Shown here piece by piece: positions 1 to 64,000 of a DNA stretch of 64,000 nucleotides (position 1 is its first letter; every line of letters begins with the position of its first letter). Source of the stretch: a virus; IMG/VR virus record IMGVR_UViG_3300033571_024374, positions 59,973 through 123,972 of that record. One strand, 5' to 3'. The translations under genes were made by a program, and so were the position numbers. The notes under the pieces are model-generated. The model saw only the letters and a program-made list of their open reading frames with translations, was not told the DNA's origin and made no database searches.

Positions 1-123
1 ATGGGTAAAAACATCGCAATCATCGATGACTATGCTGAAACTGGCACAACATTGAGAGAAGCATGTGATGCGTTGCTCAAATGCGGTGCTAAATCAGTTT
101 CTGGATATGCTATATTGAAATAA
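1..123 (+). CDS. Phosphoribosyltransferase-like protein, C-terminal fragment (cut by window edge)
   Basis: The 40 residues readable in frame 1 contain the classic PRPP-binding loop of type I phosphoribosyltransferases (IIDDYAETGTTLREA), followed by a helix and a final strand (AKSVSGYAIL) and then a stop. The gene almost certainly begins left of the window, and the ATG at base 1 is probably internal. The short tail after the PRPP loop resembles ComF-like or small nucleobase phosphoribosyltransferases. It does not fit ribose-phosphate pyrophosphokinase, which continues much further. The family transfers ribose-5-phosphate from PRPP to a base, or the reverse; the substrate cannot be told from this fragment. 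A hairpin terminator follows directly. Confidence 0.75.
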   Translation: MGKNIAIIDDYAETGTTLREACDALLKCGAKSVSGYAILK

Positions 124-145
124 TGTTTAAATATACCTAACTCAT

Positions 146-183
146 AAAAAAAGGAATTATTCTTGTGAATAATTCCTTTTTCT
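146..183. terminator. Bidirectional rho-independent terminator
   Basis: A perfect 12-bp stem (151-162 pairing with 167-178) with a TTGT loop is flanked by an A-run on the left and a T-run on the right, so it works in both directions. It lies between the converging ends of the phosphoribosyltransferase fragment and the minus-strand gene that ends at 185. Confidence 0.85.
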
Positions 184-184
184 T

Positions 185-772
185 TTAGTTCCATCTTTCA
201 TTCAATTCTTTTTCTTTCTGTTCTAGTAATTCATTGTATCGACTTAAAGAAATTTTCATATTGCTTTCATTGTCATCTTCAATATCTTTAAATTTCTGTT
301 CGAATACTAATGAACGAGTGAAATTATATCCGATACCGCCAGTAAAGAATGAAACAGTTTCTTCTTCTAAGTCTACAATATAGAGGTGGTTGGTCAAACT
401 GAAATCAGATTCATCCTGAGGATCTATGCTTTCAGAAATATCAGGTAATTCAGAAAAAGAACCTGAAAATAGCATATCTACTAATGAAAGTTCAGAAGAT
501 TCATGTCTACGTGATAATTGAATCCAAGTATCGCCTTCTAAAACATTAGGAAGAGCTTTTCTATCTTCTTCATTAATTATTGAGTTTTCTGAAACTATTT
601 TGATTTTGTCAAAATATTCATTAAAATGATTATTAAATGTCGAATCTTTCAATTTTGAGATAAATCCAAACAACTGCATTGAAAAATCATAGGGACTTAA
701 ATTTTGATGGAAAAATAGTCCACCAGTTTTATTTCCTTTTTTGATCATTAAGATACCGCTGTGCATTAACAT
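185..772 (-). CDS. Hypothetical protein, 195 aa
   Basis: I do not recognise this protein. It is soluble-looking, with no signal peptide or membrane segment, and ends in a charged Glu/Lys-rich helix. The start is well supported. The coding strand has AAAGGAAG eight bases before the ATG at 772, one of the few clear Shine-Dalgarno sequences in the window. The gene is read alone towards the left and ends at the bidirectional hairpin. No GATATATA promoter is seen in front of it; the 120-base gap to the divergent gene at 895 is almost pure A+T. Confidence 0.75.
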   Translation of the reverse strand: MLMHSGILMIKKGNKTGGLFFHQNLSPYDFSMQLFGFISKLKDSTFNNHFNEYFDKIKIVSENSIINEEDRKALPNVLEGDTWIQLSRRHESSELSLVDMLFSGSFSELPDISESIDPQDESDFSLTNHLYIVDLEEETVSFFTGGIGYNFTRSLVFEQKFKDIEDDNESNMKISLSRYNELLEQKEKELNERWN

Positions 773-894
773 ATTAGCTTCCTTTAATTAATTATTTTTA
801 TTATCGTTATCTCTTAATACAAACATAATAAAAAAATTTGAAATAAACAAATATTAATAAAAATATATACAATAAATCAAATAACAACTTACAA

Positions 895-1479
895 ATGAAG
901 TATATCAAACGATTAGATGAAATGGAAGAAATCTTGAATAAAGATAAAACTATCATTTCCAGAATAGCATTTTATGATTTTGATGGAACTATTATAGATT
1001 CCCCTATGCCAGAACTTGGGAAATTATTATGGGCTAAAGAGAAAGGTATGAAATACCCCCATGTAGGTTGGTGGTCTAAACCAGAAAGTTTAGACTTGAA
1101 TATTTTCGATATTAAAACTATAAAGAATGTTGAAATAAGATTACAACGAGATATAGATGATAAAAATTGTTGGGTAGTATTATTGACTAATAGGTTATTA
1201 AAGTTACAACCTGACGTTTTAAACGTTCTTAATTATTTAAATATAAAGGTAGATGAATTTCAGATGAAAGATCAGCTACATTATACTAAAAACATAAGAA
1301 TAAAAAATGTTATACAAGACTTTCCACAATTGACACAAATAGATATTTTAGACGATGACCAAAAGAATATCGATGATTTTATTGAACTTAGAGATGAATT
1401 ACAACAAGAGGGTATAGCCGTTTCTATATACAAAGTAACGGCTCAAGATAAAGAAAACCCAATAAGACGAATAGACTAA
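895..1479 (+). CDS. HAD-superfamily phosphatase, Swiss-Army-Knife RNA-repair-like
   Basis: This 194-residue protein carries the HAD nucleophile motif FYDFDGTIIDSP, with Asp28 and Asp30 as nucleophile and acid. A motif II-like segment (VVLLTNR) and a late acidic motif (ILDDDQKNIDDF) complete the metal-binding site. The form FYDFDGT...SP.P followed by LW resembles the HAD domain found in Swiss-Army-Knife RNA-repair-like proteins, so a nucleic-acid 3'/5' phosphatase role is possible. The substrate is not shown by the sequence. The N-terminus (MKYIKRLDEMEEIL) loosely resembles the capsid-targeting-like motif of other genes here. It has no clear Shine-Dalgarno; AATATATA at 862-869 is a near match to the late promoter octamer. 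Its stop nearly touches the stop of the converging gene. Confidence 0.8.
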   Translation: MKYIKRLDEMEEILNKDKTIISRIAFYDFDGTIIDSPMPELGKLLWAKEKGMKYPHVGWWSKPESLDLNIFDIKTIKNVEIRLQRDIDDKNCWVVLLTNRLLKLQPDVLNVLNYLNIKVDEFQMKDQLHYTKNIRIKNVIQDFPQLTQIDILDDDQKNIDDFIELRDELQQEGIAVSIYKVTAQDKENPIRRID

Positions 1480-1480
1480 A

Positions 1481-2137
1481 TTATTCATTAGGCGAACACC
1501 ACAATAAACCTCTACTTCTGTTTACATAAAAGAAGTCTGGAGATCCTCCATAATGTAGCATAGTTTCAGACATATGCGAATGGTTTGGGTAATAAAGCAT
1601 TGAGTTCCAAATTAATTCTTTGTTTATGTATTTCATATATTCCCCTATAGCATATGATATGTGCTTATGTTTTTCTACTGTACCCATATCAAAAAAATCA
1701 TGAACCGCCATATATCCATCTTCAGCGATGTATGGGGTATAATCTACAAAATCTCTTAAATGCTGTTCTCCATTTGCATCCCAGTCTATAAAAACTAAAG
1801 CACAATTCTTCAAAACATATTTTGTTAAGTTTATATGTGCTTCATAAGATTTTTTCTCAATATGTGCTATTCTACCAGATTGTAAATGTTCTGCACAATT
1901 CTCATAAAATTTATCTTTGGCTAACTTATTATCATTATCTACCATCTCATAGGGGTCAATAGCAATAATGCGTTTATTTGTATTTTCTGCAAGATATTTG
2001 GTAGTTTCTCCCTTTAAAACTCCAACCTCAATAATAAATTCACCTTTAGAAGAGTTAGCTAGTTCAACTAGTTTTTTCTTTTCTACAGGCCATAAAGAAG
2101 CGTTAAAATAAGCGTGCATTTCTTCTGAAACTTGCAT
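1481..2137 (-). CDS. Class I SAM-dependent methyltransferase
   Basis: The 218-residue protein has the Rossmann-fold SAM motif I (IIEVGVLKGETTKYLA), an acidic strand-2 end (IIAIDPYE), a motif IV strand (CALVFIDWDANG) and a motif VI/VII region (AEDGYMAVHDFF). This layout fits the Methyltransf_24 type of class I methyltransferase, often found near glycosyltransferases and acting on sugars or small molecules. The acceptor is not known. It converges on the HAD gene with one base between stops. The upstream hairpin at 2184-2213 belongs to the neighbouring gene, so this gene probably has its own promoter in the short gap, but no GATATATA is seen. Confidence 0.8.
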   Translation of the reverse strand: MQVSEEMHAYFNASLWPVEKKKLVELANSSKGEFIIEVGVLKGETTKYLAENTNKRIIAIDPYEMVDNDNKLAKDKFYENCAEHLQSGRIAHIEKKSYEAHINLTKYVLKNCALVFIDWDANGEQHLRDFVDYTPYIAEDGYMAVHDFFDMGTVEKHKHISYAIGEYMKYINKELIWNSMLYYPNHSHMSETMLHYGGSPDFFYVNRSRGLLWCSPNE

Positions 2138-2183
2138 AAAAATTTCTTTTTAGTAATATAGGTTATTTAAAAATTATGTTCAT

Positions 2184-2213
2184 AAAAAAAGCCTATCCGA
2201 AGATAGGCTTTTT
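2184..2213 (-). terminator. Rho-independent terminator
   Basis: An 8-bp GC-containing stem (agcctatc / gataggct) with a CGAA loop is followed, in the leftward direction, by a run of seven T on the coding strand. It lies two bases after the stop of the 2216-3787 gene. Confidence 0.85.
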
Positions 2214-2215
2214 GT

Positions 2216-3787
2216 TTAGAATCTGTTTCTGTATTCTAGTAGAATATTGAACTTTTCAAAGTTTATCACTCTCGACATATTTTGTGAATATTTTTTCAAG
2301 AGTTCTTTTTCTTCATCGGTAAGAGAATCAAAACCAAGTTCAGAAATTTTGTCTAAAAGTTGATCCAATGTAGGCTTAGATTCCTTTTCTTTTGCCATTT
2401 TTTGAATCTTACTTATTTCATCTTCCATTTCTGTTTCAGGCGATTCCTCATATCTAGGCTCTTCCATTTCTGGCTCTTCTGAAGTAGCACCCATCGCATT
2501 TGCATAAATTGTAGCTACTTCTTCGATTGGCCACATATCTCTATCTATTTCTTCATTAAATATTCTTTTGAACAAATCCATAAATACAGCATCAGGTGTT
2601 ATTTGTTGATCATATAGATCACGTAAAACATTATACATCATGGTTTCATCATGTTCCGTAATAACACCTTTCTTAATCAAATGATTCTCGACATCAATAA
2701 AGAACTCTCTGAATATATTTACGATCATAGGTCCATAAACAAATCCCTGTTGTTCCTTAAACCAATTCTCAGTCTTTGCTTTAATTCTTTCTAGCTTCTC
2801 TTTTTCATACTTCATACCAAAATGAGAGATTACTTCAAATACTCCTTTAATCATCTCTTGAATTGCTAAGATTAAGCAAAAAGCTTTAACTTCAATAACA
2901 GGCTTACCGTCTTTATAGATAACATGCATTCTCGCTGGAACGATAGCTCCACCACCGCCCATTTGACCACCTTGTTGATCTTGCATTTTTTGCATATATT
3001 CCATCATTTGCTTGAACATTTCAATATCCATATACTTATGAGACTCTAAACTAGTTCTCATAAATTTAAAATACTTTTCAAGTAAATCTGAATTTATTTG
3101 ATCAACGAGGTCTTGCATATCCTCATCAAACATACGACCTTGACTAGTTAAAGCAAATCCTTGTGTAAGTGCATTTATAATTTCTCTTTTGCTAATTGCT
3201 AGTTTAATGTCTTCGTCAGTTTCTTCTTTTCCCTTTTCTGCTTTAGGTACATCTCCACCCAAATTACTTTCAGGATCTCTTACAAACTCTACATCAAATT
3301 CTAAATCAGAGAATTGAGGTCCCTTTTTCATCAATGCGGAACCATCAATAATCTTCTTAACAATTTCTCTAGCTATATTTTCAAGTTCTTCATCAGAAAA
3401 CGTTTCTTGTTCAATTCGACCTATTTCCATCATTGTTTGCATGGCTTCCATACCCATACGTTGAAATTGCATTTGGTCAGGTCTAGGTAAACTCTTTTTA
3501 AACTTGCCAAAAGATGGAAGGTCTTCCAAACCTTCTTTAATAGAATATTTAGAATCTGATTTATATAAAGAATTAAAACGTTCAATACATTTCTTTAACT
3601 CTTCCTTCCAGTTTTTAGGAACTGGATTAATACTTGGTTGAGGTGGATTAAATGGTGAAGGTCTCTCTGGAGTTCTTTCTGGAGTCTCTACAGGTGCTTC
3701 TTTTGGGGCTGGTTTAGTTTCAGGTTCAGCTGCTGGCATATTATATGCATACTCATTTAATCCAAGTAGATATTTCATTTTTTTCAT
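2216..3787 (-). CDS. Proline-rich virion-type protein with capsid-targeting-like motifs at both ends
   Basis: This 523-residue protein is not a family I can name. It opens with MKKMKYLLGLNEYAYN, which fits the packaged-protein motif (L-N-E). A Pro/Glu-rich linker (residues about 18-60) follows, then a long helical body with Met/Gln-rich stretches and a Gly-rich loop. The last 17 residues (RVINFEKFNILLEYRNRF region) again look like the same motif, now at the C-terminus. There is a GATATATA promoter 28 bases upstream and a terminator immediately downstream, so it forms a single-gene late unit. It is probably a virion or head-core protein; this is inference from the motif and promoter. Confidence 0.75.
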   Translation of the reverse strand: MKKMKYLLGLNEYAYNMPAAEPETKPAPKEAPVETPERTPERPSPFNPPQPSINPVPKNWKEELKKCIERFNSLYKSDSKYSIKEGLEDLPSFGKFKKSLPRPDQMQFQRMGMEAMQTMMEIGRIEQETFSDEELENIAREIVKKIIDGSALMKKGPQFSDLEFDVEFVRDPESNLGGDVPKAEKGKEETDEDIKLAISKREIINALTQGFALTSQGRMFDEDMQDLVDQINSDLLEKYFKFMRTSLESHKYMDIEMFKQMMEYMQKMQDQQGGQMGGGGAIVPARMHVIYKDGKPVIEVKAFCLILAIQEMIKGVFEVISHFGMKYEKEKLERIKAKTENWFKEQQGFVYGPMIVNIFREFFIDVENHLIKKGVITEHDETMMYNVLRDLYDQQITPDAVFMDLFKRIFNEEIDRDMWPIEEVATIYANAMGATSEEPEMEEPRYEESPETEMEDEISKIQKMAKEKESKPTLDQLLDKISELGFDSLTDEEKELLKKYSQNMSRVINFEKFNILLEYRNRF

Positions 3788-3814
3788 AATAAATAAATGT
3801 TTTTTGTGATATAC

Positions 3815-3822
3815 TATATATC
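3815..3822 (-). promoter_or_regulatory. Putative late promoter (GATATATA)
   Basis: GATATATA on the minus strand, 28 bases before the start at 3787. It is followed on its right by an imperfect hairpin (3829-3855) overlapping the end of the previous gene. Confidence 0.65.
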
Positions 3823-3831
3823 CGTTTAATC

Positions 3832-4395
3832 CTATTGTTTTACAAAAATAGGATTTTTTGTTTTAATGAAGAAATTTACGAGATAGTCGAAATATTGTTG
3901 TCCACCATACTCTACTAAAACAGGTGGACCCATCTTTTCAACATTTTCTAATCCATCTACTGTTAAAGTGTTCCATACCCAATATGGTTGTGGATTATCA
4001 GGTGTCCCTCTTTTACCTAACTCTAGATTTCCTCTTATTATCGAAGCGAATTTTTGGAAACCTTCTTGAGTTATAGGGGAATAGAATGTATAACTTTTTA
4101 AATTATTCCAGGGTGTAGTTACAACAAAGAATTGACAATTTAAATTTACACCAACTACATTTATAATCAAATCCCTGATTTTTTCAATATTAAATCCACC
4201 TTCAATACTATGAAATTTTTTAATTTCATCTAAAAAAATCTTACCTACATCAAGAGTAGGCATTTGCATATTTGATTGTTTAGCATTTAAATGTTGTTCG
4301 GTCATTTTGACCTTATTGCGATCTCCCCAACCTCCAAATAGATTCAACAATTCAGGTTCATTAGAAACAAACGACCATTCTTTATTCTTGCTCAT
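3832..4395 (-). CDS. Hypothetical protein, 187 aa
   Basis: I do not recognise this protein. It is mixed alpha/beta, rich in aromatic residues (Trp-Asn, Phe-Tyr pairs), without membrane segments. It overlaps the preceding flavodoxin-fold gene by 14 bases, so the two are probably translated together from the promoter at 5149. Its stop lies inside an inverted repeat (aatcctatt at 3829-3837, aataggatt at 3847-3855), which could be a weak terminator. Confidence 0.7.
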   Translation of the reverse strand: MSKNKEWSFVSNEPELLNLFGGWGDRNKVKMTEQHLNAKQSNMQMPTLDVGKIFLDEIKKFHSIEGGFNIEKIRDLIINVVGVNLNCQFFVVTTPWNNLKSYTFYSPITQEGFQKFASIIRGNLELGKRGTPDNPQPYWVWNTLTVDGLENVEKMGPPVLVEYGGQQYFDYLVNFFIKTKNPIFVKQ

Positions 4396-5125
4396 AATCT
4401 TTCTTTAAATCAATAATATTTAAATCAAAATCTGTAGAATCTTTTTTATAACCAGACATAGACTCATCGTACATATCGCTTGTCCATTGATGGTTAAAAA
4501 ACAATTCATCTGGAGTATTAAAACCATACATTTCAAGTATAGATTTTTGCTGTTCCAGTACTTCCTTGCCTCTCCAATTATGTCCGATGACTATAAGACC
4601 TGCTTCTTTACCTTTTACTGGATTAGATTCTTTTAAAGAGGACTGCATGTTTTCAATCCATGTTAATCTTTCTAATAACTTCTGATAAGTTGCATTCATC
4701 GATCCCCATCTAATTGAACCGAAAAATACAACAACATCTGCTTCATGAATAGCTTTAGAAATTCTCCACAATTCATCATCTGGGTTATTTAAGGATGCCC
4801 AACATCTCATAAAACCATCTGGGTTCTTCTCTTTATCATCTAAAATTGCTTTTTGTTCACCACAATGATTACCATCTCTATGAGAAACATTCCCCTCACA
4901 TGGATAAATTTTTAATTTAAATGCGTCAAATATTCTCGGCTTTGGGTCAATCATAGAAGCCATAACTTCAGCTAATTCTGATGATTTAGGAATTTCTTTA
5001 TCCCATCTGTTAGATGTTGTTATAAATACACATTCCTTCCCTTGTAAATACTCAATTGTATTGAGCAAAGGTTTGAATTCACCAGAAGATGCTTCAAATA
5101 AACTAAATGGAGTTATATTCTTCAT
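4382..5125 (-). CDS. Flavodoxin-fold (NADPH-dependent FMN reductase-like) protein with capsid-targeting-like N-terminus
   Basis: The 247-residue protein begins MKNITPFSLFEASSGEF, matching the aromatic/FxxF-like/L-x-E motif of the packaged-protein set. Residue 30 onward has a flavodoxin-like layout: a first strand and loop (CVFITTSNRWDKEIPKS) where FMN phosphate would bind, and a central strand and loop (ADVVVFFGSIRWGSMNATYQKLLERL) like the second FMN-contacting loop of FMN reductases. A third strand (KEAGLIVIGHN) completes it. The phosphate loop is not a perfect match, so flavin binding is likely rather than certain. It is the first gene of a two-gene unit with the promoter at 5149. Confidence 0.7.
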   Translation of the reverse strand: MKNITPFSLFEASSGEFKPLLNTIEYLQGKECVFITTSNRWDKEIPKSSELAEVMASMIDPKPRIFDAFKLKIYPCEGNVSHRDGNHCGEQKAILDDKEKNPDGFMRCWASLNNPDDELWRISKAIHEADVVVFFGSIRWGSMNATYQKLLERLTWIENMQSSLKESNPVKGKEAGLIVIGHNWRGKEVLEQQKSILEMYGFNTPDELFFNHQWTSDMYDESMSGYKKDSTDFDLNIIDLKKDYEQE

Positions 5126-5148
5126 TTTAAACTTTTTATGATTTAAAG

Positions 5149-5156
5149 TATATATC
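5149..5156 (-). promoter_or_regulatory. Putative late promoter (GATATATA)
   Basis: GATATATA on the minus strand, 24 bases before the start at 5125 of the flavodoxin-fold gene. Confidence 0.65.
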
Positions 5157-5177
5157 TAATAAATAAAAGTTCATACT

Positions 5178-5384
5178 ATGAATTACGCTAGAAAAGTAAG
5201 AGAATTAGAAAAGATTTACTTTAATGAAAGTAAAGAGAATGAAAGTAATAAGTTCGAGTTAATAGAAACTCACAAAAAATATGAAGAACTTAAAACTCTA
5301 TGTAAGGATCTTTTGAATAATTATGACAACAAAGAAAATATAGAAGATTCAGTAATTAAGATAAAATATCACCTTATGGGTTAA
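5178..5384 (+). CDS. Small coiled-coil protein, 68 aa
   Basis: A short, highly charged, helical protein (Glu, Lys, Asn rich) with heptad-like spacing of Leu/Ile, so a coiled coil is likely. No family is recognised. There is no clear Shine-Dalgarno before the ATG. It is divergent from the gene at 5125, and its stop overlaps by four bases the stop of the converging gene at 5381. Confidence 0.6.
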   Translation: MNYARKVRELEKIYFNESKENESNKFELIETHKKYEELKTLCKDLLNNYDNKENIEDSVIKIKYHLMG

Positions 5385-5830
5385 TCTTTCTTCAAACGAT
5401 TATAAAGATCTTTTTTTATAGCGGATAAATGTTTGCAGAATTTAGGTATCCTCTGGGGATTCATTTTTTTTAATGGCTCTCCATTTGAAGATATGATTTC
5501 AGAAGCATCCTTTGTCCAAAGTAACCATTCATTTTCATATCTAAAATCATTACAATCACAATGAGCAATAACATGTTGATCTAAGTTATCTAAAGTTATA
5601 ACTTTATCACTTAAAGGCTTCACCCATTGCTTATGCTTATTACCACTCGATACAGTGGTTGTCTGATATACATACTTGTTCTTTTTAGTTCTGGTCACAA
5701 ATTTAACAATAATGTCTTTAGCCCTTTCTTTATATCTCTTTGGAGTTCTTTTATAAATATAATTAAATCTTAATTCGTTAAGACTGGTATCTAATTTATT
5801 ATGTAAAAAATCTATGAATGATGTCAGCAT
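5381..5830 (-). CDS. SWIM-type zinc-finger-like protein
   Basis: The 149-residue protein has a basic N-terminal half and a putative zinc site built from Cys91, Cys93, Cys132 and His134 (CDCNDF ... FCKHLSAI). The C-x-C...C-x-H pattern is that of SWIM zinc fingers, which bind DNA or proteins. The long insert between the pairs (38 residues) is at the upper end of what the family shows. The body before it is basic, which fits nucleic-acid contact. It sits at the left end of the capsid-targeting-motif gene run but lacks the motif itself. Confidence 0.65.
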   Translation of the reverse strand: MLTSFIDFLHNKLDTSLNELRFNYIYKRTPKRYKERAKDIIVKFVTRTKKNKYVYQTTTVSSGNKHKQWVKPLSDKVITLDNLDQHVIAHCDCNDFRYENEWLLWTKDASEIISSNGEPLKKMNPQRIPKFCKHLSAIKKDLYNRLKKD

Positions 5831-5841
5831 GATTTTAAGAA

Positions 5842-6522
5842 TTAATTATTTATTTCTGAAAGATGCTCTTGGAACAAATTATAAATAGTAGGTGTCCACA
5901 AATCCTTGGATAAATCTATTGGGCTTAAATTAGCAGCATTCTTTATAGTTGGGTCTGCTCCAAAATCTAATAACAATTGAACTGTATCATCCGATTCTCT
6001 TTCTAATGCATAATGTAAGGGTGTATTACCCTCATCGTCTTGTGCATTTGGATTTATACCTTGGGCTAAAAATAATTCAGTAAGAGGCAGGTTAGCATAT
6101 TCAGCCGCTAAGTGTAATGGAGTAGCAGCATTAAATTTGCTTTTGATGCTCTTTACATTCGCACCATACTCAATAAGTGTTTTTGCAACATCTACCCCCT
6201 TATAGTTTTCTGCTACACTAAATATAGGGGTAAAACCCGATTCATCTTCTATATTTGGATCCATACCATAATCTAAAAGCATCTTAACTAGATCCGCTTT
6301 AGTTTCATATCGGCATGCTATATGTAAAACAGTTTCACCAAAAGCATCATCAATATACTCCAAGTTTGCCCCAAGTTCTATAATATTTTTTACATAATCA
6401 ATATTCGCATCTTTGGTTTCTCTTTTCTTAATCTCATCAATAATTAATTTAGTCTTATTATTGGGAGACATAATCATATATTCATATGGATCAAATTCTT
6501 CAAAGAGTTTAATATACTTCAT
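5842..6522 (-). CDS. Ankyrin-repeat protein with capsid-targeting-like N-terminus
   Basis: The 226-residue protein begins MKYIKLFEEFDPYEYM, matching the motif of the packaged-protein set. It then carries four to five ankyrin repeats, recognisable by TVLHIACRYE, TPLHLAAEYA, TPLHYALER and the repeated LLLDFGADPTIKN type of turn. Ankyrin repeats bind other proteins, so this is a plausible host-directed effector if it is truly delivered with the DNA. The gene lies 9 bases after the preceding peptidoglycan-binding-like gene and is likely read from the promoter at 7841. Confidence 0.85.
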   Translation of the reverse strand: MKYIKLFEEFDPYEYMIMSPNNKTKLIIDEIKKRETKDANIDYVKNIIELGANLEYIDDAFGETVLHIACRYETKADLVKMLLDYGMDPNIEDESGFTPIFSVAENYKGVDVAKTLIEYGANVKSIKSKFNAATPLHLAAEYANLPLTELFLAQGINPNAQDDEGNTPLHYALERESDDTVQLLLDFGADPTIKNAANLSPIDLSKDLWTPTIYNLFQEHLSEINN

Positions 6523-6531
6523 AGTAAATCT

Positions 6532-7818
6532 TTAGATTATAATAGGTTCTTTAGGCTCACCCTTTTCATCTGATTCAACATCGGGCCATACTTTACCTGA
6601 CTTAGCAGTTGGCTTAGATTCTTCTTTCTTTTTTTCTTCCTCTTTTGCGGTAACATAAGGTAAATAAGAATCACTAAGATTTTCTAAAGCCCATCTGGTC
6701 TGCTTTCCTATTCTACCATCTACAGTCAATTTTCTTCCATCTTCGTTCATGGAATTTTCTTGAAAACGAATGACAGCAGAATGTGTAAGTTCACCAAATT
6801 TTCCAGTTATACCACCTTTAAATATACCCATTGCTTGAAGTATCTTTTGAACAACTTTTATTATTGCACCTTCTTGGATACCATTATATCCAATCCATGT
6901 TTTATTAGGGGAATATGATTCTAGCTCTTTAGCAAACTTAGATGCTAATTTAGAACTGATCTTCTCCTCTTCTATCAAAATACAATTATCAATAAGTAAT
7001 TCTAAACAATGAACTAAAACTGTTGCTCTCCATGATATATCTGCACCTGGAAGCAAATCATAATACCGCATGTGATAATATGTGTCCTGTATAGATTCTG
7101 CTAATTTCTTAAAAGGCTTTTCTATAACACTCTCGAACTCAGTCAAGTAATCAATTTCTGTACTCTCTCCGAATATTGAATGGAATGTGCTTATGTCATA
7201 TTTTTTAACAAAGTCAGATAATCCTAAAAATGTTTGAGAAGGCTGATAATTACCCATAAGATTAGTTAAAAATACACCAATCATATAAATAGGATTTCTA
7301 TATTTTCTCGTTTTAATTAAAATTTCTTTCTGAACAACATCGATTGGACTACTTGCATCAGTAAAGTCAGCATCAGATCTTTCGATTTTTACTTTCTTCA
7401 AATTTTTAATCTGGTCTGGGAGAATAGTGCTTAAATAAGATTTATAATTATTTATATCTTGCTTAATGACCTTAGCTGCCTTTTTAACTTTATCTTTATT
7501 TTCCTTTAGATATAACAAGTCTTGATATACTTCTACATCCGTCTGACTAGTAGATTTCTCAAGTAATGTCATCATACCGCTTGTACATGACTTATAACCA
7601 ACATCAACCATATTCCATAGTGATGATGTTGGAAGGAGAGCTTCTTGGAATGTTTCATTACCATTAAATATTTCAATAGTTGATTGTGCTGAAAGAGCAG
7701 TAATTTGATAAAGGTCTGACATTCTGAACTCTTTCAATGTCAAACCATAATAACCATCATAAATGCCAGCTATTTCATTTAATTTAGCTTCTTTGAATTT
7801 ACTATATCGTGTAATCAC
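6532..7818 (-). CDS. Capsid-targeting-motif protein with C-terminal peptidoglycan-binding-like domain
   Basis: The 428-residue protein starts at GTG with ITRYSKFKEAKLNEIAG, ending the motif in L-N-E. The middle is helical and of unknown function. Residues about 317-381 look like a PG_binding_1 domain: KILQAMGIFKGGITGKF, AVIRFQENS and VDGRIGKQTRWALENL are its typical pieces. A charged tail follows. The section after the motif (LTLKEFRMSDLYQI) resembles the matching region of the proteins at 8844 and 10636, so these belong to one paralogous family. The GATATATA promoter lies 23 bases upstream. Confidence 0.75.
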   Translation of the reverse strand: MITRYSKFKEAKLNEIAGIYDGYYGLTLKEFRMSDLYQITALSAQSTIEIFNGNETFQEALLPTSSLWNMVDVGYKSCTSGMMTLLEKSTSQTDVEVYQDLLYLKENKDKVKKAAKVIKQDINNYKSYLSTILPDQIKNLKKVKIERSDADFTDASSPIDVVQKEILIKTRKYRNPIYMIGVFLTNLMGNYQPSQTFLGLSDFVKKYDISTFHSIFGESTEIDYLTEFESVIEKPFKKLAESIQDTYYHMRYYDLLPGADISWRATVLVHCLELLIDNCILIEEEKISSKLASKFAKELESYSPNKTWIGYNGIQEGAIIKVVQKILQAMGIFKGGITGKFGELTHSAVIRFQENSMNEDGRKLTVDGRIGKQTRWALENLSDSYLPYVTAKEEEKKKEESKPTAKSGKVWPDVESDEKGEPKEPIII

Positions 7819-7840
7819 AGCTTTAAATTATATTTGCTTG

Positions 7841-7848
7841 TATATATC
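7841..7848 (-). promoter_or_regulatory. Putative late promoter (GATATATA)
   Basis: GATATATA on the minus strand, 23 bases before the GTG start at 7818. It touches the T-run of the preceding gene's terminator. Confidence 0.7.
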
Positions 7849-7885
7849 AAAAAAATAACCCTCTTTTGAAAATATCAGAAGAGGG
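7849..7885 (-). terminator. Rho-independent terminator
   Basis: A 7-bp stem (ccctctt 7859-7865 with aagaggg 7879-7885) is followed leftward by a T-rich run. It ends the transcript of the 7907-8839 gene. Confidence 0.75.
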
Positions 7886-7906
7886 CTGGAAAATTATAAA
7901 ATTTAT

Positions 7907-8839
7907 TTAATAACCAAAGTTTTTCAGATTATCTGGATTGAAAGATGTGGTAGATGCATCAACACTAACTCTCCTAGTCTTAGTAATTGTGCCTTTAGGT
8001 TTAGAAACCACTGATACCTCAGTATCGGCTTTCTTATCATCGGATTTTACATCTTCAATTATATTTTCTGATATTACTTCAGCCAATCCTTCTACATAGT
8101 ATTTATATGCAAGTAAAGAAATATCTCTGATGATATAATTCCCTATGTTATTTTTATCAAATGAAGAAATAGAACTTTTTGAAATTTTAAAACCAGGTGT
8201 ATCGGAATAACCTGTCAATATTTCTGGCGATATTCCTAATTTAGGATCAAAATCCCTCGAAGTCAATGCGGATTTGAGGTCTTGAATGAATTTAGTTTTA
8301 TTACTAATTTTTTCAAAAACATCTCTTTGTGAACTGTTTAATTTATCAAATATTCCTTTAGATTTTAATAAATCTACTAATTTATTTTCAGAAAGTAATT
8401 TAACAACATTTGAAGGATTTTTCAAATTTTCACTAGCAGATGCCATCACATAACTTTCACTACCTATATTTGGAATAGATATTGAATCTAATATATTTTT
8501 ATCAGTTCTATATTCATTCTCCAATTCCTTTAAAACACTAGCAGGGAAATCAGTATAATTTGGATTAGTATATTTTTCAATCTTTTTCCACATTGGATTA
8601 AATACATCTTTAGCCTTAAAATTCGTAGTTCCATTTTCTGGCGTAATAATCGTATTTAAGTCCGTATTAGCTGTACCTAAGATTCTTTTAACCAATTTAT
8701 TATACATTTCAGAATGCACATATTCCATCAAGGTTTTATCTGTATAAACAGATTCATTTACATTATCAATATTATATTCTGAATTTGAATTATTTTCAGA
8801 AATAAATTGACTATAATTTAATATTTTTGACATATTCAT
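7907..8839 (-). CDS. Capsid-targeting-motif protein, 310 aa
   Basis: I do not recognise the body of this protein. The N-terminus, MSKILNYSQFISENNS (from the second ATG, at 8833), is a clean match to the motif shared across this region, with I-S-E as the likely processing site. A second similar site (VNES) comes at about residue 28. The body is helical and hydrophilic; the C-terminus carries a Lys/Thr/Val-rich linker. The first gene stop downstream of 8844 is only four bases away, so it is translated in an operon with the 506-residue paralogue upstream. Confidence 0.7.
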   Translation of the reverse strand: MNMSKILNYSQFISENNSNSEYNIDNVNESVYTDKTLMEYVHSEMYNKLVKRILGTANTDLNTIITPENGTTNFKAKDVFNPMWKKIEKYTNPNYTDFPASVLKELENEYRTDKNILDSISIPNIGSESYVMASASENLKNPSNVVKLLSENKLVDLLKSKGIFDKLNSSQRDVFEKISNKTKFIQDLKSALTSRDFDPKLGISPEILTGYSDTPGFKISKSSISSFDKNNIGNYIIRDISLLAYKYYVEGLAEVISENIIEDVKSDDKKADTEVSVVSKPKGTITKTRRVSVDASTTSFNPDNLKNFGY

Positions 8840-8843
8840 CTAT

Positions 8844-10364
8844 TTATTTTACAGAAGACACATTATTAGGATTTGTATCCATAAAGCTTGTACTACCTAC
8901 ATTAGACAATGGACCCTGTGCATATTTTTGTTTTAGTGCTTGCACATAACCATTAATAAGAGCTTTAGTCTCTCTTCCAATTTTACCATCTTGTAATTTA
9001 GCACCAGCTTTCATTTGGAAATCCTTTACCCCACGCTCTGTTATAGTATCAAATACTTCAGAATTCAATTTACTCTTTTCAACATTACCAGAATAAATCA
9101 ATAAGTTGTTAATCAATTTAACAACCTCTGGGTTCATTTTTCTTGATCCAACTTTATAAACAAGTCTATCGGTTGTAAAAAATCCAAGATTTTCTAATTT
9201 TTCTACAATCTCTGCTTGTGCCATAGCTTTATTTCTAAGAATATTAAACTTCTTTTCACCCGCTTCCTTTTTAATTGTTTCTTCTTTCTTTACTACTAAA
9301 CTTTCAACTTCTAAATTCAAGTTTATAAGTTTCAAAGAAACTAAAGAAACCACACACATATACATTACCTGCATAGATGGAGTAAAGATATTCTTTGTAT
9401 CTTCATCTGGGCTTTGCAAAAACACTCTCTTTAAAAGAATTGAACTAACTTCATTTAACAATTCACCCATAGGTTCAAATACACCAGAATCTATTGAAGG
9501 TATAAATTGTTTCATAGCCATAATTGCATCAGGCCCAACTACTCCGCTAGTAAGATTTATTGAAGTATAATTCTTTCCAAATTTAGTTGAAAGCTGTTGA
9601 CCATAAGGATACATGTTTATAACCATTTCATAAAAGCCTGCTAAACGGTCATATAAATCTACAGATTTAATAAGTTCATTAGGTTCTAACAAAGATCCAA
9701 CTAAAAGTTTAGGATTAGATTGTATTGTATCTGATTCAATCTCTTCTAGTTCCATACCGTCTACAACTGTATACAATCCTTTCAGACCAACAGTTGATGC
9801 TGACTGTTCTAAACTAGTCAAAGTTTGTTTAATTATACTAGATATATCTAAATTATACAATGAAATAAAACTTTGCTTCAACGCTTCTGATTTAAAATCT
9901 ATTGTAGTAGATTTCATAAAATTCTTTACAGCTTCATCAATTTTAGGTATAACTGATGATATTCCACTAGGACTTGTAATTTCTGAAATCTTTTTCTGTC
10001 TTTCACCATAACTAGTTTTAGTAGCATCAATTACAGCCTGAAAACCAGCTGATAAGTCCTTTTCTATGAAGAGGATTCTAGTATCCATATAACTGATTTG
10101 AGATCTAATTAATTCAAATGCACTCGTATTAGATGCCTTATCTTTCCCCATAACTGGAGCCAATGATGGCATATTAGATTTAATAAATGTATGGATCGCA
10201 TCAGATTTTTCTAAATCCAAACCTTCAAATAGTTTGTCGATCGTCAATTCAGACAATCTAAATTTAGCATCTTGATCAAATAGACCGAACCAGTCAGATG
10301 AAATAAAATTACTTTCATTCAATCTGAATTGATCATGGTTATTATAAAAGTTTTTAAAAAGCAT
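8844..10364 (-). CDS. Capsid-targeting-motif protein with peptidoglycan-binding-like C-terminus (paralogue A)
   Basis: The 506-residue protein begins with MLFKNFYNNHDQFRLNESNF, the motif ending in L-N-E. It is a clear paralogue of the protein at 10636. Both have a GLF...LSELTI/LKELSI block after the motif, a VD-M-L-EIE block in the middle, a TPSMQ/IPSLQ block with a hydrophobic helix, and an ENLGFF/EKLGFF block near the end. Residues about 435-478 (RGVKDFQMKAG, DGKIGRETKALI) look like the second half of a PG_binding_1 domain. The promoter lies 25 bases upstream. Confidence 0.75.
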   Translation of the reverse strand: MLFKNFYNNHDQFRLNESNFISSDWFGLFDQDAKFRLSELTIDKLFEGLDLEKSDAIHTFIKSNMPSLAPVMGKDKASNTSAFELIRSQISYMDTRILFIEKDLSAGFQAVIDATKTSYGERQKKISEITSPSGISSVIPKIDEAVKNFMKSTTIDFKSEALKQSFISLYNLDISSIIKQTLTSLEQSASTVGLKGLYTVVDGMELEEIESDTIQSNPKLLVGSLLEPNELIKSVDLYDRLAGFYEMVINMYPYGQQLSTKFGKNYTSINLTSGVVGPDAIMAMKQFIPSIDSGVFEPMGELLNEVSSILLKRVFLQSPDEDTKNIFTPSMQVMYMCVVSLVSLKLINLNLEVESLVVKKEETIKKEAGEKKFNILRNKAMAQAEIVEKLENLGFFTTDRLVYKVGSRKMNPEVVKLINNLLIYSGNVEKSKLNSEVFDTITERGVKDFQMKAGAKLQDGKIGRETKALINGYVQALKQKYAQGPLSNVGSTSFMDTNPNNVSSVK

Positions 10365-10388
10365 TGTTTTATAATTATTTTGTTCTTC

Positions 10389-10396
10389 TATATATC
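10389..10396 (-). promoter_or_regulatory. Putative late promoter (GATATATA)
   Basis: GATATATA on the minus strand, 25 bases before the start at 10364, just past the hairpin that ends the small gene at 10462. Confidence 0.65.
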
Positions 10397-10412
10397 TGTA
10401 TAATAAAACTAG

Positions 10413-10449
10413 ATATGCTCAATAAAGCAAAAAACTTCATTGAGCATAT
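10413..10449 (-). terminator. Rho-independent terminator
   Basis: A long stem (atatgctcaat 10413-10423 pairing with attgagcatat 10439-10449) is followed leftward by a moderately T-rich stretch. It lies just after the stop of the small gene at 10462. Confidence 0.65.
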
Positions 10450-10461
10450 TTTAGTTTATTA

Positions 10462-10623
10462 TTATTCTTCTAACAACTTATAAACTTCTGTGAAATCAAA
10501 GTTATTACCATCTTTTAGAATAGTAAAACTCATTTCTTTTTTATCTTCTTCGAAAAGAATAGAGTTACTTTCGTTTATTGTGTCATTTGAAAGAAAATCA
10601 TTGAATTTTAATATTTTCATCAT
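10462..10623 (-). CDS. Small capsid-targeting-motif protein, 53 aa
   Basis: A short frame between two large paralogues reads MMKILKFNDFLSNDTINESN and then a short acidic body ending in TEVYKLLEE. The first 18 residues are one of the best matches to the shared N-terminal motif (IxxFxxFL...INE). After cleavage at I-N-E only about 35 residues would remain, as with small internal head peptides. Two ATG codons stand at the start, at 10623 and 10620. The stop is followed by a hairpin, and it lies 12 bases after the stop of the gene at 10636, so it is co-transcribed with it. Confidence 0.75.
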   Translation of the reverse strand: MMKILKFNDFLSNDTINESNSILFEEDKKEMSFTILKDGNNFDFTEVYKLLEE

Positions 10624-10635
10624 GTTTTATTATTT

Positions 10636-12054
10636 TTAAGCTTTATTATCACTTGTAGTATCTACACCCTTAACTGCCACTTTATCTTCTTCTGATTTAC
10701 CTTCCATTCTAGTTTTTAAATCTTCTACAAAAGTAGATATTGATAATTTTGTATTTTTACCTATTCTTCCATCAGATTTTAAACCTTGTCCGTTAATCTT
10801 AATTTTCGATTGGAAAGTTTTTACAGCTTCACCTAATATATCCGCATCGAAAGTACCTCTATTGATATAACTTGATGATTTAGGTAAAAGACCCATTTCG
10901 CTGAAAAGTTTTTTCAAAGAAACGATCATATCCTGCTCAATCTTAGAAAATTTCTTTTTTTCATAAAAAATCTTTTCACTTTCAAAGAATCCAAGCTTTT
11001 CGAGTTCACCATACGAATCTAAAATACCTTTAGCTTTAGCTTGTACTTTTTCGGATAAAATAGATTTTTTCTCTTCTTTCTTCTCTTCACCCTTAACTGA
11101 TTCTACTTCTGTTGAAGCAATAGCCTTTAATACCATAACTGTAGTTAAAGAAATGAATAGTGCTTGCAAAGAAGGAATAGTGATATTCTTCTTATATTCA
11201 GCACCCAATAAACCATATTGTTCTTCTACAATTTCTTTACAGATAGAATTCAAAAATTCTTTAAAATCATCTATCTTTGAAGGAATAATCTTATTCTTTA
11301 AATCAGCTGAAATAGAAATAGAACCTACAATTGATTCTAAATAATCATAAGGATTATTATTATATGATATAAATTTCAATCCATCGATATTCATTGATTT
11401 TAATACCATTTCTAATAACATAGAAACTCTTACAATAGGATTCTTACCCATAATATTCTTTTCTATAGTAGAATCAATATCAGTTTCTTTTAACCACAGG
11501 AAAGAATCTAAAGCAAATGAATCAGGTTCAATCTCTTTCAAACCCATATCATCTACCTTTTGATACACGGAATCCTTTAATCCAGTTTGATTTCCTTGAA
11601 TATTTGCCGTTAAAGCTTTAAAAAAGATTTCTAAAATTGTATCTTGACCCTTTAAAGATCTAACATTAGAAACAAGTTTTTTAATATCTTGTTTATTTTC
11701 TTTTAAAAATTCAGAAACTTTTTCTACAATATCCTTTTCAGCTTTCTTTACTGCTTCTTTAACATAATTCAATTGTTCTTCAACAATTCTGTCAGCAGTT
11801 GTATCTTCAGCTGTACTTTCATTAAAGAGATCTTTAGCTACTGGTAAATTTCCAGATAGCTTTGTATAAGTTTCAGAATCAGTGTCGATTTCCAAGCCTC
11901 TTAAAAGATGGTAAATACTAAGTTCTTTTAAGTATGGTTTAGCACTTGTTCTAAAAAGTCCGCCTGAAAAACTTTCGTTAATGAAAACAGTTTTGGATTT
12001 CAAAGCTTGTTTCAATTCATCTACTCGTTTTTGGTAAAAATTTTCGTCAATCAT
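10636..12054 (-). CDS. Capsid-targeting-motif protein with peptidoglycan-binding-like C-terminus (paralogue B)
   Basis: The 472-residue protein has the motif slightly inside, at residues about 20-28 (SKTVFINESFSGGLF, I-N-E). It shares the body blocks of the protein at 8844, including GLF, LKELSI, VDDMGLKEIE, IPSLQALF and EKLGFFE. The C-terminus (about residues 390-445; AVKTFQSKI, SDGRIGKNTKLSI) is a PG_binding_1-like domain. A hydrophobic helix after the IPSLQ block may lie in a membrane or a protein core. The likely promoter at 12103 lies within the end of the upstream coding region. Confidence 0.75.
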   Translation of the reverse strand: MIDENFYQKRVDELKQALKSKTVFINESFSGGLFRTSAKPYLKELSIYHLLRGLEIDTDSETYTKLSGNLPVAKDLFNESTAEDTTADRIVEEQLNYVKEAVKKAEKDIVEKVSEFLKENKQDIKKLVSNVRSLKGQDTILEIFFKALTANIQGNQTGLKDSVYQKVDDMGLKEIEPDSFALDSFLWLKETDIDSTIEKNIMGKNPIVRVSMLLEMVLKSMNIDGLKFISYNNNPYDYLESIVGSISISADLKNKIIPSKIDDFKEFLNSICKEIVEEQYGLLGAEYKKNITIPSLQALFISLTTVMVLKAIASTEVESVKGEEKKEEKKSILSEKVQAKAKGILDSYGELEKLGFFESEKIFYEKKKFSKIEQDMIVSLKKLFSEMGLLPKSSSYINRGTFDADILGEAVKTFQSKIKINGQGLKSDGRIGKNTKLSISTFVEDLKTRMEGKSEEDKVAVKGVDTTSDNKA

Positions 12055-12069
12055 ATAATTTAGGTTTTT

Positions 12070-14163
12070 TTATCTATTTGCTAATGCCGCTTGCATTTGT
12101 TGTATATATCCCTGTGTCTGCTGTCTTTTTTGATATTCTTCCTTAGAAATTGTACCCTCTAAGGAACTTTTAACTACTCCCGACAAATATTCTATCTGTT
12201 TAGCAATATAGTTAAGTGTTGGAAGATCAGCTTTACCATTTATTTCTATTTCTGTACTTGTAGGTTTTGCATTCGTTTGGATAGAAGCTACAATTTTAGC
12301 CATCTCTTCATCATATTTACCATCAGCTTCGCCTGAATATATTCCAAGTTTTTTAAGACCCATTTGCAACATTTTAACATCCTCACCTTCATCACCGATC
12401 TGTATATACTTTCTTTCTTGACCTGTGCTATCCTTTCTGTTTGTAATACCAACAGGTTTATCGAGATTTTTACTATCTGCTGTTAAAGGTATTTTACCTT
12501 GATAGAACTCTTTTTCAAACACATGGAAAGCTGATGAATAAGCAGATACTAGTCCCATTGTGACTAATCCTAGAGATGGGAGTTCATCATGATTCTCCCA
12601 TTCCCGTTCTAAGCTATTCACAAAACTCATTGATGCGGTAGAATTTGCTTTAATATAATATGGAAAAGCTTCGCTATCTATTTGTTGTATACATTTTTGA
12701 TAATCAGAATCTGACATGATTTTAGAATTATTCAAACTAGTACACCATGCTTTAATTTTATCGGTAATATCTTGTGACTCTAATGATTTTTTAAAGCTTT
12801 CTCCAATTTCATCGAATGTAAAGAATGGTTCTAATTTTTGATTTGCTAAATCCTTTTCAAAAACGGAAACTAATTCTCTCACTGGTTCTTTCGTAGTATC
12901 ACTATCTGATTTTTCAAACCATTTTGCAATCCAATATATTCCATAAGCCATTCCTCCAAATTTTAATATACCCCAAGCAGCCGCTGGTATTTTAAAAATA
13001 AATCCACCTAAAGTAAATACATTAACTATAGCCTTAATGCTATCAGTTAAACCCTTTCTTAAATTTGTAAAGAATTTCCACAGACCTTTACCACCCCTGC
13101 CATCTGTTGTTTTGGTTTTTTTATTTTTTAAATTTTCACGGAATTTATCCCAAAATCCTTTCGCCTTTTCTCCCTCATTAGAATTAGCTGTAGGCATGCT
13201 TGGATCAGCTTTAGGTGTTGCATCTACATTTGGCGGTGAATCTACATCTGGAGTTTTTGTAGATGGCTTACCTTGTGTGTGAGTTGGATCAACATTACCA
13301 AGATTTATATTATCCGCATCTTGTTTAATTTTAGTTGTCGTATCCTTCAAAGCATCCTGTGCATCTTTAGGTGCTTTGCCTATATTCTCTGCAACATCAT
13401 CAGCTGCGTTGGCGATTTTTTTTGCAGCATCATCAACAGAACTAGATGGGGTATAATGCATACTATAAGTAAACGCTTTACCTGTTGATTGTGCAGCCCT
13501 CGCTGCATCATCAGAAGCTTTAGCAGCACCACCAAGTCCCTCACCACCTTTAAATAATTTACCTATTGCTTTTGTAAATGCTTCAAATCTCGATTCATTT
13601 ACATATTCATACGATTCAGATGTATTTTGCCCTTTAGGTTCGATGACCGCTGTATTTAATGATTGAACTAATTGATTTACTGGTTCTTTAGATAGATACC
13701 AATTCACTAAAGAATTTCTAATTATAGTTCCTAAAGTAATTGGATTACTATTAAGAATTTTAGAAGTTTCTTCATCTATACCTTCTGAATTAAATTTTAA
13801 ATCAGAATTAGCAGATGAATTTAAAATATTAGCAATATTAGCAACATAATATTTAGCAGCAACTTCCAACATTAATGAATCTTTCTTAAGAGGTTCTGCA
13901 AAATCTAATTGTTCAGCTCTATCCTCATCCATTATACCCATAAGTTGAGCATAAATATTTGCTGGTATATTACCAATAGGAGTATTATAAAGTTTCTTAA
14001 TATTCTCATCTATTTCTATACCCTCAGACCCAGGAATACTTAAAAGAGGTTTTCCATATTCGGTAGCAAATTCAGAAGCAGGCTTAACTATCTTCTCATC
14101 GATCCATGATGGTAGACCTTCTTCATTTAACTTGTTTTCATATTCATTAAATCTCTTAATCAT
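12070..14163 (-). CDS. Capsid-targeting-motif protein with membrane segment and peptidoglycan-binding-like domain
   Basis: The 697-residue protein begins MIKRFNEYENKLNEEGLPSW, a strong match to the shared motif with L-N-E. A helical N-terminal region, an Ala/Asp-rich low-complexity linker (about 215-345), and a basic patch lead to one or two hydrophobic segments at about 380-415 (FTLGGFIFKIPAAAWGILKF then MAYGIYWIAKWF). Residues about 585-656 form a PG_binding_1-like domain (GEDVKMLQMGLKKLGIYSGE). The LPSLGLVTMGLV block matches the IPSLQ block of the paralogues at 8844 and 10636. A membrane anchor joined to a wall-binding domain would suit a protein acting at the cell envelope during DNA entry; this is inference. 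Confidence 0.75.
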   Translation of the reverse strand: MIKRFNEYENKLNEEGLPSWIDEKIVKPASEFATEYGKPLLSIPGSEGIEIDENIKKLYNTPIGNIPANIYAQLMGIMDEDRAEQLDFAEPLKKDSLMLEVAAKYYVANIANILNSSANSDLKFNSEGIDEETSKILNSNPITLGTIIRNSLVNWYLSKEPVNQLVQSLNTAVIEPKGQNTSESYEYVNESRFEAFTKAIGKLFKGGEGLGGAAKASDDAARAAQSTGKAFTYSMHYTPSSSVDDAAKKIANAADDVAENIGKAPKDAQDALKDTTTKIKQDADNINLGNVDPTHTQGKPSTKTPDVDSPPNVDATPKADPSMPTANSNEGEKAKGFWDKFRENLKNKKTKTTDGRGGKGLWKFFTNLRKGLTDSIKAIVNVFTLGGFIFKIPAAAWGILKFGGMAYGIYWIAKWFEKSDSDTTKEPVRELVSVFEKDLANQKLEPFFTFDEIGESFKKSLESQDITDKIKAWCTSLNNSKIMSDSDYQKCIQQIDSEAFPYYIKANSTASMSFVNSLEREWENHDELPSLGLVTMGLVSAYSSAFHVFEKEFYQGKIPLTADSKNLDKPVGITNRKDSTGQERKYIQIGDEGEDVKMLQMGLKKLGIYSGEADGKYDEEMAKIVASIQTNAKPTSTEIEINGKADLPTLNYIAKQIEYLSGVVKSSLEGTISKEEYQKRQQTQGYIQQMQAALANR
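12103..12110 (-). promoter_or_regulatory. Putative late promoter (GATATATA) inside an upstream gene
   Basis: GATATATA on the minus strand, 49 bases before the start at 12054. It lies within the last codons of the 12070-14163 gene, where it encodes a Gly-Tyr-Ile segment, so it may be partly chance. Confidence 0.45.
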
Positions 14164-14172
14164 TAGATTTTC

Positions 14173-15390
14173 TTAATTTTGAGTCGCTACATCTTCTTCA
14201 GAGAAATCACTAATCAAATCATATATGACTTCCCCCAATATCCAAAATGCATAAATATTTAAAAGAAACATCACAATAGGTCCTGAACCTGGGATTATAA
14301 TGTTAGATATAGATGCTATAATTGTATCTATAAGAATATACTTTCCAAAATCTGATAAAGCATTTATTAAAATAGCAAATGTAGGCCCTAACATTTCAAA
14401 TTTAAAAGGTCCATTTATCCCAAAATGTTCAGTTAAGAATTTTGAAGAATATTCAAGTGCTTCATTTCCATTTGCTTTAATATATTCTGAAAATTCCTTT
14501 ATCCAACTAAATGGTGGCAAATTGTCTAATTTTTGTATACACCATTTATAAAAATCATCAATCATCTGTATAGATTCATCTAATCTTCTCATATCTTTAA
14601 AATTAGGAATCTTAATACTAATTAGATTTAATTTAGAATGATTATTTACATCTATTGCATTTTCTTTTATTGCATCTGGTATAAATGTTAATAAGTGTTC
14701 TTTAATGTTATTTTGAATTGAATTAACATTATCTGATTCATTAACAACTTTATTAATAGACATAGTAACCTTTGAAGCAAAAACATCACCCTCGATAATT
14801 TTCCCGATGGATTCGACAAACATATTGCTCAATTGACCTGTTTCTTTTGTTAATGATTCCCAAATAAATGCATTTTTATCAAACACATCTTCATTTAAAG
14901 ATTCTTTAATTGAGTTAATCTGTTGATTTATGGATATAGTCATTTGTCTCTTTAGTGATCTATTCCCCGCAAACCATTTATTAGTTTCTATTTTTACACT
15001 GTCCCATGCAGTTTGTATACCTTCCATGATTTTATCAACCACAGAGCTTATAGCTGACATTAAATTAGTCCCTAATTCAACTACCCAGTTAATAGCACCC
15101 TTCACAGCTTTCTTTGAAGGTTCTATAATATTTTTTTGAATAAAGTTTATAGCATCAGAATACAAATCTTCTTTCAATAATCCCCATTGATCGATTGATA
15201 ATTGTCTTTCTGATATAAATTCCAAAACAAGCTTTTGCTCTCTTTCTAAATAAATATCTTCATTTCCCAATATACTTTCAGCTATCGGGATATATGAATT
15301 ATTTTTAAAACCAAAATTATGCAATCTTTGGGATTGAAGATATTGGTCAAAATTTAATATAGTTTCTCTTTTAGGTATTTGCATAGACAT
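14173..15390 (-). CDS. Capsid-targeting-motif protein with C-terminal membrane segments
   Basis: The 405-residue protein starts at the ATG at 15390 (or 15384), since the longer frame would need TTG. Its N-terminus (PKRETILNFDQYLQSQRL) carries the motif core, with a later I-A-E site (YIPIAES). The body holds amphipathic helices (VVELGTNLMSAISSVVDKIM). The C-terminus (about residues 335-390) has two strongly hydrophobic segments (ILIDTIIASISNIIIPG and PIVMFLLNIYAFWILGEVIY). It has no catalytic motif I recognise. It could insert in a membrane. The promoter lies 17 bases before the start. Confidence 0.7.
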   Translation of the reverse strand: MSMQIPKRETILNFDQYLQSQRLHNFGFKNNSYIPIAESILGNEDIYLEREQKLVLEFISERQLSIDQWGLLKEDLYSDAINFIQKNIIEPSKKAVKGAINWVVELGTNLMSAISSVVDKIMEGIQTAWDSVKIETNKWFAGNRSLKRQMTISINQQINSIKESLNEDVFDKNAFIWESLTKETGQLSNMFVESIGKIIEGDVFASKVTMSINKVVNESDNVNSIQNNIKEHLLTFIPDAIKENAIDVNNHSKLNLISIKIPNFKDMRRLDESIQMIDDFYKWCIQKLDNLPPFSWIKEFSEYIKANGNEALEYSSKFLTEHFGINGPFKFEMLGPTFAILINALSDFGKYILIDTIIASISNIIIPGSGPIVMFLLNIYAFWILGEVIYDLISDFSEEDVATQN

Positions 15391-15406
15391 CAATAATTTA
15401 TAGTTC

Positions 15407-15414
15407 TATATATC
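15407..15414 (-). promoter_or_regulatory. Putative late promoter (GATATATA)
   Basis: GATATATA on the minus strand, 17 bases before the ATG at 15390 and 23 before the one at 15384. The short distance favours the latter start. Confidence 0.6.
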
Positions 15415-15454
15415 TTTTTTCAAACATGTGCTTTCAAGTTATTACCAACGATAT

Positions 15455-16432
15455 TTATCCCTGCCAACGAGATCTACTACTACCAACAGTATCTCTTACA
15501 TCAACATGAACGAAGTTTGGATAAATCCCTAAACCACCTTGATGGAACGAATCAACATAATTATAAAGTTCACTAGGTGTAACACCTGATATCGTTATAT
15601 CTGCTGCGTTACCAAACATATGTTGAGATCTTGTAGCTACGCCTTTACTTTTACTTCTACTACGCAATCCAGCATTATATGATGGGGTTCTATATCCTGA
15701 ATTTATGTTAATATCTTTTCCAAAATGTTCTCTTATCTTCTCAAGTAATTCTATCAAATAAGGATTTATTAAAATTACATCAGATCCGTCTTTACAAGCA
15801 AATTCAGATACTTTGAAATTAGGAGAAAGGTTTTTATCACCATCTTTACTGTTGCTATATTGTATAGATTTAGAAATGTATTGTTCAAATTCACTCGAAG
15901 GGTAATCAACACCTCTATTTACACCCTCACCCTTTGTAACCGAAGAAGCTGGTATTTGTATCTTCAAGTCTGGTGTTGGGGTGACAACAGCAGGTATTTT
16001 AGGTTCTTTAAGAACACCTTTTGTATCTTCTTCACCTTCTTTAGATTCAAATTCCAATAAAAATTTTATGAATGACAATGGAATTTGATTTTCAATCTGT
16101 ATAGGTAAATTAAAATCTTTAGATATAGTTTTAGCTGCATCTAAAGTTACTTGATCTAAAAGTCCATCTGCACTATGATTCTTGAGGTATCCTAATCCAA
16201 TCAAAATAGATTGTAGAACTGAAATGTCTTGACTTCTATCATTTACATTTAAGACCTTTAAACCATCTATAAGCTCTTGTGAGAAATATTCTCTAGTTAT
16301 CTCTTTAATTAGGTCACTCTTCTCTTTTTTATCAGATTTACTTGTAATTAAACCAATAGCTTCTTGTGCATTTTGAATTTGTACTTCGTTTAAAACAAAT
16401 TCACCAAAGCTGTATATTTTCTTTCTATTCAT
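15455..16432 (-). CDS. M15-family peptidase with peptidoglycan-binding-like domain and capsid-targeting-like N-terminus
   Basis: The 325-residue protein begins MNRKKIYSFGEFVLNEVQ, one of the cleanest motif matches (FGEFVLNE). Residues about 60-110 resemble a PG_binding_1 domain (ISVLQSILIGLGYLKN). Residues about 190-325 are an M15 zinc peptidase of the D-Ala-D-Ala carboxypeptidase / phage endopeptidase type: FACKDGSDVILI, NSGYRTPSYN, then His271 and Asp278 (SQHMFGNAADI) and His309 (FVHVDV) as zinc ligands. It would cut peptidoglycan stem peptides. It could be an ordinary lysis enzyme, but the motif points to packaging. Four bases separate it from its paralogue at 16438. Confidence 0.85.
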   Translation of the reverse strand: MNRKKIYSFGEFVLNEVQIQNAQEAIGLITSKSDKKEKSDLIKEITREYFSQELIDGLKVLNVNDRSQDISVLQSILIGLGYLKNHSADGLLDQVTLDAAKTISKDFNLPIQIENQIPLSFIKFLLEFESKEGEEDTKGVLKEPKIPAVVTPTPDLKIQIPASSVTKGEGVNRGVDYPSSEFEQYISKSIQYSNSKDGDKNLSPNFKVSEFACKDGSDVILINPYLIELLEKIREHFGKDININSGYRTPSYNAGLRSRSKSKGVATRSQHMFGNAADITISGVTPSELYNYVDSFHQGGLGIYPNFVHVDVRDTVGSSRSRWQG

Positions 16433-16437
16433 AAGTA

Positions 16438-17394
16438 TTAAGCTATCATATTTTGAGAATCTACTCTCGACAATTCAAAGTGCATACCGTCCTTTCTTCT
16501 ATTAAAATGACCACCCCAAAAGAACCCAAGTTTTAGTGCCGCTGGGACTAATTCCCTAACACTACCCTTTTCACCAACAGCTGGGGGCATCTTACCTAAA
16601 GGATTACTACGTGTGTTAATGTCAAATGCTATACCGAAAGCATGAGGACTTAAAGTACTTTGAGTTCCCCTAATTACTCTAGGGACAAAGCATCCTGCCC
16701 AGTTTTCTATTTTGCTCAAAAGTCCAAGATTTTCCCATTCTTGCCAAAGTGCAAGTATTGGTTTTGCAGCAAGTCTATGGCAACGAATTTTAGTGAGTTT
16801 AGGAGGATTTTGTATTTTAGACAATTGCGGTAAATCTATTGTAATAATATTTTCTTTTACAAAATTATTTTGAACAGTAATATAATCACCTGATGCCTTT
16901 ACCCATACAATTTTTCCGAATAAATTTTCCTTTTCAACTAAATTTAATGAATGTATATCAGTTGGTTTTGGTGGCCAGTTGTATTTACCATCTTTATACT
17001 TAGGATCATCGTATGAATCCTTTTTTTTATCAGTAGAAAATTCAAGCTCACTTGATTGATATGTTGTAAATAAATCTATAACTTCTTTAGATATAGGTTT
17101 ATTCACATCTACTGATACATTAGACTTAGAAGCAAATTTTTTAATAGCTTCCATAGTCGTTTGATCCAGTTGCCCACTCATTTGTGATGCTGACAAATAC
17201 CCTAACCCTAATAATAAAACTTGAATTATTTTTACATCCTGTGTAGTTTCATTAAAATTAATATCAGAACTACCCTTTTGTAAGTTTGAAGATATAAATC
17301 CCTTACTAACCTGTTGAACAATTTCAGATTTTTCCTTTGAGCTTTTGGAATTCTTTAAAGAATCTATAATATCCCTAGGTGTCTCTAATTTCAT
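16438..17394 (-). CDS. VanY-type M15 peptidase with peptidoglycan-binding-like N-terminal domain
   Basis: The 318-residue protein shares its N-terminal third with the protein at 15455 (KSEIVQQVS, VKIIQVLLLGLGYLSAS). Its catalytic half is a different M15 branch: His251 and Asp258 (SPHAFGIAFDIN), Trp/His-rich LGFFWGGHF and His305 (GMHFEL) form the typical zinc site of the M15_4/VanY group. It acts on peptidoglycan cross-linking peptides. It has no good capsid-targeting-like motif (MKLETPRDIIDSL is at most a remnant). Its start overlaps the stop of the upstream gene in an ATGA arrangement, so translation is coupled. Confidence 0.85.
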   Translation of the reverse strand: MKLETPRDIIDSLKNSKSSKEKSEIVQQVSKGFISSNLQKGSSDINFNETTQDVKIIQVLLLGLGYLSASQMSGQLDQTTMEAIKKFASKSNVSVDVNKPISKEVIDLFTTYQSSELEFSTDKKKDSYDDPKYKDGKYNWPPKPTDIHSLNLVEKENLFGKIVWVKASGDYITVQNNFVKENIITIDLPQLSKIQNPPKLTKIRCHRLAAKPILALWQEWENLGLLSKIENWAGCFVPRVIRGTQSTLSPHAFGIAFDINTRSNPLGKMPPAVGEKGSVRELVPAALKLGFFWGGHFNRRKDGMHFELSRVDSQNMIA

Positions 17395-19184
17395 TTTTTA
17401 GATCCTATTATTTTATTATAAACGAAAGGAAATATCGTTGGATCTTCATTTATTAAGTAGTCTGAAAATATTTCAGATGCTTTATCTAAATCACTAGAAA
17501 TATAATAAGAACCTGGTTTATCTTTAAATTCAACAAACACTGTTTCTAATAATTTTACCTTTTTATCATCAGGAAATTTAGCAAAATTATAAACGATCGT
17601 TTTTATTGTGGTAATAACATCATCCTCATTAGTCGAAGATGTTAATATTTCGGAAATTTGAGGTATATTTTTACCTGATATTTTATTCTTTAACTTGTCT
17701 AAAACTGTTTTTGAGAAATTAGCAGTTTGTATAGTATTTTGAATCTGTGTAGGCTCAGATTTTTCTTCAGTAGTTTTATTAGTTTCTTCTTGATTTTTAA
17801 TATCTGATTCAATGTTTGTTATATCATCACTAGATACATCACTCGAATCTTTAAAAAACTTTATCAATTCTTGTATAATCGTTTCATCAGTCCATATAAG
17901 ATTAGATAATTTAGTCGCTAATGTTTCTAAACTCAAATCTGATTTTATTACTTTTTGATCATCTTTACTTTGAAACATCGTATCCGAAATATTGGATGAT
18001 TTCAAATAGTCAATCTTATTTACAAGTATGTCTTTTATGAAGTTATTAAGTACCTTTTTCCCACTTTCTTCATCCATGGATTCAAAGATATTTAAAACCA
18101 TTTTTTGCTTTATATTAGAAGAATCTTTTTTGGCTCTTTTTATAACTCCATTTAAAAATGCTTCTGTTGTAAAGTTACCTATATTTTCCACAAGATCACT
18201 ACTTAAAGTCTCTTCGGTTTTCTTGATTTCTTCTGGTGTTTCTTTTGGAATATCCTTTACTTCTGGAGTTATTGGCTCAGTTGCTGATACCTTTTGATCT
18301 TCTTCCTTTTTAACTTCTTCTTCAGCCTCAACTGAAGCATTAGCAATATCTTCGATTTGATCTTCACTCTTACTCTTCAATTCTGCGTTCCAAGAATCCC
18401 ATTGTGCTTTTCTGTCAACTGAAGGTTTTCCAAAAATAGCAACAGGACCTTCGATTGATTCTAATTTAAAATTGATTATTTCAGCATTTTCAAATTTATT
18501 ATTCTTGAATAATTTAAGTAGTGACTCATAAGGAATTTGAACAGCATTCGCTAAAGTAGTCAAGAATATAAAACCAGGTGTACTATTTTGTTGGTCATAA
18601 TCATATCCTGGATACTTCACTAGAAAATGTGTAACCTGAAAAATAGCATTGTCATAATTTATCTCTTCAGAATCTACATCTCCGCCTTTAATCCAAGACA
18701 TAAAATCTGAAAAAAATGATTCAGAAACATAACTATCATATACTCTCCTATTACCATATCTATCATAATAGTATTTAGATGAAGATCTTCTTCTTTTAGG
18801 ATACTTTTCATATCCAACTAAATAATCATGTAAACTATCGATATTAGGACTATATGACTTTGTGAATTTTGGATCCTTAGATTTAGTTGTAGGCATTAAT
18901 ACTACAAGATCACCTTTCCATGTATTCGAATTAACGCGAAACGTCTTCATTGTTTCATAGTTGATAGAATTAATAAAATTCTTTAGATACTTTTCAGTAA
19001 CTACAATAGACTCTGCCATTTTTTTAAGAGGGCATAAACCAGGTAGCATGTGTTTAGAATCGAATCCAAATTGAGGATTCATATCAAGAAAGTTTTGAAT
19101 TCTAGATACTACGTTATCTATTTCTTTTTTCTTTCTGTTTTTTAAAAAATCAAAAAATGATTCGCTAACATTCGAATATCTCAT
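17391..19184 (-). CDS. Duplicated-domain protein with two capsid-targeting-like motifs
   Basis: The 597-residue protein has an internal duplication. Copy 1 begins at residue 5 (NVSESFFDFLKNRKKKE) and continues with IQNFLDMNPQFGFDSKHMLPG, a Lys-Lys-Met-Ala-Glu helix and GDLVVLMPTT. Copy 2 begins near residue 155 (YVSESFFSDFMSWIKGGD) and repeats the plan with HFLVKYPGYDYDQQNSTPG and GPVAIFGKP. Each copy opens with V-S-E-S-FF. A Lys/Glu-rich linker and a helical C-terminal half follow, not recognised. The gene is coupled to the downstream peptidase by ATGA. Confidence 0.75.
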   Translation of the reverse strand: MRYSNVSESFFDFLKNRKKKEIDNVVSRIQNFLDMNPQFGFDSKHMLPGLCPLKKMAESIVVTEKYLKNFINSINYETMKTFRVNSNTWKGDLVVLMPTTKSKDPKFTKSYSPNIDSLHDYLVGYEKYPKRRRSSSKYYYDRYGNRRVYDSYVSESFFSDFMSWIKGGDVDSEEINYDNAIFQVTHFLVKYPGYDYDQQNSTPGFIFLTTLANAVQIPYESLLKLFKNNKFENAEIINFKLESIEGPVAIFGKPSVDRKAQWDSWNAELKSKSEDQIEDIANASVEAEEEVKKEEDQKVSATEPITPEVKDIPKETPEEIKKTEETLSSDLVENIGNFTTEAFLNGVIKRAKKDSSNIKQKMVLNIFESMDEESGKKVLNNFIKDILVNKIDYLKSSNISDTMFQSKDDQKVIKSDLSLETLATKLSNLIWTDETIIQELIKFFKDSSDVSSDDITNIESDIKNQEETNKTTEEKSEPTQIQNTIQTANFSKTVLDKLKNKISGKNIPQISEILTSSTNEDDVITTIKTIVYNFAKFPDDKKVKLLETVFVEFKDKPGSYYISSDLDKASEIFSDYLINEDPTIFPFVYNKIIGSKK

Positions 19185-19193
19185 AGTTTTAAA

Positions 19194-19658
19194 TTATATT
19201 TCTTCGTGGCTCAATACTGCAAATTTTGATTCACCAACTTCTTCAATTGGCATATTCTCTTCAGAACTAATGAATCTGATAGTTGCATCTTGTAATAAAT
19301 ATTTCCCAGCAGGAAATGAATTGTTGAGATTGTTTTTTGTTGTATATTTAATCAAAAGCTCAATCTCTTTAGCATTAGATTTACCAGCCAAATTAGCAAT
19401 CACAAGATTAATTTGAGCATATTCAATCGAAGGTCCGAATATACCTAAACCTGCTCCAGTAACTGGATTTGAAATGAAAGTCTGACTATCACCATAATCT
19501 CTATGTAAAGAAAGAATCTCAATCTTTACTTTATATGGTTTTAATACAACACTATTAATGTGTTTTTTGATAGATTCTAAATCTTCCTTTAAAGGTTCAC
19601 CCGCTACTGATTTAGCCTCATTGACCTTTTGTTCCTTGTATTCCTTAAAAATTCTCAT
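19194..19658 (-). CDS. Capsid-targeting-motif protein, 154 aa
   Basis: The protein begins MRIFKEYKEQKVNEAKSVAG, a close match to the motif, with V-N-E and a following Ala that suits prohead-protease cleavage. The rest is a compact alpha/beta domain (VKIEILSLHRDYGDSQTF, QINLVIANLAG) of no recognised family. It is the first gene of the large leftward run and has its own promoter 28 bases upstream. Confidence 0.75.
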   Translation of the reverse strand: MRIFKEYKEQKVNEAKSVAGEPLKEDLESIKKHINSVVLKPYKVKIEILSLHRDYGDSQTFISNPVTGAGLGIFGPSIEYAQINLVIANLAGKSNAKEIELLIKYTTKNNLNNSFPAGKYLLQDATIRFISSEENMPIEEVGESKFAVLSHEEI

Positions 19659-19685
19659 AGAAGTTTTACAATTTTTTTATAGTTC

Positions 19686-19693
19686 TATATATC
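19686..19693 (-). promoter_or_regulatory. Putative late promoter (GATATATA)
   Basis: GATATATA on the minus strand, 28 bases before the start at 19658, beside the terminator of the portal gene. Confidence 0.7.
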
Positions 19694-19698
19694 AAACT

Positions 19699-19723
19699 AA
19701 AACCCTATAAAATATAGGGTTTT
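19699..19723 (-). terminator. Rho-independent terminator of the portal transcript
   Basis: An 11-bp stem (aaaaccctata 19699-19709 with tatagggtttt 19713-19723) closes just after the portal stop, with a T-rich stretch leftward. Confidence 0.7.
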
Positions 19724-19728
19724 GAATT

Positions 19729-21357
19729 TTATACTGCAGGTTCTTCTGTTGCCGCACCCGTATCTACAGGTTCATCTCCTGGTTGATCTCCTGCCTTCTT
19801 TTCCTTTTCCTTAATCATCGATCTGTTTTCTTGCAATTCTTCACGAGTTAAGTTCAAGAATGCTTCCATTGCAAAATCCAAATCGAAATAAGAATCGTCT
19901 TTTGTTCTAGGAATATTGAGCAATTCATTGATTGCAGATATACGCTTTTGCATAACTTCAACCTTTCTTTGAACTTCAAAACTATTATCACGATTAAACT
20001 TTATACCTATACTTGATCTAAACAGGTGATCCCCTTCAAATTCAGGATATTTCATAATTAATTGTAAAACCAAAGGCTTTAACATAACTTCTTGGAATCC
20101 AGAACGAAGTCTATTGATAAAGTTACCAAATCTTACCTCATCTCTTTGAATACCATCTGCACCCAAACTCATTGATGCTCCACCATCTGCAAATCGACTT
20201 AATGGTATTTTAGATGCTCTTCTAAGTTTTAATTCAAAATATTTTAAGAAATCAGGGTTTGATAAATCAACACCTTGACCACCAATAACCTCAACATTTG
20301 GAGAGTTTCCATCTTTCGAAGGGAACATAAAGTGCTTGAAGAATGGGATAGAAGGTCTACCATTGATTGATAAAGTACCATCCGCATCGTTGAAAAATAT
20401 TTCTTCTTTATAATTATTTAGAATTTCAGATAGCTCTTGCTTTGCCTTTTGTGGAGAATTACTACCGATAGGGATGGTCATCTTCAAACGAAACTGAGCA
20501 TACATGATATGCCACATAACCTTTGAGTTCTCAATCAATCTCAAAAGATTTAAAGGACGTACAAGACGCTCAACGTAACTTACACGATCCATTTGTAAGT
20601 TTTGAGCATAAGCTATATAAATAACTGAAGAATCATAAATAATCCTTGAGGATTCATTTCCAATCTTTTGAATCCAAACTATGTATTCTTCCCCATCTTC
20701 ACCAACAATAGTTGATAATTCTAAAGTAGCTGGATCTAATTTATTCAAAGCGATAACATCTTCGCCATCTTCATCCGTTACAATTTCGAATGCTAAGAAT
20801 CCATCTATCAAATATTGTCTAAATAAATTCCAAGCTTTAGTATTATTGTTAAATCCGAATTTCACATAAAGCTTACGGAATTCTTCATGTATAACATCAA
20901 GAATTTCTTCTTTTTTATCTTCACTAAGAAATGATTCTAAGCCCTTTGTATCTGGATAGCAGAACCAGTTTTTATCATCATATACAATTGCTTCATCAGC
21001 AATCGTATCCAATATCTCTACAACTTCATCATTTAGTGAAAATGAACGCAAGAAATCTCTCTTACCTACATAATTTGAATCATAAATCGCAAGTGCCTTT
21101 AAACCTCCGATATCTTGCATAGCCATAGCAGCAAGTAATCTCTGATCCCATTGAGAAGAACCATAACCACCATAAACTGAATGTCCAAGTGCACCTGAGC
21201 CACCTGCGTTGGTTTCAGTTTCACCAGCACCTTGCCTTCTTTGAATGATCAAATCATCATAATACATACCGAAAGAAGATAACTTTCTTACATTGTCAGC
21301 TGGACCTGATGTAAAGTTATATGTTCTCATTCCATCTTTAGAAACAAAACCTGCCAT
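19729..21357 (-). CDS. 20: Portal vertex protein, gp20-like
   Basis: The 542-residue length matches the T4 gp20 family (about 520). Typical pieces are DTIADEAIVYDDKNWFCYP near the N-terminus, an RIIYDSSVIYIAYAQNLQMD wing region, RLIENSKVMWHIMYAQFRLK, and the stem/crown stretch with EVIGGQGVDLSNPDFLKYF followed by LRRASKIPLSRFADGG. This protein forms the twelve-fold ring at the head vertex through which DNA is packaged and to which the neck is joined. Its C-terminus is acidic and Pro/Thr-rich. It is followed by a hairpin terminator and preceded by two head genes in the same direction. Confidence 0.9.
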   Translation of the reverse strand: MAGFVSKDGMRTYNFTSGPADNVRKLSSFGMYYDDLIIQRRQGAGETETNAGGSGALGHSVYGGYGSSQWDQRLLAAMAMQDIGGLKALAIYDSNYVGKRDFLRSFSLNDEVVEILDTIADEAIVYDDKNWFCYPDTKGLESFLSEDKKEEILDVIHEEFRKLYVKFGFNNNTKAWNLFRQYLIDGFLAFEIVTDEDGEDVIALNKLDPATLELSTIVGEDGEEYIVWIQKIGNESSRIIYDSSVIYIAYAQNLQMDRVSYVERLVRPLNLLRLIENSKVMWHIMYAQFRLKMTIPIGSNSPQKAKQELSEILNNYKEEIFFNDADGTLSINGRPSIPFFKHFMFPSKDGNSPNVEVIGGQGVDLSNPDFLKYFELKLRRASKIPLSRFADGGASMSLGADGIQRDEVRFGNFINRLRSGFQEVMLKPLVLQLIMKYPEFEGDHLFRSSIGIKFNRDNSFEVQRKVEVMQKRISAINELLNIPRTKDDSYFDLDFAMEAFLNLTREELQENRSMIKEKEKKAGDQPGDEPVDTGAATEEPAV

Positions 21358-21375
21358 AATATTCTCTTATTATTA

Positions 21376-21987
21376 TCAATTTGATTGAATTTCGGAAACA
21401 CTTTTTCCAACTATACCGAATGGTATTAAGAGGGGTATCCATTTCCAATCTTCATAATCTATCGGTATAACGGATCCACTTCTTAGTTTTGACCAAATGA
21501 AAGCATCTGATTTTTTACTTACATTTAATCCCATACTACTTATATATCCTTTTAAAAAATCGGTCATTCCTTCTACAGAAAATTGTGATAAATCACCCTT
21601 TTCTATCCTTTTAGTATTCTCTTCGATATATCTTCCAAAAAAACTTATAGCACCATCAATAAATATAGCTCTTTGAGTCGAATTAAAATAATTCATATTA
21701 ATTCCAAATAGCATATTATCAACATTTTTATACTGAACAGTTTCAGTATGGAATACTATTGGGAATACATCAAAGTAACCTCTTTTAGGTAAATTTTTAT
21801 TGTCATTTATTGCCATATAAATCTTACCAGAAGGTATCATACTCGGTATCATGTAAATCTTATCCTTTATAGGATGTTTCTGCATTAAATACTTCTGCCT
21901 GAACCATTCTTGAAGTTCTTCTCCTAGTACTTTACTAGCTTCAGATAAACCGCCCTTTAATGTTTCTACTGCTTCTGCTTTAATCAT
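21376..21987 (-). CDS. Hypothetical protein downstream of gp4, 203 aa
   Basis: I do not recognise this protein. The start is set at the ATG at 21987, which overlaps the stop of the gp4-like gene as ATGA; a longer frame from 22047 would overlap it by over 60 bases. The protein is mixed, with aromatic strands (GKIYMAINDN, GYFDVFPIVF) and a C-terminal segment WKWIPLLIPFGIV. Between the head-completion gene and the portal gene, a neck or head-tail joining role is likely by position only. Confidence 0.7.
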   Translation of the reverse strand: MIKAEAVETLKGGLSEASKVLGEELQEWFRQKYLMQKHPIKDKIYMIPSMIPSGKIYMAINDNKNLPKRGYFDVFPIVFHTETVQYKNVDNMLFGINMNYFNSTQRAIFIDGAISFFGRYIEENTKRIEKGDLSQFSVEGMTDFLKGYISSMGLNVSKKSDAFIWSKLRSGSVIPIDYEDWKWIPLLIPFGIVGKSVSEIQSN

Positions 21988-22475
21988 TTGAATGGCCAGT
22001 TTTCTTCTGTTAATACAACATATTTCATGTCTCTGTCCATAGCCCATTTTATAGCAGCTATCTGTTTTGCTTTATTGACAGTATACATTTTCGTTAATTC
22101 AGCATGTCGCATTAGTTTCTTATCAGTTATTCGACCTTCTAAAACAGGTTCTCTCGATATTTGTGCACTTGGTTTTATTTCAACAATATATCTATGCCTT
22201 TTATTATCATTATCAATAACTTCAATGAAAAAATCTACATTATAAATATGTTCTTTGTGATCTATTGGACTGATGTATTTAATCTTCACTGGTTCAGAAC
22301 CCCATCTAATAATTTGAGGAGTTAAATCGCACAATATCATAAATTTACGTTCCCAGGAAGAACGAAATATAACTACCCTCGGATCACCTGCATATTTTTC
22401 AGGATTATTAACTTTGTAATAACCTTGAACAAATGGCCCACTGGAGTTAGGTTTTAATTTTTTTATGTCTTTCAT
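21984..22475 (-). CDS. 4: Head completion nuclease, gp4-like
   Basis: The 163-residue protein matches the T4 gp4/gp50 head-completion family. Key pieces are YAGDPRVVIFRSSWERKFM, IIRWGSEPVKIKYISPIDH, a strand with Asp (YNVDFFIEV) and the E-x-K element (YIVEIKPSAQ). Together Glu, Asp and E-x-K fit a PD-(D/E)xK-type nuclease fold. In T4 this protein is needed to finish filled heads before tails are joined. It begins the head block that runs through the unknown gene to the portal. Confidence 0.88.
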   Translation of the reverse strand: MKDIKKLKPNSSGPFVQGYYKVNNPEKYAGDPRVVIFRSSWERKFMILCDLTPQIIRWGSEPVKIKYISPIDHKEHIYNVDFFIEVIDNDNKRHRYIVEIKPSAQISREPVLEGRITDKKLMRHAELTKMYTVNKAKQIAAIKWAMDRDMKYVVLTEENWPFK

Positions 22476-22495
22476 GAACTAAATTATCTATTTAT

Positions 22496-22503
22496 GATAT
22501 ATA
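22496..22503 (+). promoter_or_regulatory. Putative late promoter (GATATATA)
   Basis: GATATATA on the plus strand, 34 bases before the ATG at 22537, in the divergent gap with the gp4-like gene. Confidence 0.6.
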
Positions 22504-22536
22504 TTCATATTTTATGTTACATTGCAATTAAACGAT

Positions 22537-22911
22537 ATGTCTGATAAAAAATTCCTAAAACAAGCTAATAATGTATTAAAAGAAATACAAAAAGAGCTGA
22601 TTAGCCCCGAAGAAGAAGAAGTCTTTAAGAAAGTAGCAGAAAGACTTAATGTTTCATATGAGACTGAAAAGGCAAACGAAGATAAGGAAAATAAAGAAAT
22701 AAAACCAATTAAAAGGAATATTCTTTTAGATCCTGATACTTTGGTATTTGCAAATCAAGCCTTATTACTAAGAGCTATACTTTCAAATGATATGGCTAGA
22801 AAAGAAAATCTTTCAGAATTTGTTAAGAATCTCATCAAAGAAGAGTGGAAAAGGCTTTTCGTTACATATGAAAATATGAGTAATGAGATAGAAAAAGAAA
22901 AAAACAAATAA
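22537..22911 (+). CDS. Hypothetical helical protein, 124 aa
   Basis: The longer frame would start at a TTG; I chose the ATG five codons later (MSDKKFLKQANNV). The protein is helical and highly charged, with no recognised domain. The middle (NILLDPDTLVFANQALLLRA) is the only hydrophobic part. It is the first of three plus-strand genes, each of them small. Confidence 0.65.
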   Translation: MSDKKFLKQANNVLKEIQKELISPEEEEVFKKVAERLNVSYETEKANEDKENKEIKPIKRNILLDPDTLVFANQALLLRAILSNDMARKENLSEFVKNLIKEEWKRLFVTYENMSNEIEKEKNK

Positions 22912-22928
22912 TTGAAGTAAATAAAACT

Positions 22929-22936
22929 GATATATA
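22929..22936 (+). promoter_or_regulatory. Putative late promoter (GATATATA)
   Basis: GATATATA on the plus strand, 26 bases before the start at 22962. Confidence 0.65.
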
Positions 22937-22961
22937 AAGTAAGCTTAAAATATAATATATT

Positions 22962-23153
22962 ATGAAAACTTTTACACAAACAACAAATCAAATCAGAAAA
23001 AAACTATTTGAAATGGATAATGAAGCAGCTAGAGAAACATCTGCTAGAAATTATCTCCAAAAGTTATATGAATTCGATATCAAGTCTATTACTGAATTGA
23101 ATGAAGATGAATTAAAAGATTTTATCAAAAGTTTAAGAGTTATAGAGGGCTAA
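22962..23153 (+). CDS. Small hypothetical protein, 63 aa
   Basis: A charged helical protein with no recognised family. The stop is one base from the next start (TAATATG), so translation is coupled to the following gene. Confidence 0.6.
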   Translation: MKTFTQTTNQIRKKLFEMDNEAARETSARNYLQKLYEFDIKSITELNEDELKDFIKSLRVIEG

Positions 23154-23154
23154 T

Positions 23155-23481
23155 ATGCTAAAAATACTTAGGTCTTTATTTAATAAGCCAAAGCCTAAGA
23201 AAATAATAGAAGTAATTGAGCCTGAAGAATCTCTGAAAAGAGAAACTCATTATTTTAATAGCTCAACTGAGAATGTATATTGTTCTATTATTGGTTATGA
23301 GAAATCTTCAGAAGGTCTAGGATTCCAAAGCATTAAAATAGCCTGGAGAAACCCAAGAAGAATAAAAGTTGGAGATTTATTAATAATACATTCAAAAGAT
23401 TTACAAAAAACTTTACGATTGACAAAAGTTTTAAATGAAAATGGGGATGTCAAATTAGGAATCGCAAGTATGCTTAAATAA
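23155..23481 (+). CDS. Hypothetical protein, 108 aa
   Basis: A basic N-terminus (MLKILRSLFNKPKPKK) precedes a beta-rich region (VYCSIIGYE, RIKVGDLLIIH, LRLTKVLNENGDVKLG) that may form a small barrel. No family is assigned. A GAGGG element lies seven bases before the start. The gene ends at a strong terminator. Confidence 0.65.
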   Translation: MLKILRSLFNKPKPKKIIEVIEPEESLKRETHYFNSSTENVYCSIIGYEKSSEGLGFQSIKIAWRNPRRIKVGDLLIIHSKDLQKTLRLTKVLNENGDVKLGIASMLK

Positions 23482-23508
23482 AAAGCCCATCTAAGATGGG
23501 CTTTTTTC
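23481..23508. terminator. Rho-independent terminator
   Basis: A stem of agcccatct and agatgggct around the junction, with a T-run on the right and an A-run on the left, can act for both the plus-strand genes and the minus-strand gene that ends at 23529. Confidence 0.85.
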
Positions 23509-23528
23509 ATATAATATTTTTCCTAGGT

Positions 23529-24275
23529 TTAAGCTATAGTCGCACCTAAGACATTTGTAATAATCCATGTTGTCCCAGTCCAACGGAATTGAGCAGATTG
23601 ATAATCAAATGGAGAATCACTGAATTGTATAGTTTCAGTCGACAATTGAGTCATATTTACATTATCAATAAATACTCCTGTAACTGTACCTGCCTTAACA
23701 ATAATCTCAAGCGTTTGACCAGTTGTATTACCAACTGGCAATTCTACTGAAATAATATCTTTAGTGGTACCATTCCAAGTTGTAAAATCCAAAAGAATTG
23801 AATGCACACCTGTAACTGCTAAAGTTGCTTGTGTACCATTTACGGTAGCATAAGATGCTGGATCAGCAGCCTCAATAAATGAATTTCCAAAGTCTTTATG
23901 AACAATCTCACCATCTAGCACCAACTTACCACTAATATCAAGTTTATTAGAAGCATTGGTTAACATTACATCTCCACCAGTTACGGTGATTCCTGTCGAT
24001 GCTGTAATAGAAGTAGAAGTCAAACCGCTAGTTCCATTTACAGAAAGATTACCACCAAATACTCCAGATGCTTCACAAGTGAGGAGCGTTGTAGCAATTG
24101 GATTAGATCCCCTTTCAACATAAGTAGATGTTACATTAAGGGCACCTGTAGAAGAATTTAAATAACTATCTAAAGCATCGATTGATGTCTTTACTGCTGT
24201 AAAGTTATTATTTATAATTATTCTTGAAGCCGAAAACGAGTTCGTAGCTAAAATTGTTTGTAATGTGATAGCCAT
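23529..24275 (-). CDS. Beta-rich virion structural protein, probably fibre-like
   Basis: The 248-residue protein is rich in Thr, Ser, Gly, Asn and Val in short strands (TSTSITASTGITVTGG, ISVELPVGNTTGQTLEIIV), with an opening helix (RIIINNNFTAVKTSID) common in phage fibre and decoration proteins. It ends with FRWTGTTWIITNVLG, a typical C-terminal beta tail. Its exact place (tail fibre, head decoration) cannot be told. The promoter lies 28 bases upstream. Confidence 0.65.
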   Translation of the reverse strand: MAITLQTILATNSFSASRIIINNNFTAVKTSIDALDSYLNSSTGALNVTSTYVERGSNPIATTLLTCEASGVFGGNLSVNGTSGLTSTSITASTGITVTGGDVMLTNASNKLDISGKLVLDGEIVHKDFGNSFIEAADPASYATVNGTQATLAVTGVHSILLDFTTWNGTTKDIISVELPVGNTTGQTLEIIVKAGTVTGVFIDNVNMTQLSTETIQFSDSPFDYQSAQFRWTGTTWIITNVLGATIA

Positions 24276-24302
24276 ATTTTTATTGGATTTTTATATTTAT
24301 AC

Positions 24303-24310
24303 TATATATC
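24303..24310 (-). promoter_or_regulatory. Putative late promoter (GATATATA)
   Basis: GATATATA on the minus strand, 28 bases before the start at 24275. Confidence 0.65.
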
Positions 24311-24332
24311 TATTCTGAAAATAAATTATTTT

Positions 24333-25049
24333 TTATTGTTGAGTAATGAAATAGCTATATCCTGAGTTTAGGTCTATATTTGAGCATTCTTCATAAAACC
24401 ACTCGATACTCATACTCGAAGAATTAATTGCTGCCCAACTTCTTTTTTCAACTAAAATACATTCATATGTATTATTTGTGATTATTTGAATAGGTAAAAA
24501 CTTGTATTGAACATAAGGATCACTCTCATTATAGATGAAAATCTCTTCGTTCAGTTTTATATTCATAGTTTCAGTAAATGTAAAATTATATGTAGATTCT
24601 TCATCAGTTCTAGTAATACTTACCTTACTATGCGGTTTTTTATCATCAGATGCCCTTTTATGAGAATCTTGATTTGTAGCAGTATCTTCAAGTAAACACT
24701 TTAAAAGAACAAGGTAAATAATAGCATCGTGGATCCTTTCTTCAATTGGTTCAGATGTAGTAGAAGGCATATTTGGATTTTTACCAATAGCATTCATAAT
24801 AGACATCGCCTGTTTTCCGAAATATACACCCCATTTTTGGAATGGAGTGAGACCTAATGCCTCTGCGTCCTGACTTTTGAAATTTGAAAGAGCGTCCGAA
24901 TCTGATGCGTAATCTTTAGCCTTACCGATTTGTAAGTTATAGCATGAATCAAAAAGTTCTTTAAATACCTCTGTCTTTCTTTCATGTGTCATGTCTGTAA
25001 TCTCGAAAAGTAAATAATTAAATGATAGTCTTAATTGAAATCTCGCCAT
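24333..25049 (-). CDS. DUF1599-like (nucleotide-modification-associated) domain protein
   Basis: The first half of this 238-residue protein has the pattern of the DUF1599/Nmad1 family: a helix ending in KAKDYASDSDALSNFKSQDA, then FQKWGVYFGKQAMSIMN and RIHDAIIYLVLLKCLLED. In other phages such proteins sit near modified-nucleotide genes, but no base-modification enzyme is visible nearby. The last 90 residues (YNFTFTETMNIKLNEE onward) are an added beta domain of unknown function. The start at 25049 overlaps the upstream stop by 19 bases; an ATG at 24992 is an alternative. Confidence 0.6.
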   Translation of the reverse strand: MARFQLRLSFNYLLFEITDMTHERKTEVFKELFDSCYNLQIGKAKDYASDSDALSNFKSQDAEALGLTPFQKWGVYFGKQAMSIMNAIGKNPNMPSTTSEPIEERIHDAIIYLVLLKCLLEDTATNQDSHKRASDDKKPHSKVSITRTDEESTYNFTFTETMNIKLNEEIFIYNESDPYVQYKFLPIQIITNNTYECILVEKRSWAAINSSSMSIEWFYEECSNIDLNSGYSYFITQQ

Positions 25050-25333
25050 TTTTTAGAGATGGCAAAGTTATTATGTTTTTTTATGTTTTTAACTGAATCT
25101 ATAATATAATTAACCAAAATTTCCATCATACCAATAAGAGCAGCTCTTTTAGGTTCATCTAAAAATGTAGCACTTATTGATTTTGTAAATACATTATTTC
25201 TATAATCAAATCCTGTATCCTTAATTTCATTTTTTCTGGACAACGCATAATCTTTAAAGGATGGTCTTAAATCACCATCAGTAGTTTTAATATACTTTTC
25301 CCAGAATTCGCCATTACTAATTTCGTCTTTCAT
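25031..25333 (-). CDS. Hypothetical protein, 100 aa
   Basis: No family is recognised. It contains WEKYIKTTDGDLRPSFKDYAL and a hydrophobic helix (AALIGMMEILVNYIIDSV). It overlaps the downstream DUF1599-like gene by 19 bases and has its own promoter overlapping the stop of the upstream gene. Confidence 0.65.
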   Translation of the reverse strand: MKDEISNGEFWEKYIKTTDGDLRPSFKDYALSRKNEIKDTGFDYRNNVFTKSISATFLDEPKRAALIGMMEILVNYIIDSVKNIKKHNNFAISKKWRDFN

Positions 25334-25355
25334 GAATACATGATTTAATTTAAAC

Positions 25356-25736
25356 TTATATATCAGAATCTACATCTTGATCATTTGATGTATCTTCAGA
25401 TTCAGCAGATTCATCCGTAATTTCTATTTCAATAGGAGGTATAGTTCCTATCACATTTTTACAAATAAATTCGTATAATTCTTGAGGTATTGTACCTTCA
25501 GCTAATGCCTTAGGTTGACCATTTTCATCAATATTGTCCGAACCTAAAAGTTTTTCAAGTTCTTCTCGATAATTTTCAGAGATTTGGAATAAAATAGTCC
25601 TCATAGCAGTTTGCTTGAGCATGAATTCAATTTGCTCTGGTAATATACCATCTTCAATATTAATTGATGCTAGTTGCTCATCATCTAATTGCATAATAAC
25701 ATTTGAAGGTAAATCTTTAGGTATTTCGTTTTCCAT
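25356..25736 (-). CDS. Acidic hypothetical protein, 126 aa
   Basis: The protein is helical in its centre (QIEFMLKQTAMRTILFQISEN) and ends in a strongly acidic tail (SAESEDTSNDQDVDSDI). No family is recognised. Position between baseplate-type genes suggests a virion or assembly protein. Confidence 0.65.
   Translation of the reverse strand: MENEIPKDLPSNVIMQLDDEQLASINIEDGILPEQIEFMLKQTAMRTILFQISENYREELEKLLGSDNIDENGQPKALAEGTIPQELYEFICKNVIGTIPPIEIEITDESAESEDTSNDQDVDSDI
25357..25364 (-). promoter_or_regulatory. Putative late promoter (GATATATA) overlapping a stop codon
   Basis: GATATATA on the minus strand, 24 bases before the start at 25333. It shares bases with the stop of the 25356-25736 gene. 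Confidence 0.6.
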
Positions 25737-25747
25737 ACTAATTATAA

Positions 25748-26590
25748 TTAAGTTTGTAAAAATCGTATATAGAAGAATTCTGGTTTTTTTCCAACCTTTT
25801 GTATAGAGTATTCTTTCGATAAAAGAAAATTAATAGTTTCTTCCTTTGTGTCTTCAACTATATCTAATATAAGGTTTTTATAGATCATAACAATACCTGG
25901 TGTTAAATCATCTATAGTCTGCGAAGACGCTATAAGGCATAATGGATCTATAGATTCTAAATATTCAGGTATTTCTTGATATGGTATTAACTTGTGATTT
26001 ATCTTTAGATTAGATTCATTTTTATACTCTTTTAGTTTTTCAGATAAAAATTTAGATAGTATAACATGTTTCAAACCTATATTATTAAGTTCTTTTAACA
26101 CTATATCGGAATATTCAAGTTTTCTTATTATAGAATCAGATGTAGTATCTTTAGAAATTGTAAAGGCTCCTATTGATTCTTTAAATTGTCCATAAATACT
26201 AGTCGTAGTTCTACCTAATTCGGACATCATAAATAATATCATCTTGTCAATAGATTCAATAACCTTATCTTCAAGAATAACCTTTACCTTATGTATAACA
26301 TCTTCAATATTATTATCCTTTATCAAATCTTTCTTAATAGAAAGCGACTCACTGAGTATCTTATCTACTTTTATTACCGTATAGAGTTCTTCCTTTTTAA
26401 AATTAATATGGTTCTTAAATTTATAAGGAATTATATCTTTAGTATGAATCCTCGCAGTATCTAAATTTTCTAAATCATATTGAGCAATGTTTTTGAAATT
26501 GCTTATTAACGACTTAAATCTATAAGATTTTTCCAAAGAGTCATTTTCGGAAAATAATTTATTATACACAGATTTGATAATATCTATCAT
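25748..26590 (-). CDS. Hypothetical protein, 280 aa
   Basis: The start is placed at 26590, where ATG overlaps the stop of the glycosyltransferase gene as ATGA; the longer frame would overlap by 22 bases. The protein is alpha/beta, with a possible core strand-helix (IGLKHVILSKFLSEKLKEY) and PLCLIASSQTID near the C-terminus. I do not recognise it. The coupling to the upstream gene is clear. Confidence 0.65.
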   Translation of the reverse strand: MIDIIKSVYNKLFSENDSLEKSYRFKSLISNFKNIAQYDLENLDTARIHTKDIIPYKFKNHINFKKEELYTVIKVDKILSESLSIKKDLIKDNNIEDVIHKVKVILEDKVIESIDKMILFMMSELGRTTTSIYGQFKESIGAFTISKDTTSDSIIRKLEYSDIVLKELNNIGLKHVILSKFLSEKLKEYKNESNLKINHKLIPYQEIPEYLESIDPLCLIASSQTIDDLTPGIVMIYKNLILDIVEDTKEETINFLLSKEYSIQKVGKKPEFFYIRFLQT

Positions 26591-27825
26591 TCCGCTAGTG
26601 GATCCCATGTATAATTAACAAAATTCTCAACATCTGGTTTAGGAGTCCAAAGTGATGCTGACCAACCTAATTCATCAGACCAAACATCATCGTGAACACC
26701 CAATTCTACAAATCTATCGTGGATTTGTCTATCGTAGCGTTCTCTGATAAATCTAACTAATCTTTGAATTTCTTGTCTTCTATAGTTTTGAGTATTATCT
26801 CCTCCAGCATTCATCCACTGGATATATCCTAACTGTGCGATTCTTACAAATTTAGTCTTTAAGAATGTTCTTATGATTATCTCATAATCATCACAAACAC
26901 CCAATAAAGCACTGTGGCCATTGATATCTCTATAGATGTCGGTTCTCCATGCTCTGATGTGATTAGGAACGCCTACGATGTGTCTAATAGTCCTTGGATT
27001 GATATTACAACTAATGTGGGTCAAATATGATCTATCTCTATACCAATCTACTTTGTATTTACCATATCCCATCGCAAAACCATCACCATACACTACACAT
27101 TTACCATCTTCTTCATATACTTCTGTGCAATCGGTATAATAGAAACCTGCGTCTGGGAATTGTAAATAAGCTTTACTAATCCAGCTCAAAGCATTTTCAG
27201 TCAATTCATCATCATGGTCTAGCTCAAGAACAATTTGTCCTTGACAAAGGTTTGCAGCGTAGTATTTTGTTTCTCCTACTCTACCACTATTTCTACGGCC
27301 TCTGAAAATTTTGATACGATGATCAGACTTGGATAATTCAACTAGCATGTTCCAGGTTTCGTTATTATCATCAGAATCATCGAAAATAACCCACTCCCAG
27401 TTGTTATAACTGCTATTTTTAAGAGAATTGTATGGACGCATTAATTTATCACCTGTTCTATACACAGGTGTAAAAATGCTAATAAGGGGGACTTTATCAA
27501 CTCTATCTACCGCAGCATTTATAAATACCCTATATGCCGATTCACCTATATCTACAGGGTTTGCATCCTCTGGGTATGATATCCACTTCCTTCGGTCTTC
27601 AAAAGGCAAATTTAACAGATTGACCCATTGGTCATCATTACCAATAGATATTATTACTTGAGGTCTAATTTCTGATAAAATTTCATAAATATTATCATCT
27701 GTGGTATATCTGCGAATATCAAATTCAAGTGGCTCCCAAGCACCTACATCTCTTGTTTGTATCGGAAGCGTATCGCCATTTTTTTGAAAAAGGGCTAAAA
27801 CAGGTAATCCTCTTTTCGAATCCAT
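26587..27825 (-). CDS. Family 2 glycosyltransferase
   Basis: Residues about 115-330 of this 412-residue protein are a GT-A fold: PLISIFTPVYRTGDKLMRPY at the start, WVIFDDSDDN, RNSGRVGETKYYAANL and the metal site LELDHDDEL. Residues 1-110 are a separate N-terminal region with an IRPQVIISIGNDDQW strand, perhaps a second nucleotide-binding lobe. The C-terminus (DELGWSASLWTPKPD) is an extra tail. It probably adds sugar to phage virion protein, DNA or a host glycan. The next gene overlaps it by four bases. Confidence 0.85.
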   Translation of the reverse strand: MDSKRGLPVLALFQKNGDTLPIQTRDVGAWEPLEFDIRRYTTDDNIYEILSEIRPQVIISIGNDDQWVNLLNLPFEDRRKWISYPEDANPVDIGESAYRVFINAAVDRVDKVPLISIFTPVYRTGDKLMRPYNSLKNSSYNNWEWVIFDDSDDNNETWNMLVELSKSDHRIKIFRGRRNSGRVGETKYYAANLCQGQIVLELDHDDELTENALSWISKAYLQFPDAGFYYTDCTEVYEEDGKCVVYGDGFAMGYGKYKVDWYRDRSYLTHISCNINPRTIRHIVGVPNHIRAWRTDIYRDINGHSALLGVCDDYEIIIRTFLKTKFVRIAQLGYIQWMNAGGDNTQNYRRQEIQRLVRFIRERYDRQIHDRFVELGVHDDVWSDELGWSASLWTPKPDVENFVNYTWDPLAE

Positions 27826-27882
27826 AATATAAGAATAGATATAAAAAACAATTTATTATTATACAATATACTAAAATTTTGT

Positions 27883-29370
27883 TTAGAAAATATCCTCAGA
27901 CTGAGGAACACCCCATTCTCTTCTAGTTAATTTATATTTTGCTGTGATTCTACCTATAGTTACATCATAAACTATTTTAAATCCCTCAACTACAAAAAAA
28001 CCACTTAAGAATCTATCAACCGTTGGATATAAACTCAATAAAGGTAGATTTGTGTTTTGCTTATTAGCATCTATCTCATCTTTACTCATATAAACTGAAG
28101 AGTCTTGAAAATTGTCGGTAATAAAAATTATTATAGGTATTCTTTCCATTTTTATAACAGCAGGATTCCATCCCCATAAATCTATATCAATATACATCTT
28201 TTCTAACTCTTTATTATTGGTAAAATTCTGATGAAATGCTAAAGCGTATTTTTGATGTACATTTCCATTCGGTAAAGAATATTGTATACCATTCCAAATA
28301 TTTTTAAGATGTTCCTTTTCTATTGTTTCATCCTTTAATCCACGTAATCGTATTTTAGTATCTTCTGTACCTGGAGTAGAAAGGGGATTAAATTCTATCA
28401 TATTTTCTTCAGATATAGTCTTTAATGTATGGTCATAAAAATACATTTTTTTACCATATCCTTGAGAATAAGAGATAGCAGAAGAATTATTTACTAGTTC
28501 ATAATTTGTTATCTTAAAATTAGAATTCGTACCGTATTCTAGATTTGAAAGGATTAAGTCTTGTTTTTTATTCGGTTGATCAGCATCATCTATCGTTAAA
28601 TTGGGATCTGCGACATCAAAAACATTTCTTTGAAAGATTGCAAGTGCCTCATCAAATTTTTTAGTTTGATCAAATTGTTTCTCTACTTCAATAAAATTTA
28701 CATTATAATAAACATCTATGAATGAACGATAAAATGTGTTTTCATTTCTCCAAGAGTGATCCGTTATATGTAATATGAAATCTTTATAAGATTTCCAATC
28801 ACATATCCATACCATTTCATCGTCCGTAGGATCTTCTATATTCGTTGCAAATCCTAATTGTAACTCACTAGCAACTTTTTTTATTACATCAATTGATGTA
28901 CCCTTAAAGGCTTTATTCTGTTCAACCCATATTTTTTTTATATTTAAAATACCTGTAATATAAAATATTGTAGACGGTTCCAAATCATTTAAATATGTTG
29001 TCTCAACGTGTGTAATCAAATAATCATTTCTTATAGGCTTATAAACATCATTATAACTCCTCAAATAAACTGATGCTATATCACCATCCTTTGGTAGTTT
29101 TTGTGCTATAAACTCATTATTTGAAACTATAAGTTTCATATGTAGAATAGGTAAAAAATTAGAGCAATCAATTTCAAATGATGTAAGTTCTACTCTTTTA
29201 ATTCTATACTCATTGATCAAAATATATGGGAAATCAAATCCCATAACCTTACTACTTTTATATCCCGTGGCAAATGTAAGAGATAGTGCATCATCCTGTT
29301 CGGTATCCATATCTGCTAACACTATAGTAGCATTAGATACTGTTCTTATTTTGGTTTTTTCAAAAGCCAT
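27883..29370 (-). CDS. Baseplate-hub-like virion protein
   Basis: The 495-residue protein has a layout reminiscent of tail-hub proteins (gp27/gpD type): early strands (RVELTSFEIDCSNFLPILHM), a late-control-D-like module (IDVIKKVASELQLGF, then a WKSYKDFILHITDHSW helix) and a final strand (FKIVYDVTIGRITAKYKL). In hub proteins this module begins the central tube. The match is by architecture only, so I hold it as tentative. It shares one base with the upstream gene (TAATG). Confidence 0.5.
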   Translation of the reverse strand: MAFEKTKIRTVSNATIVLADMDTEQDDALSLTFATGYKSSKVMGFDFPYILINEYRIKRVELTSFEIDCSNFLPILHMKLIVSNNEFIAQKLPKDGDIASVYLRSYNDVYKPIRNDYLITHVETTYLNDLEPSTIFYITGILNIKKIWVEQNKAFKGTSIDVIKKVASELQLGFATNIEDPTDDEMVWICDWKSYKDFILHITDHSWRNENTFYRSFIDVYYNVNFIEVEKQFDQTKKFDEALAIFQRNVFDVADPNLTIDDADQPNKKQDLILSNLEYGTNSNFKITNYELVNNSSAISYSQGYGKKMYFYDHTLKTISEENMIEFNPLSTPGTEDTKIRLRGLKDETIEKEHLKNIWNGIQYSLPNGNVHQKYALAFHQNFTNNKELEKMYIDIDLWGWNPAVIKMERIPIIIFITDNFQDSSVYMSKDEIDANKQNTNLPLLSLYPTVDRFLSGFFVVEGFKIVYDVTIGRITAKYKLTRREWGVPQSEDIF

Positions 29371-29990
29371 TATTGAGGACTATTCAGTTTATTTTTTAAA
29401 ACTTGACTAATTAATTCAGCTTTACTTATAGGCTCCGTAGAACATTCTGAAGCATTTCGTCCTACTCCAGGTGCAAATCTTACTTTATTGTTAATAACCT
29501 CAACCTCGCCATCCCCAAATTCATTAAAGTTAGGGGGTAAGTTGTTAGGTGAAGGTGCTGGTGTATCTGCTCCAAGTTCTCGAAGCTTTTTAAATCTATT
29601 CGTTAGTTTTTGAATATTTTTATCTGGTGTAGCAGCTTTATCAGGATTTACATAATTATTACGAATATCTTCATCAGTATCAATTAACTTATCAGCAGGA
29701 TTTATATTAAGAGAATTACCAGAACTTCTTAATAAGATAATATCGTCAGTATTCAAAGTAAATGGGTTTGAAATATAATTTGTTTTGAGCATTTCTGTAA
29801 AGTCCATAGAATTATCAATACCCATCATTAATAAATCTGGACGCATAATCATAGAATTATCCACATAATATCTTTTATCAAAAGTTTCATTCCCAAATGA
29901 ACTTAACGATTTTGATGTTAAATCAATCTTAGTTTCATCATTTTCAGTAATTTCTAATTTATTTTCTAATGCATCTAATTTTATACTCAT
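29370..29990 (-). CDS. Possible baseplate wedge protein (gp53/LysM-like motif)
   Basis: In this 206-residue protein, residues about 38-90 (YYVDNSMIMRPDLLMMGID, then ISNPFTLNTDDIILLRS) look like the RPDLL...NGI-NPF-L..GD.IL pattern seen in phage gp53-like wedge and LysM-type baseplate proteins. The rest is a Pro/Asn-rich linker and a short helix. It lies between two virion genes and is translated together with the hub-like gene. I consider the match moderate. Confidence 0.45.
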   Translation of the reverse strand: MSIKLDALENKLEITENDETKIDLTSKSLSSFGNETFDKRYYVDNSMIMRPDLLMMGIDNSMDFTEMLKTNYISNPFTLNTDDIILLRSSGNSLNINPADKLIDTDEDIRNNYVNPDKAATPDKNIQKLTNRFKKLRELGADTPAPSPNNLPPNFNEFGDGEVEVINNKVRFAPGVGRNASECSTEPISKAELISQVLKNKLNSPQ

Positions 29991-30008
29991 ATCTATATTA
30001 ATATTTTA

Positions 30009-31931
30009 TTATTTAAATACTGATCCTATTGGTTGAAATATCTGAGCTTGTATTTTATTTTTCTTATTATCAACTTTTGTTAAATCTGATATTTGTCTAC
30101 CAGAATTATCTACACTCGTCCTATTAAATGCACCAAGAGTATCCGTATCTTTATTTTGATACTCACTAAAACTATTAAATGTGCTATACGATTGATCCAC
30201 ATTTACGGTTCCTTCTTTATATGGATAATAAATTCTACCGCCGCCCCCATTAAATATGGATTGAATATCACTCGCATCTCTAGCTCTGCCGTGTTCTAGT
30301 GTACAAGAATACTTGAATTCAGTTGGAAAATCATCTATAGACAATTCATCGTTAAATTCCATATCAGTTGTTGTACACCATAGATTACCCATCATCATAA
30401 TTGGGGCAAATGGATTCCCAACCTGTAAATGCCATTCTCCAGTAGGAGCACCAGTTAATTCCGCTTTAGTTTGTTCTAATACTGTTCTCTGAAGTGCTTT
30501 CATTTTATCATTATTAGCAAAAAGATATTGTGCCGCTATTTCTGTCAAAGAACCAGTATTTTCTGGTTTTGCTAATGCACTTAACCCTTCATTAATAAAT
30601 GTTGTAAAAAATTGTTGAACTCTATCCGATACTGCTTTTGCTCCACCACCAATTTGCTTACTTAGTTCGTCTTTTAATTTAGATGGATTATTTAATTCTG
30701 ACAACAAAGAAAATACAAGTTCCGTTCTAACTAGTGGAAAGTTAGCACGATCTATAAGAAACCTATTCTCTCCACCCCAAAATAATGCATGGTTATAAGT
30801 TAATGCTAACATATTTGATAATATATCAAGCATAGCTGCCTTTTGATTAACATTTTCAATGGTCTTTGATGAATAATCAAAAGTTACTTTAAGATTATTC
30901 TGAGTAAATACTAGTCCTCTATCTCTAATTTTAGCACCCGTTATAACATTAACAGGGCCATAAACTAAATCTTGAAGTGGTCCTTGCTTCCAAGGATCAT
31001 AAGCAGATGTCCAATTACGTAAGGCACCTATATCTGAACCAGTTCCTGATAAAATAGAAAGTAACTTGATACCAGTTTCTTCCGCACTTCCACTTTTTGC
31101 TCCAGATGAATTAAGAAAACTTTCAGCCTCATCTAATTTAATAACTTCATTATTTTGCCCAGCACCCTTTACATCCTTTGTATTAATTTTAATATTCATT
31201 TTAGTAAAATTACTCAACTTATTATTTGAAGCATCTAGATATGTTAGGGCTTGAGCAATTGGTTTTCTTAATGGCGATTCGGGTCCCTCGGATTTTATAG
31301 CAACTCTAAGTTCATCATATACAGGAGCCATAAATCTACGAAGTGTAATCAATCTGTTATTATTAAATGGATGATAATGTTTCATATACAGAAAATCACC
31401 ATAAGAATATCTTCTTTCAGGTTGATTTGCTCCAGGTCCACCTTCAGAATAATGGCTAATTATAAGACTTGTAGATGGGTTCTTATATTGTGCGTAATCA
31501 GCCATTCCAAAATAATCAATGGATCCTTCTTCAGCATTTAAATCAGTTATAGGGTTTGAATTTTCATTAGTACCATCCATTATAGAATGGTATCTTACTA
31601 AATAATAAGGATTAATTAAACTTGGAAATCCTTGTAATGCTCTGGCGGATGATCCTTGCGGATTGTCTTGATTTACTGAAGTACCAACAGGTTTAAGCGT
31701 TTTAGCCTCTGGATTCGAAGTAATTCTAGTCAAATCTAAGTTCGTATCACCAGCTTGACCACCACCCCCTGAACCTGTAAACCCTGCAGTTGCGTTTGAA
31801 GCTGAACCTGGATTACTTTGTTGTCTCGCACTATTTGCAGCATTCAGTGCGTCTTTAGCTTTATCCGTAGCACTACCAGACCCTGTATTACCTGTTAATG
31901 AATTATATAAATCAGTTACAAAACCAAACAT
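30009..31931 (-). CDS. Large virion structural protein, 640 aa
   Basis: The N-terminus is a Gly/Ser/Asn-rich linker (about 1-95) followed by a long body. Features are NPYYLVRYHSIMDG, YSYGDFLYMKHYHPF, VKVTFDYSSKTIENVN and near the end PIMMMGNLWCTTTDMEF with HGRARDASDIQSIFNGG. I cannot assign a family. Size, composition and neighbours (hub-like and gp53-like genes) suggest a tail or baseplate protein. No promoter octamer is seen close to its start. Confidence 0.65.
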   Translation of the reverse strand: MFGFVTDLYNSLTGNTGSGSATDKAKDALNAANSARQQSNPGSASNATAGFTGSGGGGQAGDTNLDLTRITSNPEAKTLKPVGTSVNQDNPQGSSARALQGFPSLINPYYLVRYHSIMDGTNENSNPITDLNAEEGSIDYFGMADYAQYKNPSTSLIISHYSEGGPGANQPERRYSYGDFLYMKHYHPFNNNRLITLRRFMAPVYDELRVAIKSEGPESPLRKPIAQALTYLDASNNKLSNFTKMNIKINTKDVKGAGQNNEVIKLDEAESFLNSSGAKSGSAEETGIKLLSILSGTGSDIGALRNWTSAYDPWKQGPLQDLVYGPVNVITGAKIRDRGLVFTQNNLKVTFDYSSKTIENVNQKAAMLDILSNMLALTYNHALFWGGENRFLIDRANFPLVRTELVFSLLSELNNPSKLKDELSKQIGGGAKAVSDRVQQFFTTFINEGLSALAKPENTGSLTEIAAQYLFANNDKMKALQRTVLEQTKAELTGAPTGEWHLQVGNPFAPIMMMGNLWCTTTDMEFNDELSIDDFPTEFKYSCTLEHGRARDASDIQSIFNGGGGRIYYPYKEGTVNVDQSYSTFNSFSEYQNKDTDTLGAFNRTSVDNSGRQISDLTKVDNKKNKIQAQIFQPIGSVFK

Positions 31932-31945
31932 TCCAATTAGTTATT

Positions 31946-32296
31946 TTATATCATAAGAAGACCTACAACAAGATCTGCTTTAATATTATTTTTCTTCAAA
32001 ATTTCACTCACGGACTTTTTTATGTCTGAAGTATATTTTGGAACGATATACACTATATCCTTCTCTGTTTCATATATTTTCTCAAGTAATAACCTCTCTA
32101 GTTCTCTTGATAAAATAAAATATCCAGCATCAGATAAATTACCATTTAAATCATATCCTAAATCTTGAGCAACACTGAATACATCTAGATATTCGACATT
32201 CAAACCTCTAAAACGTTTTTTTATAACTTTCAAAGTACCTTCTTCGATAGTTACAACGACATTTATATTATTATTGTCGAATTCTTTATCTAGCAT
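31946..32296 (-). CDS. Hypothetical protein, 116 aa
   Basis: I set the start at the ATG at 32296, which has AAAAGGGAG a few bases upstream, one of the best Shine-Dalgarno sequences in the window; the longer frame would begin at TTG. The protein is alpha/beta (VVVTIEEGTLKVIKKRF, DIVYIVPKYTSDIKK). No family is recognised. It follows the gene at 32298 with one base between. Confidence 0.65.
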   Translation of the reverse strand: MLDKEFDNNNINVVVTIEEGTLKVIKKRFRGLNVEYLDVFSVAQDLGYDLNGNLSDAGYFILSRELERLLLEKIYETEKDIVYIVPKYTSDIKKSVSEILKKNNIKADLVVGLLMI

Positions 32297-32297
32297 C

Positions 32298-32798
32298 TTA
32301 TTCTCCCTTTTCAACTTTTGTATGTATATTTAAAAGGAGTTTAAGTCCTGATGCAGCCGCTATAGAATCACCCAAAGTTAATAAAATACCAATCGGTAAA
32401 ATCACAACGTCATTACTAGAAAGTAGAGAAGAACTGTCACCCATAGATTCAATATCTAAACCCCATACACATTCTGAAGAATCCAATATTTCATGACTTC
32501 TCCAGAATCCTAGATGTATAAAATTGTCTTCTTTTACTTTCCATCCATTTGACTTACAGAAATCAATTGCTTCATGTAATTGATTTAGGTTTTCTGTGGT
32601 ATATTTAAATAAACCCTCGGATTCTTTTGGAAGTATTACACCTTCTATAATACCATTCTTTATTATAAATGGTAAAATTCTGCCATAGTTTTTCTTAAGC
32701 CTAATTGTTTTAAAATTAGATTCATTATGGATAGAAAATTCTTCACATGAATAAACTACTTCGCTAATTGGGTTATCTGTATATTCTGTTTTTTTCAT
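32298..32798 (-). CDS. Hypothetical protein, 166 aa
   Basis: An alpha/beta protein (LPFIIKNGIIEGVILPKES) with a long hydrophobic C-terminal helix (VVILPIGILLTLGDSIAAAS) that may be buried or membrane-associated. I do not recognise it. The promoter octamer 48 bases upstream lies within the preceding gene. Confidence 0.6.
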   Translation of the reverse strand: MKKTEYTDNPISEVVYSCEEFSIHNESNFKTIRLKKNYGRILPFIIKNGIIEGVILPKESEGLFKYTTENLNQLHEAIDFCKSNGWKVKEDNFIHLGFWRSHEILDSSECVWGLDIESMGDSSSLLSSNDVVILPIGILLTLGDSIAAASGLKLLLNIHTKVEKGE

Positions 32799-32807
32799 TA
32801 AAAAAGA

Positions 32808-33713
32808 TTATTGTGATTTTTCAAGTATAATTGTTTCAGGTTCTTTATATATCTGTTTATTTTCAAACTCCTGATTTATTACACTATTTTCTTCACTTTT
32901 ATAATAAAGCATAAGTTTCTCTTTGATTGACTCTTTAACTTGATCGATTGTCAAATTATTCATAATATGTTCAATAACATAATCGATAGCATTATCATAA
33001 GATTCATCAATGATATTAAAAAATTCCTTTTTAACTAGATCTATATTAATATCAATTGTAATAGGAGTAGGATTTTTCTTTCTAGATGCCAACAATTCTC
33101 TTAATGGGCTATTAGGAAGACTTGAGCTAGAAGTTACTGCCTGAACAGGCTTAGGTTCAGGTTTAGAAGCTTTAGGTTGATATACAGGTTCTGTAGGAAT
33201 TTCTACTTCTTCAACAAATTCATCACTGATACCTATATCTGCAATGAACTGACTTTCAAGATCTTCTAATAAAATATTATAACCATCACTCATAGTTAAT
33301 TGGATTTCGCCATTATTCATATCACATCCAACTACTTCTACAATAGTACCGAAATTTTTACTAGTAATATACTTAAAAGTTTTACCAACAACCTCTCTTT
33401 TTACTGTTTCCAAAATATCTTGTGGGTTTGTAGGTACTGCTGGTTTATTATTATTTTTAGCCGCCTGTAGTTTCTTTCTCTTCTCCGCTTCTCTCTGTCT
33501 CTTTCTTTGCTCAATAATATGTCTATTTTCTTCAGTAAGCAAATCAAAAGGGGGCACTGACTCAACTTTTGTTAAAGGGTTACCATCTTGACCTATGATT
33601 ACTGCTCGATCTACGCCTTGTGACTCATAATGACCAGTTCCACCAACTGGCATCATCCTTGCACTTATATCGGGCATACCGCCCATATTACTATTTGAGG
33701 GTGTAAAGCTCAT
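32808..33713 (-). CDS. Hypothetical linker-rich protein with an SH3-like core, 301 aa
   Basis: An N-terminal Gly/Met/Ser-rich segment, a basic helix (RQREAEKRKKLQAAK), and a small beta module (VVGKTFKYITSKNFGTIVEV, QLTMSDGYNILLEDL), like an SH3/KOW-type barrel, are joined by Pro/Lys linkers to a C-terminal helical domain (FFNIIDESYDNAIDYVIEH). No family is named. It lies in the virion-gene region. Confidence 0.6.
   Translation of the reverse strand: MSFTPSNSNMGGMPDISARMMPVGGTGHYESQGVDRAVIIGQDGNPLTKVESVPPFDLLTEENRHIIEQRKRQREAEKRKKLQAAKNNNKPAVPTNPQDILETVKREVVGKTFKYITSKNFGTIVEVVGCDMNNGEIQLTMSDGYNILLEDLESQFIADIGISDEFVEEVEIPTEPVYQPKASKPEPKPVQAVTSSSSLPNSPLRELLASRKKNPTPITIDINIDLVKKEFFNIIDESYDNAIDYVIEHIMNNLTIDQVKESIKEKLMLYYKSEENSVINQEFENKQIYKEPETIILEKSQ
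32846..32853 (-). promoter_or_regulatory. Putative late promoter (GATATATA) inside an upstream gene
   Basis: GATATATA on the minus strand, 48 bases before the start at 32798, within the last codons of the 32808-33713 gene. Confidence 0.45.
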
Positions 33714-33731
33714 AAAAATCCTTATTATTTA

Positions 33732-34076
33732 TTATGAAATTATTCTTTCGCCAAATTTCTGTTTGTATTCTGCTTTCCAGTCATCTGCATATCCCAATTC
33801 TTTGTAGTTCTTGTAATGATATGCGAATCTTTCCAATGTTTTTAAAAAGTGATCTCGAATATTATCTTTATGTATTTTTTCTAGAATATCAGCTTGAATC
33901 CTAAACACATGATCAATACCTACGATTTTCCAAACTAGATATTCTATGTTTGTTTGGAGATTATAAGAGTATTCAATATCTACAGGATACCAACCATCAG
34001 GTTCCAACCCATGCATAACCTTTTTGGTTAAAGGATTTACATTGTTCAAATCGTATAATGTAACTATTCTTGACAT
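33732..34076 (-). CDS. Hypothetical protein, 114 aa
   Basis: The start is set at the ATG at 34076 (MSRIVTLYDL); the longer frame begins with TTG. The protein is compact, with WYPVDIEYSYNLQTNIEYL and a helix rich in His, Tyr and Lys. No family is recognised. It is the first gene behind the promoter at 34106 and divergent to the helicase gene. Confidence 0.65.
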   Translation of the reverse strand: MSRIVTLYDLNNVNPLTKKVMHGLEPDGWYPVDIEYSYNLQTNIEYLVWKIVGIDHVFRIQADILEKIHKDNIRDHFLKTLERFAYHYKNYKELGYADDWKAEYKQKFGERIIS

Positions 34077-34105
34077 ATTCAATCTATAAATAATACAACT
34101 TATCT

Positions 34106-34113
34106 TATATATC
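34106..34113 (-). promoter_or_regulatory. Putative late promoter (GATATATA)
   Basis: GATATATA on the minus strand, 30 bases before the ATG at 34076, in the divergent gap with the helicase gene. Confidence 0.65.
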
Positions 34114-34191
34114 TAAGATTAAATTTTGTTGAAAATTTTGTTATTATGATAATAAATATTAATTTTGCTAAAATTATCATTGGGTCATATT

Positions 34192-35631
34192 ATGTCTTTT
34201 AAACCAAGTGTTTATCAAGAAGCAATTTTTAATCATATAAAAAATTCAAGTCAAAATGCTGTTATTGAAGCTGTCGCTGGTTCTGGTAAAACAACAACTT
34301 TAATAGAATCTCTGAAAATTGCAAATACTGATAATGTAATATTTGTAGCATTTAATAAACATATAGCTGAAGAACTTAAACCTAAAGTACCTAAAGGCGT
34401 TAGAGTATCCACGATGCATTCTTTTGGATATGAACAGATATTACGTACCTACGGGAAAATTAATATAGATCATTTAAAAGTTAAAAAAATTATACAGGCT
34501 AAAGCAAAGGATTTATATTTAGCATTTTCTGAAAATAAGAATGAATACGCTGAAGATCTTTCTAGTCTCGTTGATTTATTAAGATTGAACCTATGTTCTT
34601 CCGTAGATGAGGTACTAGAAGTAGCATATAAGCATTCTTTGAATAATGCTTCTGATAGTTTGGTAAATGATGCTTTTATCATAATGAAAGAAATGAATAG
34701 AACACGAGATTCTATTGATTTCGTCGATATGATTTATATACCAGCATCGGAGGACATAAAGATTAAAGAGTTCGATTTGGTTTTAGTAGATGAATGTCAA
34801 GATTTATCAAAAAGTCAAATTCAACTTATGAAAAAAATGAAATCCACAGGTGGTAGGATTATTGCAGTTGGTGATAGAAATCAAGCTATTTATGGGTTCG
34901 GTGGAGCAGATAGCCAATCTTTTCAATCTTTAACTCAAATGGAAAATACGATACTACTACCTCTAAGTATATCGTATAGATGTAGTAAATTTGTTATTAG
35001 AGAAGCACAAAAAATAGTTCCAAGTATAGAATACTCTGAACATGCTATTGAAGGTATAGTTAATCACAATGGATTGATGAGAAATATAAAGGATGGTGAT
35101 TTTGTCCTTTGTAGAATGAATGCACCTCTAATATCAACTGCTTTAAAGTTCTTGGCATCTGGATCAAAAGCGAGTGTAAAAGGTATTGATATTGGATCAA
35201 GAATCATTAGTAATCTTAAATCAACTAAAGAAAATGATTTAAAAAAATCATTACTTATCCTTAAGACTAAATACTTTAGAGCAAAAGAAGAACTTGAAAA
35301 TTCAAATGATAGGAAATCTAGAGTTAAATTGATGTCATTAGAAGATATGCTCAATGCAACTCAAATACTTTCAGTAGGATGTCATACGATCGATGACGTA
35401 AAGCGTAAGATTAATGATTTATTCAGTGACACTGAAACTAAGGGCGTTATATTCTCATCCGCACATAAATCAAAAGGTCTTGAAGCCGATAATGTACACA
35501 TACTTAAACCTGAACTCATGCCACTCAAAAATGTGACATTAGACTGGGAAAAGGAACAAGAAAATAACTTACATTATGTTGCCATAACACGATCTAAAAA
35601 TACTTTAAGTTATATTCAAGATTCTATATAA
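34192..35631 (+). CDS. UvrD/Rep-like superfamily 1 DNA helicase
   Basis: All main SF1 motifs are visible: motif I AVAGSGKTTT, Ia IFVAFNKHIAEEL, Ib STMHSFG, II LVDECQDLS, III VGDRNQAIYGFGGAD, IV LSISYRC, V SAHKSKGLEADN and VI YVAITRSKNTL. At 479 residues it is shorter than bacterial UvrD, near the size of phage Dda-type helicases. The first 9 residues of the longer frame would need a TTG start, so I use the ATG at 34192. It probably acts in replication, recombination or repair. Its stop overlaps that of the converging ATP-grasp gene. Confidence 0.9.
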   Translation: MSFKPSVYQEAIFNHIKNSSQNAVIEAVAGSGKTTTLIESLKIANTDNVIFVAFNKHIAEELKPKVPKGVRVSTMHSFGYEQILRTYGKINIDHLKVKKIIQAKAKDLYLAFSENKNEYAEDLSSLVDLLRLNLCSSVDEVLEVAYKHSLNNASDSLVNDAFIIMKEMNRTRDSIDFVDMIYIPASEDIKIKEFDLVLVDECQDLSKSQIQLMKKMKSTGGRIIAVGDRNQAIYGFGGADSQSFQSLTQMENTILLPLSISYRCSKFVIREAQKIVPSIEYSEHAIEGIVNHNGLMRNIKDGDFVLCRMNAPLISTALKFLASGSKASVKGIDIGSRIISNLKSTKENDLKKSLLILKTKYFRAKEELENSNDRKSRVKLMSLEDMLNATQILSVGCHTIDDVKRKINDLFSDTETKGVIFSSAHKSKGLEADNVHILKPELMPLKNVTLDWEKEQENNLHYVAITRSKNTLSYIQDSI

Positions 35632-37042
35632 GCTTTGATCCTTTAGTATCAGGGTCATCTGTTATTACAAATGCTTTATTAGCATTTACAACAATACCTA
35701 ATCTTCTCATAAATGATCTATTTATCAAAATCGGAGTAGTTTTGGTCGATCTATTTATTGGAGAGAATTTTACATTTTTAACCAAAACATCATTAAATAC
35801 TACATCTATTTTGATTATAGGTCTTTCATGTATTACTTCTCCAACTTCTGTTTTTGAATACTCTACAATATCATTAACAAATGTTTTATCACCAATGCTC
35901 CAAATCAATTTCCCATCCTTTTCTTCTATCTTATCTGCGTGAATACTACAGGATTTAGAGCTATTTCCAGTATCAAATTTAGCTACGAGTTCACCTATAC
36001 CAGGTATAGAGATATTTTCAAGATATCCTACTTCTAAATTATAATATGACCAGTTTGATTTATTTGTTGCATAATCAATAATCTTTGTAACTATAGGTTC
36101 ACCTAAAACCTTAGATATACCTTCAGTTCCAGGAGATGAATTTACTTCTAAGATATAAGGTTTATTTGTGTTTTTATCAATCATTATATCAACACCTGAC
36201 CAATGGCAACCAACTGCAGTTGTCGCATCAAACGCTAATTGCTCAAGTTCAGGTGTAATCTCATAAGAATCAACTTTACCACCTAAAGAGTAATTTGTTC
36301 TAAAATCATCTTTTACGGATTCTCTTTTCATACAACCTAATATTACTCTATTACCTGATTTTTCTTTTAATGGATTAAATTTTTTAACCAATACTTGAAT
36401 CCTAACATCAAAATCAGCATCGATTTTTTCTTGAATTAGAATTTCACTATCTGGATCTAACTTCTTAATTGTTTGATATACAGACTTTAAAGATGCATAT
36501 GAATCTACTATCGATACACCTATACCTTGTGTTCCAGATATTAATTTTACTATAAGTGGGAATTTATTACCTACTATTTCTAAAGCAGTATCTAAGAACT
36601 TTATATCAGGTACTAGTGAATACTTTGGAACTGGTAAACCATACTCTTCCAGTATTTGTGATGTAATATATTTATTTTCACAAGTTTTAATAGAATCCAA
36701 AGAATTTACTATAAAATATCTTGCCTTCTCTAATTGATAAAATAATCTACGAGTATGTGAATTTTCTATAACCCCTCTTCTTGGAATAATAACAGTAGTA
36801 TCTGGATCAATCAAAATTCTTTTAGAGTTATAGATAATTAGATGACCGTTATATACCTTTTCTAAAAGTGCATTATTGATATCAATAACATGGCATTCTA
36901 ACCCTCTTTCTTCACAAACAGCTTCAAAAGATTTAGTAGTAGGGCTACCATTTGATTTTCCAGTAAATATAATTACTTTAATAGCATCTTGTTTCGATTC
37001 ATTCAGAAAGGAAGAATAATCTAAAATGGTTTTAGTTTCCAT
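35624..37042 (-). CDS. ATP-grasp ligase (RimK-like) fused to a retropepsin-like domain, with capsid-targeting-like N-terminus
   Basis: The 472-residue protein begins METKTILDYSSFLNESKQ, the shared motif with L-N-E. Residues about 20-320 are a RimK-type ATP-grasp: PLIVKLISGTQGIGVSIVD (ATP loop), ILIQEKIDADFDVRIQVL, and YILEVNSSPGTEGI (metal site). Residues about 345-472 resemble the retropepsin-like/ATP-dependent zinc-protease domain, with LVAKFDTGNSSKS holding a D-T-G triad. RimK enzymes add amino acids to protein C-termini. The fused pair occurs in other T4-like phages as a protein-modifying unit; here it also has the packaging motif. Promoter 27 bases upstream. Confidence 0.8.
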   Translation of the reverse strand: METKTILDYSSFLNESKQDAIKVIIFTGKSNGSPTTKSFEAVCEERGLECHVIDINNALLEKVYNGHLIIYNSKRILIDPDTTVIIPRRGVIENSHTRRLFYQLEKARYFIVNSLDSIKTCENKYITSQILEEYGLPVPKYSLVPDIKFLDTALEIVGNKFPLIVKLISGTQGIGVSIVDSYASLKSVYQTIKKLDPDSEILIQEKIDADFDVRIQVLVKKFNPLKEKSGNRVILGCMKRESVKDDFRTNYSLGGKVDSYEITPELEQLAFDATTAVGCHWSGVDIMIDKNTNKPYILEVNSSPGTEGISKVLGEPIVTKIIDYATNKSNWSYYNLEVGYLENISIPGIGELVAKFDTGNSSKSCSIHADKIEEKDGKLIWSIGDKTFVNDIVEYSKTEVGEVIHERPIIKIDVVFNDVLVKNVKFSPINRSTKTTPILINRSFMRRLGIVVNANKAFVITDDPDTKGSKLI

Positions 37043-37068
37043 ATGGGGATAAGTATAAATTTCTCATC

Positions 37069-37076
37069 TATATATC
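37069..37076 (-). promoter_or_regulatory. Putative late promoter (GATATATA)
   Basis: GATATATA on the minus strand, 27 bases before the start at 37042, directly after the Hsp20 terminator. Confidence 0.7.
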
Positions 37077-37082
37077 AAAAAA

Positions 37083-37118
37083 TATAAAAAGAAAAAGCCC
37101 AGAAATTATCTGGGCTTT
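37083..37118 (-). terminator. Rho-independent terminator
   Basis: A stem of agcccaga and tctgggct with an AATTA loop (37097-37117) is followed leftward by a T-rich run. It ends the Hsp20 transcript. Confidence 0.8.
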
Positions 37119-37121
37119 AAA

Positions 37122-37526
37122 TTATTTAATTTTAATCTCAATTTCTTTTGATTTCTCTTTAATTTTAGGGATCTTTAATTCAAGAACTCCATTTTCATAC
37201 GATGCTTCGATCTTACTACTATCCACACCAGAAGCTAACTTAAATTTGCGTTCGTATATACCAGTCCTGATTTCCGATAAATGTTCTTTATCTTTAGATG
37301 CTTTGTTAAGTTCTCTTTTAGCACGAATTTTCAAGATAGAACTTTCGAAAGAAATTGAGATGTCTTCTTTCTTAACACCTGGGATTTCAGACATAATGTA
37401 CCACGCATCATCACTCTCTGCAATATCTGTTGCAGGTATATACAAATAGCTACCTTTTGAATCTTGCATGTACATGCGTTCTGCCAAATCCATTTGGCGA
37501 AGTAGAGATGAAATTGAATCTAACAT
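37122..37526 (-). CDS. Small heat shock protein, Hsp20 family
   Basis: The 134-residue protein has the alpha-crystallin domain at residues about 28-125: WYIMSEIPGVKKEDISISF, ILKIRAKREL, ERKFKLASGVDSSKIEASY, and the closing ENGVLELKIPK motif typical of bacterial Hsp20. Such proteins hold unfolding proteins in a refoldable state. Hsp20 genes are known in T4-like phages, including cyanophages, where they may aid virion folding. It is a single-gene unit with its own terminator; no GATATATA is seen before it. Confidence 0.93.
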   Translation of the reverse strand: MLDSISSLLRQMDLAERMYMQDSKGSYLYIPATDIAESDDAWYIMSEIPGVKKEDISISFESSILKIRAKRELNKASKDKEHLSEIRTGIYERKFKLASGVDSSKIEASYENGVLELKIPKIKEKSKEIEIKIK

Positions 37527-37701
37527 AATATAATGGGTTATTTTTAATTAGTTCTTATTGAACTACATACATATATGGCAAAAGTGTGCCAAAGTTCTTT
37601 TTTTTGATTTTTTAAGCCATTAAGTCATACATCATAAAAAAATTGTCAGAGCGTATGACAACTTTTCTCAATAAATACCTAAAATGTCTTAGGAGAAATA
37701 T

Positions 37702-38628
37702 ATGAAAAACACATATTCAGTAGGATTAATTACCTATAATAATGTAAATAGATTCCAAGAATGTATTTCTTACATTCCTAATTTAGATTCGAAACCATTC
37801 ATAGTTGTCAATGATGGAAATCCCTATGATCCTAAAGAATATAGGGATGACATGATAATTCTACAGAATAAAAATAATAAAAAAATTGCAAAAAGTAAAA
37901 ATCATATCCTAAAATATCTCATGACCTTTGATACTGATTGGATTTTTATTATCGAAGATGATATGAAAATAAAGGATCCTAAAGTATTTGATAGATATAT
38001 TGAAGTAGCTAATGATAGTGGGATATTGCATTTTAATTATGCTTTACACGGAAAAGATAATTGGAATGAAGAAAAAACTGACCCTATACCAAGATTAGTA
38101 TATTCAAATGGCGTATCTCTTTATGAATATGCTGGGGGGTGTTTCCAATTATATCATAGATCCGTAATTGAAAAAATAGGTCTATACGATGAGTTCTTTA
38201 AAAACGCTTGGGAACATTTAGATATGACATATAGAGCTACATTATCTGGATTTCACACTCCATATTGGTTAGCATCAGATATTACAAATTCTCATGAATT
38301 TTTAGAGCAAATTGATGAAGAAGTAGAATCTAAAATAAGCTCAAATAAACATAATCCCTATTATTACGAAGGATTATATTATTGGAAATTTAAATATGGT
38401 AAGTGGGTGAGTGATATTCCAGATTGGATTAATGAACAATACCACCCAGACGAAATAATGAAGATGTTTTATTATAGACAATATGAAGACTTATCAAGAT
38501 TGTTTTTCAATTATTATAAAGCAGATAAATGCTTATATTTTGATAAGGAATTTACAAATGGACATGTTTTTGAAAATGTCTGGGGATTCGTAGATAGAAA
38601 TAACAAACCTATTCTTTACACAAAGTAG
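37702..38628 (+). CDS. GT-A-type glycosyltransferase
   Basis: The 308-residue protein begins with a strand and loop (YSVGLITYNNVNRF), has PFIVVNDGNPYD, an acidic metal site (WIFIIEDDMKI) and a later YAGGCFQLYHRSVIEKIG acceptor-loop region, followed by AWEHLDMTYRA. This is the family 2-like layout. Its start is preceded by AGGAGA five to ten bases upstream (TTAGGAGAAATAT), a clear Shine-Dalgarno. An AATAAATA box lies about 25 bases upstream, which is only a near match to the late promoter. It converges with the RuvC-like gene and overlaps its stop. Confidence 0.8.
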   Translation: MKNTYSVGLITYNNVNRFQECISYIPNLDSKPFIVVNDGNPYDPKEYRDDMIILQNKNNKKIAKSKNHILKYLMTFDTDWIFIIEDDMKIKDPKVFDRYIEVANDSGILHFNYALHGKDNWNEEKTDPIPRLVYSNGVSLYEYAGGCFQLYHRSVIEKIGLYDEFFKNAWEHLDMTYRATLSGFHTPYWLASDITNSHEFLEQIDEEVESKISSNKHNPYYYEGLYYWKFKYGKWVSDIPDWINEQYHPDEIMKMFYYRQYEDLSRLFFNYYKADKCLYFDKEFTNGHVFENVWGFVDRNNKPILYTK

Positions 38629-39232
38629 ATTCTGTACACTTTGCAATCCAGTAAGAATCTGCTATATCATCTATAGGCTTAATCCAATTTTTCGTTTTCT
38701 TGAAATATGTTATTTCACTATTTAGTTTATCATATAATTTCAAATTTAAACCAGTTAGTTCTACATCCAAAAACTTTTCAATCATTTGATTTTTATCAAA
38801 CTTTCCACTCCCCGCTTTGGCTTTAACAGTATTTGCAGCAAAGAAATAAACATTATTTGATCCATATTTATTAACTAGACGCTCCCTTAGAATATACTGA
38901 TAGCCTGCTATTTCCGCTAATCTGTTAGAACTTGCTCCAAATGCTAAATTTTCTAGACCTATTGCATCTATATCTGGAGGAAGATTTTGAATTAGGCATT
39001 CAGATAATATAATTGCATTTGTTGTAGATACTCGTTCTCTTTCGGTTACACTTGTACCATTTTGCACATCCAAACGCTGAATATCAATAATCGAAACTTC
39101 AGTATCCTGAAGATTCTTATGGCCTTTTGATTTTTCTTTGGGGAAAACCAAAAATGAACATTCTTTAGTTATTGTATCATAAATACATACAGACGGGTGA
39201 TTTATCGAAAAATCTATTCCTGCTATTTTCAT
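38609..39232 (-). CDS. RuvC-like Holliday-junction resolvase (RNase H fold)
   Basis: The 207-residue protein has the RuvC-type catalytic layout: Asp7 (IAGIDFSINHPSVC), Glu94 (AIGLENLAFGASSN) and Asp189/Asp192 (KPIDDIADSYWIAK), with a Lys-rich VKAKAGSGKFDKNQMIEKF helix in between, as in the phage and poxvirus RuvC-like branch. It would resolve branched DNA before packaging, the job that T4 gives to endonuclease VII (gp49). It overlaps the upstream gene in an ATGA arrangement and has no promoter of its own. Confidence 0.85.
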   Translation of the reverse strand: MKIAGIDFSINHPSVCIYDTITKECSFLVFPKEKSKGHKNLQDTEVSIIDIQRLDVQNGTSVTERERVSTTNAIILSECLIQNLPPDIDAIGLENLAFGASSNRLAEIAGYQYILRERLVNKYGSNNVYFFAANTVKAKAGSGKFDKNQMIEKFLDVELTGLNLKLYDKLNSEITYFKKTKNWIKPIDDIADSYWIAKCTESTLCKE

Positions 39233-39642
39233 TTACTCTGTGATTCCAAAAGTTTATTAAATTCTCCAAACGATGAAACTGAAGATTCAGCTAATTTTAT
39301 CATACTAGCCGCATCTATCCTTACTCTCTTTCCATTATGTATAATGAATACTTTTTCTAAATTACCTTCATCACTCACTATGCTAACTATTCTACCTCGA
39401 ATAGGTTTTTCATCCTCAAGTCGCTTCCCCGATACATAGTCTCCGATTTGAAATCTAGTTAATATCCATTGTTGAGCTTTATCTTTTTGGAATTCTAATT
39501 GTCCTCTATTATTAATTCTACCTAAATCAAATGCAGGATTCTCGTGACTTAAACGAGAATAATTGGATCCCCATCTGTTCAAAATATCAGATGGTGTCCA
39601 GGTTGATCCTGCAGTTTTTAATGATGATGTTACTTGTGGCAT
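39229..39642 (-). CDS. Hypothetical protein with SH3-like core and C-terminal capsid-targeting-like motif
   Basis: The 137-residue protein has a small beta module (FQIGDYVSGKRLEDEKPIRG, RIVSIVSDEG), like an SH3/KOW barrel, and ends in SSVSSFGEFNKLLESQSK. That tail closely resembles the N-terminal motif of the packaged set (SFGEF, L-L-E), here placed at the C-terminus. It is coupled by ATGA to the RuvC-like gene. Its function is unknown. Confidence 0.65.
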   Translation of the reverse strand: MPQVTSSLKTAGSTWTPSDILNRWGSNYSRLSHENPAFDLGRINNRGQLEFQKDKAQQWILTRFQIGDYVSGKRLEDEKPIRGRIVSIVSDEGNLEKVFIIHNGKRVRIDAASMIKLAESSVSSFGEFNKLLESQSK

Positions 39643-39663
39643 AATTTATAGTATTTTATTATC

Positions 39664-41280
39664 TTATCCTGTTACTTGTACTACTCTTGCTGAAACTACC
39701 CAATTAATGTTCTTTCCTGCTTCTCCAGTAGCTTGAAATAAAGGACCGCCTGATGTTGCATCAGCAGTCACATTTATATCCCATGCGTTATTATCTTCAC
39801 CGATGATTTTTTTATCTACAGTTCCCACTAAAGCGACACTCGAAGCTAAAGAACTTCTATCCATAGTAAAATATAATTTATATCCAGCTGATTCTCCATC
39901 AGAATCAGTTCTTCTCGCCACAACTAAACATTCCACAGTCCAAGTTGAATCAGACGGAATAGCGGCTAAAAGTGAACTACCATCCAAATATAGGCTTACG
40001 GCTGAACCATTAGTAGTTGTACCCCTATAAATTAGATTCATAGTTTGAGCATCGCCAGAAGTAGAAAAAGACCCAGAGGCGAATGCTATTTCTCCATGAT
40101 TCGTTGCCTTAGCTTCATAACCCATGGCGGTACTATAATTACCCTGGGCACCATTATTTCTTCCACCAACTATCGTAGAATAATTACCACTCGCTACTTG
40201 AACAGAATTAGATCTAGATGACTGTAAATCAACAGCATTGGATCCTCTCTTATCACCACCTGTTGAAGTACCATCAGGTAAATTCACAAGAAATGCACCA
40301 GTATTTTTGGGCTGTATAACTGCATCGATACTTGGACTAGCACCAGTTGCTATAAGTCGAGATGCATGTATTGGTGTATTCGGTGATGTTGTGTTCAAAC
40401 TTGGTGTAAACCCATCTAGACTACCCTGGTTACCCTGGTTACCTTGAGTTCCTTGCGTCCCTTGTGTTCCTTGATTACCCTGATTACCTTGAACTCCTGG
40501 ATCACTTTGAGGTCCTTGTGTACCTGTACCCTGTGTCCCTTGAGGACCCTGACGACCTTGATTTCCCTGGTTACCTTGATTACCCTGGTTACCTTGATTA
40601 CCTTGTGCGCCTTGAGCTCCTTGAGCCCCTTGCGTACCTTGATTCCCTTGAGCACCTGTAATACTTTGAGGACCTTGGGTACCAACATTACCTTGATTTC
40701 CCTGGTTACCTTGACGACCTTGATTTCCCTGGTTACCTTGATTTCCCTGGTTACCTTGACGACCTTGAGCACCCTGTGCTCCTTGTCTTCCTAATAAGCC
40801 TTGAGGACCTAATCCACCTTGAGTACCTTGGCGACCTTGACGACCTTGATTACCCTGATTACCTTGACGACCTTGAGCACCAATTTGACCTTGAATACCT
40901 TGAAATCCTTGTGTACCTCTATTACCTTGAAATCCTTGTGTTCCACTTCCACCCTGTCTACCTTGCACACCTTGAATTCCACGTATACCTGGAGATCCTT
41001 GAATACCCTGGATACCCTGGATACCCCGTAGTCCTTGAGTACCTTGCGTTCCTTGATTACCTTGGATACCTCGAACGCCTTGGTTACCTTGAGATCCAGT
41101 TATACCTTGGAAACCTTGAGAACCAGATATACCTTGAATTCCACGTATACCTTGAGATCCTTGAATTCCTTGAGTACCTTGTTGACCTGGTGTTCCTTGA
41201 ACTCCAATACCAATAGTTCCTTGGGTGCCTTGAACACCTTGGGTTCCTTGAACTCCTTGCGTACCTTGTGCTCCGTCCAT
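39664..41280 (-). CDS. Collagen-like fibre protein with YadA-head-like repeats
   Basis: The first 285 or so residues of this 538-residue protein are Gly-X-Y repeats, mostly GxQGxQ (QGTQGVQGTQ, GNQGNQGNQ), which would form a collagen-like triple helix. The next 250 residues are beta-rich with a head-repeat block (SVQVASGNYSTIVGGRNNG, QGNYSTAMGYEAKATNHG) like YadA-type trimeric adhesins, and a C-terminal beta domain (WNVVSARVVQ type ending). This is a trimeric fibre, very likely for receptor binding. It has its own promoter 28 bases upstream. Confidence 0.85.
   Translation of the reverse strand: MDGAQGTQGVQGTQGVQGTQGTIGIGVQGTPGQQGTQGIQGSQGIRGIQGISGSQGFQGITGSQGNQGVRGIQGNQGTQGTQGLRGIQGIQGIQGSPGIRGIQGVQGRQGGSGTQGFQGNRGTQGFQGIQGQIGAQGRQGNQGNQGRQGRQGTQGGLGPQGLLGRQGAQGAQGRQGNQGNQGNQGNQGRQGNQGNQGNVGTQGPQSITGAQGNQGTQGAQGAQGAQGNQGNQGNQGNQGNQGRQGPQGTQGTGTQGPQSDPGVQGNQGNQGTQGTQGTQGNQGNQGSLDGFTPSLNTTSPNTPIHASRLIATGASPSIDAVIQPKNTGAFLVNLPDGTSTGGDKRGSNAVDLQSSRSNSVQVASGNYSTIVGGRNNGAQGNYSTAMGYEAKATNHGEIAFASGSFSTSGDAQTMNLIYRGTTTNGSAVSLYLDGSSLLAAIPSDSTWTVECLVVARRTDSDGESAGYKLYFTMDRSSLASSVALVGTVDKKIIGEDNNAWDINVTADATSGGPLFQATGEAGKNINWVVSARVVQVTG
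40424..41280 (-). repeat. Gly-X-Gln coding repeat of the fibre gene
   Basis: A long run of 9- to 18-base near repeats (ccttg/ccctg with aac/acc variants on the plus strand) encoding G-x-Q triplets. It produces open shadow frames on the other strand, which I do not count as genes. Such tracts change length by recombination. Confidence 0.85.
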
Positions 41281-41307
41281 AGTGTGTTTCTTATTATTAT
41301 TCTACAC

Positions 41308-41315
41308 TATATATC
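41308..41315 (-). promoter_or_regulatory. Putative late promoter (GATATATA)
   Basis: GATATATA on the minus strand, 28 bases before the fibre start at 41280. Confidence 0.65.
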
Positions 41316-41353
41316 AAAAATTATTTTATCTTAATTACCTTTTCTAAAATATA

Positions 41354-41361
41354 GATATATA
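41354..41361 (+). promoter_or_regulatory. Putative late promoter (GATATATA)
   Basis: GATATATA on the plus strand, 40 bases before the start at 41401. It forms a divergent pair with the octamer at 41308 in the same 120-base gap. Confidence 0.65.
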
Positions 41362-41400
41362 ATGTATAATTATTATTTTCAATTTTAAGGAATACATTTT

Positions 41401-42423
41401 ATGACGGAAGAAGAAGCAAAACAAATGCTATCTCAAAGAGATGCTGAATTTAATTCTGTAAAGGAAGTGGGAGAAGATATTAGATTAGGTTCACCTACAA
41501 TCCCACCACCTAAACCTAAGCCAAAAGCAGTTCAAACAGAAGAACCTGAACCAGTAATGGAACAATCTATATCTGAACCTGCTATCCGTACAGTTCATTC
41601 TAATTTTGATATTGGTTGGTATGAAGTACCCTTAGATTCTTTACCAACAAAGGGTTTATTTTATCCTAATGAATCCCGTCTTTTAATTAAGCCAGCAACG
41701 GTTTCAATCATTAGACATTTTTCTACAGTTGATGATACAAATCCTTTAGAATTAAACGATGCATTCGATTATATCCTTGAGAATCTTGTAAGATTTAATG
41801 TTCCAGGTATGCCATCATCTTACAAGAATTTAAAAGATATTGACAAGTTATCAGTTATTTTACACGTAAGAGATGCTACGTTTAAAAATGGAGAATCAAA
41901 AATAGTTAGTGATATCACTTGTTCATGTGGACATACTGATGCTAAAACTTTAAAATGGTCAGATTTTGAATTTTTCAATTTCAATCCTGAATTAATGCAG
42001 TTTTATAATTCAGAGAATAAAATATTTCAAGTTAATTTCAATGATCCTATGCAATCAGATGTTGGATTAACCTTGCCTTCAATAGGCATGAGAAATTTTG
42101 TTCAGAGATATGTTACTAATAAAATTAAACAAAAGAGAACATACGACAAGTCTTTTGCAAATATAGCTCCATTTATTATGGATGATTGGTCATCTATAAA
42201 TGAATCGTTGTATGATCAACAACTCGAACAATCTTCAGAATGGACGACATATCAATTTGCAGCATTTGTTAGAATAGTTGATTTAGTTAAAAAATCTACA
42301 ACCTCAAGAATAAAGCACAAGTGTACAAGTTGCGGTGCAGAGGTCACCGCCCCAAGTAGCTTTCGAGGAGGAATTAAATCTCTCTTTATTCCAGACTTAC
42401 AAAGTATCACTAGACAGGCTTGA
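41401..42423 (+). CDS. Baseplate hub assembly protein, gp26-like
   Basis: The 340-residue protein has an acidic/Pro-rich N-terminus (1-65), then the domain of the T4 gp26-type family: YEVPLDSLPTKGLFYPNES, RLLIKPATVSIIRHFS and KDIDKLSVILHVRDAT. Four cysteines (Cys174 and Cys176 in CSCGHTD, Cys308 and Cys311 in CTSCGAE) form a likely zinc site. AAGGA precedes the start by about 11 bases. The next frame overlaps its end by 89 bases. In T4, gp26 is followed by gp51, also needed for the hub, which fits this order. Confidence 0.65.
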   Translation: MTEEEAKQMLSQRDAEFNSVKEVGEDIRLGSPTIPPPKPKPKAVQTEEPEPVMEQSISEPAIRTVHSNFDIGWYEVPLDSLPTKGLFYPNESRLLIKPATVSIIRHFSTVDDTNPLELNDAFDYILENLVRFNVPGMPSSYKNLKDIDKLSVILHVRDATFKNGESKIVSDITCSCGHTDAKTLKWSDFEFFNFNPELMQFYNSENKIFQVNFNDPMQSDVGLTLPSIGMRNFVQRYVTNKIKQKRTYDKSFANIAPFIMDDWSSINESLYDQQLEQSSEWTTYQFAAFVRIVDLVKKSTTSRIKHKCTSCGAEVTAPSSFRGGIKSLFIPDLQSITRQA

Positions 42424-42637
42424 AGATAATCTATTTACCTTGTCTAGATTAGGTATGAGCTTGTTTGAATTAGAAGAAGTTCCATATTGGAGATATGAGA
42501 CTATAATAGAAAAAACAAATCAATGGTTTGAATCATTGAAACAAGCAAAGCAAAATAGAACAAATGGTAAAGATCAAGTCACTACTATTTTTGATATAAA
42601 TGTAAATAAAAATCCGAATCTATGGACAACGAATTAA
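42335..42637 (+). CDS. Small overlapping baseplate-assembly-type protein
   Basis: This 100-codon frame starts at GTG 42335 and overlaps the gp26-like gene by 89 bases in the +1 frame. The conserved-looking part is downstream: LFTLSRLGMSLFELEEVPYW, then YETIIEKTNQWFESLKQ, similar in plan to small hub-assembly proteins of other T4-like phages. True start could be lower (ATG at 42455) or the product could come from a frameshift near the gp26-like stop. It overlaps the next start by 16 bases. Confidence 0.55.
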   Translation: MQRSPPQVAFEEELNLSLFQTYKVSLDRLEDNLFTLSRLGMSLFELEEVPYWRYETIIEKTNQWFESLKQAKQNRTNGKDQVTTIFDINVNKNPNLWTTN

Positions 42638-44835
42638 TAGAAAAACTCATCAGTTCAGATGAATTGATAGTTAAAACAATAGAAGAAAATTCTCAATCAT
42701 TAAATGTATTGATTGATGGATTTTCTTCTATTATGTCCATGACTACTATTGATGGTGATAAATTAGAAAAGCAAATAGAAGAACAAAGTGAAAAAGAAGC
42801 TGAAACTATTAAAGGGACTTTAACAGAAAGTATAAATCAATCATCTAGTTTATCCCTCGAACAAGTTGCAGAAGCTGAGGCATCAGTTTCAGAAGGATCT
42901 ATATTATCCGATGAAACAATAAATAGTCTTATAGATGTCATATCAAATGTACAAACCGTTTTAGAAAATCTTAATACTGAAAGTTTATCTACTGTATCAA
43001 CTGAAACAACACCAACTACAGAAGTTAATACAGGAAATTTAACTCAAGTTATAGATGATTTTAAAACGCTTTCAAATTTAAATTGGTGTACAGATTGGTT
43101 GAAATGCTTAGAAAAGATAATAGAACAGGCAGATGTAGTTAAAGAAGCACTAGGTTCTATACCGAGTGATAAAAAGGTTTCTTTAGGTATAAATGAAGAT
43201 GACTTAAAAAAAGTAGATCAATCGATTCAAAAAGTAAAAGAAGATATTTCAACGGATATAAATCTTTCAGTTGCTAAAACCGAAATGATCGAACAGGCTA
43301 CTCAATCCCCAGCATCATCAGAACTTTCAACTGGATTTTTAAATAATTTTTCAGATTTAACTGAAAAAATAAGTTCATTTACAGAAAAAGTTGAAAACAA
43401 TACGGTATCTCAAGAATCTTTCGTTAACAAAGTAAATCAGTTCTCTGAAACAACAAGTAAAACAATAGAGAATACATTTACTTCATTTAGTGATACTACA
43501 AAAACTATTCTTGAAAAACCTAATACCTTTGAAACACTTCTACAAAGTAAAGTAATAACTGAAACAAAGCCACCAATGGAAATTGGAGTTGGGTTTGAGG
43601 AAATGGTAAATATGCCTATGCCTCCTTTGAATCAACCAGCAGTCCCCATGCCCCAACCTCCACCACCAGCTATTTTAGGTTCAGAGCAAGGTACTGCAAT
43701 GTCTCAGTTGATTCAAGTGTTACCTATGCCACCTATGATAACTGAAATAGGTAAGGAATCAGTTTTAGAACAAGGCACACCAACTACAAGTGCAGTAAAG
43801 CAAGAAGTGGTCAATATACCGCCACCACCACCTCTAATTAGCCCAGAAATGTCATTTGAGGGATTATTAGGTCAAATACCAATGCCTGTCATTTCTGCAC
43901 CACTAAGTCCTTTAAATATCGAAGATCTTTTATCTTTTAAAAATCCAACGGTAGAAACGACTAATATTTCAACAGAAATTAATAAAGAAGAAATAATTCC
44001 TTTAGATTTAGAAAAATTGTTTAATTTTGAGCCGAAGGTAATACCTGGTGGTACAATTAAAGAAACAAATACAAATTTTATAGGATTGCAAGAACCAGTA
44101 GGTTTTGAACAATTAAGTAATATGGGAACAACTTTAATTCCGCAACAGATAGAAAATATGGGATTTCAGATTGAAGCAAATCCAGAATTATCTGGAATGC
44201 AGATTAGTCCATTTACTGGAACACCTGAAATTGGAACAACAGCAAATGAAACTTCAGTTCAGAACATTCAAAATCTGCCAATATCGAGTTTCAATCCTTT
44301 TGAAAATATGTTTCCTATGAAAAACCCTACTACTGCAGTAGGCTCAGTCATGCCAGAATCTACATTAGAAAAACCAACTAATTTATCTTCTAGTATTGAA
44401 GAAATATTTATAAAAAATCAAGAATCACCACAAATTAATTTAGGAAATGCTATTTCAAAAATTCAAAATGAAATGCCACAAGCACCTTCTGAAATAGCGG
44501 CTTCTACAGAAGTAATGATGAATGAAGTAAATCTTCAACCTTTGGAATCTACACTATCATCGTCTATCACATCTTTAGGAGAAAATTTAAAAAGCTCAAC
44601 ACCTGCTCAAGTAACTCCAGTTACAACTGAAGGTGAATCAAATAATAATGTAATGAATGAAGTTTTAAATATGTTAACTAAACTCGATTCGACACTACAG
44701 ACACTTTCTTCTTCGCAAGGAAGAAATATAGCTATACCATCATTAGGAAATTCTCTCAGTGATGCTCAGGCTAGAATGATAGGAAGACAGATAGCAAATG
44801 AATTAAAAGACAGTTTTTCTAGATTGTATAATTAA
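42622..44835 (+). CDS. Large low-complexity virion protein, 737 aa
   Basis: The protein has helical N- and C-termini (LIEKLISSDELIVKTIEEN; LNMLTKLDSTLQTLSSSQG and ARMIGRQIANELKDSFSRL) joined by a long Pro/Met/Thr/Ser/Glu-rich middle (about 315-640) with PPPP tracts. It has no membrane segment. Position after the gp26-like pair suggests a tail-hub or tape-measure-like protein (T4 has gp27, gp28, gp29 here), but the sequence alone does not show this. Confidence 0.65.
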   Translation: MDNELIEKLISSDELIVKTIEENSQSLNVLIDGFSSIMSMTTIDGDKLEKQIEEQSEKEAETIKGTLTESINQSSSLSLEQVAEAEASVSEGSILSDETINSLIDVISNVQTVLENLNTESLSTVSTETTPTTEVNTGNLTQVIDDFKTLSNLNWCTDWLKCLEKIIEQADVVKEALGSIPSDKKVSLGINEDDLKKVDQSIQKVKEDISTDINLSVAKTEMIEQATQSPASSELSTGFLNNFSDLTEKISSFTEKVENNTVSQESFVNKVNQFSETTSKTIENTFTSFSDTTKTILEKPNTFETLLQSKVITETKPPMEIGVGFEEMVNMPMPPLNQPAVPMPQPPPPAILGSEQGTAMSQLIQVLPMPPMITEIGKESVLEQGTPTTSAVKQEVVNIPPPPPLISPEMSFEGLLGQIPMPVISAPLSPLNIEDLLSFKNPTVETTNISTEINKEEIIPLDLEKLFNFEPKVIPGGTIKETNTNFIGLQEPVGFEQLSNMGTTLIPQQIENMGFQIEANPELSGMQISPFTGTPEIGTTANETSVQNIQNLPISSFNPFENMFPMKNPTTAVGSVMPESTLEKPTNLSSSIEEIFIKNQESPQINLGNAISKIQNEMPQAPSEIAASTEVMMNEVNLQPLESTLSSSITSLGENLKSSTPAQVTPVTTEGESNNNVMNEVLNMLTKLDSTLQTLSSSQGRNIAIPSLGNSLSDAQARMIGRQIANELKDSFSRLYN

Positions 44836-44849
44836 AAAAGGAATTAATA

Positions 44850-45380
44850 GTGAATAATCAAAGTTCATTCAAAGGTAATTCTAAAAAAGATGACCCTAGA
44901 ATAAATAATGAGATCATCTCTGAAACAGTTAGAGTTCTCGATGAAATTGGAAATCCAATTGGAATTATGAGTGTCCAAGAAGCTCTTACGATTGCTGAAG
45001 AAGAAAACAAGGATTTGATTGAAATATCACCTGAAGCAAAACCGCCAGTCGTAAAAGTAATTGAATACGGCAAATGGAAGTATAATAAGATTAAAGCTAC
45101 TCAAAAAAATAATAAAGATAAGAAAACTACTAAAGAAGTTCGTTTTTCTATAAACATTAGTGATAATGATTTAAAAACTAAAATCAAAATGATAGAAAAG
45201 TTTTTAAAACAAGGTGATAATGTTTTAGTAAAAGTAATAATGAAAGGAAGAGAAAGAGTTAGAGAACAGTATGGTACAGATAAAATGAATAAAATTATAT
45301 CAAGTTCTAAAGACTTTTATAAAAGTATATCTGAAGTCAAATTAGACAAAAACACTATTCAGTGCACAATGTTTTCTTAA
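44850..45380 (+). CDS. infC: Translation initiation factor IF-3
   Basis: The 176-residue protein is a full-length bacterial-type IF-3. The N-domain (about 15-78) has RINNEIISETVRVLDEIGN, PIGIMSVQEALTIAEEE and the hallmark DLIEISPEAKPPVVKVIEYGKWKY. A Lys-rich linker (80-94) leads to the C-domain (95-176) with TKEVRFSINISDNDLKTKI, FLKQGDNVLVKV and MKGRERVREQYG, where the RGRE-type basic patch binds the 30S. IF-3 stops 50S joining and proofreads the initiator tRNA and start codon. It starts at GTG, with AAAAGGA upstream. It is the last gene of the plus-strand run and overlaps the stop of the converging methyltransferase. Confidence 0.93.
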   Translation: MNNQSSFKGNSKKDDPRINNEIISETVRVLDEIGNPIGIMSVQEALTIAEEENKDLIEISPEAKPPVVKVIEYGKWKYNKIKATQKNNKDKKTTKEVRFSINISDNDLKTKIKMIEKFLKQGDNVLVKVIMKGRERVREQYGTDKMNKIISSSKDFYKSISEVKLDKNTIQCTMFS

Positions 45381-45955
45381 ACCATTGGAAAATCAATTAG
45401 ATTCAACCAATCCTCTTTATTATCTTTAAAATTATTCCATGTTAAATCTTCGGGTTTAACATGGATTGTTTTTTGTGCCCCCCTTTTTATTATACCTATA
45501 CCATGATCGATATCAAATACATACATAGTTAAATCACTAAATGATCTAAAGTGCACCCAAGCTTTCCATACATCTCCAGTCCAAACCTTTGATTCTCTCG
45601 GAACTAATTGCTCCCTCTCCCTAGAAGGTAAACAATCATGTACCATAATGATACCACCTGTATTTAAATATTTTAGAGAATTTTGTATGTCTTTTATGAC
45701 TTGATCCTTTTCATGTAATCCATCAACAAATATAAAATCGAAAAATAGATCATTAGAATTAAAGAAATCATCAGATGTCATTTTATGAGTAGCAGATCTT
45801 GCATTATTATCAGGATCAACACTTAATTTATATAAGCATTTTATTTGATTAAAGTTTTTACCGTCTCCAGTACCAATCTCTAAATATGATTTATACTGAT
45901 GTTTCTTTATGTAATTATTTATTAATAAGGTGTGCATATCTCCTAAATCCTTCAT
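45377..45955 (-). CDS. Class I SAM-dependent methyltransferase
   Basis: The 192-residue protein has motif I YLEIGTGDGKNFNQI, the second acidic strand LSVDPDNN, motif IV FFDFIFVDGLHEKDQVIKDI and a later GGIIMVHDCLPSR. The pattern fits the Methyltransf_24 group and matches the family of the gene at 1481. It overlaps the glycosyltransferase gene upstream by 41 bases unless a later start (ATG at 45937) is used. A role in capping or decorating a glycan is likely by context. Confidence 0.8.
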   Translation of the reverse strand: MKDLGDMHTLLINNYIKKHQYKSYLEIGTGDGKNFNQIKCLYKLSVDPDNNARSATHKMTSDDFFNSNDLFFDFIFVDGLHEKDQVIKDIQNSLKYLNTGGIIMVHDCLPSREREQLVPRESKVWTGDVWKAWVHFRSFSDLTMYVFDIDHGIGIIKRGAQKTIHVKPEDLTWNNFKDNKEDWLNLIDFPMV

Positions 45956-46487
45956 ATGGTTTTAATAATAATATAGACAAACTAAATTTATTTAAAACAT
46001 AATTAAAAGAAAGCTGATCACGTATAGAATTATTTTTTACCTCATTCCACCACGCTTCATTAAATTCTCTCATATATGGAGTATTTTTTCGTATCAAAAA
46101 ACCACTCGCTATCATTCCATTATACTCTGGATAATTATCACTTCTATACTTTTGTATTTGTTTAAATATTACTTGAGGATCGTCTTTTTTTAGACGAATA
46201 CATTCATTAGCTTCTTCGTAAATACAATTTCTATCGGGATGTTTCCAAGTCACTATGTCATAATTAAAATCAAATTTACTATTCAAACATTCAAAATTTG
46301 AATCTATCCATATAGAAAAATCATGTTCTGGTAAATATTTATGTGGATTTAATTTTATTTCTCTAGCTAATAGTCTAGGGTTTTTATTATTTGAACAGCT
46401 AATTCTATAAAATGGATAATCTGAATTTATGATTGTTCCAGTTCTATCATAGTTTCCTATATTAGCTGTATAAATAATTACTTTCAT
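45915..46487 (-). CDS. DUF616-type glycosyltransferase-like protein
   Basis: The 190-residue protein has the DUF616/TOD1-like pattern: KVIIYTANIGNYD at the start, PHKYLPEHDFSIWIDSNFE as the acidic site region, DIVTWKHPDRNCIYEEAN, and the C-terminal RDQLSFNYVL motif. These proteins are thought to be glycosyltransferases. It is coupled to the next gene upstream by ATGA and is the middle of a trio with a GT-A gene and a methyltransferase. Confidence 0.75.
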   Translation of the reverse strand: MKVIIYTANIGNYDRTGTIINSDYPFYRISCSNNKNPRLLAREIKLNPHKYLPEHDFSIWIDSNFECLNSKFDFNYDIVTWKHPDRNCIYEEANECIRLKKDDPQVIFKQIQKYRSDNYPEYNGMIASGFLIRKNTPYMREFNEAWWNEVKNNSIRDQLSFNYVLNKFSLSILLLKPYEGFRRYAHLINK

Positions 46488-47032
46488 TTTAATAAGTGTT
46501 TTGTACTTTTTATACTTCTAGAAAAATCTCCGCCTCTATACCAGTGATATACATATACACCATTCATTCTATACATTATTTGGTTTTGAGACAATGCTTT
46601 AAAATAAAATTCATTATCAATACCAAGCATTCCATTTTCTCTAAATCCCCCAATATCTCTCCAAACCTTTTTACTTATTAATATTAATACCCCACTCATA
46701 GCATTTACTGGATCTTGAATTTGTGTAACTGAATCATAGTAGTTATTAAAAAGTTGCAAACCTACTTCTCTATGATATTTCATATCATTTGTTTTTGGAT
46801 CCCCATACAACTGCCAAGGACAACCTACTCTATTAGTATAACATGTAAAAAATCCTGATTCAGGATATTTTCTTACTATATCTTCTAATTGTTTTCCAAA
46901 AAATGATGTTGTAAAACAAGCATCTGCATCTAAAAAACAAACAAAATCGCTTTCACCTACTAAGTGCATAGAAGTATTATATGCAGCTCCTACATTTTTT
47001 CCAGTATTCCAAGGTATAATGTAATGTATCAT
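46484..47032 (-). CDS. GT-A-type glycosyltransferase, short form
   Basis: I place the start at the ATG at 47032 (MIHYIIPWNTGKNVGAAYN), because the longer frame would begin inside the terminator hairpin at 47050. The 182-residue protein has the metal site SDFVCFLDADACFT, a NAMSGVLILISKKVWRDIGG acceptor region and LGIDNEFYFKALSQ, as in family 2 enzymes. The N-terminal strand that normally precedes KNVG is short, so it is a minimal GT-A. It starts the trio that ends in the methyltransferase at 45377. Confidence 0.8.
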   Translation of the reverse strand: MIHYIIPWNTGKNVGAAYNTSMHLVGESDFVCFLDADACFTTSFFGKQLEDIVRKYPESGFFTCYTNRVGCPWQLYGDPKTNDMKYHREVGLQLFNNYYDSVTQIQDPVNAMSGVLILISKKVWRDIGGFRENGMLGIDNEFYFKALSQNQIMYRMNGVYVYHWYRGGDFSRSIKSTKHLLK

Positions 47033-47041
47033 ATTATTCAA

Positions 47042-47079
47042 AATAAAAAAACCCAATTATTATATAAAATAATTGGGTT
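47042..47079 (-). terminator. Rho-independent terminator
   Basis: A 10-bp stem (aacccaatta 47050-47059 with taattgggtt 47070-47079) is followed leftward by a T-rich run. It ends the transcript of the small gene at 47098. Confidence 0.8.
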
Positions 47080-47097
47080 ATTGTTTAGATTTTGAAT

Positions 47098-47340
47098 TTA
47101 TTTATTTCCCATATAATTCTTTTTATATCTTTCTATAAATTTCTTATATGATGTAGTAATCAATGGTGATTCCGATTTCATCAATTCTTCTTTAGCCTTA
47201 GCATATTCCTTCTCAGCAAATGGATACATTGTATCGCCTTCATGTGGCTGTACAAGATACTTTGGTGGATCATAGCTTTCTGTCTCGCCCTTATTAGCTT
47301 GTGCTAAATTTTGCATGTCTTTAACTGTTTTAATATCCAT
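47098..47340 (-). CDS. Small hypothetical protein, 80 aa
   Basis: A hydrophilic, Lys/Glu-rich protein (KVKDMQNLAQANKG type start, KEYAKAKEELMKSE). No family is recognised. It has its own promoter 44 bases upstream and its own terminator, so it is a single-gene unit. Confidence 0.65.
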   Translation of the reverse strand: MDIKTVKDMQNLAQANKGETESYDPPKYLVQPHEGDTMYPFAEKEYAKAKEELMKSESPLITTSYKKFIERYKKNYMGNK

Positions 47341-47383
47341 GAGATTTATTTATTTTTATTATGAAATTTCATAATCTACACTC

Positions 47384-47391
47384 TATATATC
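47384..47391 (-). promoter_or_regulatory. Putative late promoter (GATATATA)
   Basis: GATATATA on the minus strand, 44 bases before the start at 47340. Confidence 0.6.
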
Positions 47392-47396
47392 AAAAT

Positions 47397-50354
47397 TTAA
47401 ATTGGATCTCTTAAAAATCCACCACCATTTTTACCAGCAGCACACCATTTCCATAAAAATAATAATAAAGGTATATTAATAAGACTTAATCTTTCCCATG
47501 TTGGAAGATCATCAATATACAGTGGCATAAGTTTAGTTATTTCTGGATCTATTTCATTCTTCGCTGGTGTAGATGGCGAAGGTGGTGGTAAGGTCGCACA
47601 TAATGTAAAGCCTAGAGGTACACTAAAAACATTAATTTTATTTTGTAATCCTATATTCTGTTGCTGTAATATTAAATTTTGTTTTTGTTTTTCAATTAAG
47701 TCTCTCGATTCTTGCTCAATTTCTTGCTGATTTTTTTGAATAGAAAGTTCTAGATTTTGTTTACTAAAAGTATTTTTCTTCAAATCACTTTCTTTATCAG
47801 CTATGTCCGATTTAAGTTTAGAAATAGTATTATTCAAACTAGCATTTTGATTTAGTTTTGAAGTTATTTCGGATTGCTTGCTTGAAATATCACCTTTAGC
47901 TTGCTGAATTTTTTGATTCGCATCAGGTGCTTGTTTATTTTGAATAGATTTTATTTCATTTTGCTTTGCATCTATTTCTCCCTTTAATGAATTTATTTTA
48001 TTTTGGTTTTCATTTATTTTACTTATGTTTTCTGATATTTTACTAGTATTATCTGCTATAGATTTTGACAATGTGGCAATTTTGTTTTGCACATCATTTA
48101 TCTTTTTGGTGTTTTCTGTAATTTCAGATTTTCTTCTTTCTATATCTTTTTGCCTTCTTTCAAGATCTTCTTGGTTTCTTTTCATCCTTTCAATATTATC
48201 AGCTACTATTTTTTGGATATCTTTAACATGTTTATCCAAATCTGAAGGTTTTAAAAGAGGTATATTAATTTCAGGAGAAGCATCTAATCTTTTACTAGTA
48301 GGCTCTTCCTTTATCTTACACATTGGTCTAATGGCAACTGGAAACCAAGCACTTTTAGGTCCAATTGGACCTAATGGACAATCAGATGTATTAAGTATAA
48401 AAACAAATGGAGAAGGTAAAACTCCACATTGGCCTATTAAAACTACTATTAATGCAACTGGAGTATTTATAACCGTTAATGGTATCCAGATTATTGGACA
48501 TGGGATAAATAAAGGTTTAGGGAAAATAGGTAAAATCAATCCAACTGGCCAATGTACTGGTACCAAATTCATTATTGTTGCTAATGAACAAAATTTTCTC
48601 CACCATCTTAAGTCAAATATAGTAGGACTTTTAGAAGCATCCATTGGGATACCTTTATAATTAACATCACTACCTGCTGGTATATCTGGATCTTTTAAAT
48701 CTGGTAATTCGCAACCTTGTGCTAATAAACTATCCTTTATAGTTGTATTTAGTTCATCAAAATATTTCTGAATTTCTATTTCTTCTATAGAAAGATCATC
48801 CAACTCTTTAATTAAAGGATCATATGTCTCTTTAAGTTTAATTGCGGATTTATTATAATATGACTTAATAAAATCAAGCCTATCTCCACCTCTAGCTATT
48901 GTCTCTATTCCCCATGCATAACCGTATTTATCTACTACTTCAATTGCATTATTTATTTCTTTATCGAATTCCTCATCAGCTTTTTTGGAATTATTTATAA
49001 TTTTATCAACGCCACCATCTATAGATAAATCTATTTTTCCAATGGATTCAATTAAAACATCTTGTAATAATTCTAATTTTTTATTACCATCTCTGGAAGT
49101 TTTATTCTTATCATATATAAAATTCGGAGTATTATACTTTTCAAACTTTATATCAATTTGTGATGCTAAATCTTTAATGTTTTTGTTTAGAATTTCTTTT
49201 AAAATTAGTAAATCTAAAAATACCCTTTCATCTACTAAGCTTCTGATTATTTCATTCTGCTTTTTATTCAATCTTTCTATTTCAGAGTTCAAAGTATTAA
49301 TTTTAAAAATATTAAGAGCAAATGTATTATCCTTTTCTTTTTGTTTTTGATTCCTTTGATTAGCTAAATCTCCCAATACCTTAAATTTTGGTTTATCCAG
49401 AGTATCTATAACTGTGTCCCAAAATCTTACAAATATTTTTCCGATTTTTGCTTCTTGTTTTATTTGAGATATTCTAGTTTTAACTTGATTTAATCTCTCA
49501 CCTTTTTTTTGTGATTCTTGAACTATAGGTTCAAGAACCTTTACACAATCTACAGCTACTTTGTCTTTTGGTCTATCTGTAGCATCATTTAAAGTATTTA
49601 TATCCGAATTAATTATATCATCTCTCAATGTAGAAATATCATTTCCATTTTTTAACGATTCGTTAGCTATTAATAATAAATTACCTATGTCTGTACGGCT
49701 TAATTCTTCCAATAAAATATCAGCAGGTGTCCCAAAGATATCTAAATTAGATAACGCATTAATAGCTTCATTCATTTGTGCGTTTCTATCTTCTAAAGAA
49801 TTAGGATTATCTTCTGGTAAACTTGTATCTAAATTTTTAAATGCATCTTCAATACTTGTAGGACTACTTCCTTCTAATACCTTTGAGGGTTCACTAGGCG
49901 GAGCAACTGCTTCACATAATTTTTTAAAGTCCTCAAAAGTTACTTGGGGTGCTGGTGGTTCTTCTGGTTTACAAAAATTAACAGATGCTATATCTTCAAA
50001 GGTTATGGTAGGTAATTGATTTGTAACTTGAGCTGGAAGAACATTACACATAGCTTGTAATAATTCTTCTGGGGTAATATTATCTAGATCATTTCTAATT
50101 TCTGGTACTCTAGCACCCTCAACTATTGGATTTAAGTTATTTAGTGTATCGCTAATTTGTTTGACTTGTAAATCTAATTTTGATAAAGAGTCAATAGGAT
50201 CCCCTACATTATTTGGAAGCAAATAATCCCCAACTTGAACTCCTTGTTCTATGACTTCTTTTTGAAATTCAATAGTTACATCCAATGAATTTTTAGCTAA
50301 TTCACTGAGATCTTTAATATTTTGTTCTATTTCTGATTTATAGTCAAGAGACAT
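47397..50354 (-). CDS. Large coiled-coil structural protein with a hydrophobic centre, 985 aa
   Basis: The protein runs as a helical N-terminal region (1-240), a charged coiled-coil body (270-560), a strongly hydrophobic, Pro/Cys/Trp-rich central tract of about 100 residues (about 590-690; PVHWPVGLILPIFPKPL, IWIPLTVINTPVALIVVLIG), and then a long coiled coil (about 705-910) of Lys/Gln/Asn/Ile heptads. It ends with NIPLLLFLWKWCAAGK. I do not recognise the family. The hydrophobic centre could be buried or membrane-related. It is probably a virion protein. Promoter 24 bases upstream. Confidence 0.7.
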   Translation of the reverse strand: MSLDYKSEIEQNIKDLSELAKNSLDVTIEFQKEVIEQGVQVGDYLLPNNVGDPIDSLSKLDLQVKQISDTLNNLNPIVEGARVPEIRNDLDNITPEELLQAMCNVLPAQVTNQLPTITFEDIASVNFCKPEEPPAPQVTFEDFKKLCEAVAPPSEPSKVLEGSSPTSIEDAFKNLDTSLPEDNPNSLEDRNAQMNEAINALSNLDIFGTPADILLEELSRTDIGNLLLIANESLKNGNDISTLRDDIINSDINTLNDATDRPKDKVAVDCVKVLEPIVQESQKKGERLNQVKTRISQIKQEAKIGKIFVRFWDTVIDTLDKPKFKVLGDLANQRNQKQKEKDNTFALNIFKINTLNSEIERLNKKQNEIIRSLVDERVFLDLLILKEILNKNIKDLASQIDIKFEKYNTPNFIYDKNKTSRDGNKKLELLQDVLIESIGKIDLSIDGGVDKIINNSKKADEEFDKEINNAIEVVDKYGYAWGIETIARGGDRLDFIKSYYNKSAIKLKETYDPLIKELDDLSIEEIEIQKYFDELNTTIKDSLLAQGCELPDLKDPDIPAGSDVNYKGIPMDASKSPTIFDLRWWRKFCSLATIMNLVPVHWPVGLILPIFPKPLFIPCPIIWIPLTVINTPVALIVVLIGQCGVLPSPFVFILNTSDCPLGPIGPKSAWFPVAIRPMCKIKEEPTSKRLDASPEINIPLLKPSDLDKHVKDIQKIVADNIERMKRNQEDLERRQKDIERRKSEITENTKKINDVQNKIATLSKSIADNTSKISENISKINENQNKINSLKGEIDAKQNEIKSIQNKQAPDANQKIQQAKGDISSKQSEITSKLNQNASLNNTISKLKSDIADKESDLKKNTFSKQNLELSIQKNQQEIEQESRDLIEKQKQNLILQQQNIGLQNKINVFSVPLGFTLCATLPPPSPSTPAKNEIDPEITKLMPLYIDDLPTWERLSLINIPLLLFLWKWCAAGKNGGGFLRDPI

Positions 50355-50377
50355 AAGATTACCTTTGTATAATACTC

Positions 50378-50385
50378 TATATATC
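50378..50385 (-). promoter_or_regulatory. Putative late promoter (GATATATA)
   Basis: GATATATA on the minus strand, 24 bases before the start at 50354, just after the hairpin that ends the 50436 gene. Confidence 0.7.
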
Positions 50386-50389
50386 TTAA

Positions 50390-50416
50390 AACAAAAAAAG
50401 CCGTCAAAGACGGCTT
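50390..50416 (-). terminator. Rho-independent terminator
   Basis: A compact stem (aagccgtc / gacggctt, AAA loop) with a T-run to the left on the coding strand. It ends the ferritin-like gene transcript. Confidence 0.85.
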
Positions 50417-50435
50417 CTTAAACTGTTTGAATTGA

Positions 50436-50807
50436 TTATTTCAAACGCAACAAATAAACAAGCTTATGTGTCTCGTTAATCATATCCAATACGATATCTT
50501 GAATTTCAATATTTGATGAAATAAATTTTTCAGATGACATTTCACAAAACATTTTTGCACATTCAGAATAATATTCTACCAAATCAACATTCAATATGCC
50601 TTTAATTTCAATATTAGCATTTTGAAGTTCTGGTGTGCCACCATTAGGATTTTTGCCCTTTGTTACTTCAACGAATCTGTCTGTTAATTCTTGAATTGTT
50701 TCATAATAAGAACCCAAAGCAACATGACTAGCATATGTATTTGTTTGCCAGTGCCAAAGTTGTGTTTGAGCTTGCAATTTGAGTAAAAGTGGTATGTACT
50801 TTTCCAT
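50436..50807 (-). CDS. DUF5856-type ferritin/Dps-like phage protein
   Basis: The 123-residue protein is all-helical, with LLKLQAQTQLWHWQTNTYAS followed by YYETIQELTDRFVEVTKG and, later, YYSECAKMFCEMSSEKF. This matches the phage DUF5856 type, distantly like Dps/ferritin four-helix bundles. Typical iron-site Glu/His residues are partly present (His19-like, Glu37-like), so iron binding is possible but not shown. Promoter 20 bases upstream and terminator downstream make it a single-gene late unit. Confidence 0.7.
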   Translation of the reverse strand: MEKYIPLLLKLQAQTQLWHWQTNTYASHVALGSYYETIQELTDRFVEVTKGKNPNGGTPELQNANIEIKGILNVDLVEYYSECAKMFCEMSSEKFISSNIEIQDIVLDMINETHKLVYLLRLK

Positions 50808-50826
50808 ATAAAAGGTTATTTTTATG

Positions 50827-50834
50827 TATATATC
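50827..50834 (-). promoter_or_regulatory. Putative late promoter (GATATATA)
   Basis: GATATATA on the minus strand, 20 bases before the start at 50807. Confidence 0.7.
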
Positions 50835-50851
50835 AAAATAATTAATTGTTT

Positions 50852-51202
50852 TTATCCAAATGATACATTTGAATCTATCATTCTTTCTCTGAGCATCATT
50901 TCTGATTCTCGTCTCAAGTCTCTTAAAGATTCTATCTTAGCTTCTTCAAGTTCTAAAGAATTTTGTAGATCCATAAGTTCGTCTTCTAAACTATGGAATT
51001 CTACAGATTCATTAATTGCTAATTTCAGAAATCTTTCTCTTTCTTCTGCATTCTTTCCATAATTTCCGTCTGATCTCCTGATAGCATCAGTCTCAATATT
51101 GAATCGATTTTTCTCAATATTATGTTTTAAAACACGTATTGAGTTTCTCAATTGAGCAGTTCTCATTCTACTTTCAATGAGTTCTTGAGTATTAAACTCC
51201 AT
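50852..51202 (-). CDS. Coiled-coil hypothetical protein, 116 aa
   Basis: Nearly all of it is a charged helix with heptads (IRVLKHNIEKNRFNIE; LEDELMDLQNSLELEEAKIE). No family is recognised. It lies third after the sigma-factor gene in a compact leftward run. Confidence 0.65.
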   Translation of the reverse strand: MEFNTQELIESRMRTAQLRNSIRVLKHNIEKNRFNIETDAIRRSDGNYGKNAEERERFLKLAINESVEFHSLEDELMDLQNSLELEEAKIESLRDLRRESEMMLRERMIDSNVSFG

Positions 51203-51226
51203 AATACACTATCCCAAAATGAATAA

Positions 51227-51433
51227 TTAATTAAGTTTTGAATTTACAAGTTCTATTCTAAGATCATCTAACTCTTCACTTGACATTTTATCCCATCCAT
51301 TATTATGGATAGTATTTCTTATTTCTTCTGTGTCTTGTGGTAGAGGATACTTTATGTATAATGCTAATATAATCATTTTTTCTTCTTTAGACAAATCTTC
51401 AAAAGATTTATCTATTTGTATTTCGTTAATCAT
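51227..51433 (-). CDS. Small hypothetical protein, 68 aa
   Basis: A helical protein with SFEDLSKEEKMIILALYIKY and an acidic C-terminal half. No family is recognised. Nearby gp55 suggests a transcription-linked role only by position. Confidence 0.6.
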   Translation of the reverse strand: MINEIQIDKSFEDLSKEEKMIILALYIKYPLPQDTEEIRNTIHNNGWDKMSSEELDDLRIELVNSKLN

Positions 51434-51510
51434 AATAATAGGTTATGTTATCTATTTATTATATAACTTTTTATATGATTAAGAATCTGCAAAAATAGTA
51501 AGTTTAGGAA

Positions 51511-51849
51511 TTATATTTTATAATTTATTTGATATTCTTTTAGTTTTGAATCGAAATGATTATTAAGACGCTTATAATTAAATTTTGCCATAATTTGATC
51601 AGCCATATCTAATAAGTTTTTGCTAATATCAGAACATGGGAGGATTATTAGATATCTTTCTTTATTAGTATCAGTTGAAGATAAAAATCGTATAGAATTT
51701 AAATTAGAGTTACTATTTAAAAGTTCATTTGATAATGAAGTAAATAATCTGAACAGTTGATGCTCAAGAGGTGGCTCATGCTGTTGCATATAATTATTTA
51801 TTTCATTATTTATCTGATTTTGTATATTATAGCCGTGAGGTGTAAACAT
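51511..51849 (-). CDS. Hypothetical protein, 112 aa
   Basis: An Asn-rich N-terminus (IQNQINNEINNYMQQHE), then an alpha/beta region (ERYLIILPCSDISKNLLDMA). No family is recognised. It starts ten bases after the stop of the late sigma gene and is surely co-transcribed. A gp33-like co-activator role is conceivable but nothing in the sequence shows it. Confidence 0.6.
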   Translation of the reverse strand: MFTPHGYNIQNQINNEINNYMQQHEPPLEHQLFRLFTSLSNELLNSNSNLNSIRFLSSTDTNKERYLIILPCSDISKNLLDMADQIMAKFNYKRLNNHFDSKLKEYQINYKI

Positions 51850-51858
51850 ATTTGTATA

Positions 51859-52203
51859 TTAAATATTTCTAAAAAATTCATCATCGATCGAGATAAAATC
51901 TGTTGATTTTTGCTCATGGATTATATTCCATGTTTTAGCCATACCGTTTTTAATTACTTGAGAATAATAAGCAAAAACATTTTCAGATTTTTCAGGATTA
52001 AAATTTCTCCAATGTCTCATAACATCTGCTATACCAGAAGCTACACAATCTTCTCTATCCTCTGGATATTTGTATTTAAGAATCTTTGACATTTCATTAG
52101 ACATTTTACAAATTAATTCAACAGCACGTGGTGTAAGTTCATCTCTTTTTTTCGATTCTATAATCTCTTTTAAAAGTTCTTTATTATTAACATACTGTGC
52201 CAT
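51859..52203 (-). CDS. 55: Late-transcription sigma factor, gp55-like
   Basis: The 114-residue protein opens with AQYVNNKELLKEIIESKKRD, closely like T4 gp55 (YVNNKELL). It has a sigma region 2-like helix set (residues about 28-95: AVELICKMSNEMSKILKYKY, EDCVASGIADVMRHWRNFNP, FAYYSQVIKNGMAKTWNII), which binds core RNA polymerase and opens the promoter. It is shorter than T4 gp55 (185). The end FISIDDEFFRNI is acidic/hydrophobic, as is the sliding-clamp-binding tail of T4 gp55. It is the likely reader of the GATATATA elements, and has one itself. Confidence 0.85.
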   Translation of the reverse strand: MAQYVNNKELLKEIIESKKRDELTPRAVELICKMSNEMSKILKYKYPEDREDCVASGIADVMRHWRNFNPEKSENVFAYYSQVIKNGMAKTWNIIHEQKSTDFISIDDEFFRNI

Positions 52204-52233
52204 TGTAAATCCAGATTATTTTTATTACTACAT

Positions 52234-52241
52234 TATATATC
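52234..52241 (-). promoter_or_regulatory. Putative late promoter (GATATATA)
   Basis: GATATATA on the minus strand, 31 bases before the sigma-factor start at 52203, so late transcription may feed itself. Confidence 0.65.
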
Positions 52242-52248
52242 AATTAAA

Positions 52249-52284
52249 CAAAAAAAGTTCGTAAATGTAATATTTACGAACTTT
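52249..52284 (-). terminator. Rho-independent terminator
   Basis: A 13-bp stem (aaagttcgtaaat 52255-52267 with atttacgaacttt 52272-52284) followed leftward by T-rich sequence. It ends the transcript of the small gene at 52305. Confidence 0.8.
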
Positions 52285-52304
52285 AAGTAATAAATAATAT
52301 CTGT

Positions 52305-52562
52305 TTAAATACTAGCTTCTTTCTTTAAAGCTTCAATATACTTCTCAAGGCTTTCTGCTGCATTTTTTACCTTTGTACTGTTCAAACTAGCCGATTCTAA
52401 CTTTGTACCTAAATCTTTAAGATTACTTATGATTGTTGGTAATTGACTTATAGCTTGATTCATCGTAGCAACTGCTTTCGCTTTATCAGGTGCAGCATAA
52501 ATGCTATTAGCATCTTCCTGCTCCTTTATCGAAATACCTAAAAATTCAGAAAAAGATTTCAT
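52305..52562 (-). CDS. Small capsid-targeting-motif protein, 85 aa
   Basis: The protein begins MKSFSEFLGISIKEQEDAN, a textbook match to the motif (SFSEFL...I-K-E). The mature part is a single alanine-rich helical hairpin (ISNLKDLGTKLESASLNSTK, AAESLEKYIEALKKEA). Small size, motif and helical form resemble T4 internal proteins. It follows the 959-residue gene by nine bases. Confidence 0.8.
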   Translation of the reverse strand: MKSFSEFLGISIKEQEDANSIYAAPDKAKAVATMNQAISQLPTIISNLKDLGTKLESASLNSTKVKNAAESLEKYIEALKKEASI

Positions 52563-52571
52563 TTATGTAAA

Positions 52572-55451
52572 TTAAATTAATCTTAAAGATGATTTAGGAA
52601 CGAAATCGCGAACACCGTTAATTTCTACCTCTACAGCTTCATCTAGGTTAGCATTCTCAAAAGCATCTTGAAACACTATGACTTTATGATTTGCTAATTC
52701 TCCATCAAATTCTGGAGAAACAATAGCATACATTTGTGTTCCTTCTAACTCCTCATGCCCTTCGTGCTCTTCATGTTCTTCTGAATCATCGGATTTATAG
52801 AATGAATAAGAAATTCCTGAATCTTCTGACTCAAATTTTTCTAAATCCATCTTATCTTCTGAGCTCATACCCATAAATTTAGATGGTTCGCTGCTCAAAG
52901 GATTATATTCAGGATCCCATTCTTCATCATCTTCTTCATCTGGTGAATATTTATATGGATCCTTTACGAATGTGTCATCTAAATACTTTTTAAAACTATT
53001 AGGAACAGATTGCCATTTATTTGATATTTCAGCATCCTCTACTTCCATTTCTATCCCTTTTCTAGAATAGTCAGGATTTTCATACATATCAATAGTATCT
53101 ATAACATCCATATCGTCTATAACTTCGGACATAACAGATTCTAATGGTTGTTCTTCCATAGTTGGTTCACTGCCCATTTCTATACCCATTTGATAATTAT
53201 CTGCAGAAGTCATTTCAATCTTATTTTCTTGAGATGACAAATTAGAAAATTCCTCTTCTGTTTGCTGACCATTTTGCAACATAATTATAGCAACGTGGCG
53301 TATAGAATCTATCGCTGTAATTCTACCTAAACCTTTACCTGTAACCTTTACCATATCTCCAACTTGGAAATCTCTTTGAGGTAATTCTTGAACATATGCA
53401 GTTGTACCCTTCTTCTTGTAATCTTCCAATTTTTCCATTTCTTCTGCATATTCTTCTTCATCAGAAACTTCTTCTTGTGAAGCGAGTCTCAATTCAGGGA
53501 ATCTATAAGTTGATTGAGTACCATCTGAGAAAATAACAGTTGCTGTTTTCTGAGCAGAGTCAATACCTGTAATCTTACCTACTCCCTTCTCAGCTACATC
53601 GACTTTATCACCAATGTTAAACAATCTTTCTGGAGTTTCTTGTACAAAAGCAGCTGTTCCTTTTGAGCCCTTTGTTTTTTTAGATTCATGCATAGATGAA
53701 CCTTCAGGCTTTAATTCTATTTCTGAAAAGTCCAAACGCTGTAAATTACCATCTTCTAATGATATAGTAGCCTTTTTCTGTACAGAATCTACAGAAACTA
53801 TTCTACCTTCTTTTCCAGCATACATTACTAAATCACCTACACCAAAATCCATATCTTCCATGAATTCTACTTCAAGTTCTGGAATTTCTTCAAAATCTAT
53901 CATATCAATATCATCTTCTTCAGAACTTTCATATTCATAAGTTTTGAAAGTTTTCAATTGAGCTGTTTTTTCAGCATATGTGTTTTTAAGTTTGTTAATT
54001 TCAGAATACAATTCTCTTTTAACTGCTGAAATTTCATCAGAACTGGATAATAAAATATCTTGTTGTGCTTCTTCAATTTTCAAAATATTTCTTTCGCATT
54101 CATCAATCTTATTTAGAATTACTCTTCTTTCATTCTCAATTTGTTGAATTGCTCTGTTTTCTGTAGATAAAAAGTCAGATAGACTTTCAGATATATCATA
54201 ATTCAAAAACTCAAGAATAAAATCACGAGCTTGTGTTCCATTCATAGATGAATAAACTTTATTTTCATTCATGAAAGGATTTGTTTTAACGACAGTCACA
54301 GATCCACCCAATCTTAAAATGCTTGCTTTAATAGATGGGTGATTCTTAGAAATAATAGTTTTAGCAAAATCAATCTCACAAAGTGTATCTATATTTTCAT
54401 AGATAGCGTTGAAATTGTTGAGATCGTCTTGTTGATTCCAACGGAAAATACCAGATTCAACAAGTTTATTATTTACTTCGGAAATATTTAATTTATTACC
54501 ATTAAGAACAATAGACTTATCTGATACATTGATTTTCAAAACGTTATTGCCATATTCATAAGAAATAGTATTTCTATCAACAGCAACATTGTTTCGATTT
54601 ATAATTGAATTTAAACGAACGAAATTTTCATTAATTCTTCTCATTGAATCAATTTCAATAGGAGTGATCGTTTCATTCACTTTTTTGAAATAGTGGTTAT
54701 CAATTGCAAAGTAATCTGAATTTTTCTCTACTAAAACAAAAGAAAATACTGGATTTACAATACATTCTGTTGAAGTTCTAGAAATATTAAATTTAGATTT
54801 CGCTTCATTTGATTCAAATGTTTTCAACTGATTTTGAAGATTTCTGATGATTGGTTCATAGGAATAAATTTCCATTTCAGCAATCATAGCAGAACGTAAA
54901 TCAGAGGATTTGTTTTCAATAAATTCACGTAAATTAGTTATCAAAGGCTTGTAAAATTTAGCAGATTTTGAATTTTCTAATGTATGAACAGCAGTAGCAA
55001 CCGCTATTTCTTCTGCTAAGTTATTCTGTGCATCCATAACGACTTTAACCGCTTCATTTATTGAAGGATCAAAACAGAATGGCTTAAGTTGTGCTACGAA
55101 TTGCTCAGATAACAAAAAGTCTGGTGTTTCCATGACTTTGCTTTTCTGATACCATTCAGTAACATATTGAATTCTTGGGTTATGATCCCATACTCCTGTA
55201 TATCTAATTCTATCAAGAGCGCGAGAAATACCCATATCGTTAAGCTTATTAAGATTCTTTTCGCTATCCAAGAATCGTTTTACATGAATATCTGAGCTCT
55301 TAGTTTCACTCAATTTTTCATGTACAAGTGTACTTAACTTTTGTTCTGATACATTACCTGCTAATTCAAGGAGGCTTTCTAATACTTCACGAACAGCCGC
55401 ATCAGAAGTGCTGTTCTTCAGTTTTTCTACTCTATTCTTTAAGAAGGACAT
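52572..55451 (-). CDS. Large protein with repeated SH3/KOW-like modules, 959 aa
   Basis: The start is taken at ATG 55451 (MSFLKNRVEKLKN) because AAAGGA lies eight bases before it; the longer frame from 55478 has none. The N-terminal 480 residues are helical/mixed, then a coiled coil (about 425-495). From residue about 520 come three beta modules of about 40 residues with the same pattern: FGVGDLVMYAGKEGRIVSVD, FNIGDKVDVAEKGVGKITGI and FQVGDMVKVTGKGLGRITAI, the last two each led by T-A-F/Y-VQE. A Glu/Asp/Met-rich tail (750-960) follows. No family is known; virion or head core is likely. Confidence 0.75.
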   Translation of the reverse strand: MSFLKNRVEKLKNSTSDAAVREVLESLLELAGNVSEQKLSTLVHEKLSETKSSDIHVKRFLDSEKNLNKLNDMGISRALDRIRYTGVWDHNPRIQYVTEWYQKSKVMETPDFLLSEQFVAQLKPFCFDPSINEAVKVVMDAQNNLAEEIAVATAVHTLENSKSAKFYKPLITNLREFIENKSSDLRSAMIAEMEIYSYEPIIRNLQNQLKTFESNEAKSKFNISRTSTECIVNPVFSFVLVEKNSDYFAIDNHYFKKVNETITPIEIDSMRRINENFVRLNSIINRNNVAVDRNTISYEYGNNVLKINVSDKSIVLNGNKLNISEVNNKLVESGIFRWNQQDDLNNFNAIYENIDTLCEIDFAKTIISKNHPSIKASILRLGGSVTVVKTNPFMNENKVYSSMNGTQARDFILEFLNYDISESLSDFLSTENRAIQQIENERRVILNKIDECERNILKIEEAQQDILLSSSDEISAVKRELYSEINKLKNTYAEKTAQLKTFKTYEYESSEEDDIDMIDFEEIPELEVEFMEDMDFGVGDLVMYAGKEGRIVSVDSVQKKATISLEDGNLQRLDFSEIELKPEGSSMHESKKTKGSKGTAAFVQETPERLFNIGDKVDVAEKGVGKITGIDSAQKTATVIFSDGTQSTYRFPELRLASQEEVSDEEEYAEEMEKLEDYKKKGTTAYVQELPQRDFQVGDMVKVTGKGLGRITAIDSIRHVAIIMLQNGQQTEEEFSNLSSQENKIEMTSADNYQMGIEMGSEPTMEEQPLESVMSEVIDDMDVIDTIDMYENPDYSRKGIEMEVEDAEISNKWQSVPNSFKKYLDDTFVKDPYKYSPDEEDDEEWDPEYNPLSSEPSKFMGMSSEDKMDLEKFESEDSGISYSFYKSDDSEEHEEHEGHEELEGTQMYAIVSPEFDGELANHKVIVFQDAFENANLDEAVEVEINGVRDFVPKSSLRLI

Positions 55452-55497
55452 GCCGAATCCTTTATTTTTAATATACATAAGTATAGTTTGTGTTATC

Positions 55498-55505
55498 TAT
55501 ATATC
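55498..55505 (-). promoter_or_regulatory. Putative late promoter (GATATATA)
   Basis: GATATATA on the minus strand, 47 bases before the ATG at 55451 (20 before the longer frame's ATG at 55478). Confidence 0.65.
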
Positions 55506-55522
55506 AATAATTAAAATGTTTT

Positions 55523-56407
55523 TTACGCTTCATTGTCATTATTTTGCGTAATATTTTCTAATCCAACCTGATTTGCAAGATTCAGATTGTTCAATTGTGT
55601 AGAATTTTTGACTTGAATACTTACTCGATCGCTTGTAAACACAATATTTCCATTATCATCTCTACTTATTGCATCACTTGAAACAAAGTCAAGAATCTGG
55701 TTTCCTTTGAAAAACTGTGTGTTTTTGTCAAATATTGGATAATATGTTTCAAGTTCGACTGTAAATTTCATATTTGTATTTACATTTTGGCTCGTAACTG
55801 ATCCAAAACTCCATTGAAATAGTTTTTCTAAAGGCATATCTGCAGGAAATCCCATTTGAAATGGTATTCTCACATAATTCCATCTAACAGACGAGGCTAC
55901 CGTTGGCCAAAATACTTCTATTACCTTTTCCCAGATCTTCCAAGAATCCTCTTGAGTATCAGCCTGTATCTCAATTTCAAAATTCATTTTCAAAGGAATG
56001 GAGTGCATTTTAGCACTATAAGTCAAAAGTTGGTTATTTTCATCTTCCTTTACAAAATCCCCACGAACCAAATAATTTGTTAAAGAAGCTGTATTTATAT
56101 TGACATTATTCATTTTTACCATACCCCTAGGCAAAACATCAATATTTCCATCTACTTTTTTGGGCTGGATACAATCATTCCATTGTATATAAAAATCTTG
56201 TAATGTCCTTTCATCACCAGTAAGTGAATAATAGAAAGGAACATAATGAGTCTTTTTTTCAGTATCGGATAAAATGTAATCTAAATAAACCCTATCATTC
56301 AGAATATTGATAACACCTGCAATAACTGTACGGATAAATATATTATCATAATTAAATTTATGATGAACCCCATCTATAGCTTGAACTGGAGTTGGTGTAC
56401 CATTCAT
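55523..56407 (-). CDS. Tail terminator / sheath stabiliser, gp15-like
   Basis: The 294-residue protein matches the plan of T4 gp15 (272 residues): HKFNYDNIFIRTVIAGVINI at the start, VYLDYILSDTEKKTHYVPFYY, an LPRGMVKMNNVN strand, SIPLKMNFEIEIQADTQED with SWKIWEKVIEVFWP, then MKFTVELETYYPIFDKN near the end. These line up with gp15's FRRYATL, IRVPITY, LPRINLHL and MIYELSIFTRYEDDMFQI. gp15 closes the tail tube and holds the sheath. The match is by pattern. Confidence 0.6.
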   Translation of the reverse strand: MNGTPTPVQAIDGVHHKFNYDNIFIRTVIAGVINILNDRVYLDYILSDTEKKTHYVPFYYSLTGDERTLQDFYIQWNDCIQPKKVDGNIDVLPRGMVKMNNVNINTASLTNYLVRGDFVKEDENNQLLTYSAKMHSIPLKMNFEIEIQADTQEDSWKIWEKVIEVFWPTVASSVRWNYVRIPFQMGFPADMPLEKLFQWSFGSVTSQNVNTNMKFTVELETYYPIFDKNTQFFKGNQILDFVSSDAISRDDNGNIVFTSDRVSIQVKNSTQLNNLNLANQVGLENITQNNDNEA

Positions 56408-56416
56408 GTTAAATCA

Positions 56417-56674
56417 TTAATTTTTCATCCTAAAATCGGTCTTAGATTCACTTAATAAGATATTCAAGGATTTGGTCTGATAATCTACAACTATTTTATC
56501 TACTTTGAAGTATAATTTATTATACAGAATTATATCTCCAATTCTTGGTAGAAAATCACTTTCTTTTATATATCCAGAAAGTTCTTTGTCATCTGAATAA
56601 GAAGCTTTACCGAAATCATTTATATCTTTTAGAATATAAACTTCGATCTCAAATTTTGTTTTTTTATTAAACAT
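56417..56674 (-). CDS. Small hypothetical protein, 85 aa
   Basis: A beta-rich protein (FEIEVYILKDINDFG, DIILYNKLYFKVDKIVVDY). No family is recognised. It lies between the gp15-like gene and gp46 with gaps under ten bases, so it is part of the same operon. Confidence 0.65.
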   Translation of the reverse strand: MFNKKTKFEIEVYILKDINDFGKASYSDDKELSGYIKESDFLPRIGDIILYNKLYFKVDKIVVDYQTKSLNILLSESKTDFRMKN

Positions 56675-56677
56675 ATA

Positions 56678-58348
56678 TTATATACATTTTTCTACTGTCA
56701 AATTAGAAAAATTATCTTTCAATGATGTAGTGATAGTCCAATCAAACAACTCCAAAGGTAATGGAGCATGGTTAATAACCATAATATTCATGTTATTATC
56801 TTTAGCGACCCTTCTTAAAATTTCAACAATCCTTGAAACATTATTTGGATCTAGAGAACTAAAAATCTCATCCAAAAACAATATATTTAAAGATGGAAAT
56901 TTGAGTTTAAGCATTTTTATAATAGCAATCAATACAGCAAAATCGAGCATCTTCAATTGACCTGTAGATAACTCTTCTATTGAAATTTCATATGAAAGCT
57001 GTGTAAGCTTCGCCTCAAATTGACCATCAAACTGAACTTTAAATGGTAACTCTAATTCGGATAAAATAGAATTAATCTGATTATTCATAGGTTTAACAAT
57101 ATGTTCCATAACAGATTTTTTCAATCCATTATCACCTAGAATTTCTTCAACAATTCTATTTATACCTTCCTTTTTCATTAACTCCTTTCTCTGAACTTGA
57201 ATCTCCTCTAGTTTTTCCATATTTTGTTCAATGATTCTACGGATACCATCGGTCTGCTGATTACTCTTTTTAGACTCTGTATCTTTGATCATTGATTGGA
57301 TACTTCTAGATTTTGAATCAATATCAAACAGGCGAGACTCACATTCCTTTAGAGCCATCTTTGCTTTAGACATTCTTTCATCTAACTCTTTCGATTTCTC
57401 TTGTAGTTCTGTGAGTTTTAACTTATATGATTCTTCTTCAGTTAAAATTTCTTGAAATTTATGCTTATGTTCATCACTATCCAGAGGTGAACCGCATGTT
57501 GGACATTTTGAAGATTCATATAACCTTTTTTGTTTTGAAATAACTTCAAGGTTTGAATTAATTGATTGCTTACTCTTATAGATCTTCCTTTCTGCTTCTT
57601 CTAACTTTTCCTTCGCTTCGGACGCTTTTACCTTTTTTTCTTGAATACCATCTTTTCTAGAAATCAGGTCTTCATAGTTCTGTCTTAAAGCATTTATCTT
57701 TTCAGTATTATCTTCTTCAACTTTGCTTTCAACAACAAGCAACTCTTGCTCGGCTTTTTTAATATTATCTTCTACAAATCTAATATTGTCTTCATATCTT
57801 GATAAAAGATTTTTAGTTTCATTTATCTCTTGCTTAATAACCTTAATCATTTTATTAATGGATTCAAGGCCAAATATACGGTCAACAATTTCCTTTTTAT
57901 CACTAGGTGTCATTTTCAAAAATGATTTAAAATCATTTATAGAAAGACTAATAGAATTGTTAAATATATTTTGAGGAATACCTATAAGGTTATCCTCAAG
58001 ATACTCTTGAACATTCTTTACACCCGCTTCTTTATATTCAACTCCAGCTATTTTAAGAGTTAAACTATTTGGTAAGAATGTTCTGTTTATATCTATAGTA
58101 CCTAAACGAGATTCAAAGGTAATATTTACTTCACCAGATTTATTTATTCGGTTAACACATTTAGCAATAGTTTTACCTGCAACCTTTCCATATAGACCAA
58201 GTTTTAAAACCTGACTTATAGTTGATTTACCAGTTCCATTTTCTCCAAAAATTTGATATAAACCTGGATTCGAAGGATCAAACTTAATAGTTTGCCATCT
58301 ATTTCCATATGAGTTTATATTTCTGAATTTTACTTCTGTTAATTGCAT
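56678..58348 (-). CDS. 46: Recombination endonuclease subunit gp46, Rad50/SbcC-like
   Basis: The 556-residue protein has Walker A at residues 35-43 (GENGTGKST), a long coiled coil broken by a zinc hook (SKCPTCGSPLD, near residue 285), the ABC signature LSTGQLKMLDFAVLI (about 463) and Walker B LNILFLDEIFSSLD (about 486). T4 gp46 is the ATPase partner of gp47, and together they resect DNA ends for recombination-dependent replication. Length agrees with T4 gp46 (560). Confidence 0.93.
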   Translation of the reverse strand: MQLTEVKFRNINSYGNRWQTIKFDPSNPGLYQIFGENGTGKSTISQVLKLGLYGKVAGKTIAKCVNRINKSGEVNITFESRLGTIDINRTFLPNSLTLKIAGVEYKEAGVKNVQEYLEDNLIGIPQNIFNNSISLSINDFKSFLKMTPSDKKEIVDRIFGLESINKMIKVIKQEINETKNLLSRYEDNIRFVEDNIKKAEQELLVVESKVEEDNTEKINALRQNYEDLISRKDGIQEKKVKASEAKEKLEEAERKIYKSKQSINSNLEVISKQKRLYESSKCPTCGSPLDSDEHKHKFQEILTEEESYKLKLTELQEKSKELDERMSKAKMALKECESRLFDIDSKSRSIQSMIKDTESKKSNQQTDGIRRIIEQNMEKLEEIQVQRKELMKKEGINRIVEEILGDNGLKKSVMEHIVKPMNNQINSILSELELPFKVQFDGQFEAKLTQLSYEISIEELSTGQLKMLDFAVLIAIIKMLKLKFPSLNILFLDEIFSSLDPNNVSRIVEILRRVAKDNNMNIMVINHAPLPLELFDWTITTSLKDNFSNLTVEKCI

Positions 58349-58356
58349 AATAATTT

Positions 58357-60249
58357 TTAGAAAAGTGTAACCTTTTTAAAATCAAATCCTAATCCAAATT
58401 CAGCTTGATGCCCAAGTATAAATCCAGGTTGTGAATTTTGTGCAAATTCAGTAATAGAATATGTGTCAGCAGAACAAACCGATGGTAATGTTATATTAAG
58501 GAAATTAGTACCTTCTTTACATTCCAAATGATGAAAATGACCTTTGATAACTAAATGATAATAACGTTTTCCATCACCAAATAAATTGACAAGCTCATCA
58601 CCTTTCTTTTTAGCTAAATTCGCATCACCGTGATGTGAGATTATACATATATTTTCACGATTCTGATTAATAATACCATCTTTCGCAAGTATAACATTAA
58701 TCTTGTCTGCCCATTCTCTTTGTAAAAATCTATAAACGATTTTAGCAGCAGTTCTGTTTTTATCATCATGCCTTTGTGATCCAATTCTATCATGATTCCC
58801 TTCAAGACCTAACAATTCTATTGACTTAAAATTGGTATTCTCAATGATAGTAGAAAATAAAATATGAAATAAATCCAATGCATAAAATATTTGATCATCT
58901 TGGAACATATCCATCTGTCTATGAATACCATGATGAAGCCCATCTTCCATTATAGATTCTGTTATATCGCCACCGCAAAGAATGGTCAGATGTTCATATT
59001 TACTTGATTCTCTACAAATGTGAAAAGCCATTTGTTCAAATCTTTCTTTAGCTATTTCTTTATTATAGCCTCTACCATAAATAGGATGTTCATAGCATTT
59101 ACCGATATGAAGATCACTCATAAAACAGAATAATCTGGGATATTGCTTACCATCTGTTTCAGATTTTTTTTCAATTGTAGAAAACTTAATAGTTTCTCTT
59201 TGTCTTGGTCTATTTTCATCAAAATATTTATTTAGACAGGTTTCGATCCATTGCTTCTCAGATTGAATTTCCAATAAATTCTTTTGAGAATCTTTAAATC
59301 TTTTCTCATAATATTCTGATTTCTTCTCAACCATCTTTTTCATACCAGCAGATTCTTTCGCTTTCAATGCGAATTCAGCTAATTCTTCTTCGGTATGATT
59401 TTCAACTATATGTTGTGGAAATAGTTTATCCTTTGTTATATTAAAACAACGGATAATTTTCTTCAATTCTGTAAATGTAAGATATGGAAAGTCTTGGCTA
59501 ATCGTATTTTGAGTCACGTATGGGTACTTACGATAAATATCTTCCATTTGATGAAGGGATAAAGAACCCACGAGTGGATAACTATCTCTAACTAAAATGT
59601 TGTAATGATATCTAGTAATCTTTCCATTTTCATCTCGGTCTACCCACCATTTAGAACGATTATCATAATCATCAGATGCATCTTTAATCAAATTTTCATC
59701 TAATAATTGATATAATTCTTTAGATTTTTCTAATGGGTCATACAAACTAGATTGTACATAGTCTGAATCATAATCCGCATTATATGTTCCACCAAGATCA
59801 AAAAATGTCTTAGTATAAGTTCTCGCAGTTCTCTGAGAAAATGGAAAATTAGATTCTATGAACTGGATATATGTGCCATCTGGTAATGTATTTTTAAGCA
59901 CCAAAAGCAATTCACCAATTCTAGATGTATACTTCTTATCTGGATCAGTTTTAGTAAACTGAGAAAGATGTAGAATTTCATTTACAATCTGATTAATTGA
60001 ATCACCATTTTCAGATTCACGATTCTTACTTTTAGATGAAGATTCTGCTAAAAGTGATTTATATGTATTATATTCATCTTCAGAAATTCTACCTTTAATA
60101 TAAGCAGCTTCTATTTTTGATTGAACATCAGTCCACCATTCTTGTGTGTATCCTAAGTTGAATAATGCTTCAACTAATGTCAATTTGTTTGAACGCGAAA
60201 CTGCCTCAAGCGTTGCTAATATTTGTTTAAATACGTTTAAGTCTAACAT
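58357..60249 (-). CDS. Calcineurin-like phosphoesterase, 630 aa
   Basis: The C-terminal 280 residues hold a full metallophosphoesterase set: SDLHIGKCYEH, GGDITESIMED, LEGNHDRIG, IISHHGDANL and KGHFHHLECK. The N-terminal 350 residues are helical, with a possible DNA-binding stretch and a coiled coil (EKKSEYYEKRFKDSQKNLLE). T4 has no protein of this kind between gp46 and gp47. It could be a second nuclease of the Mre11 class or a phosphatase. Neighbours share the reading direction with short gaps. Confidence 0.75.
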   Translation of the reverse strand: MLDLNVFKQILATLEAVSRSNKLTLVEALFNLGYTQEWWTDVQSKIEAAYIKGRISEDEYNTYKSLLAESSSKSKNRESENGDSINQIVNEILHLSQFTKTDPDKKYTSRIGELLLVLKNTLPDGTYIQFIESNFPFSQRTARTYTKTFFDLGGTYNADYDSDYVQSSLYDPLEKSKELYQLLDENLIKDASDDYDNRSKWWVDRDENGKITRYHYNILVRDSYPLVGSLSLHQMEDIYRKYPYVTQNTISQDFPYLTFTELKKIIRCFNITKDKLFPQHIVENHTEEELAEFALKAKESAGMKKMVEKKSEYYEKRFKDSQKNLLEIQSEKQWIETCLNKYFDENRPRQRETIKFSTIEKKSETDGKQYPRLFCFMSDLHIGKCYEHPIYGRGYNKEIAKERFEQMAFHICRESSKYEHLTILCGGDITESIMEDGLHHGIHRQMDMFQDDQIFYALDLFHILFSTIIENTNFKSIELLGLEGNHDRIGSQRHDDKNRTAAKIVYRFLQREWADKINVILAKDGIINQNRENICIISHHGDANLAKKKGDELVNLFGDGKRYYHLVIKGHFHHLECKEGTNFLNITLPSVCSADTYSITEFAQNSQPGFILGHQAEFGLGFDFKKVTLF

Positions 60250-60268
60250 ACCTTGATTCTCTTAATGA

Positions 60269-61375
60269 TTAATCTTCCTCTTTTATTGCATCAAACAATA
60301 AAGTTATTTTATTTTCAACTTTATTCTTTGTCTCTTCGTCATATTCCAAATTTTTAATTAGTTCTTTGGATAATGATATTATATCAAACTTTGGGGATGC
60401 TTCATTTTCAAAGTCAAACTCAAAATCACTTTCAAAATTAAGCAGTTCATCTTCCTCAATTTGAACTATCTCTATACTTCTTTGAGTATTTAGTGATTGA
60501 ACAAATCCTGGAATGTCTAATTCTTCAAGCCATTTTCGAGTTACTTTCAAATCTACAAATTTATTTTTAAATATTGCAGAAATATGTTCTCTACTTAATT
60601 CTAGCAAAGAATCGAAATTTGTAGTAATATATTCTGGCGAATAATCATTTTCTACAAATTGTTCTTCAAAACTTTCCAGATCTAACAAGTATATTCCCTT
60701 TTTATTACCTATATCTGATCTAGTCATATGATATGGGCATCCTATAAGGGTAATAAAATTACTCACCTTTTGTCTGTAGTGTATGTGTCCTCCATAAACT
60801 TTTTTATGTTTTCTATAGGTTTCTGGGTTATTACCATGTTCAATAGTTACCTTACCATTAAATCTAGCATCTTTTATATCAGTATGAACAAATAAAACAT
60901 CAGATGAATTAGATTCTAAAAATTCCTTTTCTTCTTCTGAATTCATACCCCAAGGCATAAGTAATAGATTTCTATTTTCGGTTTTTATTGTTTCGGGACT
61001 GTTATAAACATAAACATTTTCTAAAGCAGAGATACAAGAAAGTGAATGAACTTGAGCAGAGTCTTTAGTCCAGCAGTCATGATTACCTGTAATGACAAAA
61101 ACTCCTGTATCTGAAAAGATTTGTCCTAAATCTCTAAAGATTTCAATACAAGAGTTCATTACTAGAATATTTAACGATTGCCTTGAATCAAATATATCAC
61201 CAAGAATAAAACAAGCATCACCTTCTCGTTTATTCTCTTTTACGAAAGGAATAAAAAAATTATAAAAATAGTCAGTTTGTATCTTTAACCATTCTGGATT
61301 ATTAGATTTTATACCGAAGTGTAAATCTGATATTAAAAAAAGACGTTTAATATTTTTTTGATTAGAAACAGGCAT
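60269..61375 (-). CDS. 47: Recombination endonuclease subunit gp47, Mre11/SbcD-like
   Basis: The start is at ATG 61375 (TAAGG upstream; the longer frame needs TTG). The 368-residue protein has the phosphoesterase motifs ISDLHFGIKSN (Asp17, His19), ILGDIFDSRQS, ITGNHDCW, FVHTDIKDA and YGGHIHYRQ. With gp46 it forms the Mre11/Rad50-type exonuclease complex. C-terminal residues are acidic (FESDFEFDFENE). Length matches T4 gp47 (339) with a longer tail. Confidence 0.92.
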   Translation of the reverse strand: MPVSNQKNIKRLFLISDLHFGIKSNNPEWLKIQTDYFYNFFIPFVKENKREGDACFILGDIFDSRQSLNILVMNSCIEIFRDLGQIFSDTGVFVITGNHDCWTKDSAQVHSLSCISALENVYVYNSPETIKTENRNLLLMPWGMNSEEEKEFLESNSSDVLFVHTDIKDARFNGKVTIEHGNNPETYRKHKKVYGGHIHYRQKVSNFITLIGCPYHMTRSDIGNKKGIYLLDLESFEEQFVENDYSPEYITTNFDSLLELSREHISAIFKNKFVDLKVTRKWLEELDIPGFVQSLNTQRSIEIVQIEEDELLNFESDFEFDFENEASPKFDIISLSKELIKNLEYDEETKNKVENKITLLFDAIKEED

Positions 61376-61393
61376 AAACCTTACCAAAGAGGA

Positions 61394-61771
61394 TTAACGA
61401 ATGGCTACATTAGTTACAAAATCAACACAACACCTATAGACTGATTCTAATCTAGATCCCCCATCAAACTGACAGAGAATATTTGGTTCTATAAGATTAT
61501 TTTCCTTTGGATGAAGTTCAGCTATAAAACAATGTGTGCCTTTTATAACTATTTGAACTTTATCGATTTTTTCAATTTCATCTAGAACCAACATAAGTTG
61601 ATTCCAATCTCTTTCTGGTGACCAAGTTTCTGTCATAGGGACACCTTCAAATGCCAAATAACATACTCCTGATACTTCTCTCGTAGGTAAATTAGTAAAT
61701 TTAGCTAACCTATAATTTGAACGTTCTGCTACATAATCAATAGGTTTTAAATAAATATCATCTTTGTACAT
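61394..61771 (-). CDS. Hypothetical protein, 125 aa
   Basis: A compact alpha/beta protein (SGVCYLAFEGVPMTETW, VQIVIKGTHCFIAELHP). No family is recognised. It lies just upstream of gp47 in the same operon. Confidence 0.65.
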   Translation of the reverse strand: MYKDDIYLKPIDYVAERSNYRLAKFTNLPTREVSGVCYLAFEGVPMTETWSPERDWNQLMLVLDEIEKIDKVQIVIKGTHCFIAELHPKENNLIEPNILCQFDGGSRLESVYRCCVDFVTNVAIR

Positions 61772-61782
61772 AAATTTATTCT

Positions 61783-61992
61783 TTATTTAAAATTATATTC
61801 TGAAAGTATATTTTTTAAATTGTTTGGAAATTCTTCAAAAGATATTATAGTATAATTATTTGCATCTAAATCATTATCATAAATCCATTGATCTATATCT
61901 TCACGAGATTCAAATACTTTGTTTTTATCCGATTCTTTAAGAATCTGTATATCATAAATATTACAATTTGTTTGTAAAACTATGAATTGCAT
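61783..61992 (-). CDS. Small hypothetical protein, 69 aa
   Basis: An acidic small protein (FIVLQTNCNIYDIQILKES, FPNNLKNILSEYN). No family is recognised. Upstream of the 61394 gene by 11 bases. Confidence 0.6.
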   Translation of the reverse strand: MQFIVLQTNCNIYDIQILKESDKNKVFESREDIDQWIYDNDLDANNYTIISFEEFPNNLKNILSEYNFK

Positions 61993-62024
61993 AAGAATAA
62001 TTATGTTAATATAATAGTTTTTTA

Positions 62025-62546
62025 CTAATTATCCAAATTTTTATTATCATTTTCATCATCTAAATCATCCTTTCCCCCATGTCCATCTAATTTATCTTCA
62101 CCTGATTCTTCTATAAGATCATCAATATAGTCATCTTCTTCCAATTCGTAATCCATATCATCTATTTGAGCAGTCGTATAAATCCCCTTATCTATACATT
62201 CCCTTGTAAAATCGTATTCAATTTGAGCTTCTGTGGGCTGATGCCAGCTAGTATTCGTAATGATTGCCATAGCTGCACTTATAGGTACTTCTAAGTTTAC
62301 ATTCTCAAAATTACTCATTGTTGATATTTTTTCAAATAAATCTACTAAAAAATTTTCAGCTGAAGATTTTAATGTGGCTGAATATTTTGTTTTCAAAATA
62401 ACATCTCTATCTTTTAAAGATAAGTCTTTATCTGATAACAAATTAGGTGTTTTTAGTTTTTTAATGTTTCCATCTAATTTTAAATTATTCTTAATTTTTG
62501 AATCAGAACCTTCTTTTTTTTCGTTATTTCCTTTATTCTCTTTCAT
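62025..62546 (-). CDS. Acidic-tailed hypothetical protein, 173 aa
   Basis: A Lys-rich start (KENKGNNEKKEGSDSK), a helical centre (SSAENFLVDLFEKISTM) and a very acidic tail (YELEEDDYIDDLIEESGED). No family is recognised. First gene behind the promoter at 62574; it may lead the gp46/47 operon. Confidence 0.65.
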   Translation of the reverse strand: MKENKGNNEKKEGSDSKIKNNLKLDGNIKKLKTPNLLSDKDLSLKDRDVILKTKYSATLKSSAENFLVDLFEKISTMSNFENVNLEVPISAAMAIITNTSWHQPTEAQIEYDFTRECIDKGIYTTAQIDDMDYELEEDDYIDDLIEESGEDKLDGHGGKDDLDDENDNKNLDN

Positions 62547-62573
62547 AATAGTCCGATTATATTTGATTATTTG

Positions 62574-62581
62574 TATATATC
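62574..62581 (-). promoter_or_regulatory. Putative late promoter (GATATATA)
   Basis: GATATATA on the minus strand, 28 bases before the start at 62546. Confidence 0.65.
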
Positions 62582-62634
62582 AATTTACCATAAATTACTC
62601 AAAATGAACTTTTAAAAAAATGATATTATTTTAC

Positions 62635-62642
62635 GATATATA
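62635..62642 (+). promoter_or_regulatory. Putative late promoter (GATATATA)
   Basis: GATATATA on the plus strand, 21 bases before the start at 62663, divergent to the octamer at 62574. Confidence 0.7.
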
Positions 62643-62662
62643 AGAAAAAACAAGGATTTACG

Positions 62663-62911
62663 ATGGCCAACAGAATTGTAAAAACATTTGAAGAATTTAT
62701 TTCTTTTGAAATCGAAGATTCCGAAGTTCATATACATATTGAACCAAAAGAAACTGAAGAAATCTCTGAACCTGAAATCACTACAGGTGATGATGTAATT
62801 GTTGATATCCCTTTGATGAACTTATCCCAAGATGATTCAGAAGAAGACATGGATTCCGAAGAAGATGAAACACCAGAAAGTGATACTGATGGTGAAGAAG
62901 ACGAAGAATAA
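62663..62911 (+). CDS. Small acidic capsid-targeting-motif protein, 82 aa
   Basis: The protein begins ANRIVKTFEEFISFEIEDSE after the Met, matching the motif (TFEEFI). The mature part is extremely acidic (DDSEEDMDSEEDETPESD), like scaffold or core peptides that are packaged with the head. AAGGA lies nine bases before the start. Single-gene unit with promoter and terminator. Confidence 0.75.
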   Translation: MANRIVKTFEEFISFEIEDSEVHIHIEPKETEEISEPEITTGDDVIVDIPLMNLSQDDSEEDMDSEEDETPESDTDGEEDEE

Positions 62912-62912
62912 T

Positions 62913-62938
62913 AAAAAGCCCTTATATAAGGGCTTTTC
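62913..62938. terminator. Bidirectional rho-independent terminator
   Basis: A perfect stem (aaaagccctta / taagggctttt) with A-run left and T-run right, between the plus-strand acidic gene and the thioredoxin gene. Confidence 0.85.
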
Positions 62939-62940
62939 TT

Positions 62941-63228
62941 TTATTCAAACGATTCTATAATTTCTTCCTTTGTTCTTAGACCAGTTATTCTATTAACTAG
63001 TTCCCCGTTCTTAAATATTAGCATAGTAGGTACACTTCGTATACCATATTCAATAGCTAACCCTTGATTAGAATCAACATCAACTTTAACCACTTTAATA
63101 GGAGTAGTGGATGATATTTCGTCTAATATTGGATTTAATGCTTTGCAAGGTCCACACCAACTTGCACTAAAATCAACAATTACTCTCTCAAGAGATTTAA
63201 AAGATTCGATATTAAAATTATTTTCCAT
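62941..63228 (-). CDS. Thioredoxin
   Basis: The 95-residue protein is a complete short thioredoxin: VIVDFSASWCGPCKALNPIL with active-site Cys25 and Cys28, KVVKVDVDSNQGLAIEYGI, and the cis-proline loop SVPTMLIFKNGE. It would reduce disulphides or serve phage ribonucleotide reductase, which is not in the window. It overlaps the upstream gene by 11 bases. Confidence 0.93.
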   Translation of the reverse strand: MENNFNIESFKSLERVIVDFSASWCGPCKALNPILDEISSTTPIKVVKVDVDSNQGLAIEYGIRSVPTMLIFKNGELVNRITGLRTKEEIIESFE

Positions 63229-63550
63229 AAGTATTGTATGATGTTATTTTTTTAAATAATCTTTTTTCTAATGACTCTATTAAAGAAAAATCCCAGCATT
63301 CATTTAGATATTCATCCATTTCTGAGGTGTAATTAAACCATTCACCTCTTATATGAAAGTTTGTAAACCTTTCATGTAATTTCTTTTCAGTTTTTCTATC
63401 CCCCCAAACTGCTCCGAGTATCTTAAGATCATGAGGAGTACCAACTTGTAAATTTTCTAGTCTACGCTTTAAACCTTTAAGTGTGGTATATCCTATTTTA
63501 ACAGCATTGGAATTTGTGTCTAAAATGAAGTATATTATATCTTCATTCAT
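63218..63550 (-). CDS. T5orf172/Mug113-type GIY-YIG-fold protein
   Basis: The 110-residue protein has IIYFILDTNSNAVKIGYTT, RLENLQVGTPHDLKILGAV and EKKLHERFTNFHIRGEWF, the strand, Arg and Glu pattern of the T5orf172/Mug113 domain in the GIY-YIG nuclease superfamily. It might cut or bind DNA; catalytic Arg and Glu are plausible but unproven. A variant octamer (GAATATATA-like) lies about 20 bases upstream. Confidence 0.8.
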   Translation of the reverse strand: MNEDIIYFILDTNSNAVKIGYTTLKGLKRRLENLQVGTPHDLKILGAVWGDRKTEKKLHERFTNFHIRGEWFNYTSEMDEYLNECWDFSLIESLEKRLFKKITSYNTYGK

Positions 63551-63591
63551 TTTTATAGATTTATTTTCAAACCTATATATTCACATAAGTT

Positions 63592-64000
63592 TTAAATTGT
63601 GATTTTCTTTTCCCAAACCATAAAATTTACATCAAATCTTCTTGGGTATGGATGTTCAGCAACAAGATTGAATTTTTTTGAAATCATATCATTAATATTT
63701 ATACCATCATCTTCCCAATAAATAAGACCTGCGTTTTTATCATCTATCCCAACTGGAATAAATCTCTTATTTTCATTAACAGTAATAAATTTACCATCAT
63801 TCTTTAATGAATCGTATATAAAATCAATATCTTCTTCTGGGGTCGGACTATGTTGCAAAACATAAATTGATATAATTGTATCGAATTTTTGGAAAAAATT
63901 TACCTTTTCATCTTCTGTTAAAGGTGTTGAAACTGGTATAAACTTTTTACTTGCAACGAATTGAGTTGCTGCTTGGAGCATAGGCAAACTAAAATCAAAA
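63592..64000 (-). CDS. Methyltransferase, C-terminal part (cut by window edge)
   Basis: The frame stays open to the window's right end, so the true start lies outside; upstream of the first internal Met it reads FDFSLPMLQAATQFVASKKF. FDTIISIYVLQHSPTPEEDIDF and LKNDGKFITVNE follow, the motif IV and post-IV pattern of class I SAM-dependent methyltransferases; DFSLPMLQ is the usual stretch after motif II. Substrate is unknown. Confidence 0.7.
   Translation of the reverse strand, partial: FDFSLPMLQAATQFVASKKFIPVSTPLTEDEKVNFFQKFDTIISIYVLQHSPTPEEDIDFIYDSLKNDGKFITVNENKRFIPVGIDDKNAGLIYWEDDGININDMISKKFNLVAEHPYPRRFDVNFMVWEKKITI

Follow-up and report, generated by a model that had tools for sequence, protein, structure and literature searches.

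A full-length translation initiation factor IF3 encoded behind tail-region genes in a T4-like jumbo phage

The stretch of DNA analysed here (the window, 64,000 nucleotides) comes from a virus record of 123,972 bases, which matches bases 1694-125665 of the 199,927-base IMG/VR contig G001 at 99.999% identity. Its source is a T4-like jumbo phage, sampled from the environment, with a record of about 200 kb. On the plus strand, positions 44850-45380 code for a full-length IF3 of 176 aa, which comprises an N domain (residues ~18-85), a Lys-rich linker, and a C domain (~94-172). The gene ends with TAA; its start is GTG, as the sequence-only reading of this DNA had stated. An in-frame stop codon at 44829 lies upstream of this start, and a Shine-Dalgarno (SD)-like AAGGAA (44838-44843, plus strand) is placed so that 7 nt separate the end of its AGGA from the GTG. 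Orthologues are present in two relatives: the IF3 gene of L003 also starts with GTG and has an AGGA at identical spacing, and that of L004 starts with ATG, with no AGGA found upstream at the corresponding spacing.

Bacterial IF3, the product of infC, is described by the Pfam families PF05198 and PF00707 and has 180 aa in E. coli. In the Pfam search, the phage protein matched IF3_N with 81.5 bits (cut-off 26.9) and IF3_C with 63.9 bits (cut-off 34.8). Residues 17-174 aligned with positions 5-164 of the 168-position profile phrog_9787, 'translation initiation factor', at an E-value of 1.9e-34, and IF-3 chains in the PDB were matched at 2.7e-26. Profile searches that could have placed the protein outside the family thus all gave IF3, and the segments on which the earlier claim of a phage-encoded, two-domain IF-3 was built (DLIEISPEAKPPVVKV, KGRERVRE, and the Lys-rich linker) were all found. 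An AlphaFold2 model built from a 26-row alignment had a mean pLDDT of 91.2 and a pTM of 0.58, a low value of the kind to be expected when a flexible linker joins two domains. All of the best Foldseek matches to this model were IF3 structures, 30S-bound IF3 included, and the target-normalised TM-score was 0.88 for the N domain against 1tif and 0.85 for the C domain against 1tig. Judged domain by domain, the predicted fold is complete.

Residues were compared, in E. coli numbering, between the three orthologues (window, L003, and L004) and ~115-120 bacterial IF3s. N16, D52, P63, K72, Y75, K94, D106, K110, F117, G132, and R133 are kept in all three orthologues. A loss of residues essential for 30S binding, which would have spoken against a genuine IF-3, was not seen for the documented residues: K110, which among the 30S-binding residues has the best documentation, is kept, as is the fidelity residue Y75. 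The E. coli K110L mutant is deficient in 30S interaction (PMC12297416), and Y75 mutants lose fidelity and retain binding (PMC5037330). The C domain carries several changes (K123N, K125L, R129I, H137 to R or K, G167K, and R168N). Positions 123 and 125 are basic in 98% of the sampled bacterial IF3s and are N and L in the window IF3, and most of the basic C-terminal tail is gone, with 8 residues past the R168 column compared to a bacterial median of 15. Because of these substitutions and the shortened tail, the affinity for the 30S subunit may be reduced. In T. thermophilus IF3, R91, R123, and R159 touch or adjoin the start codon (PMC5037330). Their E. coli equivalents are R99, R131, and R168, where the equivalence of R159 and R168 rests on an inferred one-residue length difference, and in the window clade these positions are occupied by S, K, and N. 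Basic residues there are typical of bacterial-type IF3 and not strictly defining: 17 of 115 bacterial IF3s are likewise non-basic at both 99 and 168, so that S and N do not exclude membership in the family. Such sequences make up 10 of 23 Patescibacteria samples and none of the 53 from Pseudomonadota and Bacteroidota. Loss of the start-codon-contacting arginines as a general trait of phage IF3s was suggested by 12 phage sequences and fell with 81, since both positions were non-basic in 11 of 81 viral versus 17 of 115 bacterial IF3s.

The IF3 gene is the last of four plus-strand genes (41401-45380) within a mostly minus-strand region. The product of the first (41401-42423, plus strand) has 340 aa, carries a zinc-ribbon-like CxxC pair at a terminus, and is 74-78% identical in L003 and L004. 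It is homologous to tail-region genes of the Bacteroidota phages PTm1, PAU, MA9V-2, and Lak, and in PTm1, PAU, and MA9V-2 the homologues lie just 3' of the tail sheath. Homology of this protein to T4 gp26 or gp51 was considered and set aside as weak (hhalign probability of 22% for gp26). The second gene (42335-42637, plus strand) encodes about 100 aa as called and has counterparts in L003 and L004; its true start is probably later than called. The third (42622-44835, plus strand) codes for a 737-aa Pro-rich protein, has no family match in Pfam or PHROG searches, and is separated from the IF3 start by 14 nt; its counterparts have 781 aa in L003 and 921 aa in L004. All four genes occur in the same order in both relatives, whose IF3s are 64% (L003) and 63% (L004) identical to that of the window. 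The sequence-only reading had placed IF3 at the end of a baseplate-type run. This holds in part: IF3 is the last of four genes and the first of them is a tail-region homologue, but no direct match to a baseplate family was obtained.

Directly 3' of IF3, a hairpin of -14.8 kcal/mol followed by a U-tract is found in L003 and one of -20 kcal/mol in L004; in the window, the next gene is convergent and overlaps the end of IF3 by 4 bases. A methyltransferase and two glycosyltransferase-like genes (45377-47056, minus strand) separate IF3 from an 80-aa gene in the window as in L003 and are missing from L004, which marks them as a variable cassette. Divergent from the IF3 unit, a minus-strand gene at 39664-41280 encodes a 538-aa collagen-like protein with GxQ/GxR repeats, which is conserved in both L003 and L004 and has 666 aa in the latter.

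A promoter-like motif, GATATATA (41354-41361, plus strand), is located upstream of the four-gene unit, and both L003 and L004 have it ahead of their units. Sense-strand copies precede 53 of the 205 G001 genes and antisense copies 14, mostly at 30-39 nt from the start codon. The motif represents the top 7-mer family enriched ahead of G001 genes: GATATAT occurs in 42 of the 107 non-coding upstream stretches compared to 2.9 expected. Within the window, GATATATA also lies upstream of a minus-strand feature at 52572-55478. The T4-type late promoter TATAAATA, a different motif, showed no enrichment upstream of G001 genes. As its unit follows GATATATA, IF3 has a control signal common to structural and other genes, and this shared motif together with the gene order suggests late expression.

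The wider surroundings are those of a phage. Phage genes flank IF3 on both sides, and the window also contains genes for a T4-type portal, a tail sheath stabiliser, and a DNA end protector, as well as SbcC/SbcD (gp46/47-like) genes and three endolysin-like genes. An L20 motif beside IF3 was found neither in the window nor in any of the 80 viral loci checked, compared to 52 of 72 bacterial loci. Contamination by a bacterial infC-rpmI-rplT operon was rejected because of this result. The best relatives of the portal, SbcD, and the tail-region protein of 340 aa belong to the huge phage LR756500, Prevotella Lak phages, Tenacibaculum phage PTm1, Chryseobacterium phage MA9V-2, and PAU. On these grounds a Bacteroidota host is the default inference, although this is not a demonstration.

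Virus-borne IF3s have been published before (PMC5259590, PMC7162821, PMC7824862, PMC11242549), and IMG/VR, scanned with profile guidance, yielded 89 IF3 relatives, of which 80 were retained, so that at least 80 IMG/VR contigs encode IF3. Hence, phage IF3 is a known and fairly widespread kind of protein. The window IF3 resembles its bacterial counterparts in having both domains, the Lys-rich linker, the fold, and K110, R133, and Y75. However, it is at most 48% identical over the aligned part to any sampled bacterial IF3, lies outside the infC-rpmI-rplT operon, and differs by K123N, K125L, R99S, R168N, and the short basic tail. The jumbo phages CBB, GAP32, RaK2, 121Q, and PBECO4 encode IF3 (PMC5259590), and the window protein shares with this type its full length and its presence in a large lytic myovirus. 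Its identity to the IF3s of CBB, GAP32, and RaK2 is only about 28-30%, however, it falls into a separate clade, and the CBB-type genes have other neighbours (dda and a Clp-type protease gene). Judged by portal and SbcD, LR756500 stands nearest to the window phage within the phage collection. It has an IF3 as well, but this one groups with Bacteroidota, occupies another genome position, and belongs to a phage whose genes are without SD-like leaders. IF1, IF3, S1, and S21 of huge phages have been interpreted as a means of intercepting host translation (PMC7162821). The bS21 of Bacteroidetes phages is encoded among structural genes and expressed late (PMC9723584). The IF3 described here likewise is an initiation protein whose gene sits amid structural genes, in a large phage that probably infects Bacteroidota, except that IF3 is a factor whereas bS21 is a ribosomal protein, and S21 was not found in G001.

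The sequence-only reading had proposed to find the donor lineage by phylogeny. In a careful tree of 84 sequences the window clade was separate and received 100/100 support, but its wider home was without support and the donor was not resolved. Bacterial IF3s of four phyla match the window IF3 alike, at best 102-113 bits each, and no donor therefore stands out. Quick trees put the clade beside some Patescibacteria (SH-aLRT 78-94), a position that had no starred support in the careful tree and that, given the long branch of the window clade, is treated as weak; Patescibacteria were not retained as donor. A recent Bacteroidota origin is not shown by the tree, and a common clade with Bacteroidota IF3s is not rejected (AU p 0.20). 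The AU test speaks against a single clade of the 11 phage IF3s (p 0.016), a result that concerns origin and not the match to the PHROG 9787 profile. The IF3s of LR756500, LR756501, and LR756504 (L156-L158) group with Bacteroidota IF3s (98% SH-aLRT), unlike the window clade, and phages thus seem to have acquired IF3 several times independently. In a quick tree the window IF3 also stood apart from 72 further IMG/VR IF3s. Judging from these trees, it represents a lineage of its own, distinct from all the other viral copies in the comparison.

Which mRNAs such a factor might favour is less straightforward. The suggestion that it biases initiation toward GTG starts found little support, because IF3 accepts AUG, GUG, and UUG as 'canonical' without discrimination (PMC4611024), because the L004 orthologue starts with ATG, and because only 7 of the 205 genes called in G001 by a crude caller start with GTG. 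The last figure also led us to reject a GTG preference of the phage as a whole. A bias toward SD-less mRNAs fares hardly better. Leaderless initiation is antagonised by IF3 (PMC4611024), and SD-like leaders are even rarer in PTm1 and PAU, which have no IF3. In G001, G002, and G003, 19%, 15%, and 14% of the genes have SD-like leaders, versus 3-5% in shuffled sequences (z 5-10), and IF3 itself belongs to this minority of window-lineage genes. The proportion is 57% in T4, and in PTm1, PAU, LR756500, LR756504, and LR756502 it is 0-6% and not clearly above shuffled sequences. IF3_N matches are present in LR756500 and LR756504, and none was obtained in PTm1, PAU, MA9V-2, Lak-B5, LR756502, or T4. As the two distributions disagree, IF3 does not track SD use across the compared phages. 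In Bacteroidia ribosomes, the anti-SD is normally hidden by bS21, bS18, and bS6, and in F. johnsoniae formation of a 30S complex on the SD-bearing rpsU mRNA needs IF3 (PMC9976891). For the window lineage, either the host is no typical member of the Bacteroidia or initiation is altered by the phage. Inferring the SD use of candidate host phyla from their infC loci was abandoned, being confounded by ribosomal-protein operons and base composition.

Outside the window, about 89 kb away, G001 encodes a 384-aa bS1-like protein (G001:195807-196961, plus strand; L020:15807-16961), whose best PDB match is bS1 (E-value 2e-14) and which scores 57 bits against Pfam S1. This is a second initiation-related gene of the same phage. 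Searches of G001 found neither S21 nor IF1, nor any tRNAs. A RimK-like ATP-grasp ligase (35624-37042, minus strand; PF08443, 110 bits) is 77-83% identical in G002 and G003. Bacterial RimK attaches glutamate to ribosomal protein S6.

The reading that we favour, with a probability of roughly 0.6, is that the gene provides a working, late IF3-type factor, which binds the host 30S subunit and re-tunes start-site selection with the bS1-like protein. Since it would be transcribed with the tail genes from a phage promoter, IF3 is probably made late. It would then bind the host 30S subunit beside or in place of host IF3, hold it apart from the 50S subunit, and, perhaps together with the bS1-like protein, adjust start-site selection during virion protein production. 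We infer that it is produced late, attaches to the 30S subunit, and competes with host IF3, a point that the sequence-only reading had likewise put forward as inference; any preference for phage mRNAs is equally conjectural. The phage IF3 probably serves to steer host ribosomes late in infection. Family, fold, kept residues, the conserved place in the operon, GATATATA, and the bS1-like gene support this reading; the C-domain changes, the existence of related phages without IF3, and the failure to find IF1, S21, or tRNAs in G001 weaken it. The protein might instead mainly split and recycle ribosomes, providing a large pool of free 30S subunits late in infection or releasing idle ribosomes, without any preference for phage mRNAs. 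Anti-association is a core function of IF3, whose isolated C domain performs IF3 functions in vitro (PMC4611024), K110 and R133 are kept, and a comparative study suggests a role of phage IF3 in ribosome rescue or translation support (PMC7824862). The findings do not set recycling apart from the favoured reading, but the bS1-like gene hints at mRNA selection too, and we regard recycling as the main role as unlikely. More doubtful still is a host-shutoff factor, an altered, dominant-negative IF3 that occupies 30S subunits and blocks host initiation. K123N, K125L, G167K, R168N, and the shortened basic tail, set against the kept K110, would suit such a protein. Yet the N domain, the linker, and Y75 are intact, phage genes depend on the same ribosomes, and the place among tail genes suggests expression at a time when shutoff would be costly.

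The remaining alternatives are less probable again. IF3, the bS1-like protein, and the RimK-like ligase might form a kit through which the phage re-specifies initiation where host ribosomes normally disregard SD sequences, or host and donor might both be Patescibacteria-like. Phage mRNAs with SD-like leaders would gain an advantage through the three proteins together, and the ligase could modify bS6 of the anti-SD-hiding pocket in Bacteroidota; we consider this distinctly improbable. A moonlighting role as a virion protein or in the assembly of the tail, in place of one in translation, would fit the terminal position of IF3 in the tail-region unit of three records and the structural or protease genes that adjoin IF3 in several jumbo phages. 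It is very improbable, however, as ribosome-contact residues and both domains are conserved over 36% divergence, and IF3 sits in unrelated places in other phages. That phages seemingly acquired IF3 repeatedly might also point to a mere passenger, captured from a bacterium and without a selected role, but a gene that is intact and in the same place in three records despite 63-64% protein identity makes this extremely hard to credit.

The IF3 of this phage is real, intact, conserved, and tellingly placed, yet of an already known kind. The apparently repeated acquisition argues that IF3 is useful to phages. Owing to the changes in the C domain and to an SD use that contrasts with that of close relatives, whether this IF3 alters start-site choice can be tested directly with purified components. 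If the favoured role is true, this would be a clean case in which a virus supplies, during particle assembly, one of the three initiation factors of bacteria, and its lineage has an S1-like protein as well.
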